From: Thiothrix subterranea | GTDB taxonomy: Bacteria > Pseudomonadota > Gammaproteobacteria > Thiotrichales > Thiotrichaceae | DNA length: 64,000 bases | Assembly (NCBI RefSeq): GCF_016772315.1 | Contig: NZ_CP053482.1 | Coordinates: forward strand, 1,302,001 to 1,366,000 | Reading direction: 5' to 3' | Shown here: positions 1-64,000 of the stretch, piece by piece | How the letters are laid out: the number at the start of each line of letters is the position of its first letter | Numbering within the stretch: the first letter of the stretch is position 1 | Notes under the pieces: model-generated | What the model was told of the DNA's origin: nothing | The model's database searches: none | Seen by the model: only the letters and a program-made list of their open reading frames with translations | Translations under genes and position numbers: made by a program

Positions 1-397
1 CTTGCGGCATTTCATGCGAAAGGCGTTCCAATACCTCTTCGGGGAGTCTGGCCGGGGAATGTCCCATGCTTTTTAAGCTCGACTGCAAAACGGGACACAG
101 GCGATGTATCCACCGATTGGCTAACCCTTGGGACATATTGAAGGAGTAGCCCAACACTTCTTGCAGTGGGTAAGTCTTCAAATAATACAGAATAAAGAAC
201 AACTTATCTTCGATCGTTGTCAGGTTGCCGGGGCGACCTCGCTTCGTTTCACTCTCATGACCATCAACAATCAACTGCGCCGTGTATGCCCGTTGAAAAT
301 GGGGCAACAGTTTGGTGAATTCACCCAGATCTATGCCTGTCATGGCGCGGAAGGTTTTGCTCTTGCCTTTGAGCGCATGGTAGCTGTACTCTGTCAT
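1..397 (-). CDS. IS transposase, N-terminal part (runs off the left edge)
   Basis: An open frame of 132 codons reads leftward from an ATG at 397 and is still open at base 1, so only the N-terminal part of the gene is present. The protein begins MTEYSYHALKGKSKTF and contains the segment KRGRPGNLTTIEDKLFFIL followed by a helix-turn-helix-like stretch. This matches the N-terminal helix-turn-helix domain that precedes the DDE catalytic domain in IS5-like (DDE_Tnp_4) transposases; the catalytic residues lie outside the window. The element end should lie between 398 and about 480, but I could not identify a terminal inverted repeat because the other end is missing. Family assignment is by recognition only. 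Overlapping plus-strand frames here look like shadows. Confidence 0.7.
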   Translation of the reverse strand, partial: MTEYSYHALKGKSKTFRAMTGIDLGEFTKLLPHFQRAYTAQLIVDGHESETKRGRPGNLTTIEDKLFFILYYLKTYPLQEVLGYSFNMSQGLANRWIHRLCPVLQSSLKSMGHSPARLPEEVLERLSHEMPQ

Positions 398-514
398 GGG
401 TGTTCCGTTCCCTTGGTGAAAATGATGATCATAGGTTGTAGCGCATTCCCGTTGATTTTTCACATGATTTGTTGACTAGGGACAAGTGCGAGATTTTGGA
501 ATAATGTCTATTAT

Positions 515-895
515 ATGCAATTTGCAGGCGATAGATGTCAGGCGGGAAAGGATATGGCTAATGCGGAGTGGGGAGATTGCATGTTTTCCGCACAAGAATA
601 TAGTGTAAAAGAGTTGGAACAAACTTTTAAAGACATATTGCAACACATTGATTCTATCAATCTCGAAGAACTTGGTTTGTCATCAACGACAACTAAACAG
701 TCTTGGAAAGATATGCTAAAAAAATCACAAAGCTATTGGGAAAAATATCGTGATCTGGAATGTAACGAGGCAGAGGTTATTATGATGGGATCGGCCATGG
801 GGGCAGGAAATGCTTCGATGGGATGTCACATGGAAAAAAACTTCTATCGGATAAAAGAGCTGCGTAGCTCTTCTGGAATGGATGATCCTCAGTAA
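515..895 (+). CDS. LprI-like (DUF1311) protein, probably truncated at the 5' end
   Basis: The product is 126 residues. Its core, with YWEKYRDLEC near residues 74-83, a following glycine/serine stretch, a further Cys and then RIKELR, has the spacing of the LprI/DUF1311 lysozyme-inhibitor-like domain. Family members are normally exported and start with a signal peptide before the first conserved Cys. Here the frame begins almost directly at that Cys (MQFAGDRCQAG) and no signal peptide is visible. An in-frame stop lies at 473-475 and a transposase gene ends its 5' side at 397. I infer that the insertion sequence removed the original start. An internal start at MANAEWGDC is also possible. It may be non-functional. 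Function of the family is inhibition of lysozyme; that is only inferred here. Confidence 0.5.
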   Translation: MQFAGDRCQAGKDMANAEWGDCMFSAQEYSVKELEQTFKDILQHIDSINLEELGLSSTTTKQSWKDMLKKSQSYWEKYRDLECNEAEVIMMGSAMGAGNASMGCHMEKNFYRIKELRSSSGMDDPQ

Positions 896-925
896 ATTGT
901 ACCTGCTGCATCAGCGTTGACACTC

Positions 926-954
926 GTACCCCAGCAAATTTACTTGCGGGGTAC
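926..954. other. Hairpin downstream of the LprI-like gene
   Basis: GTACCCC (926-932) pairs with GGGGTAC (948-954) and GCAA (934-937) with TTGC (944-947), leaving a single bulged A and a six-base loop. No T tract follows on the plus strand, so it is not a canonical intrinsic terminator. It separates the LprI-like gene from the next small reading frame and may still end or stabilise the upstream transcript. Confidence 0.35.
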
Positions 955-971
955 ATTGAACAGATAGGATT

Positions 972-1154
972 ATGAACACACCATCCCAAGACACCCAACA
1001 AATGCTGGATGTGATGCGTAAAGCCGTCGAGAAAGCCCTAGACCGCAAAAAACGCCTCGGTCAATACGCCGTCATTTGGTAAGATGGTCAACCCGTGCTA
1101 GTCGGAGAAGATGCGCCCAACCAGCATCCCAAACCAGAAACCCAGCCACACTAA
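972..1154 (+). pseudogene. Small conserved-type protein interrupted by a nonsense codon
   Basis: An ATG at 972 preceded by AGGA opens a frame MNTPSQDTQQMLDVMRKAVE... that reaches TAA at 1080-1082. The same frame then continues as DGQPVLVGEDAPNQHPKPE to a second TAA at 1152-1154, giving a 60-codon gene. The segment LGQYAVIW-stop-DGQPV reads as one continuous domain in which a single C-to-T change (CAA to TAA) would explain the stop. I recall similar short proteins with an RKRRLGQYAVVW..G.PV core in related bacteria, but cannot name a function. The alternative is a genuine 36-residue peptide with coincidental downstream coding potential, which I find less likely. Confidence 0.5.
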
Positions 1155-1166
1155 CAACACATCCAC

Positions 1167-1535
1167 TCAATCATTGCGCAATGTGACAGTTTCACGCACA
1201 AACAGCAAAAATTCACGCACTGCCATCTCAGGATCATCGCTGATATAACTGGCAGTCACATTACCTTCCGAACCATCATGGTAATGCTTGGGGAAAGTGC
1301 TGACTGACTGCCATTTCAGGTGAGGCGCGTTGTCATGACGATAAACCGTGTTATCCAACGCCCGTCGCTCCCAATGGTAGCTGTAGCGTCCATTCAGTTT
1401 CAGCGACAGCCATACATCCATGAAACTGCCATCATTCAAAAAGATACGCAGCTCGTTGACTTCGCCAAGTACGGTGCTGCTGATGATGTCGGGAAATTCG
1501 CGCTCTACGATGCCTTGTAAAAGCTGCATATTCAT
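1167..1535 (-). CDS. TumE-family toxin (DUF6516-like)
   Basis: The product is 122 residues. The central motif YSYHWERR followed by RHDNAPHLKW and FPKHYHDGSEGNV matches the TumE family of type II toxin-antitoxin toxins, whose members carry a YSYHwq...RwDNAPHH...FPHHkH pattern. The His-rich motifs are intact, so the gene looks functional. Its ATG overlaps the stop of the upstream gene by ATGA (1532-1535), the translational coupling typical of such pairs, with the putative antitoxin made first. The biochemical target is not evident from the sequence. Confidence 0.65.
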   Translation of the reverse strand: MNMQLLQGIVEREFPDIISSTVLGEVNELRIFLNDGSFMDVWLSLKLNGRYSYHWERRALDNTVYRHDNAPHLKWQSVSTFPKHYHDGSEGNVTASYISDDPEMAVREFLLFVRETVTLRND

Positions 1536-1825
1536 TGGAGAGTCCGCAGTAACTTGCTCAGTTCATCACGCTGGAATTCCAAGCGGTCTAGCCGTTGCAG
1601 ATCGCGCCAAGAATCAGCCTCTTCCAACGTGCCGTCCTGATACCGCGCTTCCATATCCTCGACGCTGGATACCCCGTAACGTAGGTGCAAAATAAACACT
1701 TCCGCGTTCAATCCGCGCAGTTGTTGCTCCAAAAAGCTACGCAGGCTTTCCCGCATCAGGGTGGATTCAGAAATGTGCAAACGGGTAGCAACATTGCTCA
1801 GAACAGTTTGATCTTGTAGCTGCAT
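1532..1825 (-). CDS. Putative antitoxin partner of the TumE-like toxin
   Basis: The product is 97 residues. Residues 10-40 (VATRLHISESTLMRESLRSF) resemble a ribbon-helix-helix or small helical DNA-binding module, and the acidic C-terminal part (YGVSSVEDMEARYQDGTLEE onward) would be the toxin-binding region. It lies immediately upstream of the TumE-like gene with a 4-base overlap, so the two form an operon reading leftward from the 97-base gap shared with ettA. Naming rests on position and domain layout; the sequence alone would only support a small DNA-binding-like protein. Autoregulation is expected for the class but no operator was recognised. Confidence 0.55.
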   Translation of the reverse strand: MQLQDQTVLSNVATRLHISESTLMRESLRSFLEQQLRGLNAEVFILHLRYGVSSVEDMEARYQDGTLEEADSWRDLQRLDRLEFQRDELSKLLRTLQ

Positions 1826-1922
1826 GTCGTGTTACCTCTTCAATACCAGAATGCTTCAATTGTATAGGACACACTCCTGAACATCCCGCATAATTAGCGT
1901 TTTCCGCACTCTGGAGCATTGG

Positions 1923-3587
1923 ATGGCACAGTACATTTACACCATGAACGGTGTCGGCAAGGTCGTCCCGCCGAACCGTTACATTCTCAAAGACATTTAC
2001 CTGAGTTTTTTCCCCGGCGCGAAGATCGGCGTACTCGGCTACAACGGCGCGGGTAAATCCACCTTGTTGCGCATCATGGCAGGCATCGACACCGACATCC
2101 TCGGCGAAGCCCGCCCGCAACCCGGCATCAATATCGGCTACCTCTCGCAAGAGCCGCAACTTGACCCAACCAAAGATGTGCGCGGCAACGTCGAAGAAGG
2201 CTTAAAAGTCATCAAAGACGCGCAAGCCCGCCTCGATGAAGTCTACAACGCCTACGCCGAACCCGATGCCGACTTCGACGCACTCGCCGCAGAACAAGCC
2301 CGTTTGGAAAACATCCTGCAAACCGCCGATGCACACAACCTCGAACACACCCTCGAAGTCGCCGCCGACGCACTGCGCCTACCGCCGTGGGATGCCGATG
2401 TCACCACGCTTTCCGGCGGTGAAAAGCGCCGCGTCGCGCTGTGCCGTTTACTGCTATCTTCCCCCGACATGCTGATTCTCGATGAACCGACCAACCATCT
2501 GGATGCCGAATCCGTCGCCTGGCTGGAACGCTTCCTGCAAGACTTCCCCGGCACCGTGGTAGCTGTCACCCATGACCGTTACTTCCTCGACAACGTGGCG
2601 GGCTGGATTCTGGAACTCGACCGTGGGCAAGGCATCCCGTGGGAAGGCAACTACTCTTCATGGCTGGAGCAAAAACAAAACCGCCTCGCGCAGGAAAGCA
2701 AGTCCGAGCAAGGTCGCCAAAAAGCCATGAAACAGGAATTGGAATGGGTACGTTCCAACCCCAAAGGCCGCCATGCCAAAAGCAAAGCGCGGATGCAGCG
2801 GTTTGAAGAGCTCTCGTCCAGTGACTACCAAAAACGCGCCGAAACCAACGAAATCTACATCGCCCCAGGCCCGCGCCTTGGCGATTTGGTGATCGAAGCC
2901 AACGGCATCAGCAAATCCTTCGGCGACCGCTTGCTGTATGAAAACGTCAGCTTCAGCCTGCCCAAAGGCGGCATCGTCGGCATTATCGGCCCCAACGGCG
3001 CGGGTAAAACCACCCTATTCCGCATGATTACGGGGCAGGAACAGCCGGATGCGGGTACGTTCAAAGTCGGCGAAACCGTCAAAATTGCTTACGTTGACCA
3101 ATCCCGCGATGATCTAGACCCCACCAAAACCGTGTTCCAAGAAATTTCTGACGGACACGACATTATGACGGTCGGCGGCTACCAGATTCAGTCACGGGCG
3201 TATTGCGGACGTTTCAACTTCAAGGGTGATTCCCAACAAAAACGCCTGTGCGATTTATCAGGTGGGGAACGCAACCGCGTGCATCTGGCGAAATTGCTCA
3301 AAGAAGGCGGCAATCTGTTGCTGCTGGATGAACCGACCAACGACCTCGACGTGGAAACCTTGCGGGCGCTGGAAGAAGCGATCCTCAACTTCCCCGGCTG
3401 CGCGGTGGTCATCTCGCATGACCGCTGGTTCTTAGACCGGATTGCCACCCACATCCTCGCGTTTGAAGGTGATTCAACCGTGACGTGGTTTGAGGGGAAT
3501 TACAGCGATTACGAGGAAGACTACAAGCGTCGCCACGGCAACGACTTGAATCCGCATCGCATTAAGTACAAAAAGCTGAAGGCGTAA
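1923..3587 (+). CDS. ettA: Energy-dependent translational throttle protein EttA (ABC-F)
   Basis: The product is 554 residues, the usual EttA length. It has two ABC cassettes without membrane segments: Walker [10 protein letters not shown] near residue 40 and GPNGAGKTT near 360, signatures LSGGEKRR and LSGGERNR, and Walker B plus catalytic Glu in DEPTNHLD and DEPTNDLD. An arm insertion in cassette one and a basic inter-cassette linker ([18 protein letters not shown]) are present. EttA binds the ribosomal E site and gates entry of initiation complexes into elongation according to ATP/ADP ratio. The gene is monocistronic: divergent from the toxin-antitoxin pair and convergent with the flippase gene 15 bases downstream. 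Confidence 0.95.
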
Positions 3588-3602
3588 GCCAAGTACCAAG
3601 GG

Positions 3603-5092
3603 CTAAGATTTGTTTGATACAGATATTAGCTCTTTGGTTTCCCGACCATTCCGCGCTAACAGCAACCACATGCCAACAACCAGTAGTCCCAATGCCAAAG
3701 CAGCACTCACAATAATTTCCAGCAAATGGTCACTCAGCCACACATTCACGTATTCCATTAAATAGATAACCGCATACCCTCCCAGAAAAAACGCCAGCAA
3801 TTGTCCCAGGTATTCGCTGAAACTGTGCCCAATATGGCGAGCAATCCAAATATATTGGAGCGCCGTTGCACTCAGCGTAAAAAATAACGCCAAGGCTGCA
3901 CCCATGTAACCGTATTTGCCTCCCAAATAATACAGCGCGGCAAAATAGGCCATACCCCCAGCAATTGCTATGAATGCGGTCAATTTAGCCTGCCCTGCCC
4001 CTTGTAGCACCCAATAACCCACCACCGTGTTGGAGTGCAGGAAAAAATACAGCGCCATCACCTGCAATACAACGCCTGCTTTTTGCGCAAATTCAGCGGA
4101 AATCCACAGCGTCAAGAAATCATCCCCCACCGTAATCAACAACACCGCAATCACCAAACTGAGCAAAAACACCAAATTATTCGCCAAGCGGTACAATTTC
4201 AACACACCCGCTCGATCATTCAAGCTAAACATCTCGGTGAAACGCGGAAACGCAATGTGCACCAGCGTGTGGATAATGCCATTTGCCATTTGCGCAATCG
4301 TAAACGGAATTTGATAATACGTGACTGCCTCAGTACCAATCACAATCCCAATCAATAATTTATCGGCACGGGATACCAAAGAACCAACCAAATTCCCCAG
4401 AAAGGTGTACGAGCTAAAGGAAATGATGTCCATAAAGACGCTTTGCTGAAACGCAGGACGTGGTTTGATGCCACGTGGTAAGACTGCAACACTCGCCAGA
4501 TAGCCGCTGATGATGGCAATGAATTGCACCAAAGCATACCCCCACAGCACTTCGATCAACCCATAACCCGCCAGCAACAAGCCGGTGGCCAGCACAATCC
4601 CCCCAAATTCCCTGAATTATGAATAATCGCTGGCAAATCAAAGCGATGGTATGCCTTGCACACATTCAGGAAAAATTGGTTGAGATAGCTTAAAAACAGT
4701 GGCACTGCCGTAATCCGCAAGGCTTCCGTTGCCAGCACTTGTTTATCGGGTTGCCAATACAGACCCTTAGCCAACAGTGGTGAAAAAGCATACAAACAAA
4801 CCACACCGAACAAGCCAATAAGCAAGTAAATCAACAAGGCTACGTCTAATACTGGTTTAACTCTGTCACTTTGATCAGTCGCTTCATATTCAGCCACATA
4901 TTTAACAACGGTTTGCCCGATACCGAAATCCACAAAAGTCATAAAACCGATGAGTGATATACAAATAATATACAACCCGTACAAATCTACACCTAGTTTT
5001 ACAACAATAATAGGAATAGTGGCTAACGCTGCCAATAATGGCAATGCGTAGCCGACCCCCGTAAAAACCACATTTTTACGTGTATCATTCAT
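3603..5092 (-). pseudogene. Polysaccharide (Wzx-type) flippase, frameshifted
   Basis: Two adjacent minus-strand frames form one membrane protein of about 496 residues. The N-terminal part (from ATG at 5092, MNDTRKNVVFTGVGYALPLL) and the C-terminal part (to the stop at 3603) each show the evenly spaced hydrophobic segments of an MOP-superfamily lipid-linked oligosaccharide exporter. The frames meet at a run of six C at 4599-4604 (G6 on the coding strand). One additional G restores the continuous reading NSGNLGGIVLATGLLLAG. Apart from this the gene looks intact. The slip may be a sequencing error, a recent inactivation, or slippage that switches the gene. The expected role is flipping undecaprenyl-linked glycan across the inner membrane, which fits wecA and the CpsB-type gene nearby. 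Confidence 0.75.
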
Positions 5093-5369
5093 AAATGTTT
5101 AACACCGTTCAGCACCAAGATTGATCTAATAAATTTATAGAAAATCATAGTTGCTGATTAGCATTAGGCAAATAGCATTTAATTATTGAAGATAATAATA
5201 AAAAATTATTAGAGCTATTTTCTTATTAAAAATTCGCGACATAAGAAATAATGCGCTGAGAATAAGCGAATAAAATATGCAAGGATTCAAAAGATTTTTT
5301 ACAATCATGCAGAAAATAGAATATTATTCTTATTGTAAGTTCCAAAAACGATTCACCGCCGAGGTTGCC

Positions 5370-6293
5370 ATGAACCTGCCAACCATAAAACAACTTCGCT
5401 ACTTTGTTGCCCTTGAAAGCCATGAACACTTCGGCAAGGCTGCTGAGGCTTGTTTTGTCTCACAATCCGCTTTCAGTACCGCCATCCGCGAATTGGAAAC
5501 GACGTTAGAAGTGCAACTGGTGGATCGCACCAATAAAAACGTTACCGTCACCCACATAGGCCGCCAAATCGCGGTCGAAGCGCGGCGGTGCTTGCGTGAT
5601 GTAGAAAATCTAGTCGAATTAGCGCGTAGCAATCATGCGCCCCTCACTGGCGAACTCCGGGTAGGCATTATTCCCACAATAGCCCCGTTTTTGTTGCCAC
5701 GGGTATTGCCCGCGTTGCGCCAACAATTTCCGCACTTGCGCTTATATTTAACGGAAGACATTACCCAACGTGTTTACGAAAAACTCATGAACGGTGAGCT
5801 GGATCTGATCATCATTGCCTTGCCGTATGCACTGCGCAATGTTGAAATTATGTCGCTGTTCAAAGACCGTTTTTTCCTCGCGTGCCGCGAAGACACCCGC
5901 CATACCCGCCCCAGAAGGCACATTTTTAACGACCTCAATCCAGAAAGCATTTTGCTATTGGAAGACGGGCATTGCCTGCGCGACCACACGCTGTCAGCCT
6001 GCCATTTGCAGGACATGGACAAAATCAGCCGTTTCACCGCCAGCAGCCTGCTCACATTGACGCAAATGGTTGATGCAGATTTAGGGATTTCTTATTTACC
6101 AGAAATGGTGAAAGGTTCAACGTTATTAACCGGCACAAATGTTAAAATTTGGACATTGCCAGAAGAAAGTTACCGTGAAGTGGGCTTAGCTTGGCGACGG
6201 GGCAGCGCCCGTGAAGTGGAATTTAAGCAATTAGGTGAATTCATTAAAACGACTTGGTTAACATTACTCGAAAACCAGGGATTAACCGAGTAA
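5370..6293 (+). CDS. oxyR: LysR-family hydrogen-peroxide sensor OxyR
   Basis: The product is 307 residues from the ATG at 5370, chosen because GAGG sits five bases upstream and MNLPTIKQLRYFVAL is the family N terminus; a longer frame from 5277 adds 31 unrelated residues. Residues 1-60 are the LysR winged helix (FGKAAEACFVSQSAFSTAI). The regulatory domain contains LLEDGHCLRDHTLSACH, with two cysteines nine residues apart exactly as the redox pair C199/C208 of Escherichia coli OxyR, so peroxide sensing by disulfide formation is likely. The upstream 277 bases (5093-5369) are AT-rich and gene-free; no convincing OxyR tetramer site was found. The 3' end overlaps the convergent phosphatase gene by 12 bases. 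Confidence 0.85.
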   Translation: MNLPTIKQLRYFVALESHEHFGKAAEACFVSQSAFSTAIRELETTLEVQLVDRTNKNVTVTHIGRQIAVEARRCLRDVENLVELARSNHAPLTGELRVGIIPTIAPFLLPRVLPALRQQFPHLRLYLTEDITQRVYEKLMNGELDLIIIALPYALRNVEIMSLFKDRFFLACREDTRHTRPRRHIFNDLNPESILLLEDGHCLRDHTLSACHLQDMDKISRFTASSLLTLTQMVDADLGISYLPEMVKGSTLLTGTNVKIWTLPEESYREVGLAWRRGSAREVEFKQLGEFIKTTWLTLLENQGLTE

Positions 6294-7094
6294 GCGTTCT
6301 AACCAAGGTTTTTGAATCGATGCCGCATGTATTGATGCTCTACTGGCACATAAACCAGCAGGCAATAATACCTCACTAGGCTCAATATTATCCAAAATCG
6401 CCAAGGGTCTATCATTAACCATTCGCATAATTTCGGTATCATCGCCCGTAATACGCATGGCCGCTTCAATACCGGCGGATAAAATCGGCGATCGATAATT
6501 CACATTGTGCGCATCTGATGCAATAATATGCACCACCCCATCCAATAATAAGCGCTCGGCACAACGTTTTGCGGTACGCCCAAACGTGCCTGCAATCGCA
6601 CCCGCTGTCACTTGCAACCACGCGCCCATTTGCGCCGCCGCAATAAACTCCTGGTAGTTCGCCTCACACCAACGCAAACGTTCTGGATGGGTGATCACCG
6701 GGACGTATCCCGCTGCGAGAAACGCTTCAATATGGCGCAAAAAATGCGGTACTGGCAAGCTATGTGACGGCTCCAGTAAAAAGTACCGCGAATTATCCAG
6801 CGTCGGAATAATGCCTTGCTGTAAGCCTTCCAGCACCCCAGACACCAACCGCACATCCGCCCCGATCACCAAGCGCAGCGGAATATCACGCGAATACAGC
6901 TCTATTTGCAACATACGCATGGCACTGGCAATGATGTCAGTGGAATTGTCATACACCCCCGGATAAATATGAGGCGTACAGGCCAAATGCGTCGTGCCAT
7001 CGGCAACGGCTAAGCGTGCCATTATTAACGAGGTTTCCAAATCTTGGGAACCATCACAAAGAGCGGGTAAAATATGGCTATGTAAATCGATCAT
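6282..7094 (-). CDS. CpsB/CapC-family PHP-domain tyrosine phosphatase
   Basis: The product is 270 residues starting MIDLHSHILP at 7094; an upstream TTG at 7127 is a weaker choice. PHP metal-binding motifs appear in order: DLHSH at residues 3-7, TPH near 40, THPER near 134 and SDAHN near 192. This is the layout of the manganese-dependent protein-tyrosine phosphatases (CpsB, YwqE) that dephosphorylate the bacterial tyrosine kinase controlling capsule and exopolysaccharide polymerisation. No kinase gene is adjacent. Its stop overlaps the end of the convergent oxyR gene. Function in polysaccharide control is inferred from the family and from the flippase and wecA nearby. Confidence 0.75.
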   Translation of the reverse strand: MIDLHSHILPALCDGSQDLETSLIMARLAVADGTTHLACTPHIYPGVYDNSTDIIASAMRMLQIELYSRDIPLRLVIGADVRLVSGVLEGLQQGIIPTLDNSRYFLLEPSHSLPVPHFLRHIEAFLAAGYVPVITHPERLRWCEANYQEFIAAAQMGAWLQVTAGAIAGTFGRTAKRCAERLLLDGVVHIIASDAHNVNYRSPILSAGIEAAMRITGDDTEIMRMVNDRPLAILDNIEPSEVLLPAGLCASRASIHAASIQKPWLERLLG

Positions 7095-7386
7095 AGTGCG
7101 TAATAAACGACTCAATGCTGCAAACAAAGACGCACGTTAAGGGCTAAACCGTGCGTTCATTAATTAAAATTATTATTAATATTAGTAATAAAAATTAACA
7201 CAACAATAGCAAATAATCCTCAGAATCTGACCAATGGCAGCTAAACTACCGCCCATCTGAACACTTAATCTCACCCTATCCACTAATCAGAATTATTGCT
7301 CACTTAGCCTCAAGAAATAACTAAAATCAATCATCACTTACTACAATAACAAAATAAGAAAGCTAGTCAGAAACCCCGAGGACAAT
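7095..7386. other. AT-rich intergenic region between divergent polysaccharide genes
   Basis: This 292-base stretch separates the CpsB-type gene (minus) from wecA (plus) and holds no convincing coding frame. A 7-bp hairpin, ACGCACG at 7130-7136 with CGTGCGT at 7150-7156, lies in the probable leader of the CpsB-type gene. The remainder is AT-rich and presumably carries both promoters, but I could not assign -35/-10 pairs with confidence. Confidence 0.4.
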
Positions 7387-8493
7387 ATGCTTATAATATC
7401 GTTAATCACGAGTCTGTGCATGACATGGATAGCACTCTATTTATTGAAACCCGTGGCTTACCACGCCAAATTATTAGACATTCCCAAAGGACGTAAACAA
7501 CACAAAGGTGCTATTCCGCTGATCGGCGGTATGTCCATTTTTATCGGCGTTGCCACGGCAGTGATGCTAACCCTTCCCAATGATGCCGCCGTTACCAGTT
7601 GGCTATTGTGCGCTTTAGGCATTGTGTTATTAGGTGTCGCGGATGATGCCGAAGATCTCTCAGTCAAATTGCGGATTGTGATGCAAGTGCTGCTCACTTT
7701 GGCGTTATGCATTGGCACCGGCGCGTCACTGGCTAACTTGGGCGATTTATTAGGCATGGGTGAAATCGACTTGAGTGTCTTCAGCTACCCGTTCACCGTT
7801 TTAATCGTCTTGGGCGTGATTAATGCCTTCAATATGATCGACGGTATTGATGGGTTACTGGGTTCGATTGCCATGGTCGCACTGTTGAGCCTGATTGCCT
7901 TGTTTAGCCTCTCCACGCACGCCATGCTGTTGAGTATTAGCGTAATCTTCGTCGCTGCATTGATTCCTTACCTGATGAACAATTTGGTGCTACCGCCGTT
8001 TAAAGAGAAAATTTTCATGGGGGATGCCGGTTCCATGCTTATCGGTTTAAGCATCAGTTGGTTGCTGATTGAAGGCACGCAAGACCCAACGCATCAAGCC
8101 TTCCGCCCTGTCACTGCGTTGTGGTTGATTGCCCTGCCGCTGATGGACATGGTACGGGTGATTCTGGTACGTCTGCGTGATCGCCGCTCACCGTTTACCG
8201 CCGGGCGTGATCATCTGCATCACCTATTGCAGGAAATTGGCATGAGCAGGTGCGCAACCTTGGCTACCATGGCAACGCTCGCGGTGCTCTTTGCCAGTGT
8301 TGGTGTTCTCAGCGAATACTGGCACACCAACGCCAGCGTGATGTTCTACGGCTTCTTGCTGACCTTCTTGGCGTACCTGTTAGCGGTCGCCCCCTTGGTT
8401 CATGCAGAAAAAGGCAGCCTGAAACGCTGGATTGAAGCTGCCACCGTTACTCAAACTGCGCGGAAGATTCTTGCAAGATACGGAAATAATTAA
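7387..8493 (+). CDS. wecA: Undecaprenyl-phosphate GlcNAc-1-phosphate transferase (WecA type)
   Basis: The product is 368 residues with about ten hydrophobic segments. Family motifs of the polyprenyl-phosphate N-acetylhexosamine-1-phosphate transferases are present: VADDAEDL near residue 80, NAFNMIDGIDGLLG near 140, FMGDAGSMLIG near 210 and the His motif GRDHLHHLL near 275. WecA starts O-antigen or enterobacterial-common-antigen-like glycan synthesis by loading GlcNAc-1-P onto undecaprenyl phosphate at the inner membrane. MraY is excluded by the His motif and the absence of peptidoglycan genes nearby. The last 47 bases overlap antisense with the 3' end of gspK. Confidence 0.85.
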   Translation: MLIISLITSLCMTWIALYLLKPVAYHAKLLDIPKGRKQHKGAIPLIGGMSIFIGVATAVMLTLPNDAAVTSWLLCALGIVLLGVADDAEDLSVKLRIVMQVLLTLALCIGTGASLANLGDLLGMGEIDLSVFSYPFTVLIVLGVINAFNMIDGIDGLLGSIAMVALLSLIALFSLSTHAMLLSISVIFVAALIPYLMNNLVLPPFKEKIFMGDAGSMLIGLSISWLLIEGTQDPTHQAFRPVTALWLIALPLMDMVRVILVRLRDRRSPFTAGRDHLHHLLQEIGMSRCATLATMATLAVLFASVGVLSEYWHTNASVMFYGFLLTFLAYLLAVAPLVHAEKGSLKRWIEAATVTQTARKILARYGNN

Positions 8494-9334
8494 CAAACGG
8501 CGGAGTTTGCCCCGGATTTAAACGCAAAGACCGCTCTTCAAAATACGGAGGAGCGGTTTCGTCGGAGTACACTCTGATTTGCATCCGGTACAAGGGTTGT
8601 TGCGTAGGGTCGAGAAATTCCGCACCGAAATCGGGTTGCACGTATTCACCGTCGGATTCAGCGCGTTGCTGCATATACGCATCGACTTTCGCCGCATCCC
8701 CCTCTGCCAACAGCAGCAAGGTTTGACGCGGCGCTAACATCGGGTTGATGCCCTTGCCACCAGAATTCACGGTCAGCAAGCGTGTCAGGGCTTGATAAAG
8801 TGGCGGCGTCATTCCCAACACTTGCTGCAATTCCTCAATACGCTCAAATGGCGCATCTTTTGCCCCAAATGGCAAACCCGCGCTGTCATAATCAGCGTCT
8901 TCTGCGCCGTTGATGCGCTTTAAGTCATCCACATCACGGAAGTCCTCCAAGGTATCCAACATCCGCTCAATGGCTGATTCATCCAACCCTGCTTGTTTGA
9001 GAATCAAGCGAATCAATGGCGGGCTGGCAAAACCAATATCCACTAAACCATTTTCGCCAACGGCACGAATTTCCACTTTGGAACCTTCGTATTCCCATAA
9101 CAAGGGCGTACCGCCGAGCTTGAGTTCACGGTCTTTATTGGGCAGAAATAATTGCATCACCGCATAATGTGCCGCTGCATCTGCCACGGCACGGGCTTGC
9201 GCACTGCGGCGAGCGTAATCCACCATGCTGGTTTCGGTGCGGGTCGCGTATAACAGACTGGCTGCCAACGTCATCATGACCATGATCATCCATAACACCA
9301 CGATCATGGCAACCCCGGATTGTTTATTTCGCAT
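8447..9334 (-). CDS. gspK: Type II secretion minor pseudopilin GspK
   Basis: The product is 295 residues, by far the largest pseudopilin in the operon, which is characteristic of GspK. The N terminus MRNKQSGVAMIVVLWMIM has the prepilin-peptidase site but lacks the Glu at position +5, as GspK normally does. GspK caps the pseudopilus tip with GspI and GspJ. It is the last gene of gspEFGHIJK, its start overlaps gspJ by 11 bases, and its end overlaps convergent wecA by 47 bases. No gspL or gspM follows, so the inner-membrane platform subunits must lie elsewhere. Confidence 0.9.
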   Translation of the reverse strand: MRNKQSGVAMIVVLWMIMVMMTLAASLLYATRTETSMVDYARRSAQARAVADAAAHYAVMQLFLPNKDRELKLGGTPLLWEYEGSKVEIRAVGENGLVDIGFASPPLIRLILKQAGLDESAIERMLDTLEDFRDVDDLKRINGAEDADYDSAGLPFGAKDAPFERIEELQQVLGMTPPLYQALTRLLTVNSGGKGINPMLAPRQTLLLLAEGDAAKVDAYMQQRAESDGEYVQPDFGAEFLDPTQQPLYRMQIRVYSDETAPPYFEERSLRLNPGQTPPFVNYFRILQESSAQFE

Positions 9335-9941
9335 AATCAGTTACCTGTGGCAAATCCACTAACAGCTCCGGCCAAGCACGTTCTTTATCCGCCAAGGTGA
9401 GTTTCAGCATATCGGGGTAGCGCGGCTTGTCTTCCCAATCGGATGTCCAATCAGAATCGTTGCCCGCTGCTTCCGCCCCGAAATACGCAAACTCAGCCGC
9501 TTGCAAGCCCTCGAAAATCAAGACGGGTTCGGCTTCAGCAAACGCATCCTCCCATGTCAATTCTGGGCGATACGGGGCAAACAGCATTTCCAGTTTCTTA
9601 CCGTCTTTATCACCGACAATATTGAGTTCGATCAGAAACACGCCGCCCTGATGCTGCAAAGGTTGCAAGGGCGCGGCATAGCGCAATGACGTCGCCGTCC
9701 CCTCAAACGCATACACTTTGGCTTCTTTTTCACCGGCAATGCGCACCACCATCGCCTGCCCCAACTGACGGCGCAGAAAATCACTGATCAGGCGCATGTC
9801 TTCGGTTTTATTCATGCGGGTATCTGCCGCATCCCAACTCCGCGCAATGGTATTGAAACTGGCGAATAACGCGAGAAACAGCAAGGAAACCAACGAAAAC
9901 GCAATCAACATTTCCAGCAAAGTGAAACCGCGTTGCTTCAT
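9324..9941 (-). CDS. gspJ: Type II secretion minor pseudopilin GspJ
   Basis: The product is 205 residues, with the prepilin signature MKQRGFTLLEMLIAFSLVSL (cleavage after Gly5, Glu at +5) followed by one hydrophobic helix and a globular periplasmic domain. Size and position between gspI and gspK identify it as GspJ, which forms the pseudopilus tip with GspI and GspK. The start overlaps gspI by ATGA-type coupling (9938-9941). Confidence 0.88.
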   Translation of the reverse strand: MKQRGFTLLEMLIAFSLVSLLFLALFASFNTIARSWDAADTRMNKTEDMRLISDFLRRQLGQAMVVRIAGEKEAKVYAFEGTATSLRYAAPLQPLQHQGGVFLIELNIVGDKDGKKLEMLFAPYRPELTWEDAFAEAEPVLIFEGLQAAEFAYFGAEAAGNDSDWTSDWEDKPRYPDMLKLTLADKERAWPELLVDLPQVTDYAK

Positions 9942-10333
9942 GTCGCTTCCCCAAAACGCAAGGAGGAGAGGTGGAATTCACGTGAGTTATCGCCACTTTG
10001 CCATGTCACAACCACTTCAACCCGGTAAAGTTGTAAAGCGACTGGCAGTTTTTCCAATGCCTCGCTGAGTTCGAGCGGAGACATTTGCACTTCCCAACGG
10101 TAGCCTGAACCTTGTTCTTCACCGCTGACGTTGCCTTCTTCCACCTCGATCTCATTGCCCACCGCTGCTAAACGGGATTCGGCGACCTGTATCGCAAAGC
10201 TGTATTCATCCGCCAACGCCACACTGCGCATCGACGAACCAAACAATTGCAACAAGACCCCGACCACCAAGCCCATGACCACGAAAGCAACCAGCACTTC
10301 GAGCAGGGAAAAACCTTTATTGGATTGAAACAC
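9938..10333 (-). CDS. gspI: Type II secretion minor pseudopilin GspI
   Basis: The product is 131 residues. The N terminus MFQSNKGFSLLEVLVAFVVM is a type IV prepilin leader with Glu at +5. Length and gene order fit GspI, which nucleates the tip complex with GspJ and GspK. The start lies within the last 17 bases of gspH and the stop overlaps gspJ, so the minor pseudopilins are tightly coupled translationally. Confidence 0.88.
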   Translation of the reverse strand: MFQSNKGFSLLEVLVAFVVMGLVVGVLLQLFGSSMRSVALADEYSFAIQVAESRLAAVGNEIEVEEGNVSGEEQGSGYRWEVQMSPLELSEALEKLPVALQLYRVEVVVTWQSGDNSREFHLSSLRFGEAT

Positions 10334-10763
10334 GCCCCGTCACCCATTCCACGTTGACCTTGTAGGTCTGTTGGTTGTGCGTCAATTCCACCGAGCCGCC
10401 GGTGGAACTGCCATCAGGAAAAAAGCGAATGCCGCCCTGATTGGCGGCATCGACTTCGGCGGAAGTGGTGTTGATTTTGGCAGTAATGGCAGCACTGAGC
10501 TGGCGCTCCTCAGCGGTTGCGCCCCCGTCAATCCAGAAACGTTTTTCCTCAATCTGCATTTTCCACAGCGTCGGCTGTTGACGCATCACCGCTTGCGCCC
10601 GTGCATGACGCAAACTCGCCGCGACTTCGCGACTGCTTTTGCGCAATACCGGCCCTTCGGAGAGCGACGTTGCCACCACCCCCATCAATAAACCGCCGAT
10701 AACCAAGACCAGCAGAACTTCGAGCAGGGTGAAACCCTTATTTCCAGAGCGTAATGTCGGCAT
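10317..10763 (-). CDS. gspH: Type II secretion minor pseudopilin GspH
   Basis: The product is 148 residues from the ATG at 10763, chosen so that the leader MPTLRSGNKGFTLLEVLLVL is a proper prepilin signal; the longer frame from 10868 adds residues that overlap gspG and have no leader character. The C-terminal part (GGIRFFPDGSSTGGSVEL) carries the RFFPDGSSTGG motif common to GspH/FimT-type proteins. The start overlaps gspG by 26 bases. GspH links the tip complex to the GspG shaft. Confidence 0.88.
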   Translation of the reverse strand: MPTLRSGNKGFTLLEVLLVLVIGGLLMGVVATSLSEGPVLRKSSREVAASLRHARAQAVMRQQPTLWKMQIEEKRFWIDGGATAEERQLSAAITAKINTTSAEVDAANQGGIRFFPDGSSTGGSVELTHNQQTYKVNVEWVTGRVSIQ

Positions 10764-11181
10764 CTTCGCTTTCACCACCGGCAGCACCGTCCGCCCCAAA
10801 GGACAACAAATCATACGGCTGACCGTTGCTACCGGGGCGCTTGTATTGGTACTCATTGTTCCACGCATCTTTAGGCACTTCGCCTTTTTTCAAGTAAGGG
10901 CCATTCCAGCCACGCGCACTCGACGGCGCGGTCACTAGCGCTTTCAAGCCATCAGCGGTGGTGGGGTAACTGCCCACTTCCAAACGGTACATATCCAGCG
11001 CCGCACTGATGTTTTCAATCTGGACTTTGGATGACTGTGTTTTGCCCTTGCCAAGGTATTTCATGGCTTGTGGGCCGACGATCCCAGCAATCAAGCCGAG
11101 AATCACCAGCACGATCATCAGCTCGATCAAGCTGAAGCCGCGTTGGGCAGCAGACCGGCAGGATTGAGATTGGATTCGCAT
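10738..11181 (-). CDS. gspG: Type II secretion major pseudopilin GspG
   Basis: The product is 147 residues. After a short basic leader, AQRGFSLIELMIVLVILGL gives the cleavage site and Glu at +5. The globular domain has the GspG-specific MYRLEVGSYPTTADGLKALV, GWNGPYLKK and DAWNNEYQYKRPG stretches, with acidic calcium-binding residues in the C-terminal loop (SEDADITLWK). GspG polymerises into the pseudopilus that pushes folded proteins through the GspD secretin. A 54-base gap separates it from gspF; this highly expressed gene may have its own promoter there. Confidence 0.93.
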   Translation of the reverse strand: MRIQSQSCRSAAQRGFSLIELMIVLVILGLIAGIVGPQAMKYLGKGKTQSSKVQIENISAALDMYRLEVGSYPTTADGLKALVTAPSSARGWNGPYLKKGEVPKDAWNNEYQYKRPGSNGQPYDLLSFGADGAAGGESEDADITLWK

Positions 11182-11235
11182 ATTAACTCCTTGTTATTTA
11201 TTATAATTTCAATAGCTTGTGGTTTTCTTGGGAAA

Positions 11236-12471
11236 CTATTTAACCAAATCAGCCATATTGATCATCGGTAACAATACCGAACCAATAATCACCAAAATGG
11301 CAAGCGCCATGATCAGAATCAGCACCGGCTCCAGCAGGGCTAATAGCTGTTTCACCGAGGTTTTGACTTCATCGTCGTAAATATCGGCGACTTCACGCAG
11401 TAACTCTTCCATGCGCCCGGTTTCTTCCCCGACGCGCAACATGTGCAAGGCGTAAGGGGGGAACACGCCTTTGCTTAATAATGTACGGGTGAGGCTTTCG
11501 CCTTGCTTAAGGCTATCGGCGGATTCTTCCACTGCCGCTGCCATGACGCGGTTGCCCACGGTATTTTTGGCGATTTTCAACGCACCCAGTAACGGCACGC
11601 CATTGTGTAATAACGTGCCTAAGCTGCGTGAAAAACGGGCGGTTTCAATCTTACCGACCAGACTTCCTACCAACGGCCAACGCAACATACTGCGATCCAA
11701 CCCAGTACGTGCCTTTTCATTGCCCAACACGTATTGCACCAGCATCAACATCAGCAAAAATCCACCCAATACCGCCCACCAATAATCGCGCAAGGTTGCC
11801 GCCGCACCCATCACCACTTTGGTAATCGTAGGTAATTCCGCGCCCATATCACCGAACATTTGCGCAAATTGCGGCACAACAAACGCCAGCAACGCAAAAA
11901 TCGACACCACTGCCACAAACGCCAAAATCGCCGGGTAAATCAATGCCGAAATAACCGTACCGCGCAATTCCTTCGCCCGTGCCATGTATTCCACCAAACG
12001 CGCCAAGGCATCGTCAATCGAACCACCCGCTTCCCCTGCCCGCACCATATTGATGTAAAACTTTGAAAACTTGCCGCTGGTTTCCAGTGAGTCCGCAAAA
12101 CGTTTGCCGCTGCGCACCTGATTTTGGATACCTTGCACCAATTCCAGTACCGGCGGTTTATCGCCGATTTCCAGCAAAATGCCCAAGGCACGGTCTAACG
12201 GCAAACCTGCCCGCAACATTGTCGAAAGTTGCTGCGTCAGCGCCATAATGTCGGGCTGGCTCACCGTTTTGCTGGCAAAAAACCCCTTGGATTTTTTTTG
12301 CGTAGCGTTGTTAGCAGACGTACTGGTTGCCGCTTTCCCCGCCACAATTTTGATCGGAATCAGTCCTTGAGCATTCAGGCTTTCTGCCGCTTGCGCTTCA
12401 TTCGCGGCCTCTAATCTGCCTTCTTTTGCTACACCTTGGAGGGTAATCGCTTTGTAACTATACGTGGGCAT
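11236..12471 (-). CDS. gspF: Type II secretion inner-membrane platform protein GspF
   Basis: The product is 411 residues with the duplicated GspF/PilC cytoplasmic domain and three membrane segments (near 180-200, 230-250 and 385-405). The N terminus MPTYSYKAITLQGVAKEG is typical, and the repeated GE(A/E)xG motif appears as VRAGEAGGSID and VGEETGRMEELL. GspF couples the ATPase GspE to pseudopilus assembly. Its first 14 bases overlap the end of gspE. Confidence 0.93.
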   Translation of the reverse strand: MPTYSYKAITLQGVAKEGRLEAANEAQAAESLNAQGLIPIKIVAGKAATSTSANNATQKKSKGFFASKTVSQPDIMALTQQLSTMLRAGLPLDRALGILLEIGDKPPVLELVQGIQNQVRSGKRFADSLETSGKFSKFYINMVRAGEAGGSIDDALARLVEYMARAKELRGTVISALIYPAILAFVAVVSIFALLAFVVPQFAQMFGDMGAELPTITKVVMGAAATLRDYWWAVLGGFLLMLMLVQYVLGNEKARTGLDRSMLRWPLVGSLVGKIETARFSRSLGTLLHNGVPLLGALKIAKNTVGNRVMAAAVEESADSLKQGESLTRTLLSKGVFPPYALHMLRVGEETGRMEELLREVADIYDDEVKTSVKQLLALLEPVLILIMALAILVIIGSVLLPMINMADLVK

Positions 12472-14191
12472 TCGGGGTTTCCTCCGCCACGCGCAGCACT
12501 TCTTCTAATGTCGTCACGCCTTTGAGCGCCTTGTACAAACCGTCTTCGTACATGGTGCGCATTCCGCCTTTACGCGCTTGTTCTTGCAACACCCCCGCGT
12601 CTTCATGCTTGAGGATTAAGCGCCGCAAGGGGTCATCCATCACCAATACTTCGTGAATGGCACTGCGCCCTTTGTAGCCAGAATTGCCACACGCGCTACA
12701 ACCTTTGGCGTGCCACAAACGCAATTCCCCTTCCGGTTGGTAATGGCGCAAACCCAATTCTTGCTCAATTTCTGGCAATACCGGATGCGATTCGCGGCAT
12801 TGCGGGCACAAGCGTCGTACCAACCGTTGCGCCAAAATGCCATTCACGGTGGAAGTGATTAAATAATCCTCGATACCCATGTCCATCAGACGGGTAATAC
12901 CACTCGCTGCATCGTTGGTGTGCAAGGTGGACAACACCAGGTGACCCGTCAACGCCGATTGAATCGCAATCCGCGCCGTTTCAACGTCACGCATTTCCCC
13001 GATCATAATAATGTCAGGGTCTTGGCGAACAATGGAACGTAACGCATCGGCAAAATTCAGCCCGATTTTAGGATTGGCTTGGATTTGGTTAATGCCTTCG
13101 AGTTCGTATTCCACCGGATCTTCGACCGTCAGCACTTTGTTTTCTGGGGTATTCAATTGGGTCAGTGCCGAATACAACGTCGTGGTTTTGCCCGAACCTG
13201 TCGGCCCCGTGACCAAAATAACCCCGTGCGGCGCATCCAATTGCTGCTGCACCTTGCGTAAATTATCATCGGAAAAGCCCAGCGTATTCAGATCCAGTTT
13301 AACGCTGTGCTTATCCAGCAAACGCATGACCACGCTTTCACCGTGCATGGTCGGCACGGTGGAGACCCGCATGTCGATTTCTTTGCCTTGCGCACGCAGT
13401 TGAATACGCCCGTCTTGCGGCAAACGGCGCTCGGCAATATTCAGCCGCGCCATCAATTTGAGGCGTGAAATAATCGCGGCGGTCAATTGTGGCGGTGGCG
13501 ACTCGACTTCGTGAATCACCCCGTCAATCCGGTAACGCACTTTCAGGTGGGTTTCAAACGGCTCAATGTGAATGTCGGAAGCGCGTTGCGTCATCGCATT
13601 CGTCATAATCTGATTCACCAAGCGAATCACGGGCGCTTCACTCGCCATGTCTTTGAGGTGTTCAATGTCATCCAAATTGTGATCTTGGCTGGTAATCTCA
13701 AACTCATCGTCACCACCCGCCCCCGACTCCTGCTTGCTGGCTTCCCCGCCGTACAAACGTTCGATATTGGCGCGAATTTCGGTCGGCAAACCCAGTAGTG
13801 GCTCGACCAATTTGCCGCTTGCCATGCCAATCGCCTGACAGGTAAAGGCGTCTTGCGGGTTAGACATTGCCACGACCAAACGTTCTTCTTCCGCTTGCAA
13901 GGGGACAATTTCAGCATTGCGCATGTAATTGATGGCAATGCCGAGGTTTTCGACGGGTAATGAAGGGTAGTCTTTGCTCAGAGCCATGCGCACGTTCAGA
14001 TGACGTGATAACACGAACGCCACTTCTTGTTCGGTGAGCATTCCTAAACGGACTAATACGCTGCCCAGTGGCTGACGGATTTCCGCCTGCGCCCGCAGCG
14101 CACGTTCCAAATCAGCGGGTTTGAGTTTGCCTAGTTTGACCAGCCTTTCGCCAAACAGTGCGGCTGGAGCATGGGATGTCGCAACCTGCAT
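12458..14191 (-). CDS. gspE: Type II secretion ATPase GspE
   Basis: The product is 577 residues. An N-terminal GspE/MshEN domain (about 1-150) precedes the AAA-type ATPase: Walker A GPTGSGKTTT near residue 330, Asp box, Walker B IIMIGEMRD near 395 and the His box STLHTND. A zinc tetracysteine module is present (CPQC about 455, CSAC about 490). It powers pseudopilus assembly from the cytoplasmic face. It is the first gene of the cluster, with no gspC or gspD upstream; the 88 bases before it are non-coding. The extended N domain also occurs in PilB/MshE, but the following five pseudopilin genes settle the type II assignment. Confidence 0.92.
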   Translation of the reverse strand: MQVATSHAPAALFGERLVKLGKLKPADLERALRAQAEIRQPLGSVLVRLGMLTEQEVAFVLSRHLNVRMALSKDYPSLPVENLGIAINYMRNAEIVPLQAEEERLVVAMSNPQDAFTCQAIGMASGKLVEPLLGLPTEIRANIERLYGGEASKQESGAGGDDEFEITSQDHNLDDIEHLKDMASEAPVIRLVNQIMTNAMTQRASDIHIEPFETHLKVRYRIDGVIHEVESPPPQLTAAIISRLKLMARLNIAERRLPQDGRIQLRAQGKEIDMRVSTVPTMHGESVVMRLLDKHSVKLDLNTLGFSDDNLRKVQQQLDAPHGVILVTGPTGSGKTTTLYSALTQLNTPENKVLTVEDPVEYELEGINQIQANPKIGLNFADALRSIVRQDPDIIMIGEMRDVETARIAIQSALTGHLVLSTLHTNDAASGITRLMDMGIEDYLITSTVNGILAQRLVRRLCPQCRESHPVLPEIEQELGLRHYQPEGELRLWHAKGCSACGNSGYKGRSAIHEVLVMDDPLRRLILKHEDAGVLQEQARKGGMRTMYEDGLYKALKGVTTLEEVLRVAEETPNAHV

Positions 14192-14279
14192 AATCGTATT
14201 TCTTTATTATTGTAATTCGGCATTATTCTAGGGATGAAAAGGAAACATGCAAGCAGTTTCCCCCCGAACGGTCGAATAA

Positions 14280-15113
14280 TTACGCGGCAATGATTTCCAC
14301 CGTGCGCTCACGATTCTTCTCACGGAAATAGCCCCTATCCCGATAAAATTCCACCGCCGTATTCTCCCACCAACCGGGAACACCCAACAGCGGAAAAGGA
14401 TTCAGGCAAGCGGTGGAAGCCAGCCCACCTTGCTGCAAACGCCCGGACACCACCTGATCCAAATAAGTGTGCTGTTGCGCCAACGGCAGGTGGAAAAACG
14501 CGGGGGTAACTTCCACCAACAGCGCATGAGCGGTTACGCCCACATACGGCGTTAGCATTTTTTCTAGCGTGGCGTGACCAATCATGAAACACGCGATTTC
14601 CTGCCCCCACGCCGCACGCTCTTGCCAAAACAAGGTTTCCCACGCGAAATCCAACACATGCTGCAAACACTCGCGACGACTGGCAACGATGATCACCCCG
14701 CTTTCATCCAATACCGTTAACGCATCGCGCTGGGGTGTGCGCGGTTTTCCGTGCTGCTGAATGTCGGCGGCGTGCAACGCATTAATCATCACCTTGGTGT
14801 GTGGAAACACGCTCCACATCAAGGCATTAAAAAAATCGTGCCAATTCGCCCGTGTCGCCACCATGCCATGCTGAGAAATGCGCTCTTCATAATACAATTC
14901 AGGAAATGGCAGCGTATTATCTTGTGGAAAAAAACGCAGCGGCAAGCCCGACTGTGCACACAGCGCCGCTGGCAATAATTGGTTCAAACAATCGCACGCG
15001 GGCCAGTGCGTTAACCCCACCCAACAACGACGGTTCTGCAACTGCTGAAAGCACGGGTGCAAGGCATCAAAGTCAGCATTCCAAGTGTCAAGGGGCATCG
15101 CGAATCCATTCAT
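14280..15113 (-). CDS. DUF3025-family protein of unknown function
   Basis: The product is 277 residues, rich in Trp and His, soluble, without signal peptide or membrane segments. The central region (LYYEERISQHGMVATRANWH, then ALMWSVFPHTK) and the C-terminal PFPLLGVPGWWENTAVEFY resemble the DUF3025 family found in beta- and gammaproteobacteria. No enzymatic activity is established for the family that I know of. It has the same orientation as gspE with 88 bases between, but no functional link is evident. Confidence 0.65.
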   Translation of the reverse strand: MNGFAMPLDTWNADFDALHPCFQQLQNRRCWVGLTHWPACDCLNQLLPAALCAQSGLPLRFFPQDNTLPFPELYYEERISQHGMVATRANWHDFFNALMWSVFPHTKVMINALHAADIQQHGKPRTPQRDALTVLDESGVIIVASRRECLQHVLDFAWETLFWQERAAWGQEIACFMIGHATLEKMLTPYVGVTAHALLVEVTPAFFHLPLAQQHTYLDQVVSGRLQQGGLASTACLNPFPLLGVPGWWENTAVEFYRDRGYFREKNRERTVEIIAA

Positions 15114-15207
15114 AACCGAAACTCTGAATTTTAACGCAACTCAAGCTCCCTTATCGCGGTCTTTTTAGCTATAGTCATACAGCAGCAATAGGTCAAAAGA
15201 GGTCGGA

Positions 15208-15756
15208 GTGAAGCATTCCAGTAGCGTGTCATCCAGTTCGCTGCGTAAGCAACGCGGTTTTGTGTTTAAAATGATTCATTCCCTGATATTGGTAGTGGGC
15301 GTGGTCAGCCTCGTGGTGTTGTATAAAGCCGGGAAATTGCCCTTCATTAATTATCGTCCGAATCTTTCCGAGTGGAATCTTGCCAGTGGCAATGCCAGCA
15401 ATGACGCTTGGAGCAATGAAACGTTATGGGAATCATCCAATAACTACATTCAAGCCCAACAACGCAAAGCCGTCGCCGTTATTCGCGAACGAGAAGACAC
15501 GCGCTATACCAACAACCGTTACGCCGTACAGGTAGCGGCTGGCTATGATTCCAGACAATTGTACGGGTGGCGCGATGCCCTTGCCCAAGATGGCTATGAT
15601 GCTTATCTGGTTAGCCTAAATACCCCCGGTGGGCTGATGTTCAAATTACGGGTCGGTGCATTCGCTTCCCGTACCCAAGCGGAAACCTTGCAAACCAAAC
15701 TCCGTAACCGTTACCCCACCAATTTTGGCGAAAGCTTTATTGTGGAAGGCGATTAA
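15208..15756 (+). CDS. SPOR-domain membrane protein
   Basis: The product is 182 residues from a GTG at 15208 preceded by AGAGG. A basic N terminus is followed by one membrane helix (about residues 23-42), a linker of some 60 residues, and a C-terminal SPOR domain (about 103-180: NNRYAVQVAAGYDSRQLYGW ... FKLRVGAFASRTQAETLQTK). SPOR domains bind denuded peptidoglycan glycan strands at the division septum, so a periplasmic cell-wall role at septa is likely. It is not FtsN or DedD by length or context. It is followed at 18 bases by a convergent lipoprotein gene. Confidence 0.8.
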   Translation: MKHSSSVSSSSLRKQRGFVFKMIHSLILVVGVVSLVVLYKAGKLPFINYRPNLSEWNLASGNASNDAWSNETLWESSNNYIQAQQRKAVAVIREREDTRYTNNRYAVQVAAGYDSRQLYGWRDALAQDGYDAYLVSLNTPGGLMFKLRVGAFASRTQAETLQTKLRNRYPTNFGESFIVEGD

Positions 15757-15774
15757 GCCCAGCGCTAACACCGC

Positions 15775-16254
15775 TTACTGTGCGAACAACTCATACTGAA
15801 AATTCTGCAAGCCCTGATCGGCACAGTGGATGCTCCCCTGCATGATATAAGCGGAAGGTGTTGCTGCTCCACTTTTAATCACCAAGCCTTGTACTTCCTG
15901 CCCGCAGCGGTTGCCCTTAACGGGCGTACCTACCACGGCAACCACCGCCGTGGTTTTATCGTGCCGGTAAACTTGCACTTTTGCCGTTCCCGGTGACTTC
16001 ATGAAATAACACGGTGCCATTGGCTTAAGCCAAACGGGGGGCATTTTCCCTACTTGCAACTGACAGCCACCACCATTATCGCTCAACGCCAACGCTAAAC
16101 CAGCGGCTTGCGTCTGATCGGTCACGTGCGGGGTCGCAAAACGTTCCGGCAAAACCAATGCTTGATTATCCGGCTGCTTGTCCGGTTCACACGCCGTCAA
16201 GAGCAGCATTAACCCGCTTGCCAACCCGCAGGCTAATGGACGGGCCAAAACCAT
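15775..16254 (-). CDS. Lipoprotein overlapping the Tae4-like gene; possible immunity protein
   Basis: The product is 159 residues with a lipoprotein signal peptide ending in lipobox LLTAC (Cys near residue 22). The mature part contains several cysteines, including CQLQ, CYFMK, RCGQE and HCADQ, suggesting disulfides in the periplasm. I do not recognise the fold. The start overlaps the end of the upstream amidase gene by 22 bases, so the two are translationally coupled. Because Tae4-type amidases are paired with periplasmic immunity proteins, this is a candidate immunity protein, but similarity to Tai4 was not visible and this is inference from position, location and cysteine content. Confidence 0.6.
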   Translation of the reverse strand: MVLARPLACGLASGLMLLLTACEPDKQPDNQALVLPERFATPHVTDQTQAAGLALALSDNGGGCQLQVGKMPPVWLKPMAPCYFMKSPGTAKVQVYRHDKTTAVVAVVGTPVKGNRCGQEVQGLVIKSGAATPSAYIMQGSIHCADQGLQNFQYELFAQ

Positions 16255-17021
16255 ACTTCCTCCGAACGCTCAAAGTAGTCCAAGGAACCGTCCGCCAACG
16301 CGGGGCCTTCCCAGCCCGGATTTTTTTCACGCATTAAAATGCCCGTGCCATCCCACAAGTCAATGTGGTCGCCTTGATTGCCCACACCCCAGAAATTGTG
16401 AAAACACACAAAGCCAGTTCGCCCTCTGAATGCCCCCCATGACACATTGCTGCGGACTTCCACCGGACCAAAACGCCCCGGATTACGCCGCATCCAATCC
16501 GCCACTTCCCGCGCCCGCAAGGTGTGGCCTTTGTGCCCGCTGTACCAACAAGTGGTTTTGTCATAGCCTTGCAATAAATTACTGCGCAATAAACACGTTC
16601 CCATGAGGATGGCGCATTGATTCCCAAAGTGCGAGTTGCCGTCAGCATCGCGGCACGGAAAGGTTTCCCCCGTTTCAACCGTTGGATGGTTATTCCACAC
16701 CGTCCGAAACCCTAAATTAGGGCCTTCTTGTGGCAAGACTTGTTCCAATATTCCCACATCAATATCAGGCAGTGACGGTGTATTTTCTAACGGCGTTAAG
16801 GCAGGAGGCCGAGGCAACGGGCGTGGGGGCGGCGGCGGTAACGCGGGCGCGGCCTCTAATTCCGCGACAATAGCCGCGCGTTCCGGCTCGGTGGTGGGTG
16901 GTGGCACGGTAACAGTAGGTGGCGCGACCACCGGGGGCGGATTCGCCGCGACGACCGGAGTGGAACGCCGCGACCGAAACAACGACAACAGCCAATTCCA
17001 GAACGAATTTGATTCAGGCAT
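16233..17021 (-). CDS. Tae4-like peptidoglycan amidase (T6SS effector family)
   Basis: The product is 262 residues from ATG 17021, chosen for the AAGGAG upstream. Residues 1-20 contain an aromatic, basic stretch (FWNWLLSLFRSRR). Residues 25-80 form a proline-rich linker. Residues 100-262 resemble the Tae4 amidase domain: HFGNQCAILMG with candidate catalytic Cys136, then the HTLRAREVADWM helix and GNQGDHIDLWDG with candidate catalytic His219. Tae4 enzymes cleave the D-Glu to meso-diaminopimelate bond of peptidoglycan stems and are usually type VI secretion effectors. No T6SS gene is in this window, and the linker is unusual for the compact family. It may be an orphan effector or a domesticated cell-wall hydrolase. 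A coupled lipoprotein gene follows. Confidence 0.72.
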   Translation of the reverse strand: MPESNSFWNWLLSLFRSRRSTPVVAANPPPVVAPPTVTVPPPTTEPERAAIVAELEAAPALPPPPPRPLPRPPALTPLENTPSLPDIDVGILEQVLPQEGPNLGFRTVWNNHPTVETGETFPCRDADGNSHFGNQCAILMGTCLLRSNLLQGYDKTTCWYSGHKGHTLRAREVADWMRRNPGRFGPVEVRSNVSWGAFRGRTGFVCFHNFWGVGNQGDHIDLWDGTGILMREKNPGWEGPALADGSLDYFERSEEVWFWPVH

Positions 17022-17079
17022 GAGGCACTCCTTGGTGAACACGCTATGACTATAGGCAAAAATCCACGGAGCAGCCCGA

Positions 17080-17682
17080 CTAAAATCCTATCAATTGCGT
17101 GCGCTCACGCAATTTGCTGGTTCGCGGAAAATGCGCACTCAGGAATTCCATCTGATCCGCGAGAATATTGCGCCCCTGTAAGAACACATATTCCGCATAC
17201 GTGGGCTGGAATGGCACAGCCAACAGCGGCATGTGCGCTTGTTCTGGGGTACGCCCACCTTTCCGGCTATTGCACGACTTACACGCGCTCACCACATTCG
17301 TCCAACGATCCGGGCCACCCAATACCAACGGGCGCACATGGTCACGGGATAAATCTTTTTCCTGAAAATGTTGCCCACAGTACAGGCAAATGTGGTTATC
17401 GCGCCGGAATAACAGCGGGTTGCTTAGCGGTGGCACGTAATGCTGATGCAATTGTTGTTTGCTGCCACGGGTAGCAATGATGGAATTCAGAATAATGCGG
17501 CTGCGTTGCCCGGTAACAGCGTTAATACCGCCCCGAACGGCGAGAATGGGAGTCCCGCAGGTGTAAGCCACTTGCTCAGCGTAATAAAGTTTGACTGCCG
17601 TTTGGAAATGAATCCATTCCAACGGCATCCCGCTAACGTCAGTGCGCAGGATTAGTTGGTTCAAGCTGATCATGTGCAGCAT
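17080..17682 (-). CDS. HNH endonuclease family protein
   Basis: The product is 200 residues. An N-terminal domain of about 90 residues (LRTDVSGMPLEWIHFQTAVK ... PILAVRGGINAV) precedes an HNH zinc finger nuclease module: CLYC, then SRDHVRPLVLGGPDRWTNVV and CKSCNSRKGG. The CxxC pairs bind structural zinc and DHV plus the downstream Asn and His form the active site. Many bacteria carry this standalone protein, often annotated as a restriction-like HNH endonuclease; its physiological role is unclear. A later start at MISLNQ (17673) is possible. No methyltransferase accompanies it. Confidence 0.78.
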   Translation of the reverse strand: MLHMISLNQLILRTDVSGMPLEWIHFQTAVKLYYAEQVAYTCGTPILAVRGGINAVTGQRSRIILNSIIATRGSKQQLHQHYVPPLSNPLLFRRDNHICLYCGQHFQEKDLSRDHVRPLVLGGPDRWTNVVSACKSCNSRKGGRTPEQAHMPLLAVPFQPTYAEYVFLQGRNILADQMEFLSAHFPRTSKLRERTQLIGF

Positions 17683-17754
17683 GATTGCAGATTTCTGACA
17701 TAAATCAAGTATTCATAATATTTTTCATGAAGTTGTCATCGCCCGCTGGAATCC

Positions 17755-17768
17755 TTGAGCCATGTCAA
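17755..17768. promoter_or_regulatory. Possible CRP/FNR-family box upstream of the first 31-residue gene
   Basis: TTGAGCCATGTCAA is a TTGA-N6-TCAA inverted repeat, eight of ten positions of the FNR consensus TTGAT-N4-ATCAA. It lies 69 bases before the first small membrane-protein gene. No strong -10 box is seen at the position expected for class II activation, so it is only suggestive; compare the perfect site at 21406-21419. Confidence 0.3.
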
Positions 17769-17837
17769 GTTTCAACATCCCAACTTCAGGCACACTGCAC
17801 GCATTGACACATTAACGCTACCCGAAAGGAGACCACC

Positions 17838-17933
17838 ATGTTTAGTTTTGATTATGGCTTGCCCGCAGCGATTGTAATTGCACTGATTCTGTTCTCATGG
17901 TTCAGCTTCTTTTCGGTGTTTTTTTCCGGCTGA
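17838..17933 (+). CDS. 31-residue single-helix membrane protein, copy 1
   Basis: The frame starts MFSFDYGLPAAIVIALILF and ends FFSVFFSG before TGA. AAGGAGA at 17826-17832 is a strong ribosome-binding site about six bases before the ATG. Residues 9-29 are uniformly hydrophobic with an aromatic FSWFSFF patch, a single membrane helix with a short polar N terminus carrying Asp5. A second gene of the same length and pattern follows 112 bases downstream. The shared pattern is MFS(F/W)D(Y/F)G(L/I)P...FSWFSF(F/L)SV.FF.G, about 55 percent identity by eye. That conservation of a whole reading frame argues both are translated. I do not recognise the family; size and topology recall small accessory subunits of membrane complexes. 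Confidence 0.7.
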   Translation: MFSFDYGLPAAIVIALILFSWFSFFSVFFSG

Positions 17934-17972
17934 ATGTAACGCCCTATTCTGCCAGTCCTGTTCGCTGTGATA

Positions 17973-17993
17973 CTTCCTGATCTTGTCAGGAAG
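17973..17993. other. Hairpin between the two 31-residue genes
   Basis: CTTCCTGA (17973-17980) and TCAGGAAG (17986-17993) form a perfect 8-bp stem with a 5-base loop, 40 bases after the first small gene. The following bases are GCGCTATTCC, not a clean T tract, so it could be a weak terminator or an mRNA-stabilising stem that gives the upstream gene a separate 3' end. Confidence 0.4.
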
Positions 17994-18045
17994 GCGCTAT
18001 TCCTTTATCCTCTTATGCATATAAGTATTTTAGAGGTATGTAGGT

Positions 18046-18141
18046 ATGTTTAGCTGGGATTTCGGCATTCCGATGTTGATCGTGGTGGGTTTGATTGCTT
18101 TTTCGTGGTTTAGCTTCCTCTCGGTCGCTTTTTTCGGTTAA
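18046..18141 (+). CDS. 31-residue single-helix membrane protein, copy 2
   Basis: The frame starts MFSWDFGIPMLIVVGLIAF and ends FLSVAFFG before TAA. Length, the Asp5 position, Gly7-Pro9 and the FSWFSF core match copy 1, so this is a tandem paralogue. The ribosome-binding site is weaker (TAGAGG at 18031-18036, or TAGG just before ATG). It is followed after 15 bases by a strong terminator shared with convergent rpoH. Divergence at silent positions as well as in the helix suggests an old duplication kept by selection. Function unknown. Confidence 0.7.
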   Translation: MFSWDFGIPMLIVVGLIAFSWFSFLSVAFFG

Positions 18142-18156
18142 GCATCGCGTTTTGTG

Positions 18157-18182
18157 AAAAAGGCCGCTAATGCGGCCTTTTT
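18157..18182. terminator. Bidirectional intrinsic terminator between the small membrane gene and rpoH
   Basis: AAAAAGGCCGC, loop TAAT and GCGGCCTTTTT form an 11-bp stem with A/T tracts on both flanks, so it can end transcription on either strand. It lies between the convergent small gene (ending 18141) and rpoH, whose stop begins at its edge. Confidence 0.85.
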
Positions 18183-19051
18183 TATGCGGGTTCCACCACG
18201 GCTAAGCGCAGCTTACTCACCGCCGCATTTTCCAATTGGCGAATCCGTTCCGCTGACACATTGTATTTATCCGCCAGCTCGTGCAGGGTTGCTTTTTCTT
18301 CAGCCAACCACCGGCTTGCCAAAATATCACGGCTACGGGTATCCAAATTAGCCAAAGCCGTTTGAAAACGCCCACGGGTATAAGTATCCCACTCTTCGGC
18401 TTCCAACATTTCTGCGGGGTCAGCCGCTTCTGCTACCAAATACTGGCTAGGGGAAAAATTGGTGGAATCGTCATCATCCTGATCAACGCTGAGATCAAAT
18501 GAGACATCGTGCGCACTCATGCGCTTTTCCATTTCCAATACTTCAGCAGTGGTCACGCCCAAATCGTCAGCCATCGACTGCGCCTCTGCATGATTCAACC
18601 AGCCCAAGCGCTTTTTGCTGCTACGCAAGTTGAAAAACAATTTGCGTTGCGCTTTAGTCGTCGCCACTTTAACGATTTTCCAGTTGCGCAAAATGAATTC
18701 GTGAATTTCGGCCCGAATCCAATGCACTGCAAACGAAATCAGGCGCACATTCATATCCGGGTCGAAACGCTTTACCGCTTTCATCAGGCCAACGTTGCCT
18801 TCTTGCACCAAATCACCCAGTGGCAAACCGTAACCGCTGTAACCACGCGCAACTTTCACCACAAAACGTAAATTGTGCAAAATGAGTTGCCGCGCGGCTT
18901 CCAAGTCACTCGCGTATTTAAGACGTTCGGCTAATTCACGTTCTTCTTGTACTTCCAACACCGGAATGGCGTGAATCGCGTGGATGTAACTTTCCAGATT
19001 CCCCACCGGAACTGGAAGTGTCTGCCCTTTGAGCATCATTGCGTTGGTCAT
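18182..19051 (-). CDS. rpoH: RNA polymerase heat-shock sigma factor RpoH (sigma-32)
   Basis: The product is 289 residues from the ATG at 19051, which has GAGGAG upstream; an ATG at 19066 overlaps that Shine-Dalgarno sequence. Region 2 ([39 protein letters not shown]) and region 4 ([30 protein letters not shown]) are intact. The diagnostic RpoH box QRKLFFNLR separates it from RpoD and RpoS. It directs transcription of chaperone and protease genes after heat shock. Its upstream region holds a perfect CIRCE operator 32 bases before the start, implying HrcA repression of the sigma-factor gene itself. Confidence 0.95.
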
Positions 19052-19083
19052 GCGTGATCTCCTCATTTACTTATTGCATTATC

Positions 19084-19110
19084 TTAGCACTCCCCACCTT
19101 AGAGTGCTAA
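19084..19110 (-). promoter_or_regulatory. CIRCE operator (HrcA binding site) upstream of rpoH
   Basis: TTAGCACTC at 19084-19092 and GAGTGCTAA at 19102-19110 form the canonical CIRCE inverted repeat with the exact nine-base spacer and no mismatch. HrcA bound here blocks transcription of heat-shock genes until it is titrated or unfolded by heat, usually for groESL or dnaK. Its position in the 5' region of rpoH means the sigma factor is a likely HrcA target; the divergent coiled-coil gene starts 101 bases away on the other side. Confidence 0.9.
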
Positions 19111-19211
19111 TAACCCATTTGGTTGCTGTTTTAATTTGATTCATACCACGTTATTTTTAACACATTATGCTTTATGATAGCGCATAAACAGATAAGCAGA
19201 ATATTATAACA

Positions 19212-20333
19212 ATGAATCGTGAAGAACAGACTCTTATCGAGCAAAAAGAAACCCTTATTCAGGAGCGCGACCAAATCATCCGCGCGTTAGAACAGCGTTC
19301 TCGCGAGATTGAGCAACTGGCCAGCCAGAAAGAAAAGTACATTCTCGAACGCGAAGACCAGATTAACATTCGCAACCGCCGCCTCGAAGAAAAAGACAAT
19401 CACATTGGCAAACGCGACCGTGAAATCGAAAATCGCGACAAACAAATCAGCAAACGCGACACCAGCGTTCAAGAACTCAGCCAACAACTCGAAGCCCTCA
19501 ACCGTTGGGTACGCGATCACCAACAGCGCATTTACACCCAAGAACAACTGCTCAGCGAACGCAATCGTCACCTTTCCGAACGTGATCGGCATATTCAAGA
19601 ACGTGACCAGCAAATCCTGCAACGTGATCGAAAACTACGCGATTTTGACCGACTGTTACAACGCCGTGATGACTTGATTTTCGAGAAAGACCAGCAAATT
19701 CACCAACGTGACAGTTTGGTTCGCCGCAAAGTTGATCAAATCAGCCAACGCAATGAGCAATTAGCCGAACAAACCCGCCTGTTGCACGAAAAAGACCGTA
19801 TTTCACAAGCACGTGAACAACAGCTACTGGAGCAAAATCAGCAAACGCTTGCCAAAGACCAGCACCTTGCCGTCCGCGATCAAACCATTAACGAACGCGA
19901 ACGCAGCCTGCAACGTCGCGATGCTCAGATTGCCGCGCAGTTTTTGCAACTTCAGGAACGCGATAAAGAAATTGCGCATTTCAACGCGCTCATGCTGGAA
20001 AAAGATCAGGTCATCCAACAATACCAACGCCAGCAACAACAGCTTGCGCAGCAACTCAGTGAACTCATCGAAAAGCAGCATGCCCAAGAAAACAACTTGT
20101 TACAACAACTCGCTGCGCTCACCGCCATGGTTAGCCAATCCCAAGAACACGCCCAACATCAGCAAGCATGGGAACACAAGTTAGAACAGCGTGACAAAGT
20201 ACTCAATCTCAAAGACACCATCATTGCGCAATTGAATCAGCAATTACTGCACAAAGAAAAAGCCCTGCAACAACGGGATGTGATGCTGCAAAAACTGGGG
20301 CAACAGTTGCGCATCTATAGCGCAACGGCCTAA
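19212..20333 (+). CDS. Long heptad-repeat coiled-coil protein
   Basis: The product is 373 residues, almost entirely Gln, Glu, Arg, Asp, Lys, Leu and Ile, with no signal peptide, no membrane segment and hardly any Gly or Pro. From residue 15 to about 270 a seven-residue unit recurs with a hydrophobic residue and an RD or KD pair, such as LSERDRHIQERDQQILQRDR. Two poorly conserved breaks occur near residues 85-105 and 265-320. This predicts a continuous alpha-helical coiled coil tens of nanometres long. No catalytic domain is visible and I do not recognise a family. It is divergent from rpoH across a CIRCE-containing gap. A cytoskeletal or scaffolding role is possible in a filamentous cell, but is speculation. 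Confidence 0.7.
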   Translation: MNREEQTLIEQKETLIQERDQIIRALEQRSREIEQLASQKEKYILEREDQINIRNRRLEEKDNHIGKRDREIENRDKQISKRDTSVQELSQQLEALNRWVRDHQQRIYTQEQLLSERNRHLSERDRHIQERDQQILQRDRKLRDFDRLLQRRDDLIFEKDQQIHQRDSLVRRKVDQISQRNEQLAEQTRLLHEKDRISQAREQQLLEQNQQTLAKDQHLAVRDQTINERERSLQRRDAQIAAQFLQLQERDKEIAHFNALMLEKDQVIQQYQRQQQQLAQQLSELIEKQHAQENNLLQQLAALTAMVSQSQEHAQHQQAWEHKLEQRDKVLNLKDTIIAQLNQQLLHKEKALQQRDVMLQKLGQQLRIYSATA

Positions 20334-20340
20334 GCAATAT

Positions 20341-20820
20341 TCAATCAGCGTGCGCGACTTGCACCACTTGCATCTCATTCAGAACGGCACGAAAATCCTG
20401 TTCCCACGCGCCTAATTGTGCAGCTAAAGCTTGATCCGCATCCAATAATGGCGCAAGTTCAGCAGGGTTCAACACCGAAAACAGCGTATCCTTACCTTTT
20501 GCATACACCGCCAACTTAAAGGGAAACAAGGGCACTAATTCCGGGTGTGTCTTGCTTAATTCTCGCACTTCTTCCAAGCGTCCAAAAAACACAATGTTAT
20601 AATTATCCGTGGTATAGCCCATGTCTTGTAAGCCACCGTCACATTTTTGGATATGCGCCACGGTGAAATTGTGTTTTTTCAAAACGTCTTGAACTTGCTC
20701 CAACGCAAGATCGAACGCCTGCGGGGAACGCACCGTCAACAATTTATCATTCGCCTGCGCCGGAAGCGCCAACAGCCCTGCCAGCAATACGCTACCTAAA
20801 CCGATAGTTAAACGTTTCAT
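20341..20820 (-). CDS. Exported DUF302-family protein (second of a pair)
   Basis: The product is 159 residues with an N-terminal signal peptide (about residues 1-23, ending LPAQA). The body resembles DUF302: a paired alpha/beta unit with AFDLALEQVQDVLKKHNFTV and a GFP-like segment replaced here by VPLFPFKLAVYAKG. The start overlaps the upstream DUF302 gene by ATGA, so the two are one translational unit. DUF302 proteins often sit near sulfur or redox genes, but their activity is not established. Confidence 0.7.
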   Translation of the reverse strand: MKRLTIGLGSVLLAGLLALPAQANDKLLTVRSPQAFDLALEQVQDVLKKHNFTVAHIQKCDGGLQDMGYTTDNYNIVFFGRLEEVRELSKTHPELVPLFPFKLAVYAKGKDTLFSVLNPAELAPLLDADQALAAQLGAWEQDFRAVLNEMQVVQVAHAD

Positions 20821-21293
20821 AGCGTCACCTCATCAATAATGGCCTGATACTTTTGCTCCAAATCGTGGAACGCGGCGGTCAAATCGGGGTTGTCGAACAG
20901 CGTCAACATCGCTTGAACATTGCCGGTCAACAATTGCACTTTGCCATCCGCGTTCTCAATCACCGTGATCGTGCAAGGCAACACCACCCCGACTTGCGGA
21001 TCAATCTGAAGTGCTTGATGCAAATCACTGAAATTGCAGAACCTGACGCTAATTTGCCGCGTATTCACGGAAAACTCATCCACCAGCCCTTCTTCGAGAT
21101 AGCGGTCAGGAAATACCCGAAAATTATGCGCATGAATCGTATTGCGTAACGATTCCAGCGTCTCTTCAAACCCATACGGCGAATCATAGACCAAGGTCAG
21201 TTTGAGCTTATCACCTTGCTCAGCAGCGCTCGCTGTCATAGCCGTTGCTAACCATAACAGACTCAGTAGCATTAATTTTTTTAAGTGTTTCAT
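20817..21293 (-). CDS. Exported DUF302-family protein (first of a pair)
   Basis: The product is 158 residues with a signal peptide (about 1-23, ending TASA). DUF302 features include YGFEETLESLRNTIHAHNFRV, then a segment predicting a Cys-containing strand (SVRFCNFSDLHQAL) and VGVVLPCTITVIENADGKVQ, which is the PCr(i/v)tVye-type motif of the family. Two periplasmic cysteines could be redox-active or bind a ligand. It is the first gene of the coupled pair and starts 113 bases from the FNR-type box at 21406-21419, which may influence both directions. Confidence 0.75.
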   Translation of the reverse strand: MKHLKKLMLLSLLWLATAMTASAAEQGDKLKLTLVYDSPYGFEETLESLRNTIHAHNFRVFPDRYLEEGLVDEFSVNTRQISVRFCNFSDLHQALQIDPQVGVVLPCTITVIENADGKVQLLTGNVQAMLTLFDNPDLTAAFHDLEQKYQAIIDEVTL

Positions 21294-21405
21294 CGTAATA
21301 GCCCGTCACCAATAAATATTAGACTTTTCTAATATATGCACAAAATCCCCCAAATTCAAGCAAAAGAACATTTTTCAACCAGAACACAGCTTAACTGGGG
21401 TGAGA

Positions 21406-21448
21406 TTGATATGCATCAATTACGCTGAATTTCATGGAAGCGGATAAT
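21406..21448 (+). promoter_or_regulatory. FNR/Anr-type box and class II promoter
   Basis: TTGATATGCATCAA at 21406-21419 is a perfect TTGAT-N4-ATCAA palindrome. A GATAAT hexamer at 21443-21448 would put the start of transcription near 21455, with the box centred about 42 bases upstream, the classic class II FNR activation geometry. The downstream 85-residue membrane protein starts 31 bases after that point, with AAGGTAAG as a plausible ribosome-binding region. Oxygen-responsive regulation is inferred from the motif. Confidence 0.7.
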
Positions 21449-21485
21449 GAAACGCTTCCATCACCCACCCGCAAGGTAAGCGCTC

Positions 21486-21743
21486 ATGAATGAAAAATCT
21501 CTCACTCACCTCATGTATGCCCTCATTATTGTGGGCTTAGGCACTGCTGCCGTGGGGGTTGGGCTGGTTATTTTCACCGACATCGTAACCGGGCATGGGG
21601 TGCAAGGCATTGCGCTGGTAGCGGGCTTGATTGCGGGGGGCTTATTTTTATCAATTCCCGCCAAAATTTACCTGACCTTCCAACTCATGAAACGCAACGA
21701 CGCAAACGTTAAAGCCAAGCGTGAACGCGGTGAAATCCACTAA
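21486..21743 (+). CDS. Small two-helix membrane protein behind an FNR-type promoter
   Basis: The product is 85 residues: a short N terminus, a first membrane helix (about 8-30), a second (about 38-66, with glycine-rich ALVAGLIAGGLFLSIPAKIY) and a basic C-terminal tail. No family was recognised. It stands alone between its own promoter and a terminator at 21754-21780. The upstream FNR-type box suggests induction when oxygen is low, so a role linked to anaerobic or microaerobic respiration is possible. Nothing in the sequence shows the activity. Confidence 0.65.
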   Translation: MNEKSLTHLMYALIIVGLGTAAVGVGLVIFTDIVTGHGVQGIALVAGLIAGGLFLSIPAKIYLTFQLMKRNDANVKAKRERGEIH

Positions 21744-21753
21744 GCCATGACGC

Positions 21754-21780
21754 AAAAAAGGCCGCCAATGGCAGCCTTTT
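21754..21780 (+). terminator. Intrinsic terminator after the 85-residue membrane gene
   Basis: AAAAGGC and GCC repeats fold into a stem (AAAAGGCcGCC, loop AAT, GGCaGCCTTTT) with one internal mismatch and A/T tracts on both sides. It lies between the small membrane gene and the convergent DoxX gene and probably serves both. Confidence 0.7.
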
Positions 21781-21803
21781 CACACGACAAAAACACGACT
21801 GTA

Positions 21804-22427
21804 TTACAGTTTGTGGATACCGGGTTCATCCGTCGCATCAATCTCAAACGGGTCATGGTGAGCCACTTTGCTATCAATGCGTTTCATGAAACTGCGGTAA
21901 ACGTACCAGTCCAAGCTGAACCAGCGCCCAGCCCCCATGAAAAACAGTGCCAGCAACAACACGAAATACACCAAATAGACTTCTGTCAGCGTGTTTGCCA
22001 TGTCGGTATAACCGTGGCTCATCACCAATTGCTGCATGGTCGTGAGGAAACCGGCTTCGCCCATCGCCATCAAACCCAATACGACAACAACAAACATCAG
22101 CGCCAACGCTACCCAGCGCACCGCAAAACCCAACACCAGCAAAATAGCAGCAACAATTTCAATCGTACCAATCAAAATCAGCAAGGTCTCAGCGCCCATC
22201 CCGGCAAAGACGGTATTGCTCATGGCGGCCGCACTTTGCTGGAAAGCTTCCGTATTGACCCAAGTTAACGGGTTATAAATCACAAAATCAGAGCTGGAAA
22301 ACAGCCCTAAGTGTTTAACCCCAGACACCCAAAACATCGGGGCAAGGAACAGGCGGATAGCCAATGGTGCAATAAAATCAAAGACACGCATCCATTCGAG
22401 GCTGAAAAAGCCAACAAGAAACTTCAT
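21804..22427 (-). CDS. DoxX-family membrane protein
   Basis: The product is 207 residues with four hydrophobic segments. The arrangement LAIRLFLAPMFWVSGVKHL, then GTIEIVAAILLVLGFAVRWV and VYLVYFVLLLALFFMGAGRW, matches the DoxX/SURF4-like family. The founding member is a subunit of archaeal thiosulfate:quinone oxidoreductase, and other members take part in redox balance, but the function here is not established. In a sulfur oxidiser a link to thiosulfate metabolism would be attractive, but no partner gene is adjacent. A TATAAT -10 candidate (minus strand, 22481-22486) lies 54 bases upstream. Confidence 0.75.
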   Translation of the reverse strand: MKFLVGFFSLEWMRVFDFIAPLAIRLFLAPMFWVSGVKHLGLFSSSDFVIYNPLTWVNTEAFQQSAAAMSNTVFAGMGAETLLILIGTIEIVAAILLVLGFAVRWVALALMFVVVVLGLMAMGEAGFLTTMQQLVMSHGYTDMANTLTEVYLVYFVLLLALFFMGAGRWFSLDWYVYRSFMKRIDSKVAHHDPFEIDATDEPGIHKL

Positions 22428-22502
22428 GAAACAACTCCTCAGGAATTGGGAAATACAGACGAAACCAAACTTTTCAGAGAATTATAGTCGATTTCTGACA
22501 CA

Positions 22503-24392
22503 TCAATTGGTGCTGTATTGTGGCACAGGATACAAGGTTACGCCATTGCGAATCCGTCCACCATAGCCAGCGTTAACCCGTTGCACGATACCCGGCGCAT
22601 CCAAACCACAACTAACAAGTTGCTCTTCGCGCTGCGCGTGTTCGATGTATTGATCCGGTAAACCCAAATTCAACACTTCCACCATTAAGCCTGCTTCGTG
22701 CAAATATTCGTTTACCGCACTGCCCGCACCGCCCATTACTGCATTGTCTTCCAGTGTCACCAACAATTCATGGGATTGCGCCAACTCCCGCAACATGGCT
22801 TTATCCAGCGGTTTGACAAAGCGCATATTGACCAGCGTGGCATTCAATTCAGTGGCGGCAGCTTGTGCTTCTGGCAGGAGCGAACCAAACAACACAATCG
22901 CAATCCCGTGACCGGTGCGCAACTTGAGCGCTTTACCTAGTGGAATCGCTTGCATCGCCGTTTGGGGTTCAATGCCAATGCCCTTACCGCGCGGGTAACG
23001 TACTGCGGTGGGGCAATCCATCTGAAAAGCGGTGTACAACATCTGACGGCATTCGTTTTCATCGGCAGGTGCCATCACCACCATATTCGGGATACAACGC
23101 AAGAACGACAAATCGTAATTCCCCGAATGCGTGGGACCATCCGCCCCGACCAACCCGGCGCGATCAATCGCAAACACCACCGGCAAATTCTGAATCGCCA
23201 CATCGTGTATCAATTGATCATACGCGCGTTGCAAAAAGGTCGAATAAATCGCCACTATTGGCTTCAAACCTTCGCACGCCAAGCCCGCCGCCAGCGTAAC
23301 CGCGTGTTGTTCCGCAATCCCCACGTCGAAATAACGCCCAGGAAAACGTTCCGAAAACGCCACCAAACCCGAACCTTCACGCATCGCGGGGGTAATTCCC
23401 ACCAAACGTGAATCCTGCTCCGCCATATCGCACAACCATTGCCCGAACACTTGCGTATACGTGGGGGTGGATTTTTTTGAGCTGGCAATCAACCCTGTTT
23501 TCAGATTAAAAGGCACGACGCCATGGTAGGTGCAAGGATCTTCCTCAGCTAACTCGTAACCTTTGCCTTTTTGTGTCAGCACGTGCAACAAACGCGGGCC
23601 TTTGATGCTTTTAAGATTTTGCAGCACCTTCACCAGCTCTTCCACATCATGACCGTCAATCGGGCCGTAATATTTAAAGCCCATTTCTTCAAACAACGTA
23701 CCCGGCAACACCATGCCTTTCATGTGTTCTTCGGTCAACTTCGCCAATTTGGACAACGATTTGCTGTGCGACAAGGCTTTTTTACCGCTTTCCCGCATGG
23801 TGGAATACATACGCCCGGTCAACAAACGGGTTAAATATTTACGCAATGCGCCAACGTTAGGCGAAATCGACATTTCATTATCGTTGAGAATCACGATCAG
23901 GTTAGCGTCTAAATCACCCGCATGATTCATTGCCTCATACGCCATCCCTGCCGTCAGCGCACCGTCACCGATAATCGCCACCGAATGGTAATCCTCACCC
24001 TTGTGCTGCGCGGCTAACGCCATGCCCAAGGCCGCGCTGATCGACGTACTGGAATGCCCGACCCCAAACGTATCGTACTCACTTTCGCTGCGTTTCGGGA
24101 AACCCGCCAAGCCGTCTTTTTGGCGAATGGTGCTCATTTGCTCGCGCCGCCCAGTGAGGATTTTATGCGGGTACGCCTGATGCCCCACATCCCACACCAG
24201 CTTGTCTTTGGGCGTATCAAAAGCGTAATGCAGTGCCACCGTCAGCTCGACCGTGCCTAAATTGGAGGAAAAGTGTCCCCCGCCAGTGGAGACTGAATTC
24301 AGCAAAAATTCGCGCACTTGGGCGCACACTGCTGGCAATTGCTCCAGTTCTAACTGACGCAGGGCGTCAGGCGAATAAATCGTATTAAGCAC
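22503..24392 (-). CDS. dxs: 1-deoxy-D-xylulose-5-phosphate synthase
   Basis: The product is 629 residues, starting from GTG at 24392 with AGGGG upstream. It has the three transketolase-like domains. Thiamine-diphosphate binding is shown by [16 protein letters not shown] and [12 protein letters not shown] near residues 150-190; the conserved pyrimidine-domain sequence [16 protein letters not shown] is near 120, and the C-terminal transketolase domain includes [15 protein letters not shown]. It condenses pyruvate and glyceraldehyde 3-phosphate in the first step of the MEP isoprenoid pathway. It follows xseB and ispA in the common gammaproteobacterial operon, with a 70-base gap after ispA. Confidence 0.96.
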
Positions 24393-24462
24393 GTTGGCTA
24401 ACCCCTAATCGTCAAACCGTAAATATGGGTACTGTGGTGGGTTCTAATCTTGCTATTAGTAT

Positions 24463-25356
24463 TTATCGTATGCGCTTAACCGTGAACTCGGCAATTTCAC
24501 GCAACAAATGCGCCGATTCACCAAAGGCGACCAAAGCGTTCAACGCTTCGTCATACAAATCCTGTAGTTTCATTTTGGAAGCGGACAAGCCAATGATGGA
24601 AGGATAGGTCGGCTTACCCGCAGCCTCGTCAGCGCCACGGGTTTTACCCAAGGTCTGGGTATCGCTTTCCACATCCAGAATATCGTCTTGCACTTGGAAC
24701 GCCAAACCGATGCATTTTGCAAAATGATCCAATTGTTGCAAACGCTGCGCATCCAATGCTTCCACACTATACGCTGCCAACAACACACTGGCACGAATCA
24801 ATGCACCGGTTTTATGAATGTGCATGTTTTCCAATTCTACCTCAGTCAGGGTTTCCCCGACGGCTGCCAAATCAAGCGCTTGCCCACCGACCATGCCGCG
24901 AGAACCCGCCGCCTGCCCCAATAACTCAATCATCCGCAAGCGTTGCGCGGGCGAAGCCATCATCCGGGGGTGTGCCGCCAATACCTGAAATGCCAAAGCT
25001 TGCAACGCATCCCCCACCAAAATCGCGGTCGGCTCATCGAACGCTTTATGGCAGGTTGGTTTACCTCGGCGTAAATCATCATCGTCCATTGCCGGTAAAT
25101 CGTCATGCACCAGCGAATACACATGAATCAGTTCTACCGCAGCCGCTGGAATATCCAAATGCTCTGGCGCAATTCCCAAGGCTTCCCCGGTGGCATACAC
25201 CAATAGCGGGCGCATCCGCTTGCCGCCATCCAGCACCGAATAGCGCAAGGCTTGATGTAATACCGCAGGATGCGTCGTCGCCGGTGGCAAAACATCTTCC
25301 AACACCGATTCAATACGCCCTTGCCAGGCTTGCAAACGATTACGCACATTCAGCAT
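24463..25356 (-). CDS. ispA: Farnesyl diphosphate synthase
   Basis: The product is 297 residues. The first Asp-rich motif is DDLPAMDDDDLRRG (about 85-98) with DDxxxxD spacing, and the second is DDILD (about 225). The GGKRMRPLL segment near 46 binds the isopentenyl substrate. These mark a short-chain bacterial E-prenyl diphosphate synthase of the farnesyl or geranyl type, making C15 from dimethylallyl and isopentenyl diphosphates. Its ATG shares one base with the xseB stop, so they are translationally coupled. Confidence 0.94.
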   Translation of the reverse strand: MLNVRNRLQAWQGRIESVLEDVLPPATTHPAVLHQALRYSVLDGGKRMRPLLVYATGEALGIAPEHLDIPAAAVELIHVYSLVHDDLPAMDDDDLRRGKPTCHKAFDEPTAILVGDALQALAFQVLAAHPRMMASPAQRLRMIELLGQAAGSRGMVGGQALDLAAVGETLTEVELENMHIHKTGALIRASVLLAAYSVEALDAQRLQQLDHFAKCIGLAFQVQDDILDVESDTQTLGKTRGADEAAGKPTYPSIIGLSASKMKLQDLYDEALNALVAFGESAHLLREIAEFTVKRIR

Positions 25357-25604
25357 CAGGCATCCCCTTGCTGCGGAAAGTCACTTTCCTGACCATCCGC
25401 ACTCAACAATTTGACCCGTTGCTCGGCGGCTTTCAGCGCTTCTTGGCACTGTCGCGTTAACAACACGCCACGTTCAAATTCTTTGAGGGAATCTTCCAAA
25501 GATAACTCACCACTTTCCATACGCTGCACCAGCGTTTCTAACGCCAACATCGCGGTTTCAAAATTGGCTGGGTTAGTGCTGACTTCCGCCTGTTTTCTCG
25601 GCAT
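25356..25604 (-). CDS. xseB: Exodeoxyribonuclease VII small subunit
   Basis: The product is 82 residues from the ATG at 25604, which has AGGA six bases upstream; a TTG two codons earlier is less likely. The conserved core is FETAMLALETLVQRMESGEL followed by SLEDSLKEFERGVLLTRQCQ and LKAAEQRV, the XseB helical hairpin. With XseA, encoded elsewhere, it forms the single-strand-specific exonuclease VII. First gene of xseB-ispA-dxs. Confidence 0.93.
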   Translation of the reverse strand: MPRKQAEVSTNPANFETAMLALETLVQRMESGELSLEDSLKEFERGVLLTRQCQEALKAAEQRVKLLSADGQESDFPQQGDA

Positions 25605-25765
25605 ACACAATCCTGCTTATGCGGGTAAATAAAGATAGTAAAGCCTAAGTCAGCTTCAGGGGCAAGCCTAGACAAGGTATTCTTTGAAGAACATGTTACA
25701 AATACCGCAAACTATTCCATAAATATTATAATATTCTAATTATCAAATAATAGGAACGCGCAACA

Positions 25766-26371
25766 ATGTTAAACCGTTATCAACAAGCAACCGCATACTT
25801 AATACTCATGGGCACGTTAGCGATTGGTACGCCGCTGAGTAAGGCGGAAGAAACCGTTATTGCTTACCCCACTAGCCCGACTTTACCCGCGACACCAGCG
25901 CCAACTACTACAGCGGCTGACAGCACACTGACACCACAAATCACTCGCGCTGCATTTACTACGGGTATCACAGCTCGCGAACCCAATGATCAGTTAACCC
26001 GTGTCAGTGCAGGGCAAAATGTTTATTACTTCACCGAATTACTTAACTTGCAAGGGCGGATTATCACGCATCGCTGGGAAAAAGATGGCGCTTTTCAACT
26101 CGGTTTACAGTTTCCGGTAGGTGGGCAACGCTGGCGGGTACACTCTAACAAAATGATCGCCCCTAATCTGCCCGGCGTTTGGAAAGTCAGTGTTATCAAT
26201 GATGACGGCTCAGTATTGCACCAAGACACCTTACTGGTTGAGGCCATTACAGCGTCTGATCCCGTAACAACCGCACCTGAAACCTTACCGGAGACTCCGG
26301 CGACTCCACCTGTCAGCACACCTAAGCCCGAAACAGCACCGCAAGCTATTTGGGATACCTTACCACGCTAA
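25766..26371 (+). CDS. Exported DUF2914-domain protein
   Basis: The product is 201 residues. The N terminus (about 1-27) is a signal peptide or membrane anchor, followed by a Thr/Pro/Ala-rich linker to about residue 65. Residues 67-155 resemble DUF2914 (VYYFTELLNLQGRIITHRWE, WRVHSNKMIAPNLPGVWKVS, VLHQDTLLVE), an immunoglobulin-like all-beta domain of unknown role. The C terminus is again Pro/Thr-rich. It is the only plus-strand gene between 22 and 64 kb and appears monocistronic, ending at the terminator at 26395. Confidence 0.75.
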   Translation: MLNRYQQATAYLILMGTLAIGTPLSKAEETVIAYPTSPTLPATPAPTTTAADSTLTPQITRAAFTTGITAREPNDQLTRVSAGQNVYYFTELLNLQGRIITHRWEKDGAFQLGLQFPVGGQRWRVHSNKMIAPNLPGVWKVSVINDDGSVLHQDTLLVEAITASDPVTTAPETLPETPATPPVSTPKPETAPQAIWDTLPR

Positions 26372-26394
26372 ACAAACCTTGCCAGAAACGCAAA

Positions 26395-26412
26395 GCGGGC
26401 TAAAAAGCCCGC
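26395..26412. terminator. Bidirectional terminator between the DUF2914 gene and zapD
   Basis: GCGGGCT, loop AAAA and AGCCCGC form a perfect 7-bp GC-rich stem between two converging genes. On the minus strand it is followed by TTTGCGTTTC, a moderate T-rich tail; on the plus strand the tail is poor. Confidence 0.6.
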
Positions 26413-26442
26413 CTGCTGTCATTCATTGCCTAAGAACAGCTA

Positions 26443-27264
26443 TCAGAAAGAACACAATACCAAGGTAAAATTCACATCTTTTTGATTTTGCTTACCCCGT
26501 TCTGCCAACATATCCGCATTCACAAAACGCAAGGTGAAACGCTGTTTTCCCGCACTGATTTCAGGATAATAATCAACACTATCAGGCAGTTCTACCCGCA
26601 TCATTTGATAAGGCTTACGCGCTTCCAGCATCGACTGATAGAAACCTTCCTTAGCCACTTCTGCATGACGCTCACCGAAATCACGCACAATATTCAGCAA
26701 CTCACGAGCGGCAGAATTGGCGGTCACATAAGGCTCAATCCATTCACGCAAATCATCGACCCGCACATTGATCGCTTGCTCTTGCCAATAATGGAATAGC
26801 GGAATATCAAAGCCATTCAAACCACCGGGCAAGGTGGAGCGTTGGCGCAAACTGTTGAAAAACGTATGCGTTTTTAAGTGTTGCCCCAGTTGCCCCCGCT
26901 GCTGGTACAACACATCACTGTGGTGATTGAGTTTTTCTAGTACCGCATCAAGACGCGCCGCATCCGCATCTTCGCGACGCAATAACAAACGTGCTGATTG
27001 CCCCATGCGGTCAATTTCTTTCAGGATTTCGCTTTTGACATCAAGGCGGGCAGAAAGGTTATACAGATCCAGCAACAAATGCAGTGCCGCTACCGTATCC
27101 TCAGGTTTGGGATCAGTAGAAATATGGTATTGAAATCGCCCCATTAGCAATTCCAATCGCATAAATAAACGGATTTTTTCGTTTAACGGCTGCTCATAAC
27201 CAATCATGTATGGCTCGGAAATTCGGCGGATGTCGTCACTCAGCGGTTGTGCATAAATCATCAT
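26443..27264 (-). CDS. zapD: Cell division protein ZapD
   Basis: The product is 273 residues. The family stretches YEQPLNEKIRLFMRLELLM near residue 25, LPGGLNGFDIPLFHYW near 150 and the C-terminal VNFTLVLCSF are recognisable as ZapD (YacF, DUF1342). ZapD cross-links FtsZ protofilaments and stabilises the Z ring. The gene is next to coaE, the same arrangement as the coaE-zapD pair of enteric bacteria, although the usual third gene yacG is absent here. Confidence 0.9.
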   Translation of the reverse strand: MMIYAQPLSDDIRRISEPYMIGYEQPLNEKIRLFMRLELLMGRFQYHISTDPKPEDTVAALHLLLDLYNLSARLDVKSEILKEIDRMGQSARLLLRREDADAARLDAVLEKLNHHSDVLYQQRGQLGQHLKTHTFFNSLRQRSTLPGGLNGFDIPLFHYWQEQAINVRVDDLREWIEPYVTANSAARELLNIVRDFGERHAEVAKEGFYQSMLEARKPYQMMRVELPDSVDYYPEISAGKQRFTLRFVNADMLAERGKQNQKDVNFTLVLCSF

Positions 27265-27323
27265 AAAACACTTACAAGCCCTATTGAATTGCCTTTATAC
27301 CAAAAAGCTAATAGAACAAGCAA

Positions 27324-27923
27324 CTAAGCTTCTGACAATTTTATGTATTTAATATTTAAATCATCAATTTTTTCATAAAAATCAGTAATTGACGCAGTAT
27401 TGCTAATAATGTCATGAGCTTGCTGCAAACGTGCTTCGCGCTCGATTTGCGACTGCATGATAGACATAATCACGCTATCATCACTGCCGTCACGCTGCCT
27501 GACGCGCAACTTTTGCTGGTCTGGCAAACAATCAATTACCAAGATTCGATCGAAAAGTTGAGTATAGCCCTTTTCAAACAAGAGTGGGACATCAACAATC
27601 ACATAAGCACTATCGCTACAAGCGGCAATTTTGGTGAGAATGTCAGCGCGAATGCGCGGATGTAGAATGGATTCGAGCTGCTGTAGACGCACAGGGTCAC
27701 TAAAAACCGTTTGGCGTAGCCACGCACGATTAAGCGCACCATCAGCTTGAAGTGCTTGAGTACCAAATAAACCAGCGATTTCCTGCAAAGCAGGTTGCCC
27801 TACTGCCACGACTTCGCGGGCAATAAGATCGGCTTCGATCACCGGCACGCCGAGTTCTCGAAAACGTTGCACTGCTGTGGATTTTCCACAACCGATACCA
27901 CCCGTCAAACCAACCTTTAGCAT
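27324..27923 (-). CDS. coaE: Dephospho-CoA kinase
   Basis: The product is 199 residues from ATG 27923 (MLKVGLTGGIGCGKST); a GTG three codons earlier is less likely. It has the P-loop GGIGCGKS, the conserved EADLIAREVV, LNRAWLRQTVFSDPVRLQQL and the VDVPLLFEKG motif typical of CoaE. It phosphorylates the 3' hydroxyl of dephospho-CoA, the last step of coenzyme A synthesis. It is followed by zapD after 59 bases. Confidence 0.94.
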   Translation of the reverse strand: MLKVGLTGGIGCGKSTAVQRFRELGVPVIEADLIAREVVAVGQPALQEIAGLFGTQALQADGALNRAWLRQTVFSDPVRLQQLESILHPRIRADILTKIAACSDSAYVIVDVPLLFEKGYTQLFDRILVIDCLPDQQKLRVRQRDGSDDSVIMSIMQSQIEREARLQQAHDIISNTASITDFYEKIDDLNIKYIKLSEA

Positions 27924-27943
27924 AAACACCACACAAACGCGAA

Positions 27944-27968
27944 AAGCCGGTTGTTACCTACCGGCCTT
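27944..27968 (-). terminator. Terminator after rpsT
   Basis: GCCGG at 27946-27950 pairs with CCGGC at 27961-27965, extended by AA/TT, and on the minus strand the stem is followed by TTTTCGCG. It separates rpsT from coaE, so rpsT is probably a single-gene transcript. Confidence 0.55.
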
Positions 27969-27995
27969 GAAAAACGCATCCAACCAATCGAATGA

Positions 27996-28262
27996 TTAGG
28001 CTTGCAGCGCTTTAATGTGTGCGTTCAGACGGCTTTTATGACGTGCTGCTTTATTCTTGTGAATGATACCTTTGTCAGCAATGGAATCAATCACAGGCAC
28101 AGCCGCTTGGTAAGCAGACAGGGCAGCTTCGCGGTCGCCAGCGTCGATAGCACGCAGAACATTTTTAATTTGTGTACGTAAACGCGTGCGCATATGACGG
28201 TTGTGCATACGGCTTACTTCGCTCTGGCGAACACGTTTCTTAGCTGAAGCTATGTTAGGCAA
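27996..28262 (-). CDS. rpsT: 30S ribosomal protein S20
   Basis: The product is 88 residues (PNIASAKKRVRQSEVSRMHN ...), fully matching S20, which binds 16S rRNA early in 30S assembly. The start codon is TTG at 28262, preceded by GGGAG. Escherichia coli rpsT also uses UUG, a feature involved in its translational self-control, so the rare start is probably conserved for regulation. Followed by its own terminator. Confidence 0.95.
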   Translation of the reverse strand: MPNIASAKKRVRQSEVSRMHNRHMRTRLRTQIKNVLRAIDAGDREAALSAYQAAVPVIDSIADKGIIHKNKAARHKSRLNAHIKALQA

Positions 28263-28349
28263 GGGTATTCTCCCGAAAAACCAATCCGAAAAACAAGGCG
28301 CGTATTATGCAGCGATTTGTCGCTCGCTTCAACACCTTGAGCATAAAAT

Positions 28350-29204
28350 TTACTGAATATGACCGAGAATACCGTCGAGTTCGTCTAAACTGTTGTATTC
28401 AATGACCAATTTACCCTTGCCCGTGCGATTGTAACGAATCGCTACTTTCGCACCAAGGGTGTCAGCAAGAGTTTGTTCCAACTTCACCACATCCGGCGAG
28501 GGTTTAAACACGGTAACAGGCTTCTGCCCTGCTTCCAATAGGCTTTTAACAAGGCGTTCGGTTTCACGCACCGAAAGCTGCTGTTGTGCTACTTTTTGAG
28601 CGATGTCGATTTGTTGTTGACCGTGTAATCCCAGTAAAGCACGCGCATGTCCCATTTCAAGCTGCCCAGCATCCACCAGTGCTTTGGTTTCTGCTTGTAA
28701 CTCCAACAGGCGCAGCAAGTTTGTCACCGCCGCACGCGAACGCCCGACCGCTTCCGCCGTTTGCTGGTGGGTCAAACCGAATTCGTCAATCAAGCGCCGC
28801 AAACCGCTGGCTTCTTCCAGCGCATTCAAGTCTTCGCGCTGGATATTTTCGATCAGCGACATCGCTGCCACGGACTGATCAGGGACTTCGCGTACCACGG
28901 CGGGAATCGTATGCAGCCCAGCTAACTGCGACGCTCGCCAACGGCGCTCACCCGCAATCAGCTCGTATTCGCCGCCACCGAGTTTGCGCACCACAATGGG
29001 CTGCACCAACCCTTGCGCTTTGATGGAATCGGCTAATTCTTGCAGGGCATCAGGATCCATACGGGTACGTGGCTGGTACTGACCGGGGCGAATGCGCTCG
29101 ACCGGAAGCTGTTTCAACACGGTATCGTCAGATTGTTCGCCGTCGCCTCGGACAGAACTCAACAAAATATCAAGACCGCGCCCCAGACTCGGTTTCTTTG
29201 CCAT
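28350..29204 (-). CDS. parB: Chromosome partitioning protein ParB
   Basis: The product is 284 residues. The N-terminal CTPase domain has QYQPR and GERRWRA (about 95-101), followed by the helix-turn-helix LTHQQTAEAVGRSRAAVTNL (about 145-165) and a C-terminal dimerisation domain. It binds parS near the origin, spreads as a CTP-dependent clamp and works with ParA in segregation. It starts 2 bases after parA. I found no parS site in the window. Confidence 0.95.
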   Translation of the reverse strand: MAKKPSLGRGLDILLSSVRGDGEQSDDTVLKQLPVERIRPGQYQPRTRMDPDALQELADSIKAQGLVQPIVVRKLGGGEYELIAGERRWRASQLAGLHTIPAVVREVPDQSVAAMSLIENIQREDLNALEEASGLRRLIDEFGLTHQQTAEAVGRSRAAVTNLLRLLELQAETKALVDAGQLEMGHARALLGLHGQQQIDIAQKVAQQQLSVRETERLVKSLLEAGQKPVTVFKPSPDVVKLEQTLADTLGAKVAIRYNRTGKGKLVIEYNSLDELDGILGHIQ

Positions 29205-29206
29205 GC

Positions 29207-30007
29207 TTATTCTCCTGCCTGCTCACCCTCAGGGGCGAGCTTGCTACCATCCTTGCGCAACACTTCGGCAGCCAAGGCGAGGTATGCCAATGCACCGCGT
29301 GAACCTTTGTCGTATTCCAGCACGGATAAGCCGTGGCTCGGCGCTTCCGCCAAGCGGATATTGCGTGGAATAGCGGTATTGTAGACCTTGTTGCGAAAGA
29401 AGGCGTGAATCTGCTCGGAGACATCCCGCGCCAAGTTGCTGCGCGGGTCGTACATGGTGCGTACCAGCCCCATCACTTGCAGCTTAGGGTTGGCGGTCTG
29501 GGTAATGCGCTCAATCGTGCCGACCAAGGCGCTCAAGCCTTCCAGCGCGTAGTATTCGCACTGCATGGGGATAATCACCCCATCTGCCGCCACCAGCGCA
29601 TTCACCGTGAGCATATTGAGGGAGGGCGGGCAATCAATCAGGATGTAATCGTAATTATCAAGCAACGGTGCAAGCGCATCACGCAAATGGTATTCGCGCC
29701 GCTCACGGCTCATCAGCTTCACTTCGGCAGTGGTCACGTCGGGTGAACCGGGCAAGACGTGCAGCGAACTGTTGGGTAGTTCTTCCAAAATATCAGCGGC
29801 ATGAGCTTCGCCCAACAACACATCCGTCAAAGTGACAGCTTGCCCATGCTTTTCCAAACCAACGCCGGTGGTGGCATTGCCCTGCGGGTCTATATCGACC
29901 AGCAAAATGCGGCGTTTCATAGCCGCGAGGGATGCTGCCAAATTCACGGTGGTCGTGGTTTTGCCCACGCCGCCTTTCTGGTTAGCGATGGCGATTACTC
30001 GCGTCAT
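29207..30007 (-). CDS. parA: Chromosome partitioning ATPase ParA (Soj type)
   Basis: The product is 266 residues from ATG 30007 (MTRVIAIANQKGGVGKTT); a longer frame upstream reads into rsmG and is discarded. The deviant Walker A KGGVGKTT, the A' motif DIDPQGNATTG and Walker B ILIDCPPSLNML are intact. It is a P-loop ATPase that forms dynamic gradients on the nucleoid to move ParB-bound origins. It lies 4 bases after rsmG and 2 before parB, in the conserved mnmG-rsmG-parAB order. Confidence 0.95.
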   Translation of the reverse strand: MTRVIAIANQKGGVGKTTTTVNLAASLAAMKRRILLVDIDPQGNATTGVGLEKHGQAVTLTDVLLGEAHAADILEELPNSSLHVLPGSPDVTTAEVKLMSRERREYHLRDALAPLLDNYDYILIDCPPSLNMLTVNALVAADGVIIPMQCEYYALEGLSALVGTIERITQTANPKLQVMGLVRTMYDPRSNLARDVSEQIHAFFRNKVYNTAIPRNIRLAEAPSHGLSVLEYDKGSRGALAYLALAAEVLRKDGSKLAPEGEQAGE

Positions 30008-30011
30008 GGAT

Positions 30012-30590
30012 TTAGTCTCGCTGTATTTCCAAGAGATGCCGCTCGGCATCCAAACCGGGGACATGCAGAGGATGCTGTGCAGTAACGCGCCAGCCTGCGG
30101 GGAGTTCTGCCAGTTCACTGTCAGGGTAACGCCCCTTCATGGCGTAGAGGATACCATTTTCAGCGACGTGTTTGCCGGTAAAGGTCACGAAATCGTGGAG
30201 CGAGGCAAATGCACGGCTAATAATCGCCTCAAATGGCGCGGCAGGCTGCCAACTTTCGACACGAGTTTGCACCACTTTTACATTTGGCAAGCCCAATTCC
30301 AACACAGCTTGCTGGATGAAACGGGTCTTTTTACCGTTGGTATCCAGCAAGGTGAACTGGCGATCAGGTTGCAAAATCGCCAGCGGAATACCGGGCAGCC
30401 CTGCCCCGCTACCCACATCCAAACAGGATTTACCACGCAAAAATGGGGCAACGCTGATGCTGTCAGCGATGTGAAGCGACTGCATTTCGGCAGGATCACG
30501 CACGGCAGTCAGGTTGAACACTTTGTTCCAGCGTTGCAGCAATTGCAGGTAACGATTCAGTAACGCTTTGTCGTGGGCATCCACATCCAT
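30012..30590 (-). CDS. rsmG: 16S rRNA (guanine-N7) methyltransferase RsmG
   Basis: The product is 192 residues with KVFNLTAVRDPAEMQSLHIA at about 20-40 and the S-adenosylmethionine motif CLDVGSGAGLPGIPLAI at about 55-71. RsmG (GidB) methylates G527 of 16S rRNA; loss gives low-level streptomycin resistance in other species. It begins 3 bases after mnmG. Confidence 0.94.
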   Translation of the reverse strand: MDVDAHDKALLNRYLQLLQRWNKVFNLTAVRDPAEMQSLHIADSISVAPFLRGKSCLDVGSGAGLPGIPLAILQPDRQFTLLDTNGKKTRFIQQAVLELGLPNVKVVQTRVESWQPAAPFEAIISRAFASLHDFVTFTGKHVAENGILYAMKGRYPDSELAELPAGWRVTAQHPLHVPGLDAERHLLEIQRD

Positions 30591-30593
30591 GCC

Positions 30594-32465
30594 TCAACCT
30601 GCCTTTTTCAAGTGAACCAGCAACAGCGAAATCGCGGCAGGAGTAATTCCCGGCGTGCGTGCCGCTTGCCCAACGGTTACAGGGCGCTGCATTTGCAATT
30701 TCTGGCGGACTTCGTTGGACAAACCGCGTACTTGCGCGTAATCCAACCAATCGGGCAAGCGAGTTTCTTCGTTGCGACGCTGTTTAGCGATTTCATCCTG
30801 CTGGCGGTCAATGTATCCGGCATATTTGCACTGGATTTCGACTTGTTCCGCGACTTTCTCATCCGTCACCGGACTACCAACCGCTGGCAGGCTGGTTAAG
30901 GCGGCGTAAGTGACGTTAGGGCGGCGCAGCAGATCGTGTAGCTTGTAATCGCGTGCCAGCACATCACCAAACACGCGCTGGCTGTCTTCCGCGCTCACTG
31001 CCGTCGGTTGCAGCACGGTGGAACGCAAGCGTTGCTGTTCCAGCTCAATGGCTTCACGCTTTTCACAAAACGCAGCCCAGCGAACGTCATTCACCAAACC
31101 GAGTTCCCTACCGGCTTCGGTCAGGCGCAAGTCGGCATTGTCTTCGCGCAACAACAAACGGTGTTCGGCACGGCTGGTGAACATACGGTAAGGCTCTTTC
31201 GTACCCAGTGTGATTAAATCATCGACCAATACGCCGAGGTAGGCTTGATCACGGCGCGGATACCAACCGTCTTTTTCCTGAGCATACAAGCCCGCGTTTA
31301 AGCCTGCGAGCAAGCCTTGTGCAGCGGCTTCTTCGTAGCCTGTCGTGCCATTGATTTGCCCTGCGAAAAATAAACCGTGCAGCGCTTTGGTTTCCAACGT
31401 CGGCTTAAGGTCACGCGGATCAAAGAAATCGTATTCGATGGCGTAACCGGGGCGGGTAATGTGCGCGTTTTCCAAACCTGCCATTGAGCGCACTAGCGCG
31501 TATTGCACGTCAAACGGCAAGCTGGTGGAAATGCCGTTTGGGTAAACTTCATGCGTATCCAGCCCTTCGGGTTCGATGAAAATCTGGTGGCGATCTTTGT
31601 CGGCAAAGCGCACCACTTTGTCTTCAATCGACGGGCAATAGCGCGGCCCTATGCCTTCGATCACGCCGGTATACATCGGTGAACGGTCTAAACCGCCACG
31701 GATAATCTCGTGCGTATCGGTGTTGGTGTAGGTGATGTAGCACGAAATTTGCGGCGGGTGTTCATCCACTCTACCTAAGAACGAAAACACTGGCGTAGGG
31801 GTATCGCCGGGCTGGGCTTCCATTTTGCTGAAGTCGATACTGCGAGCATCAATGCGCGGCGGCGTGCCAGTTTTCAGGCGATCCACGCGAAAAGGCAATT
31901 CCCGCAAACGCTGCGACAAGGCGATGGAGGGCGGATCACCGGCACGCCCACCCGCGTGATTGCTTAGACCGATGTGGATTTTACCCGCCAGAAATGTCCC
32001 TGAGGTCAGCACAACAGCGCGTGCGGAAAAACTTAAGCCCATTTGGGTACGCACGCCGACGACTTTATCGCCCTCTACCAACAAATCATCCACCGCTTGT
32101 TGGAACAGATGGAGATTGGGCTGATTTTCGACGATGGTGCGAATCGCGGATTTGTAGCGGATGCGGTCGGCTTGGGCGCGGGTAGCACGTACCGCCGCAC
32201 CCTTGCTGGAATTGAGGGTGCGGAATTGGATGCCGCCACGGTCGGCAGCGTGCGCCATTGCGCCACCCATTGCGTCAACTTCCTTGACCAAGTGACCTTT
32301 GCCGATGCCGCCGATGGCGGGGTTGCAGCTCATGGCGCCGATGGTTTCGATATTGTGGGTCAGCAGTAATGTGCGCTGCCCCATGCGGGCGGCGGCAAGC
32401 GCGGCTTCTGTTCCGGCGTGTCCGCCACCGATGACGATGACATCGTAGGCTTGTGGGTAGTGCAT
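30594..32465 (-). CDS. mnmG: tRNA uridine 5-carboxymethylaminomethyl modification enzyme MnmG
   Basis: The product is 623 residues from ATG 32465; ATG 32468 lies too close to the AAGGAG. The FAD-binding motif [20 protein letters not shown] opens the protein, and the conserved [28 protein letters not shown] and [20 protein letters not shown] stretches follow, with the C-terminal helical domain for MnmE and tRNA contact. With MnmE (elsewhere) it modifies the wobble uridine of several tRNAs. It starts 10 bases after bioB and leads the gid-par cluster. Confidence 0.96.
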
Positions 32466-32475
32466 CATGCGCTCC

Positions 32476-33447
32476 TTACATGTGAACGCTGCCAGCCTGC
32501 CCTGCTTCCGCCTGAATCCCCAAGCGTGCAAACAGTTGCTGGTCGTGGCTTTCGCCGGGGTTTTCGGTGGTCAACAATTTGTCACCGTAAAAGATCGAGT
32601 TTGCACCCGCAAAGAAACACCATGCCTGCATTTCATCCGTCATCTCGGCGCGACCGGCGGAGAGACGCACGTAGGATTTCGGCATCATGATCCGCGCCGC
32701 AGCGACGGTGCGAATGAATTCAAACGGGTCGAGTTTTTCCACACCTGCCAAGGGCGTGCCTTCGACTTTCACCAAATCGTTGATCGGAACAGATTCGGGG
32801 TGGAATTTCATGTTGGCAAGTTGCTGCAACAAACGCGCTCGATCGACACGGGTTTCGCCCATGCCTAGAATGCCGCCTGAGCAGACGTTGATACCGGCAT
32901 TGCGTACATGCTCCAGCGTATCCAAGCGGTCTTGGAAAGTGCGCGTGGAAATCACGTTACCGTAGAATTCTGGCGAGGTATCGAGGTTGTGATTGTAATA
33001 ATCCAGCCCTGCACCTTTGAGGCGATTGGCTTGACGATCAGTGAGCATACCCAAGGTAACACAGGTTTCTAAACCCATGCCCTTGACCGCTTGCACCATT
33101 TCGATGACGCGCTCAAGGTTTTTATCGGTAGGGTTACGCCACGCTGCACCCATGCAAAAACGGGTTGCGCCGTGTGCTTGCGCTGTTTTGGCGGAGTCGA
33201 TGACTTCTTGCAAGGGCAGCAAAGTCTCGCGTTCCAGCGAGGTGTCATGTTTGGCACTTTGCGAACAATAGCCGCAATCTTCTGGGCAAGCCCCCGTTTT
33301 AATGCTTAACAGTGTGCTAACTTGCACCTGATTTGCGGGGAAATACTCGCGATGCACTTGATGCGCCTTGAACATAAGGTCACTAAACGGCATGGCTAAC
33401 AAGGCGTTGATTTCTTCGATGCGCCAATCATGACGTAATTCAGGCAT
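32476..33447 (-). CDS. bioB: Biotin synthase
   Basis: The product is 323 residues from ATG 33447, preceded by GAGGAG. The radical-SAM cluster motif CPEDCGYC (CxxxCxxC) is near residue 50, and the [2Fe-2S] ligands appear in CMGAAWRNP and ETCVTLGML; the conserved GFKTCSGG-like position reads [12 protein letters not shown]. It inserts sulfur into dethiobiotin. No other bio gene is adjacent; it is sandwiched between an unknown membrane gene and mnmG with 10-base gaps on both sides, suggesting one transcript. Confidence 0.95.
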
Positions 33448-33457
33448 GTTCCACTCC

Positions 33458-33841
33458 TCAGTGGGATAAGGGCTTAACAGTATCTTGCCAAGCTTCACGG
33501 TTAATCCGCAGAAGTTGGCGAACAGACAAGGGTATTAACACCACAACACAAGTCAGCCACAACGCCCACCACCAGTTCACAAAAAAATCACCGGGGGCAA
33601 AGGTTAATATTGGCACTAAACCACCTGCCAAACCGTAATAATGGTAGGTAGCAATCTGCGTATAATAGCCTACTCGCGGATTAGGATGGTGGCGTAACAT
33701 CGCATAAACCAAGATTCCAGCCCCAAACCATAGAATAAACACCGGGAATGGAATGATTACCGCCAACAAGTTGCCGTAATAGAATAACTTGGCGGTTTTA
33801 CGAGCGCTGGCGGCAGTCACTATGTGCGGATCATTTTGCAT
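33458..33841 (-). CDS. Small multi-helix membrane protein upstream of bioB
   Basis: The product is 127 residues from ATG 33841 ([20 protein letters not shown]), chosen because AGGGGAT precedes it. There are three hydrophobic segments, about 26-47, 65-80 and 88-105, with Trp-rich NWWWALWLT in the last. I do not recognise the family, and a transporter identity is not supported at this size. It ends 10 bases before bioB, so it is co-transcribed with biotin synthase and follows the alpha-operon terminator. Confidence 0.6.
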
Positions 33842-33867
33842 ACTATCCCCTGAAGATAAGAAACGCA

Positions 33868-33893
33868 AAAAGGCCGAACAGTGTCGGCCTTTT
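33868..33893 (-). terminator. Terminator of the ribosomal alpha operon
   Basis: AAAAGGCCGA, a six-base loop and TCGGCCTTTT form a strong stem with T tract on the minus strand, 20 bases after rplQ. It closes the long ribosomal transcript. The overlap with the downstream membrane gene's leader suggests some read-through may feed that gene. Confidence 0.85.
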
Positions 33894-33913
33894 CAGGAAG
33901 CATGAAGCGCTGC

Positions 33914-34297
33914 TTACTCGGCGGCGGCTTGTGCAGCGTCTGCTTCATCAACCAGTGCAACGTAAGCCATCGGCGCATTGTCACCGGCACGGAAACCGCA
34001 CTTGATGATACGCAGATAACCACCTTGACGCTCTTTAAAGCGAGGGCCAAGATCGTTGAACAGCTTGCCAACCACTTCTTTATCACGCAAGCGTGAAAAA
34101 GCGATACGGCGGTTGTGTACAGAATCTTCTTTCGCACGGGTGATCAGTGGCTCTGCTACACGGCGCAATTCTTTCGCCTTTGGCAGAGTTGTTTTGATCG
34201 TCTCGTGACGAAGCAGTGAGTTAGTCAACGCTTGCAGCAGAGCTTTACGGGCGCTGCTGTCGCGGCTTAATTGACGACCAGTATTACGGTGACGCAT
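33914..34297 (-). CDS. rplQ: 50S ribosomal protein L17
   Basis: The product is 127 residues beginning [20 protein letters not shown], the L17 signature, with the basic N-terminal half and an acidic alanine-rich tail. L17 sits near the peptide exit tunnel. It is the last gene of the alpha operon, 25 bases after rpoA and directly before the terminator. Confidence 0.96.
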
Positions 34298-34322
34298 CTT
34301 CTATATCCTTCAAAACCCGTGG

Positions 34323-35327
34323 TTAAGCCACTTTGCTGTCACGGTGATCAAGACCTGCCGGAGGCCAGCTATCCAGCTTAGCGCCCAGTGTCAGACCATG
34401 CTGTGCCAGCACATCTTTAATTTCAGTCAAAGACTTTTTGCCCAGATTCGGAGTCTTCAGCAATTCAGTCTCAGTACGTTGTACGAGATCACCGATGTAG
34501 AACAGATTTTCTGCTTTGAGGCAGTTAGCTGAACGTACAGTCAGTTCCAGATCGTCAACCGGACGCAACAGAATCGGGTCAATTTCTGGTTGAGATTCTT
34601 CACGGCGAACCGGCTCTTCAATACGCAAATCGAAGAAGACAGCCAATTGCTGTTGCAGAATCTGTGCTGCCATGCCAATGGATTCTTCCGCGTTAACGGA
34701 ACCATTGGTTTGGATTTCCAGCACCAACTTGTCCATGTCAGTACGCTGCTCAACACGAGCGCTGTCTACATTGTAGGCAACGCGCGTAATTGGACTGTAG
34801 CTGGCGTCCAACACCAAAGTACCTAATGGCAATTCAGGAGAGTCCGGGCCACGACGTACTGATGCTGGTTGATAGCCTCGACCACGGGTAATGGTCAAGC
34901 TCATTTCCAGATCCGTGTCATCCTTGGTTACGTGTGCAATAACGTGATCAGGGTTAATGATATCCACGTCATGATCGCGCTCAATATCCGCAGCCGTTAC
35001 AACGCCTTTGCCTTTTTTCTTCAGGGTCAAGGTTGCTTCGTCACGTGCATTAAGGCGAATCGCCAAGTTCTTGAGATTCAGCAGAATCTCAACCACATCT
35101 TCTTGCACACCTTCAATACTGGTGTATTCGTGTACCACGCCAGTAATTTGCACTTCCGTCACTGCACTGCCCGGAATAGAGGACAGCAAAATACGGCGCA
35201 AGGCATTACCCAACGTGTGACCAAAACCGCGCTCTAACGGCTCAAGTGTAATGCGATAGGTATTTAAACCTGTCTCTTGCACATGAACATTGCGTGGTTT
35301 CAGCAATTCTGTTGTTTTCGAGGTCAT
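34323..35327 (-). CDS. rpoA: RNA polymerase alpha subunit
   Basis: The product is 334 residues. The N-terminal assembly domain has [20 protein letters not shown] (about 28-47). The C-terminal domain, after a flexible linker near 240, has [20 protein letters not shown] and [18 protein letters not shown], the DNA UP-element and activator contact region. The dimer nucleates polymerase assembly. It lies between rpsD and rplQ in the alpha operon. Confidence 0.97.
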
Positions 35328-35353
35328 ACTTTTCCTCTCGAACGAACCAATGA

Positions 35354-35974
35354 TTACTTGGAGTACAATTCCACGATCAGAGATTCATTAATTTCGGCTG
35401 GCAGATCGCTACGGTCTGGTACAGATTTAAATGTACCTGACAATCCCTTAGAATCAACATCAACCCATGATGGGAAGCCTAGTTGTTCGGCTACAGCAAC
35501 AGAGTCCTGTATACGGGTTTGCTTTTTGGACTTTTCGCGAACCGCTACGACATCACCGGCTTTAACCTGGTAGGATGGGATGTTCACTGACTGACCGTTA
35601 ACGGTAATAGCTTTATGGCTAACCAATTGACGGGACTCAGCGCGGGTAGAACCGTAACCCATGCGGTAAACGACGTTATCAAGACGGCACTCTAGCAATT
35701 TCAACAGATTTTCACCTGTGGAACCTTTGCGGCGTGCTGACTCTTTAAAGTAGTTGCTAAACTGACGTTCGAGTACACCGTACATACGGCGAACTTTTTG
35801 CTTTTCGCGCAACTGAACACCGTAGTCAGACAAACGGGCTTTGTTTTCACCGTGCTGACCCGGAACTTTGTCCAGTTTACATTTCTTCTCGAGGGAAACA
35901 CTGCGGCTTTTCAGGAAAAGGTCAGTGCCTTCGCGTCTGCTCAGTTTGCAGGTAGGGCCAATATAACGTGCCAT
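35354..35974 (-). CDS. rpsD: 30S ribosomal protein S4
   Basis: The product is 206 residues with the start [20 protein letters not shown] and the S4 RNA-binding domain around residues 96-160 ([20 protein letters not shown]). S4 initiates 30S assembly and in enteric bacteria represses translation of the alpha operon by binding the leader near rpsM; a matching leader was not demonstrated here. It has the extended, cysteine-poor N-terminal form. Confidence 0.97.
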
Positions 35975-35985
35975 ATGACTATCTC

Positions 35986-36390
35986 CTACACACGACGTTT
36001 CTTAGGTGGACGGCAGCCGTTGTGCGGGATCGGCGTTACGTCCACAATGCTGTTAATTCTGAAGCCAACGCTGTTCAGGGCACGTACCGCAGATTCACGA
36101 CCAGGCCCTGGACCTTTGACTTCAACATCAAGGTTTTTCAAGCCGTAATCTTTTGCTGCGTTACCCGCACGTTCAGCAGCAACTTGCGCCGCAAACGGGG
36201 TACTTTTACGTGAACCACGAAAACCAGAGCCACCAGAGGTAGCCCATGCCAGTGCGTTGCCTTGGCGGTCGGTGATAGTCACAATGGTGTTATTAAAGGA
36301 TGCATGGACGTGTGCAACACCGTCAGTGACAGTTTTCTTGACCTTCTTGCGAAGGTTAACAGTTGCACCTTTTCTAGGCTGTCTTGCCAT
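35986..36390 (-). CDS. rpsK: 30S ribosomal protein S11
   Basis: The product is 134 residues: basic start, then [20 protein letters not shown], and the C-terminal [19 protein letters not shown] typical of S11, which lines the platform near the mRNA exit. Alpha operon, between rpsM and rpsD. Confidence 0.97.
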
Positions 36391-36416
36391 TACTTACTCT
36401 ACCTGCAATCTATGTA

Positions 36417-36773
36417 TTATTTGCGAATAGGACGACGCGGGCCTTTACGGGTACGCGCGTTAGTCTTGGTACGCTGACCGCGCATCGGCAGGCCACGTCT
36501 GTGGCGAATGCCACGATAGCAACCCATATCCATCAAACGTTTGATCGACATGGAAACTTCACGACGTAAGTCACCTTCAACTAGGAGCTTACCTACTTCA
36601 AGACGCAAACGTTCAACTTGGTCTTCACTCAGGTCACGAATTTTAGTGCTTGGCACTACATCCGCCGCCTTACAAATGTCAGCAGCACGTGGACGACCAA
36701 CGCCATAAATAGCGGTTAAACCGATCACTACGTGCTTACCAACAGGAAGATTGATACCCGCAATACGAGCCAT
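36417..36773 (-). CDS. rpsM: 30S ribosomal protein S13
   Basis: The product is 118 residues: [40 protein letters not shown] and a basic tail. S13 contacts the P-site tRNA and forms bridges to the large subunit. First gene of the alpha operon. The 75 bases before it (36774-36848), after rpmJ, are where the S4-responsive leader would be, but I could not draw the pseudoknot with confidence. Confidence 0.97.
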
Positions 36774-36848
36774 TAAAATCTCTCCAGACTACTGGGAAAA
36801 CGGGCGATTGTGCCAGAACCCCTTTTAATTATCAACCTAAATCGATCC

Positions 36849-36962
36849 TTAACCTTGACGCTGTTTATGGCGTGGGTCAGAACAGATAATACGAACAACA
36901 CCGTGCCTGCGAACAACGCGGCAGTTACGGCACAATTTTTTAACTGAAGCTCGAACCTTCAT
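36849..36962 (-). CDS. rpmJ: 50S ribosomal protein L36, zinc-binding form
   Basis: A 37-residue frame begins [20 protein letters not shown] at 36962 and ends PRHKQRQG before TAA. Cys11, Cys14, Cys27 and His32 form the zinc knuckle of the C+ type L36. It lies between secY and rpsM, its invariant position at the end of the spc operon. Confidence 0.95.
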
Positions 36963-36989
36963 GATAAAAACCTCTCAAAAGTGATCAGA

Positions 36990-38339
36990 TCAGCGCACTG
37001 TGCCGGGGCGTGTCTGCGCTTTGAAATTGGCCTTTTTCATCAGACCTTCGTATTGATGTGACATCATGTGTGCCTGCAATTGTGACAGGAAATCCATGAC
37101 CACCACCACAATGATAAGCAGTGAAGTTCCCCCAAAGTAAAAAGGAACATTCCAACCTAGAATCAGGAATTCAGGCAGCAGACAGACCAATGTAATGTAG
37201 ATAGCACCGACTGCGGTCAAGCGAGTCATAACACCATCAATATATTTAGATGTTTGTTCACCCGGCCTAATCCCCGGAATGAAAGCACCTGCTTTTTTCA
37301 AATTATCAGCGGTTTCACGCGAGTTGAATACCAGTGCTGTATAAAAGAAGCAGAAGAATACAATAGCCGTGGCATAAAGCAAGACATAAACGGGTTCACC
37401 AGGCTTTAACATATCAAAAAAGCCTTTTAACCAGCCCATACCTTCCGCGTTGCCAAACCACTGACCCAATGTTGCTGGGAACAAAATAATGCTGGAAGCA
37501 AAAATGGGTGGGATAACCCCCGCCATATTTAACTTCAAAGGCAAATGACTAGATTGTGCCTGCATCATTTTGCGACCTTGTTGACGATTCGCGTAATTAA
37601 CCGTAATGCGACGTTGACCACGTTCAACAAAGATAACCAACGCGGTTACTGCCAACACCAATAACAACAATGCGATAACAAACAGAGAATGCAATTCACC
37701 GGTATTCACCAGTTCTAACGTGCCACCAATGGCAGCAGGCAAACCAGCAACAATACCCGCGAAAATGATCAAAGAGATACCATTACCAATACCACGTTCG
37801 GTAATTTGTTCGCCTAACCACATTAGGAAAAGCGTACCTGTCACTAAAGTGACAACCGTAGTAATTGTGAAACCGATACCTGGATTCAGCGCAATGGTTT
37901 GACCATTACCTGCATCAGTACCACCCAATGCAATCGCCACACCGAAGCTTTGAAACAAAGCCAAAACCACAGTGCCGTAGCGCGTATATTGCGTGATCTT
38001 ACGGCGACCAGACTCACCTTCTTTTTTGATTTGTTCCAATGTAGGAACAACCGTTGCCATCAACTGCATGATGATGGAAGCTGAGATATACGGCATGATT
38101 CCTAACGCAAATACGCTCAAGCGCTCTAATGCGCCACCTGAAAACATATTAAAAACGCCGAGAATTGTACCATTATTCTGGTCAAAAAATTGCGCCATAG
38201 CCGCAGGATTTACACCAGGAACAGGAATGTAGGTACCAATGCGGTAAACGATCAACGCCAGCAGCACAAAAACTAGCCGCTGGCGGATTTCAACCATGTT
38301 TCCAAAGCCCCCAAGGGAACCTGTAGGGTTCTTGCGCAT
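36990..38339 (-). CDS. secY: Preprotein translocase channel subunit SecY
   Basis: The product is 449 residues with ten membrane helices. Recognisable stretches are [14 protein letters not shown] (about 42-55), [20 protein letters not shown] (about 78-98), the [15 protein letters not shown] loop (about 178-192) and [18 protein letters not shown] (about 365). SecY forms the protein-conducting channel with SecE (present at 62147) and SecG (not here). Penultimate gene of the spc operon. Confidence 0.97.
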
Positions 38340-38351
38340 ATTTTTTATCCG

Positions 38352-38789
38352 TTATTCTTCGATTGTGCCGCCTGCTGCTTCGATCGCGGCACGTGCGCCC
38401 TTGGTCACGCCAACACCCTTTACAGTGACTGCTTTCGCAACTTCACCGGAAAGAATGATTTTAGCTTGCAAGGTACGCGCATCAACCACATTCGCAGCAA
38501 TCAGACCAGCCAGATCAATAACATCGCCTTCGACCAATGCCAATTCGTTCAAACGAACTTCGGCGGTGCGCTGACCAATGCGTGATGTAAAGCCAAACTT
38601 AGGCAGACGGCGATGCATAGGCATCTGACCACCTTCAAAACCCTTACGGTGATGGAAACCACCTTTACGGGATTTTTGACCTTTGTGACCACGACCAGCA
38701 GTCTTACCCAAACCAGAGCCAATACCACGGCCTACACGGGTGCGCTCAGGGCGGCTACCCAATTCAGGTTGTAGCGTATTTAATTTCAT
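38352..38789 (-). CDS. rplO: 50S ribosomal protein L15
   Basis: The product is 145 residues from ATG 38789 ([20 protein letters not shown]), one base after the rpmD stop; an upstream frame start adds five residues within rpmD. The Gly/Arg-rich [20 protein letters not shown] segment is diagnostic. L15 organises 23S rRNA folding late in assembly. Confidence 0.96.
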
Positions 38790-38790
38790 C

Positions 38791-38979
38791 TTAAGCTTCC
38801 TCAACCTTGAGCATGTAGGAAATCTTGTTGATCATGCCACGGTTTTCAGGGGTATCAATCACAGTAATTGTATTGTGAATCTTACGGATACCAAGGCCAC
38901 GCGCACACTGTTGATGGGCTTTCAAGCGACCATTCAGACTGCGGTATAACGTCACTTTGAGTTGTTTCGCGGAAGTCAT
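38791..38979 (-). CDS. rpmD: 50S ribosomal protein L30
   Basis: The product is 62 residues ([40 protein letters not shown]), the compact bacterial L30. Spc operon, between rpsE and rplO with gaps of 3 and 1 bases. Confidence 0.95.
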
Positions 38980-38982
38980 TAT

Positions 38983-39492
38983 TTACCCCTTAATGTCTGC
39001 AACGGCTTTACCACGTTTCGCCGCAATCATCTCAGGTGATTGCATTGAACCCAGTGCAGCGATCGTAGTGCGAACCACATTGCCCGCATTACGTGTGCCT
39101 TGGCATTTGGACAGTACGTTACGTACTCCCGCCACTTCCAGAACCGCACGCATCGCACCACCAGCGATAACGCCTGTACCTTCAGAAGCGGGCTGCATGT
39201 AAATACGTGCTGCGCCCTGTTCGTATTTGATAGGGTATTGCAAAGTACCGTCTACCAAAGAAACTGTCACCATGTTGCGACGTGCCTGATCCATGGCTTT
39301 TTGAATAGCAGCAGGCACTTCACGCGCCTTACCGTAACCAAAACCCACGCGACCATTACCATCGCCCACTACGGTCAACGCAGTGAAACTCATGATGCGA
39401 CCACCTTTAACCGTCTTAGCAACGCGGTTAACTTTAACCAACTTTTCTTGCAAGCCGTCGGATGGTGCTGATGTATGTTCTGCCTTCGCCAT
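38983..39492 (-). CDS. rpsE: 30S ribosomal protein S5
   Basis: The product is 169 residues with the double-stranded-RNA-binding N half ([40 protein letters not shown]) and the C-terminal [21 protein letters not shown]5 contributes to decoding fidelity and mRNA helicase activity. Spc operon. Confidence 0.97.
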
Positions 39493-39501
39493 GATAAATC
39501 C

Positions 39502-39855
39502 TTAGAATTTCAGACCGGCTTCACGAGCGCTATCTGCCAGCGCCTTGATGCGACCATGATATTTAAAACCAGAGCGATCAAAAGCAACCGCGTCAATACC
39601 TTTTGCCAATGCACGCTCAGCAACCAACTTACCCACTGCGATAGCAGCGGCAACGTTGCCGGTGTAGTCCAGACCTGCTTTCAGGTCTTTATCCAGCGTA
39701 GAAGCTGAAGCCAGCACTTGAGAACCATCAGCAGTCACCACTTGTGCATAGATATGCAGAGAAGTACGGTGAATACTCAGACGGTTAACACGCAACTCAC
39801 GCATTTTCATGCGGCTACGCTTACCACGACGGATGCGGGATGTTTTCTTGTCCAT
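39502..39855 (-). CDS. rplR: 50S ribosomal protein L18
   Basis: The product is 117 residues: basic N terminus ([20 protein letters not shown]) then [20 protein letters not shown] and the C-terminal [21 protein letters not shown]18 binds 5S rRNA with L5 (41150-41692). Spc operon. Confidence 0.96.
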
Positions 39856-39867
39856 CTTTAGTTCACC

Positions 39868-40407
39868 TTACTTCTTCTTCTTGGTCTCTTTACGCAGAAT
39901 AACTTCGTCTGAATACTTCACACCTTTGCCTTTGTAAGGCTCTGGTGGACGGTATGCACGAACTTCTGCCGCAACTTGACCAACTTTCTGCTTATCGCTA
40001 CCACGGATCAGAATTTCTGTCTGACTAGGGGTTTCGACCGTAATGCCTTCTGGCATATCGTGTACCACAGGGTGGGAAAAACCCAAGCTGAGATTTAGTT
40101 TATTGCCTTGCGCTTGAGCACGATAACCGACCCCAACCAACTGCAATTTTTTCTCAAAGCCTTGGCTAACGCCAATCACCATGTTGTTTGCCAATGCACG
40201 TGTAGTACCCGCTAATGCCCAACCAGCAGAATCGCCGTCACGCTTAGCTTTAAACTTCAGCACATTGTCTTCTTGTGAAACTTCTACAGCGTCGTGCACT
40301 GCGAAATCAAAAGAGCCTTTGCCGCCTTTGACTTTCAGGCTTTGCCCGCTGATGCTAACTTCCACACCTTGTGGCACAGTCAGCGCTTTCTTTGCAATTC
40401 TAGACAT
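39868..40407 (-). CDS. rplF: 50S ribosomal protein L6
   Basis: The product is 179 residues with the L6 duplicated fold and the C-terminal [20 protein letters not shown] signature. L6 sits near the GTPase-associated region. The tail ends in a lysine run. Spc operon, between rpsH and rplR. Confidence 0.97.
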
Positions 40408-40421
40408 TTCAAAGCCCGCCT

Positions 40422-40817
40422 TTATTCAACCGTGCAAATGACTTCGCCACCCTGGCCAGAAGCCTTGGCAACGCGACCACTCATGACACCTTTGGATGTG
40501 GAAACGATGGAAACACCGTAACCACCCATAACTGTTGGCAGCTCATCTGCACCACGGAAAATACGCAGACCGGGGCGGCTGATACGTTTCACCTTGGTGA
40601 TAACCGGTTTGCCCTGAAAATACTTCAGTTTAACCGTTGTAACAGGCTTACCATCGACTGCATCTGTTGCAAATTCAGCAACATAACCTTCGCTTTGTAG
40701 TACTTCTAGAATCGCCGTTTTCTGTTTAGAAGACGGAAATTTAACGCTCGCCTTGGTTGCCATTTGACCGTTACGAATGCGGGTCAGCATGTCGGCGATA
40801 GGATCACTCATACTCAT
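40422..40817 (-). CDS. rpsH: 30S ribosomal protein S8
   Basis: The product is 131 residues ([20 protein letters not shown] ... [20 protein letters not shown]). S8 binds helix 21 of 16S rRNA and, in Escherichia coli, represses the spc operon at rplE; the corresponding mRNA site was not tested here. The first Met rather than the third codon is chosen from the family N terminus. Confidence 0.97.
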
Positions 40818-40829
40818 TTTGTTTCTCCT

Positions 40830-41135
40830 TTACCAACTTGCTTTGGTCAAACCAGGCACATCGCCACGCATGGCAGCTTCGCGCAATTTATTACGGCACA
40901 GACCGAATTTGCGGTAAACAGCATGTGGACGACCAGTCAGACGGCAACGGGTCATTTGACGAACCGAGCTGCTATCGCGTGGTAACTTTTGCAATTTTTC
41001 GTTAGCTTCCATCACAGCTTCAAATGAGCTGTCAGGGCTGCTAATGATAGCTTTCAGTTCATCACGCTTAGCTGCGAATTTTGCGACAGCAGCAGTGCGG
41101 CGTGTTTCACGAGCGATCATGGATTTCTTAGCCAT
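40830..41135 (-). CDS. rpsN: 30S ribosomal protein S14, zinc-free form
   Basis: The product is 101 residues beginning [20 protein letters not shown] and ending [11 protein letters not shown]. Length and the absence of the CxxC zinc pairs place it in the long C- class of S14. Spc operon. Confidence 0.96.
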
Positions 41136-41149
41136 GTGATCTTATCCTC

Positions 41150-41692
41150 TTACTGCTGACGGAAAGGGAATTTGAACGCTTCGAGCAGCGCCTTCCCTTC
41201 TTCGTTGTTTTTTGCGGTGGTCGCAATCGTAATGTTCATACCACGCAGGACATCAATTTTGTCGTACTCGATCTCTGGAAAGATGATCTGTTCTTTGATG
41301 CCCATATTGTAGTTGCCACGACCATCAAAGGCACGGGCATTGAGACCACGAAAGTCACGGATACGCGGGATGGAAATGTTGACGAGGCGGTCAATGAACT
41401 CGTACATTTTCTCGCCACGAAGCGTTACCATACAGCCAATTGGCCAACCGTCACGGATTTTGAAACCCGCCACTGATTTACGGCTTAATGTCACCACAGG
41501 TTTTTGACCTGCGATTTTAGACATATCGCCTGTTGCATGTTCAATAATCTTCTTATCACCGACAGCTTCACCCAAACCCATGTTCAGGCTGACTTTCACC
41601 AGCTTCGGTACTTCCATCACATTGCTGTACCCGAACTTGTCCATCAATTCCTTGATGACAGTATCGCGGTAATACTGTTGCAGTCTCGACAT
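41150..41692 (-). CDS. rplE: 50S ribosomal protein L5
   Basis: The product is 180 residues with [40 protein letters not shown] and the C-terminal [21 protein letters not shown]5 binds 5S rRNA and P-site tRNA. Spc operon. Confidence 0.97.
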
Positions 41693-41700
41693 TTTACACC

Positions 41701-42021
41701 TTAAGCGTCTACGCGCTCACCATTGGACTTAAAGACACGGATTTTCTTACCATCGTCCAGGAGCTTGAATCCAACGCGGTCACCCTTGCCAGTGGCAGGA
41801 TTGACCAGCATCACATTTGAAGTATCCATCGGCATTTCTTTTTCAATAATGCCGCCTTGAACACCTGCATTTGGGTTAGGTTTAACGTGTTTCTTAACAC
41901 GGTTAATACCTTGAACCAAAACCTTACCTTCGTCTACCAACACCTGCATGATCTTGCCGCGACGGCCTTTATCTTTGCCGGTGATGACAACTACTTCGTC
42001 ATTACTGCGAATTTTACGCAT
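41701..42021 (-). CDS. rplX: 50S ribosomal protein L24
   Basis: The product is 106 residues with an N-terminal KOW motif ([20 protein letters not shown]) and [21 protein letters not shown]24 starts 50S assembly near the tunnel exit. Spc operon, 28 bases after rplN. Confidence 0.96.
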
Positions 42022-42049
42022 TTCGTCACCTACTTCTGTCGTTGCAGTC

Positions 42050-42418
42050 TTACAGCACTTCAGGTGCTAGAGAAATAATCTTCATGAACTTTTCACCACG
42101 CAATTCGCGAGTGACAGGCCCAAAAATACGAGTGCCGATCGGGTCAAGCTTATTGTTCAGCAGGACTGCGGCATTACCATCAAAACGAATCTTAGAGCCG
42201 TCATTACGACGCACACCGTGAGCAGTACGCACGATAACAGCGTTATAAACATCGCCTTTCTTAACCTTACCGCGCGGAATCGCATCTTTAATGCTGACCT
42301 TGATGATGTCACCAATGCCTGCATAACGACGATGAGAACCGCCCAGAACTTTGATGCACATAACTCGTTTGGCACCACTATTATCTGCAACTAGCAGAAT
42401 GGATTGCATCTGGATCAT
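42050..42418 (-). CDS. rplN: 50S ribosomal protein L14
   Basis: The product is 122 residues ([60 protein letters not shown]). L14 forms intersubunit bridges and binds the silencing factor RsfS. First gene of the spc operon, only 16 bases after rpsQ, so S10 and spc are probably one transcript here. Confidence 0.97.
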
Positions 42419-42434
42419 TTATGTTCTCCGTCCC

Positions 42435-42710
42435 TTATGCTTGGCCTGGGGCGCGTTCAACAACTTTGATCAAGGTCCAGTGCTTTGTCTTCGACAAAGG
42501 ACGGCATTCCTTGAACATTACGGTATCACCTTCACGACATTCATTATTTTCATCGTGAACATGGTATTTTTTAGAACGCTTAATGAACTTACCATACATT
42601 GGGTGCTTTACTTGACGTTCCATCAGCACCACGATTGACTTGTCCATTTTGTTACTGACTACACGACCCATCAGGCTGCGTTCAACTTTTGCTTCTTCGC
42701 TAACAGTCAT
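42435..42710 (-). CDS. rpsQ: 30S ribosomal protein S17
   Basis: The product is 91 residues ([40 protein letters not shown]), an OB-fold primary 16S rRNA binder. Last gene of the S10 operon, 2 bases after rpmC. Confidence 0.96.
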
Positions 42711-42712
42711 CG

Positions 42713-42910
42713 TTATTCACCTGCCACTTGCTTTTGTGCAAGCACTGTCTTGATACGGGCAATCTGACGACGCACACGCTTCACTTCGGAAGGACGTGAT
42801 AACTGGCCAGCGGCTTTTTGCATACGCAGCTTAAACTGCTCCTTCAGGTTTTCTACCAGCTCAGTTTTAAGCTCAGTAGCTGATTTTTGCTTAAGTTCTG
42901 CTGCGTTCAT
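42713..42910 (-). CDS. rpmC: 50S ribosomal protein L29
   Basis: The product is 65 residues from ATG 42910 ([20 protein letters not shown]), whose A is the last base of the rplP TGA; the preceding GTG is discarded. Two antiparallel helices with [11 protein letters not shown] at the end. L29 is part of the trigger-factor docking site. Confidence 0.95.
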
Positions 42911-43323
42911 CACATCACCTGACGGGAAACAAATGTAGTCTTAACCGGCAGTTTTGCAGAAGCAAGGCGGAAAGCCTCGCGTGCAATTTCTTCTGCCACA
43001 CCTTCAATTTCGTAGAGAACCTTGCCAGGCTGAACCAGTGCCACCCAGTATTCAACGTTCCCTTTACCTTTACCTTGACGGACTTCCAACGGCTTTTTGC
43101 TGATTGGCTTGTCCGGGAACACGCGAATCCAGATTTTACCGCCACGACGTACATAACGGTTGATCGCACGACGTGCCGATTCAATTTGACGTGCCGTCAA
43201 GCGACCACGTTCTACCGTTTTCAGTCCGAAATCGCCGAAGCTGACTTTGCTGCCCGCCAATGCCAGACCGCGATTGCGGCCTTTCATCTGTTTGCGGAAT
43301 TTGGTTCTCTTGGGTTGTAACAT
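42910..43323 (-). CDS. rplP: 50S ribosomal protein L16
   Basis: The product is 137 residues: [40 protein letters not shown] and the [20 protein letters not shown] tail. L16 shapes the A-site region and is needed late in 50S assembly. S10 operon; stop overlaps rpmC by one base. Confidence 0.97.
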
Positions 43324-43335
43324 CTCAAACCTCTA

Positions 43336-44040
43336 TCACTTCTTCTTTCTGCCTTGACCTTGGTTCTGACCTTGGCTTTGGCTAGATTGCTGTTTCTGTT
43401 CCAGGTCGAAGACTTCGCCCTTGTAGATCCAAACTTTCACACCGATGATACCATAGGTGGTGAGAGCTTCCGCAGTTGCATAGTCGATGTCAGCACGCAG
43501 TGTATGAAGCGGCACACGACCTTCGCGGAAAAATTCAGTCCGCGCAATCTCTGCACCATTCAAACGACCTGCCACACAAACTTTGATACCTAACGCACCT
43601 AAGCGCATCGCATTCGCAACCGCACGCTTCGCAGCGCGGCGGAACATAATACGACGCTCAAGCTGGCTGGCAATGCTTTCGGCAACCAATTGAGAATCCA
43701 ATTCAGGCTTACGAATTTCTTCGATATTTAGCTTCACGTTATTGACGTGTAAGCCCAGCTTTGCAGCCGTTTCTGCACGCAGCTTCTCAATATCCTCGCC
43801 TTTCTTACCAATCACCACGCCCGGACGTGCTGTATGAATGGTAATAAACGCAGACTTTGCAGGACGCTCAATTTGAATGCGGCTAACCGAAGCTTCTTTC
43901 AGCTTCTTTTTCAAGAATGTGCGCACTTCCAAATCTTTGAACAGGAAGTCGGCATAGTCCTTGCCTTCAGCGTACCACTTAGAGCGCCAGTCGGTGGCGA
44001 TACCAAGACGGATACCGGTTGGATGTACTTTCTGACCCAT
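43336..44040 (-). CDS. rpsC: 30S ribosomal protein S3
   Basis: The product is 234 residues: [20 protein letters not shown], the KH domain [20 protein letters not shown] (about 62-82) and the C-terminal fold through [16 protein letters not shown]-like [16 protein letters not shown]. The tail is unusually rich in Gln, Ser and Gly ([16 protein letters not shown]). S3 surrounds the mRNA entry channel. Confidence 0.97.
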
Positions 44041-44048
44041 ACTAAACC

Positions 44049-44381
44049 TTACTTCTCGCCTACAGCGACGGTAATGTGACTGGTGCGCTTCAGGATGCGG
44101 TTAGCACGACCTTTAGCACGCGGCATGATACGCTTCATGGTTGGACCCTGATCAACGAATACGCTTTTAATGCACAATTCGTCCACGTCGGCACCGTCAT
44201 TGTGTTCAGCGTTAGCAATCGCAGACTCCAGAACCTTCTTCAACATCGCAGCGCCTTTTTTCGGGCTAAATGCCAGAATATTCAACGCCTTATCGACAGG
44301 CAGTCCACGAATCTGATCAGCGACTAGTCGGCACTTCTGAGGTGAAATGCGTGCGAAACGCAATTTTGCTGCAACTTCCAT
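44049..44381 (-). CDS. rplV: 50S ribosomal protein L22
   Basis: The product is 110 residues ([20 protein letters not shown] ... [20 protein letters not shown]). The extended hairpin around residues 80-100 lines the exit tunnel and is the site of macrolide-resistance changes in other species; no unusual deletion is visible. S10 operon. Confidence 0.97.
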
Positions 44382-44390
44382 TTCTACCTC

Positions 44391-44663
44391 TTACTTCGAC
44401 TTTTTGTCGGCGACGTGACCACGATAAGAACGGGTCAGTGCAAACTCACCCAACTTGTGACCTACCATGTTTTCATTGACCAACACCGGAATATGTTGCT
44501 TGCCGTTATGCACCGCTACAGTCAAGCCAATAAATTCAGGCAGGATCATAGAACGGCGCGACCATGTTTTGATTGGACGACGATCGTTAGCCGCTTTAGC
44601 AGTTTCAATCTTCTTCATCAGGTGATGGTCAACGAAAGGACCTTTTTTTAGTGAACGTGGCAC
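44391..44663 (-). CDS. rpsS: 30S ribosomal protein S19
   Basis: The product is 90 residues ([40 protein letters not shown]). S19 works with S13 in the head of the small subunit. S10 operon. Confidence 0.97.
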
Positions 44664-44675
44664 TGTGTAATCCTC

Positions 44676-45503
44676 TTACTTCTTGTTCCGGCGACGGACA
44701 ATCATATTGTCAGTGCGTTTGTTGCTACGAGTTTTGTAACCCTTGGTTGGAACACCCCAAGGAGTAACAGGGTGACGACCACCAGAGGTACGACCTTCAC
44801 CACCACCGTGTGGATGGTCTACTGGGTTCATGACCACACCGCGAACGGTAGGACGAACACCACGCCAGCGCTTCGCGCCCGCTTTACCCAGTTTAATCAG
44901 ACCATGTTCGGAGTTACCGACCTCACCCACCGTTGCGCGGCAGTCAATCGGAACTTTGCGCATCTCACCCGAACGCAGACGAATGGTAGCATAAGCACCT
45001 TCACGCGCCACCAACTGAGCAGAAGTACCAGCACTACGTGCTAACTGAGCACCTTTACCAACCTTCATTTCGATGCAGTGAATCACGCTACCTACAGGGA
45101 TATTACGCATTGGCAAGCAATTACCGGGAGCGATTGGCGCATGAACACCAGACACTACCTCCGCACCTGCACTCAAGCCTTTCGGTGCAATGATGTAGCG
45201 ACGTTCACCGTCTGCATACAATAACAATGCAATATTGGCGCTGCGGTTTGGATCGTACTCCAGATGCTCAACACGTGCTGGAATATCATCCTTGCGACGC
45301 TTGAAATCCACGAGACGATAATGCTGGCGATGACCACCACCCACATGACGCACTGTAATCCGACCGGTGTTATTACGACCACCGCTCTTACGCTTGTTTT
45401 CCAACAAACTCTTACAAGGTGCACCCTTGTGTAATTCTTTGTTAACAACCTTGACCTGGAAGCGACGCCCTGGGGAGGTTGGTTTTGCCTTAACGACTGC
45501 CAT
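44676..45503 (-). CDS. rplB: 50S ribosomal protein L2
   Basis: The product is 275 residues, ending in the conserved [20 protein letters not shown], which contains the peptidyl-transferase-proximal His, and [19 protein letters not shown]2 is needed for subunit association and peptidyl transfer. S10 operon. Confidence 0.97.
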
Positions 45504-45517
45504 GATTCACCCTTGCC

Positions 45518-45811
45518 TTATTCCGCTGCCGCATCCAGAGAGAAACCTTCAGACAGGCTAATATAAGCCTTTTTCCAGTCGTTGCGCTGACCGCCACGAC
45601 GTCCGAAGTTCTTCTGCTTGCCTTTCATGTTGATGGTGCGAACCTTATCAACTTTGACTTCAAATAAAGTCTCGACAGCATCTTTGATTTCTTGTTTAGT
45701 TGCTGTTTTAGCAACCTTAAACACGTACTGGTTTGCTTTTTCAGTAGCACGGACAGTTTTTTCTGTCACACGCGGCGCAACCAAAACATGATAGAGACGT
45801 TCTACACTCAT
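45518..45811 (-). CDS. rplW: 50S ribosomal protein L23
   Basis: The product is 97 residues from ATG 45811 ([20 protein letters not shown]), overlapping the rplD stop as ATGA; a GTG three codons upstream lies inside rplD. L23 is the docking site for trigger factor and signal recognition particle. Confidence 0.96.
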
Positions 45812-46410
45812 GCCAGCCACTCCTGAATTTTGCTCACTGCACCGGTCGTTACTACTACTTTCTGATGACCTACCAAGCTAACCGGATTCAAACCAGCAAC
45901 CGTGGTAACTTCACAGTAAGGAATATTGCGAGCAGACAGCAATACATTAACATCATCAATATCCGAGACCAGCAGCACGTCGTTAGAGCCATACTCTTTC
46001 AACTTTGCCAACATTAACTTAGTCTTCGGCTCTTCGATGTTGAAAGAGTCCACTACCAAGAAACGGTCTTGACGCAACAATTCAGAGAAAATTGCCCGCA
46101 TCGCTGCGCGGTACATTTTCTTATTCAGCTTCTGCGTGAAGTCGCGAGGACGTGCTGCAAAAGACTTACCACCTGTACGCCACAATGGGCTACGAATACT
46201 ACCTGCACGCGCACGACCAGTACCTTTCTGCTTGAATGGCTTGCAGCCACCACCGCTTACATCAGAACGAGTCTTTTGTGCTTTAGTACCAGCACGACCT
46301 GCTGCCATATAAGCAACGACCGCCTGATGCACCAGACCTTCGTTAAATTCACGTGCAAAAATCTCATCGCTTACCGCGACTGAGCCACCATTTGCAATCT
46401 GTAATTCCAT
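45808..46410 (-). CDS. rplD: 50S ribosomal protein L4
   Basis: The product is 200 residues from ATG 46410 ([20 protein letters not shown]), close to the Escherichia coli length of 201; the GTG at 46419 is less likely. The tunnel loop is [20 protein letters not shown]. In enteric bacteria L4 represses the S10 operon through attenuation in its leader. The hairpin at 47108-47136 is the natural candidate for such control here. Confidence 0.97.
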
Positions 46411-46421
46411 TGCTGCCACCT

Positions 46422-47054
46422 TTATGCCTTGACCGACAGCTTGACAACCACGTCGCCGTTAGTAGCGCCTGGAACAGCACCCTTAACCAACAACAGATTG
46501 CGCTCAGCGTCTACACGTACCACTTGCAGATTCTGGGCAGTACGCTGTACAGCACCCATATGACCAGCCATTTTTTTGCCTGGGAATACCCGGCCTGGCG
46601 TTTGGTTCTGACCAATGGAACCCGGAACCCGGTGCGACAAAGAGTTACCATGCGTGCGGTCTTGACCAGCAAAATGGTGACGCTTCAAAACACCAGCAAA
46701 GCCTTTACCCTTGCTAACGCCAGTCACATCAACCATTTGACCTGCTTCAAACATGCTGACTGCCAACTCAGCACCCAGCTCGTAACCTGACGCATCATCA
46801 ATGCGTGACTCACGAACACAAGTACCAGCAGGCACACTCGCCTTGGCAAAATGACCAGCTTCCGATTTGGAAACGCGGGAAGATTTTTTCTCACCTGTAG
46901 ATAACTGGATGGCATTGTAACCATCTGTTTCTACCGTCTTGACTTGTGACACGCGGTTTGCCGCAATCTCAAGCACAGTGACGGGGGTTGAACCTCCATC
47001 TTCACCGTATATCCGGGTCATACCTACTTTGCGACCCAGCAGACCGATAGCCAT
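46422..47054 (-). CDS. rplC: 50S ribosomal protein L3
   Basis: The product is 210 residues from ATG 47054 ([20 protein letters not shown]); the ATG two codons upstream abuts the AGAGG, so the second has better spacing. The conserved loop [20 protein letters not shown] with its methylated Gln approaches the peptidyl-transferase centre. It heads the part of the S10 operon that follows the promoter and hairpin at 47108-47177. Confidence 0.97.
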
Positions 47055-47107
47055 TTGCATACCTCTTCGAATTACTCACACCGAGCAACTTTCATTCTAT
47101 CTTTTAG

Positions 47108-47136
47108 AAAAACTCGGCTCGACCTAGGTCGAGCCG
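47108..47136 (-). terminator. Terminator-like hairpin (attenuator candidate) in the rplC leader
   Basis: A perfect palindrome at 47115-47136 (CGGCTCGAC / GTCGAGCCG around CCTAGG-type centre) folds to a stem of about nine bp with a CTAG loop. On the minus strand it is followed by AG and TTTTT. It lies downstream of the 47150-47177 promoter and 54 bases before rplC, so it would act as an attenuator for the S10 operon. Confidence 0.7.
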
Positions 47137-47149
47137 TGGAAAGCCGCAC

Positions 47150-47177
47150 ATTATAGCAGAAAAATCTCTGCCGTTAA
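47150..47177 (-). promoter_or_regulatory. Promoter between rpsJ and rplC
   Basis: On the minus strand TTAACG (47172-47177) and a perfect TATAAT (47150-47155) are separated by 16 bases, in the 132-base gap after rpsJ. Transcription would start near 47143, directly before the hairpin at 47115-47136. It would drive rplC and the rest of the S10-spc-alpha block independently of rpsJ. Confidence 0.7.
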
Positions 47178-47192
47178 GTCTTTTTTTACAAA

Positions 47193-47504
47193 TCAGTTAA
47201 GCTTGATTTGTACATCAACGCCCGCAGCCAAATCCAGCTTCATCAGAGCATCAACAGTCTTGTCAGTCGGATCAATAATATCCATCAGACGCTTGTAAGT
47301 ACGGATCTCATACTGGTCACGCGCATCTTTATCGACGTGCGGGGAAACCAGAATGGTGTAACGCTCGATACGTGTAGGCAAAGGAATTGGCCCTTTGACA
47401 CGCGCACCCGTCCGCTTAGCTGTTTCAACGATCTCAGTCGCAGAACGATCAATTAAGCGATGATCGAATGCTTTCAGGCGAATACGGATTCTTTGATCAG
47501 ACAT
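47193..47504 (-). CDS. rpsJ: 30S ribosomal protein S10 / NusE
   Basis: The product is 103 residues ([40 protein letters not shown]). It is both a small-subunit head protein and NusE, which joins NusB and NusG in antitermination and transcription-translation coupling. It normally leads the S10 operon; here 132 bases with a new promoter and a hairpin separate it from rplC, and a tuf remnant lies between it and fusA. It therefore probably belongs to the str transcript. Confidence 0.97.
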
Positions 47505-47509
47505 AACTA

Positions 47510-47592
47510 TTACTCAATAATTTTAGCAACAACATCGGTGCCGACAGTACAACACCTTCACGGATCGCAAAACGCAGACCGTCTTTCATTTC
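47510..47592 (-). pseudogene. 3' remnant of a second elongation factor Tu gene
   Basis: Read on the minus strand this 83-base piece gives [13 protein letters not shown] and then, after restoring one missing base near 47553, [14 protein letters not shown] and a stop. The intact EF-Tu at 62780 ends [26 protein letters not shown]. The match covers the whole C-terminal strand in order and ends at a stop codon. It occupies the standard position of tufA between fusA and rpsJ. No further tuf sequence is visible upstream before the fusA stop at 47626, so about 1.1 kb was deleted. It can make no functional protein. Confidence 0.88.
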
Positions 47593-47625
47593 AAATGCAA
47601 ACAGTACCGACACGCAAAGGTATCG

Positions 47626-49731
<2,106 letters not shown>

Positions 49732-49749
49732 TGATGGTCACTCTTATCA

Positions 49750-50223
<474 letters not shown>

Positions 50224-50239
50224 TCATATCACCAGTGAA

Positions 50240-50614
50240 TTACTTCTTAGGACGCTTCGTGCCGTACTTGGAACGAGCTTGTTTACGGTTTTTAACACCC
50301 TGTGTATCCAAACTACCACGAACGGTATGATAACGAACACCCGGAAGGTCTTTTACACGACCGCCGCGAATCAGTACAACCGAGTGTTCCTGGAGATTAT
50401 GGCCTTCACCACCGATATAACTGGTGACTTCAAAACCATTGGTCAGACGCACACGAGCAACCTTACGCATAGCGGAGTTCGGCTTTTTAGGCGTGGTTGT
50501 ATAAACACGGGTGCAAACACCACGGCGCTGCGGACAAGCCTCTAGCGCTGGCACCTTGCTTTTCTCTACTTTGCTTTGGCGCGGTTTACGCACCAATTGG
50601 TTTACTGTTGCCAT
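50240..50614 (-). CDS. rpsL: 30S ribosomal protein S12
   Basis: The product is 124 residues with [20 protein letters not shown] and [20 protein letters not shown]. Both lysines classically altered in streptomycin resistance (in TTPKKPNS and the GGRVKDLPG loop) are wild type. S12 checks decoding. First gene of the str operon, with a consensus promoter 99 bases upstream. Confidence 0.97.
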
Positions 50615-50680
50615 ATCCTGAAATTATCTCCTGGAATCACGAGGAATCTGCTTGGCTTGCCTTGTCCCCATAAAGAAGTC

Positions 50681-50697
50681 AGACCGGAAATCGGTCT
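50681..50697 (-). other. Hairpin in the rpsL leader
   Basis: AGACCG and CGGTCT flank five bases, forming a perfect 6-bp stem about 70 bases before rpsL and just inside the predicted transcript. It may be a ribosomal-protein or processing signal; no known leader motif was matched. Confidence 0.35.
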
Positions 50698-50712
50698 ACT
50701 TAAGGAGGCAAG

Positions 50713-50741
50713 ATTCTAGGGATCGGGAAGCCTCCTGTCAA
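50713..50741 (-). promoter_or_regulatory. Consensus promoter of the str operon (rpsL)
   Basis: On the minus strand TTGACA (50736-50741) and TAGAAT (50713-50718) are separated by 17 bases, an almost ideal sigma-70 promoter. It directs transcription into rpsL-rpsG-fusA-rpsJ. The -35 box forms the loop of a long inverted repeat (50722-50756). Confidence 0.8.
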
Positions 50742-50756
50742 GGAGGTTTTCCCGAT
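50722..50756. other. Inverted repeat between rpoC and rpsL, enclosing the -35 box
   Basis: ATCGGGAA-GCCTCC and GGAGGT-TTTCCCGAT (50722-50735 and 50742-50756) form a long stem with one unpaired or wobble position and a TGTCAA loop. In RNA it could end the rpoBC transcript 20 bases after the rpoC stop, although no T tract follows. In DNA it overlaps the rpsL promoter. Confidence 0.45.
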
Positions 50757-50776
50757 TGTTATGTCTTCAACTAATA

Positions 50777-54967
<4,191 letters not shown>

Positions 54968-54982
54968 CGGCAAAATCCTGTG

Positions 54983-59086
<4,104 letters not shown>

Positions 59087-59167
59087 CGTCTTTCCTCTTC
59101 TGGAATCAGAACCCCGGCGCACAACATAAACTGCCGGATTTTTCACTCGCCTTAATAAGCGAGAAAA

Positions 59168-59195
59168 GGCCGACAGTACTTATGCACTGCCAGCC
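59168..59195 (-). terminator. Attenuator hairpin between rplL and rpoB
   Basis: On the minus strand GGCTGGCAGT and ACTGTCGGCC pair over ten positions (two G-U) around an 8-base loop and are followed by TTTTCTC. It lies in the rplL-rpoB gap, the position of the partial terminator that sets the ratio of ribosomal protein to polymerase in Escherichia coli. Confidence 0.75.
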
Positions 59196-59244
59196 TGCAA
59201 GGTATGTAAGAACTAGTTGCAGTGCAACATGCTCGACCTCAATA

Positions 59245-59619
59245 TTACTTGAGTTCGACAGTAGCGCCTGCGGCTTCTAGCTCTGCTTTCAATTTCGCTG
59301 CGTCGTCCTTGCTTGCTGCTTCCTTCACAACGGAAGGAACGCCTTCAACCATGTCTTTTGCTTCTTTCAAGCCAAGACCGGTTGCGCCACGGACAACCTT
59401 GATAACGTTGATTTTGTTAGCACCAAAGCTAGTCATTACAACGTTGAATTCAGTTTGTTCTTCAACCACAGCAGCAGCTTCAGCAGCAGCAGCAGGGCCA
59501 GCGACAGCAACAGCAGCCGTTACGCCAAATTTCTCTTCGATCGCTGAAATCAGATCAACGATTTCAGTTACCGTCATGTTGGCAAACGTTTCCAACATAT
59601 CTTCTTTAGTACAAGCCAT
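59245..59619 (-). CDS. rplL: 50S ribosomal protein L7/L12
   Basis: The product is 124 residues: N-terminal dimerisation helices, an Ala/Glu-rich hinge ([20 protein letters not shown]) and the factor-binding C-terminal domain ([20 protein letters not shown]). It forms the stalk that recruits translation GTPases, in several copies on L10. 28 bases after rplJ. Confidence 0.97.
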
Positions 59620-59647
59620 TTTGTTTCTCCAAAACCTAAATCAGTAA

Positions 59648-60166
59648 TCAATCCAAGCTAATGCCAGCGGCTTCAGCTTTTTGGTCACGCAATGCAGCAA
59701 GAGTGCGAGCAAATTTATCCAACGGTGCACGCAGGACAGCAGCCAAGGTGGCCAGTGCCTGATCGCGAGTTGGCAATTTCGCCAGACGATCCAATTCAGA
59801 AGCTGGGAGCATAGCGCCGTCGATAGCGACGAACTTTACTTCCATCTTGTCATGGGCTTTGTCTTTCTTGAAGTCTTTAATCAGGCGTGCCGCTGAGCCT
59901 GGGTCTTCCTGAGAAAACGCCAATACCAACGGGCCAACCAAACCGTCTTGGATACACTCGAAAGCAGTACCTTTAACAGCGATTCGCGCCAGATTATTCT
60001 TCACAACACGCAGGTACACCCCATTCTTACGTGCGTTTTGACGCAACGTAGTGAGTTGAGCTACGGTCAATCCACGGTACTCAGCAGCTACCGCAGAATA
60101 AGCACTTGCAGCAACTGCGGCCACTTCAGAGACAATCTCTTTTTTCTCTTGCAGTGTTAATGCCAC
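59648..60166 (-). CDS. rplJ: 50S ribosomal protein L10
   Basis: The product is 172 residues from a GTG at 60166 with AGGAG upstream; the weak start fits a translationally controlled gene. Conserved parts include EYRGLTVAQLTTLRQNARKN and the C-terminal helix that carries L7/L12 dimers. L10 with L12 binds its own leader to repress translation. Confidence 0.96.
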   Translation of the reverse strand: MALTLQEKKEIVSEVAAVAASAYSAVAAEYRGLTVAQLTTLRQNARKNGVYLRVVKNNLARIAVKGTAFECIQDGLVGPLVLAFSQEDPGSAARLIKDFKKDKAHDKMEVKFVAIDGAMLPASELDRLAKLPTRDQALATLAAVLRAPLDKFARTLAALRDQKAEAAGISLD

Positions 60167-60179
60167 GTTATCTACTCCT

Positions 60180-60424
60180 GGTTTGGCGGATAATCCACCA
60201 TTTATCGATCACGTACCGGAAACATCCGGCTTGCGAAGGAAACAGCGTCCCAAACCATCTTACTGACTCGGGGAACGCCATCTGCGCAGGTTCTCTACAC
60301 GTAGTGCAGAACCATTAAGCTTCATACGAAGCACCTACGGTCTCTGACGACATACGTCCTGTATATCTTTTTGCCTTGCGGCTGTTTCCATCCTTGGAAA
60401 CGGAGAATGGGGCAATAACGCCCC
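60180..60424 (-). ncRNA. Ribosomal protein L10 leader (autoregulatory mRNA structure)
   Basis: The 264-base gap between rplA and rplJ is non-coding. On the minus strand it contains GAGACCGTAGGTGC (about 60331-60346), GCTTAATGG and CCTGCGCAGATGGCG (about 60273-60290). These match my recollection of the conserved core of the L10 leader, where L10-L12 binds to block rplJ translation. A GGGGC/GCCCC hairpin (60409-60424) and a TTTCC/GGAAA stem lie at its upstream end, just after rplA. Confidence 0.75.
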
Positions 60425-60430
60425 AATCCA

Positions 60431-61126
60431 TTAGTAAGACAGTGATGCGTTATCGACTGTCAAACCAGTACCCATGGTGGTGGATACGGAAACTTTCTTC
60501 AGGTAGATACCTTTGGACGTGGATGGCTTCATTTTTACCAAGTCTGCTACCAGCGCATTGATATTGCCAACCAGCTTATCGGTATCAAAATCAACGTTAC
60601 CAACGGAACAATGGATGATACCACCCTTGTCTGTGCGGTAACGGACTTGACCGGCCTTAGCATTGCGGACAGCACCAGCAACGTCAGGGGTCACAGTGCC
60701 AACTTTCGGGTTAGGCATCAAACCGCGTGGACCGAGGATTTGACCCAATTGACCGACCACACGCATCGCGTCCGGGCTGGCAATGACTACGTCAAAATCC
60801 ATCTTGCCTGCTTTGATGTCAGCCGCAAGATCGTCGAAACCCACGATGTCTGCACCAGCAGCCGTTGCTGCTTCAGCGTTTGCACCTTGTGCAAATACGG
60901 CAACACGCACCGTTTTACCATTGCCGTTTGGCAACACGGTAGAACCACGCACGACTTGGTCAGATTTACGTGGGTCAACACCGAGGTTGAAGCTCACGTC
61001 AACGCTTTCCAAAAACTTGGCACGTGGCAAAGATTTCAAGGTATCCAGCGCATCAGAAATGGCGTAAGCCTTGGTGCGGTCGATCTTTTCAGCGATTGCC
61101 TTTTGGCGTTTAGTCAATTTTGCCAT
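60431..61126 (-). CDS. rplA: 50S ribosomal protein L1
   Basis: The product is 231 residues ([60 protein letters not shown]). L1 forms the mobile stalk that guides deacylated tRNA from the E site and represses its operon by binding the mRNA near rplK. It begins one base after the rplK stop. Confidence 0.97.
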
Positions 61127-61127
61127 C

Positions 61128-61559
61128 TTACATGCCCTCCACTTCTAGACCCATGCTACGCGCAGTGCCTGCGATGGTGCGGATTGCCGCTTCCATACTG
61201 GCTGCTGTCAAGTCTGGTGTTTTTGCCTTAGCAATTTCTTCCAGTTGTGCAACGGTGACTTTGCCAACTTTATTGCTATTCGGTTTTGCACTACCCGATT
61301 TGATACCGACTGCTTTTTTCAGCAGAACAGAAGCTGGCGTGGTTTTCATTACAAACGTAAAGCTCTTATCGCTGTACGCTGTAATAACAACAGGTGTAGG
61401 CAGGCCGACTTCAAGGTTCTGTGTCGCAGCATTGAATGCTTTACAGAATTCCATGATGTTCAGACCACGTTGACCGAGTGCAGGGCCGATAGGTGGACTT
61501 GGGTTTGCTTTACCAGCCGGAACTTGCAGCTTGATAAAAGCGATGACTTTCTTTGCCAT
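61128..61559 (-). CDS. rplK: 50S ribosomal protein L11
   Basis: The product is 143 residues ([40 protein letters not shown]). With its rRNA site it forms the GTPase-associated centre and is needed for RelA activation. Pro residues of the thiostrepton site ([10 protein letters not shown]) are intact. 54 bases after nusG. Confidence 0.97.
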
Positions 61560-61613
61560 GATATTTTCCTATAAATGGGTAATAGCGCCTGACGGCTCCC
61601 CGTGACTATCTAA

Positions 61614-62147
61614 TCAGGCTTTGCCAACCTGATAGAATTCCAACTCAACGGGCGTTGAGCGACCAAAAATTTGCACGGCAACCAACAAGCGGCTTTTTTC
61701 ATAATTGACTTCTTCGACTACGCCGTTGAAATCTTTAAATGGCCCATCAGTAACACGCACGACTTCACCCGCATCGAAAAGAACTTTCGGGCGTGGCTTT
61801 TCAGCCCCCTCTTCCACTCGACGCATAATGTTATCGACTTCTTTTTGCGTAATGGGGGCTGGCTTATCCGCCTTACCACCAATGAAACCCAGCACCTTTG
61901 GCGTTTCTTTCACCATGTGCCACGTTTCATCATTCATTTCCATTTCAACTAACACGTAGCCGGGAAAGAACTTACGCTCACTTTTACGCTTTTGCCCGTC
62001 GCGTATTTCAACCACTTCTTCAGTAGGCACTAGCACACGACCAAAGGACGTTTCCAAACCGAAACGCACAATGCGCTCTTCAAGCGAGCGCTTAACTTGA
62101 TTTTCAAAAGCAGAATAAGCTTGAACTACATACCATCGCATTGCCAT
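61614..62147 (-). CDS. nusG: Transcription elongation and antitermination factor NusG
   Basis: The product is 177 residues. NGN domain ([20 protein letters not shown] ... [20 protein letters not shown]) then KOW domain ([20 protein letters not shown]). It binds polymerase and couples it to the ribosome through S10 or to Rho. Its ATG shares a base with the secE TGA; a second ATG two codons later is possible. Confidence 0.97.
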
Positions 62148-62542
62148 CAGACACTTCCTCCGCCGAGCATACTTTTAACTCCCCAACCAAGCAGGGAATC
62201 AACACCCCAGAGAAAGATGGACAGAATCAGAACAATGACCATTACCATTAAGGTAGTCTGCAACGTTTCAGCACGAGTAGGCCAAACCATCTTGCGAACT
62301 TCCAGACGCGAGTCCTTCATAAAGCCCAACAAGCGTTTACCTGACAAACTGGATAGAGCCACAGCCACAGCCACACCGACAATAGCTAACAACCCCAACA
62401 CACGTAGCAATAAAGAGACGGGCTGACCTTGCCAATTTTCAAAATAGTAAAAACCCACAATCCCCAAGAACAGGAGTGCGATAGAAATGACAAGCTTTAC
62501 TGTATCCAGCGATGAGCCCTGTTCTTCGGTGTGTACTGACAT
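62147..62542 (-). CDS. secE: Preprotein translocase subunit SecE
   Basis: The product is 131 residues with three membrane helices, the enteric-type long SecE. The conserved amphipathic and third-helix region is [20 protein letters not shown]. It clamps SecY. Between tRNA-Trp and nusG, overlapping nusG by one base. Confidence 0.95.
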
Positions 62543-62644
62543 TTATTTTTTACCAAACCTGATAGCCGAATGACTTTGGATAACACACTGTAAACAGTTT
62601 AACTACAATGACCACAATTCATCGTCCAAAGCCATCTATAAAGA

Positions 62645-62720
62645 TGGCAGGCCAAGAGGGAATCGAACCCCCAACCTGCGGTTTTGGAGACCGCCGCTCT
62701 GCCAATTGAGCTATTGGCCT
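62645..62720 (-). tRNA. trnW: tRNA-Trp (anticodon CCA)
   Basis: A 76-base cloverleaf on the minus strand: acceptor AGGCCAA paired with TTGGCCT, D arm TAGCTCAATTGGCAGAGC, anticodon arm with loop CTCCAAA (anticodon CCA), T arm GGGGGTTCGATTCCC, discriminator G and encoded CCA end. It lies in the conserved tuf-tRNA-Trp-secE position. Confidence 0.97.
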
Positions 62721-62731
62721 GTAAAGGCAAG

Positions 62732-62761
62732 AAAGAGCAGAGAGAATACTCTCTGCTCTTT
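62732..62761 (-). terminator. Hairpin between tuf and tRNA-Trp
   Basis: AAAGAGCAGAGAG and CTCTCTGCTCTTT form a perfect 13-bp stem with a 4-base loop. On the minus strand it ends in CTTTC and then 11 bases separate it from the tRNA. It may be a partial terminator after tuf or a processing signal for the tuf-tRNA transcript. Confidence 0.65.
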
Positions 62762-62779
62762 CAAAACACAAGATGTTAT

Positions 62780-63970
<1,191 letters not shown>

Positions 63971-64000
63971 GATCGATAACTTCCGTTAAATTCCTGAATA

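Follow-up and report, generated by a model that had tools for sequence, protein, structure and literature searches.

Standard descriptions of the heat-shock response in Proteobacteria are based on Escherichia coli, in which mRNA structure, chaperones and proteolysis determine the level of RpoH (sigma-32). To our knowledge, HrcA is absent from E. coli, and E. coli was not among the control genomes matched by our hrcA search. In Bacillus subtilis, Chlamydia and Helicobacter, HrcA acts on groESL through the CIRCE operator under feedback from GroEL; according to the account in PMC6032397, which cites work in B. subtilis and Chlamydia, GroEL keeps HrcA active and its titration by unfolded protein relieves repression. 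The locus described here, from Thiothrix subterranea, shares with these systems the operator, the repressor family and groESL as a target. However, its CIRCE in front of rpoH lies on the −10 of a putative ECF-type promoter, and the predicted target is itself a heat-shock regulator.

A CIRCE in front of rpoH has a precedent in Geobacter sulfurreducens, where one was predicted computationally 51 bases before the gene (Rodionov et al. 2004; PMC545781, Table 8). As in T. subterranea, the Geobacter site matches the consensus and is accompanied by a site at groESL (PMC545781). In contrast, G. sulfurreducens also has CIRCE at hrcA-grpE-dnaK-dnaJ, whereas T. subterranea dnaK falls outside the predicted HrcA regulon. 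Moreover, G. sulfurreducens is a single deltaproteobacterium, for which the relevant part of that paper describes no fused promoter (PMC545781), whereas the arrangement reported here is widespread in Gammaproteobacteria. In the open-licence PMC literature, represented mostly by titles and the starts of abstracts, we found no report of CIRCE before rpoH of Gammaproteobacteria or of a fused promoter; the bare placement of CIRCE before rpoH may already be in print, likeliest in the survey of beta-, gamma- and epsilon-proteobacteria by Permina and Gelfand (2003).

The other close relative is the P3 promoter of E. coli rpoH, whose RpoE-dependent transcription led to the identification of RpoE, as summarized in a review (PMC8103513). 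In Vibrio alginolyticus, RpoE, for which GGAACTT and TCAAA are given as canonical motifs, is reported to bind the promoter of rpoH (PMC4890791). The rpoH upstream region of E. coli K-12 carries TGAACTT-N16-TCTGA, the same geometry as the gammaproteobacterial rpoH sites analysed below, and P3 thus resembles them in its GAACTT-N16-TCTGA layout and in having rpoH as target. It differs in being free of CIRCE (the best match at E. coli rpoH has 8 mismatches), whereas in T. subterranea the putative −10 lies inside the operator.

Predicted HrcA operators in T. subterranea

The window, that is, the whole stretch of 64,000 nucleotides analysed here, contains a perfect CIRCE of 27 bases, TTAGCACTC-CCCACCTTA-GAGTGCTAA, at 19084–19110, which agrees with the consensus TTAGCACTC-N9-GAGTGCTAA without a mismatch. 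It is the only match of the window at ≤3 mismatches, and none of 100 dinucleotide shuffles contained a CIRCE at that threshold; together with the counts of shuffled palindromes in class genomes given below, this rules out a chance palindrome. The gene downstream, on the minus strand at 18182–19051, is rpoH (TIGR02392, 396 bits; cut-off 323.1), and exactly 32 bases separate the palindrome from its ATG at 19051, confirming the original prediction in both the perfect match and the distance. The mechanical open reading frame begins at 19066, 15 bases before this ATG, and a Shine-Dalgarno sequence, GAGGAGA, can be read at 19058–19064 on the minus strand. The closest named RpoH is that of Thiothrix sp. 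UBA5583 (87%). An Rfam scan of 17400–20400 yielded two hits; neither reached the gathering score, and both lie close to the rpoH 3′ end or beyond it.

As repression at this site presupposes the repressor, and a genome lacking hrcA had been named as grounds for rejecting the idea, we searched the genome for the gene and found a single good one (218 bits; cut-off 22.2), which rules out its absence. It sits between nadK/recN-like and gnd-like genes, judging by open reading frames read by eye, outside any dnaK operon. The whole 4.08 Mb assembly contains exactly two CIRCEs at ≤3 mismatches, one before rpoH and one before groES; the latter is likewise perfect and represents the canonical groESL site. 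The rpoH of the window is the only gene of the genome above the RpoH family cut-off, and these searches rule out a second rpoH over the cut-off or a third CIRCE at ≤3 mismatches.

No CIRCE was found in 10 kb around hrcA at ≤6 mismatches or in 5 kb around grpE-dnaK at ≤5 mismatches, where the sole match with 6 mismatches lies beyond the end of dnaK; these CIRCE-free loci rule out CIRCE control of dnaK and autoregulation of hrcA through CIRCE in this genome. Between grpE and dnaK, we instead found a sigma-32-like promoter, CTTGAAA-N12-CCCCAC (CTTGAAAACGGGTAGTTAACCCCAC), which agrees with the sigma-32 consensus at 12 of 13 positions. As CIRCE occurs only at rpoH and groESL, and dnaK has a sigma-32-like promoter, HrcA would reach dnaK only through RpoH. 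The genome also encodes an RpoE ortholog (310 bits, cut-off 236), followed by open reading frames that on visual inspection look like rseA, mucB and a degP-like gene; RpoE orthologs exceeded the cut-off in 59 of the 63 genomes of the order, T. subterranea included.

Distribution of CIRCE in front of rpoH

The original prediction had proposed comparing rpoH upstream regions of related species. Among the 63 genomes of the order (Thiotrichales), 59 had an rpoH match and 4 had none; three of the 59 were dropped, their sequence ending before the upstream region. All 56 upstream regions examined contained CIRCE, 54 of them a perfect one and 2 one with a single mismatch.

At the level of the class, a draw of 369 gammaproteobacterial genomes gave an RpoH-profile match in 345, CIRCE at ≤1 mismatch in 269 and hrcA in 268. 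The site before rpoH was then scored in the 90 genomes with the best RpoH-profile scores of the 345, a sample from 57 families that is not random. Within 300 bases of rpoH and at ≤3 mismatches, CIRCE was present in 67 of the 75 hrcA-positive genomes versus 6 of the 15 without detected hrcA (Fisher p ~1e-4), genomes being called negative by eye when they did not appear among the listed hrcA positives. The 8 other hrcA-positive genomes lacked CIRCE at ≤300 bases from the RpoH match. Three of the six hrcA-negative genomes with a site are 97–99% complete (one site with 1 mismatch, two with 3), and the remaining three are 72–79% complete. For comparison, 178 shuffled palindromes matched on average 0.006 of the 90 class genomes, with a maximum of 1. 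The sites come from 48 of the 57 sampled families; they number 73 within 300 bases and 74 anywhere in the stretch, the latter being the set used for motif counts. One further genome of the class, G538, has as its single CIRCE at ≤1 mismatch, among the matches listed, one before rpoH (C6:209659-209685).

A set of 80 named loci, two of which were too short and left out, showed CIRCE before rpoH in 34 of 78, including Thioalkalivibrio, Alcanivorax, Halioglobus, Chromatiaceae, Competibacteraceae and a Kangiellaceae MAG. The 44 CIRCE-free loci were mostly from Pseudomonas, and also from Marinobacter, Colwellia and Aliivibrio. In a draw of 200 genomes from the phylum, with CIRCE and RpoH lists compared by eye among the matches listed, the site adjoined rpoH in 12 of 13 class genomes having both but in 1 of 40 genomes outside the class, and this one site was without the GAAC motif described below. 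On an RpoH tree, the CIRCE label required 9 changes over 109 rows versus 33.7 in shuffles; two loci bearing a site were scored as lacking it in the window used for the tree, and three loci were skipped. Site-free rows fell mainly into a few clades (Pseudomonas, an E. coli-Vibrio-Colwellia group, Marinobacter and Oceanospirillaceae), a pattern on this unrooted tree that fits loss of the site. Overall, the layout, which the original prediction set apart from the usual CIRCE at groESL or dnaK, is no exception: it is frequent in Gammaproteobacteria that have hrcA and had already been predicted in a deltaproteobacterium.

Promoter-like elements in register with the operator

With the class rpoH sites superimposed by their operators and oriented in the direction of rpoH, the commonest letters at −16 to −11 were GGAACT. 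GAAC at −16/−15 was present in 61 of the 74 sites versus 0 of 20 groE CIRCEs (p ~4e-12), and the third spacer base was A in 62 of 74 versus 0 of 20 (p ~2e-12). The groE controls comprised 19 sites from the class and T. subterranea's own, oriented by groES; those from the class were hand-picked among the matches listed, and one of 21 was dropped as groES was not seen. The commonest first spacer triplets at rpoH were TAA, TCA and TTA, so that the operator TC and the spacer A form TCTNA, 16 bases after GGAACTT. With one rpoH site per family, the counts were 36 of 48 for GAAC and 37 of 48 for the spacer A. The opposite end of the spacer, with A in 25 of 74 class sites, showed no such bias. In the order, 46 of 55 sites had AAC at −14 and 53 had the spacer A, one locus with a missing flank being left out.

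The groE CIRCEs had upstream features of their own, with TTGA in all 20 (CTTGA in 19) and TAT.R directly before CIRCE in 19. As the 20 groE CIRCEs lack both GAAC and the spacer A, and as sigma-E-like motifs also occur before CIRCE-free rpoH, we rejected the idea that these elements are parts of the HrcA operator itself. Among the named loci, G[AG]AAC[TA]-N15-18-TC..A preceded rpoH in 10 of the 44 without CIRCE (shuffle mean 0.08; none in the other 34) and in 17 of the 34 with CIRCE. These alignments indicate that the putative operator is fused, at rpoH and not at groE, with an ECF/sigma-E-type promoter sequence in fixed register.

In T. subterranea, this sequence reads GCAACCA-N16-TCTAA; of the pattern GGAACTT, 16–17 bases and TC..A, it preserves just the AAC core and the −10. 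GCAACCA occupies the −35 position (19120–19126, minus strand), the class GGAACTT being matched more weakly in the genus, and TCTAA (19099–19103, minus strand), made of the CIRCE TC and the first spacer bases TAA, lies 16 bases after it at the −10. The genus mostly has GCAACCA or GAAACCA instead of GGAACTT, and a rule requiring AAC plus TC found no site before T. subterranea's own rpoE or degP; these two observations make RpoE a tentative choice for the ECF factor that would read the motif.

A weaker, sigma-70-like pair may tentatively use both CIRCE arms as well. Its possible −35, TTAGCA in the left arm (19105–19110, minus strand), would become TTGGCA if its third base were changed from A to G, as it is in 27 of the 74 class sites. 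Its possible −10, TAAGAT (19081–19086, minus strand), consists of the right-arm end and flank, a hexamer that fits TA..[AC]T in 67 of the 74; the two lie 18 bases apart. The change falls at position 2 of the left arm, counted from 0, and the mirror position was changed in 0 of 74 (p ~8e-10). All 16 genus members have the AAC core, the spacer A and TA..[AC]T. A promoter consensus scan of the window gave nothing over threshold, and no sigma-70 promoter at rpoH. Mismatches in the arms of the class rpoH sites are also lopsided in general: position 2 was changed on the left only in 29 of 74, and position 6 on the right only in 8 and on the left only in 2.

Predicted control of rpoH and neighbouring genes

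The locus is best read as one where HrcA represses rpoH, the core of the original prediction, because CIRCE is found repeatedly ahead of rpoH in the class and overlies conserved promoter elements; with hrcA present in the genome, this reading is supported. We consider it probable that the palindrome is an HrcA operator of rpoH fused with an ECF/sigma-E-type promoter, and that HrcA would block this promoter until GroEL is titrated. In the proposed mechanism, free GroEL would keep HrcA active, and HrcA would sit on the rpoH core promoter, covering the ECF-type −10 and the start region and thereby holding down the sigma-factor gene, as it would groESL, its one other predicted target. With HrcA over the −10 and start region, rpoH would therefore need HrcA release. 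Unfolded protein would titrate GroEL and release HrcA, so that groESL and rpoH are transcribed, rpoH most strongly when sigma-E is active too, and RpoH would relay the signal to CIRCE-free genes such as dnaK. Transcription of rpoH would thus be under two controls: the envelope-stress signal carried by sigma-E and, added to it, a gate set by protein folding in the cytoplasm through GroEL and HrcA. In this scheme we infer HrcA binding, its dependence on GroEL, the sigma factor reading the motif and the start sites from sequence, and the cascade GroEL-HrcA-rpoH-dnaK is one predicted by the sites alone.

Three other explanations have to be weighed against repression by HrcA. The CIRCE palindrome can form an RNA hairpin and E. 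coli rpoH is known for leader control, both of which would favour a stem-loop in the rpoH leader that affects mRNA stability or translation and leaves little role for HrcA on DNA; three class sites in which both arms are changed with pairing kept would also fit. However, transcripts starting where the promoter motifs predict, within the palindrome or shortly beyond it (by our estimate near 19091–19093 for the ECF-type promoter and near 19074 for the sigma-70-type one), would lack one or both arms, changes in the arms of the 74 sites are one-sided in 58 cases versus two-sided in 4, and presence of the site goes with hrcA, which makes a mainly RNA-level role very improbable. We give even less credit to an operator acting on the coiled-coil gene that diverges at 19212, alone or together with rpoH. 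A related open reading frame was found in the divergent orientation at 13 of the 14 loci checked. However, of the 58 loci that combine the site with long flanks, 32 have ftsX as the gene upstream of rpoH and co-oriented with it, as does E. coli, and for this reason we assign the site to rpoH; moreover, the motifs at constant spacing from the operator point toward rpoH. The start of the divergent gene is 101 bases from the operator, and nothing we found points to the effect on it that had been suggested.

Strong post-transcriptional control of rpoH in E. coli would suit a third possibility, in which HrcA binds but other promoters dominate, the operator tuning a minor transcript while RpoH is set post-transcriptionally. 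The several promoters at E. coli rpoH, of which the review describes P3 (PMC8103513), would likewise suit it, as would a genus-conserved, unexplained block upstream of CIRCE. Transcript data from nitrogen-starved Xylella fastidiosa would also fit: in the time course reported in PMC3224663, hrcA is up four-fold at 2 h and rpoH two-fold at 8 and 12 h. A rise of both transcripts fits poorly with HrcA repressing rpoH and leans against it, its bearing depending on Xylella having the site. Against a minor role stands the retention of sites in 48 of 57 families, which would hardly be expected, and we regard this possibility as unlikely, if less so than the other two.

Extending repression by HrcA beyond T. 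subterranea, we somewhat favour the view that hrcA-bearing Gammaproteobacteria have a composite HrcA operator/sigma-E promoter at rpoH, full firing of which would need both envelope stress and loss of free GroEL, and that the layouts of E. coli, Vibrio and Pseudomonas are remnants after loss of HrcA and CIRCE. If HrcA gates rpoH in most of these bacteria, the GroEL-titration signal would reach the whole sigma-32 regulon via rpoH transcription, and the two classical heat-shock strategies would be one circuit.

Several further features surround the locus. The divergent gene (19212–20333, plus strand) encodes a Gln/Glu/Arg-rich repeat, coiled-coil-like protein with no NCBIfam match. Among the 13 related open reading frames, 11 are 61–100% identical to it and two 35–38%, for which low complexity could explain the match; the fourteenth locus has none. 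The conserved block, resembling GTGTTAAAAATAACGTGGTATGAA in minus-strand sense, lies at 19140–19163, 30–53 bases upstream of CIRCE, and recurs as a loose pattern in 13 of 16 genus members; it is perhaps a divergent promoter. In a small protein encoded at 17080–17682 on the minus strand, one segment is related to the HNH portion of IscB and Cas9d, at scores well under their cut-offs. Just beyond rpoH, at 17838–17933 and 18046–18141 on the plus strand, two tandem open reading frames, the first preceded by AAGGAG, encode similar hydrophobic peptides of 31 residues, each with FSWFSF, which are possibly small membrane proteins.
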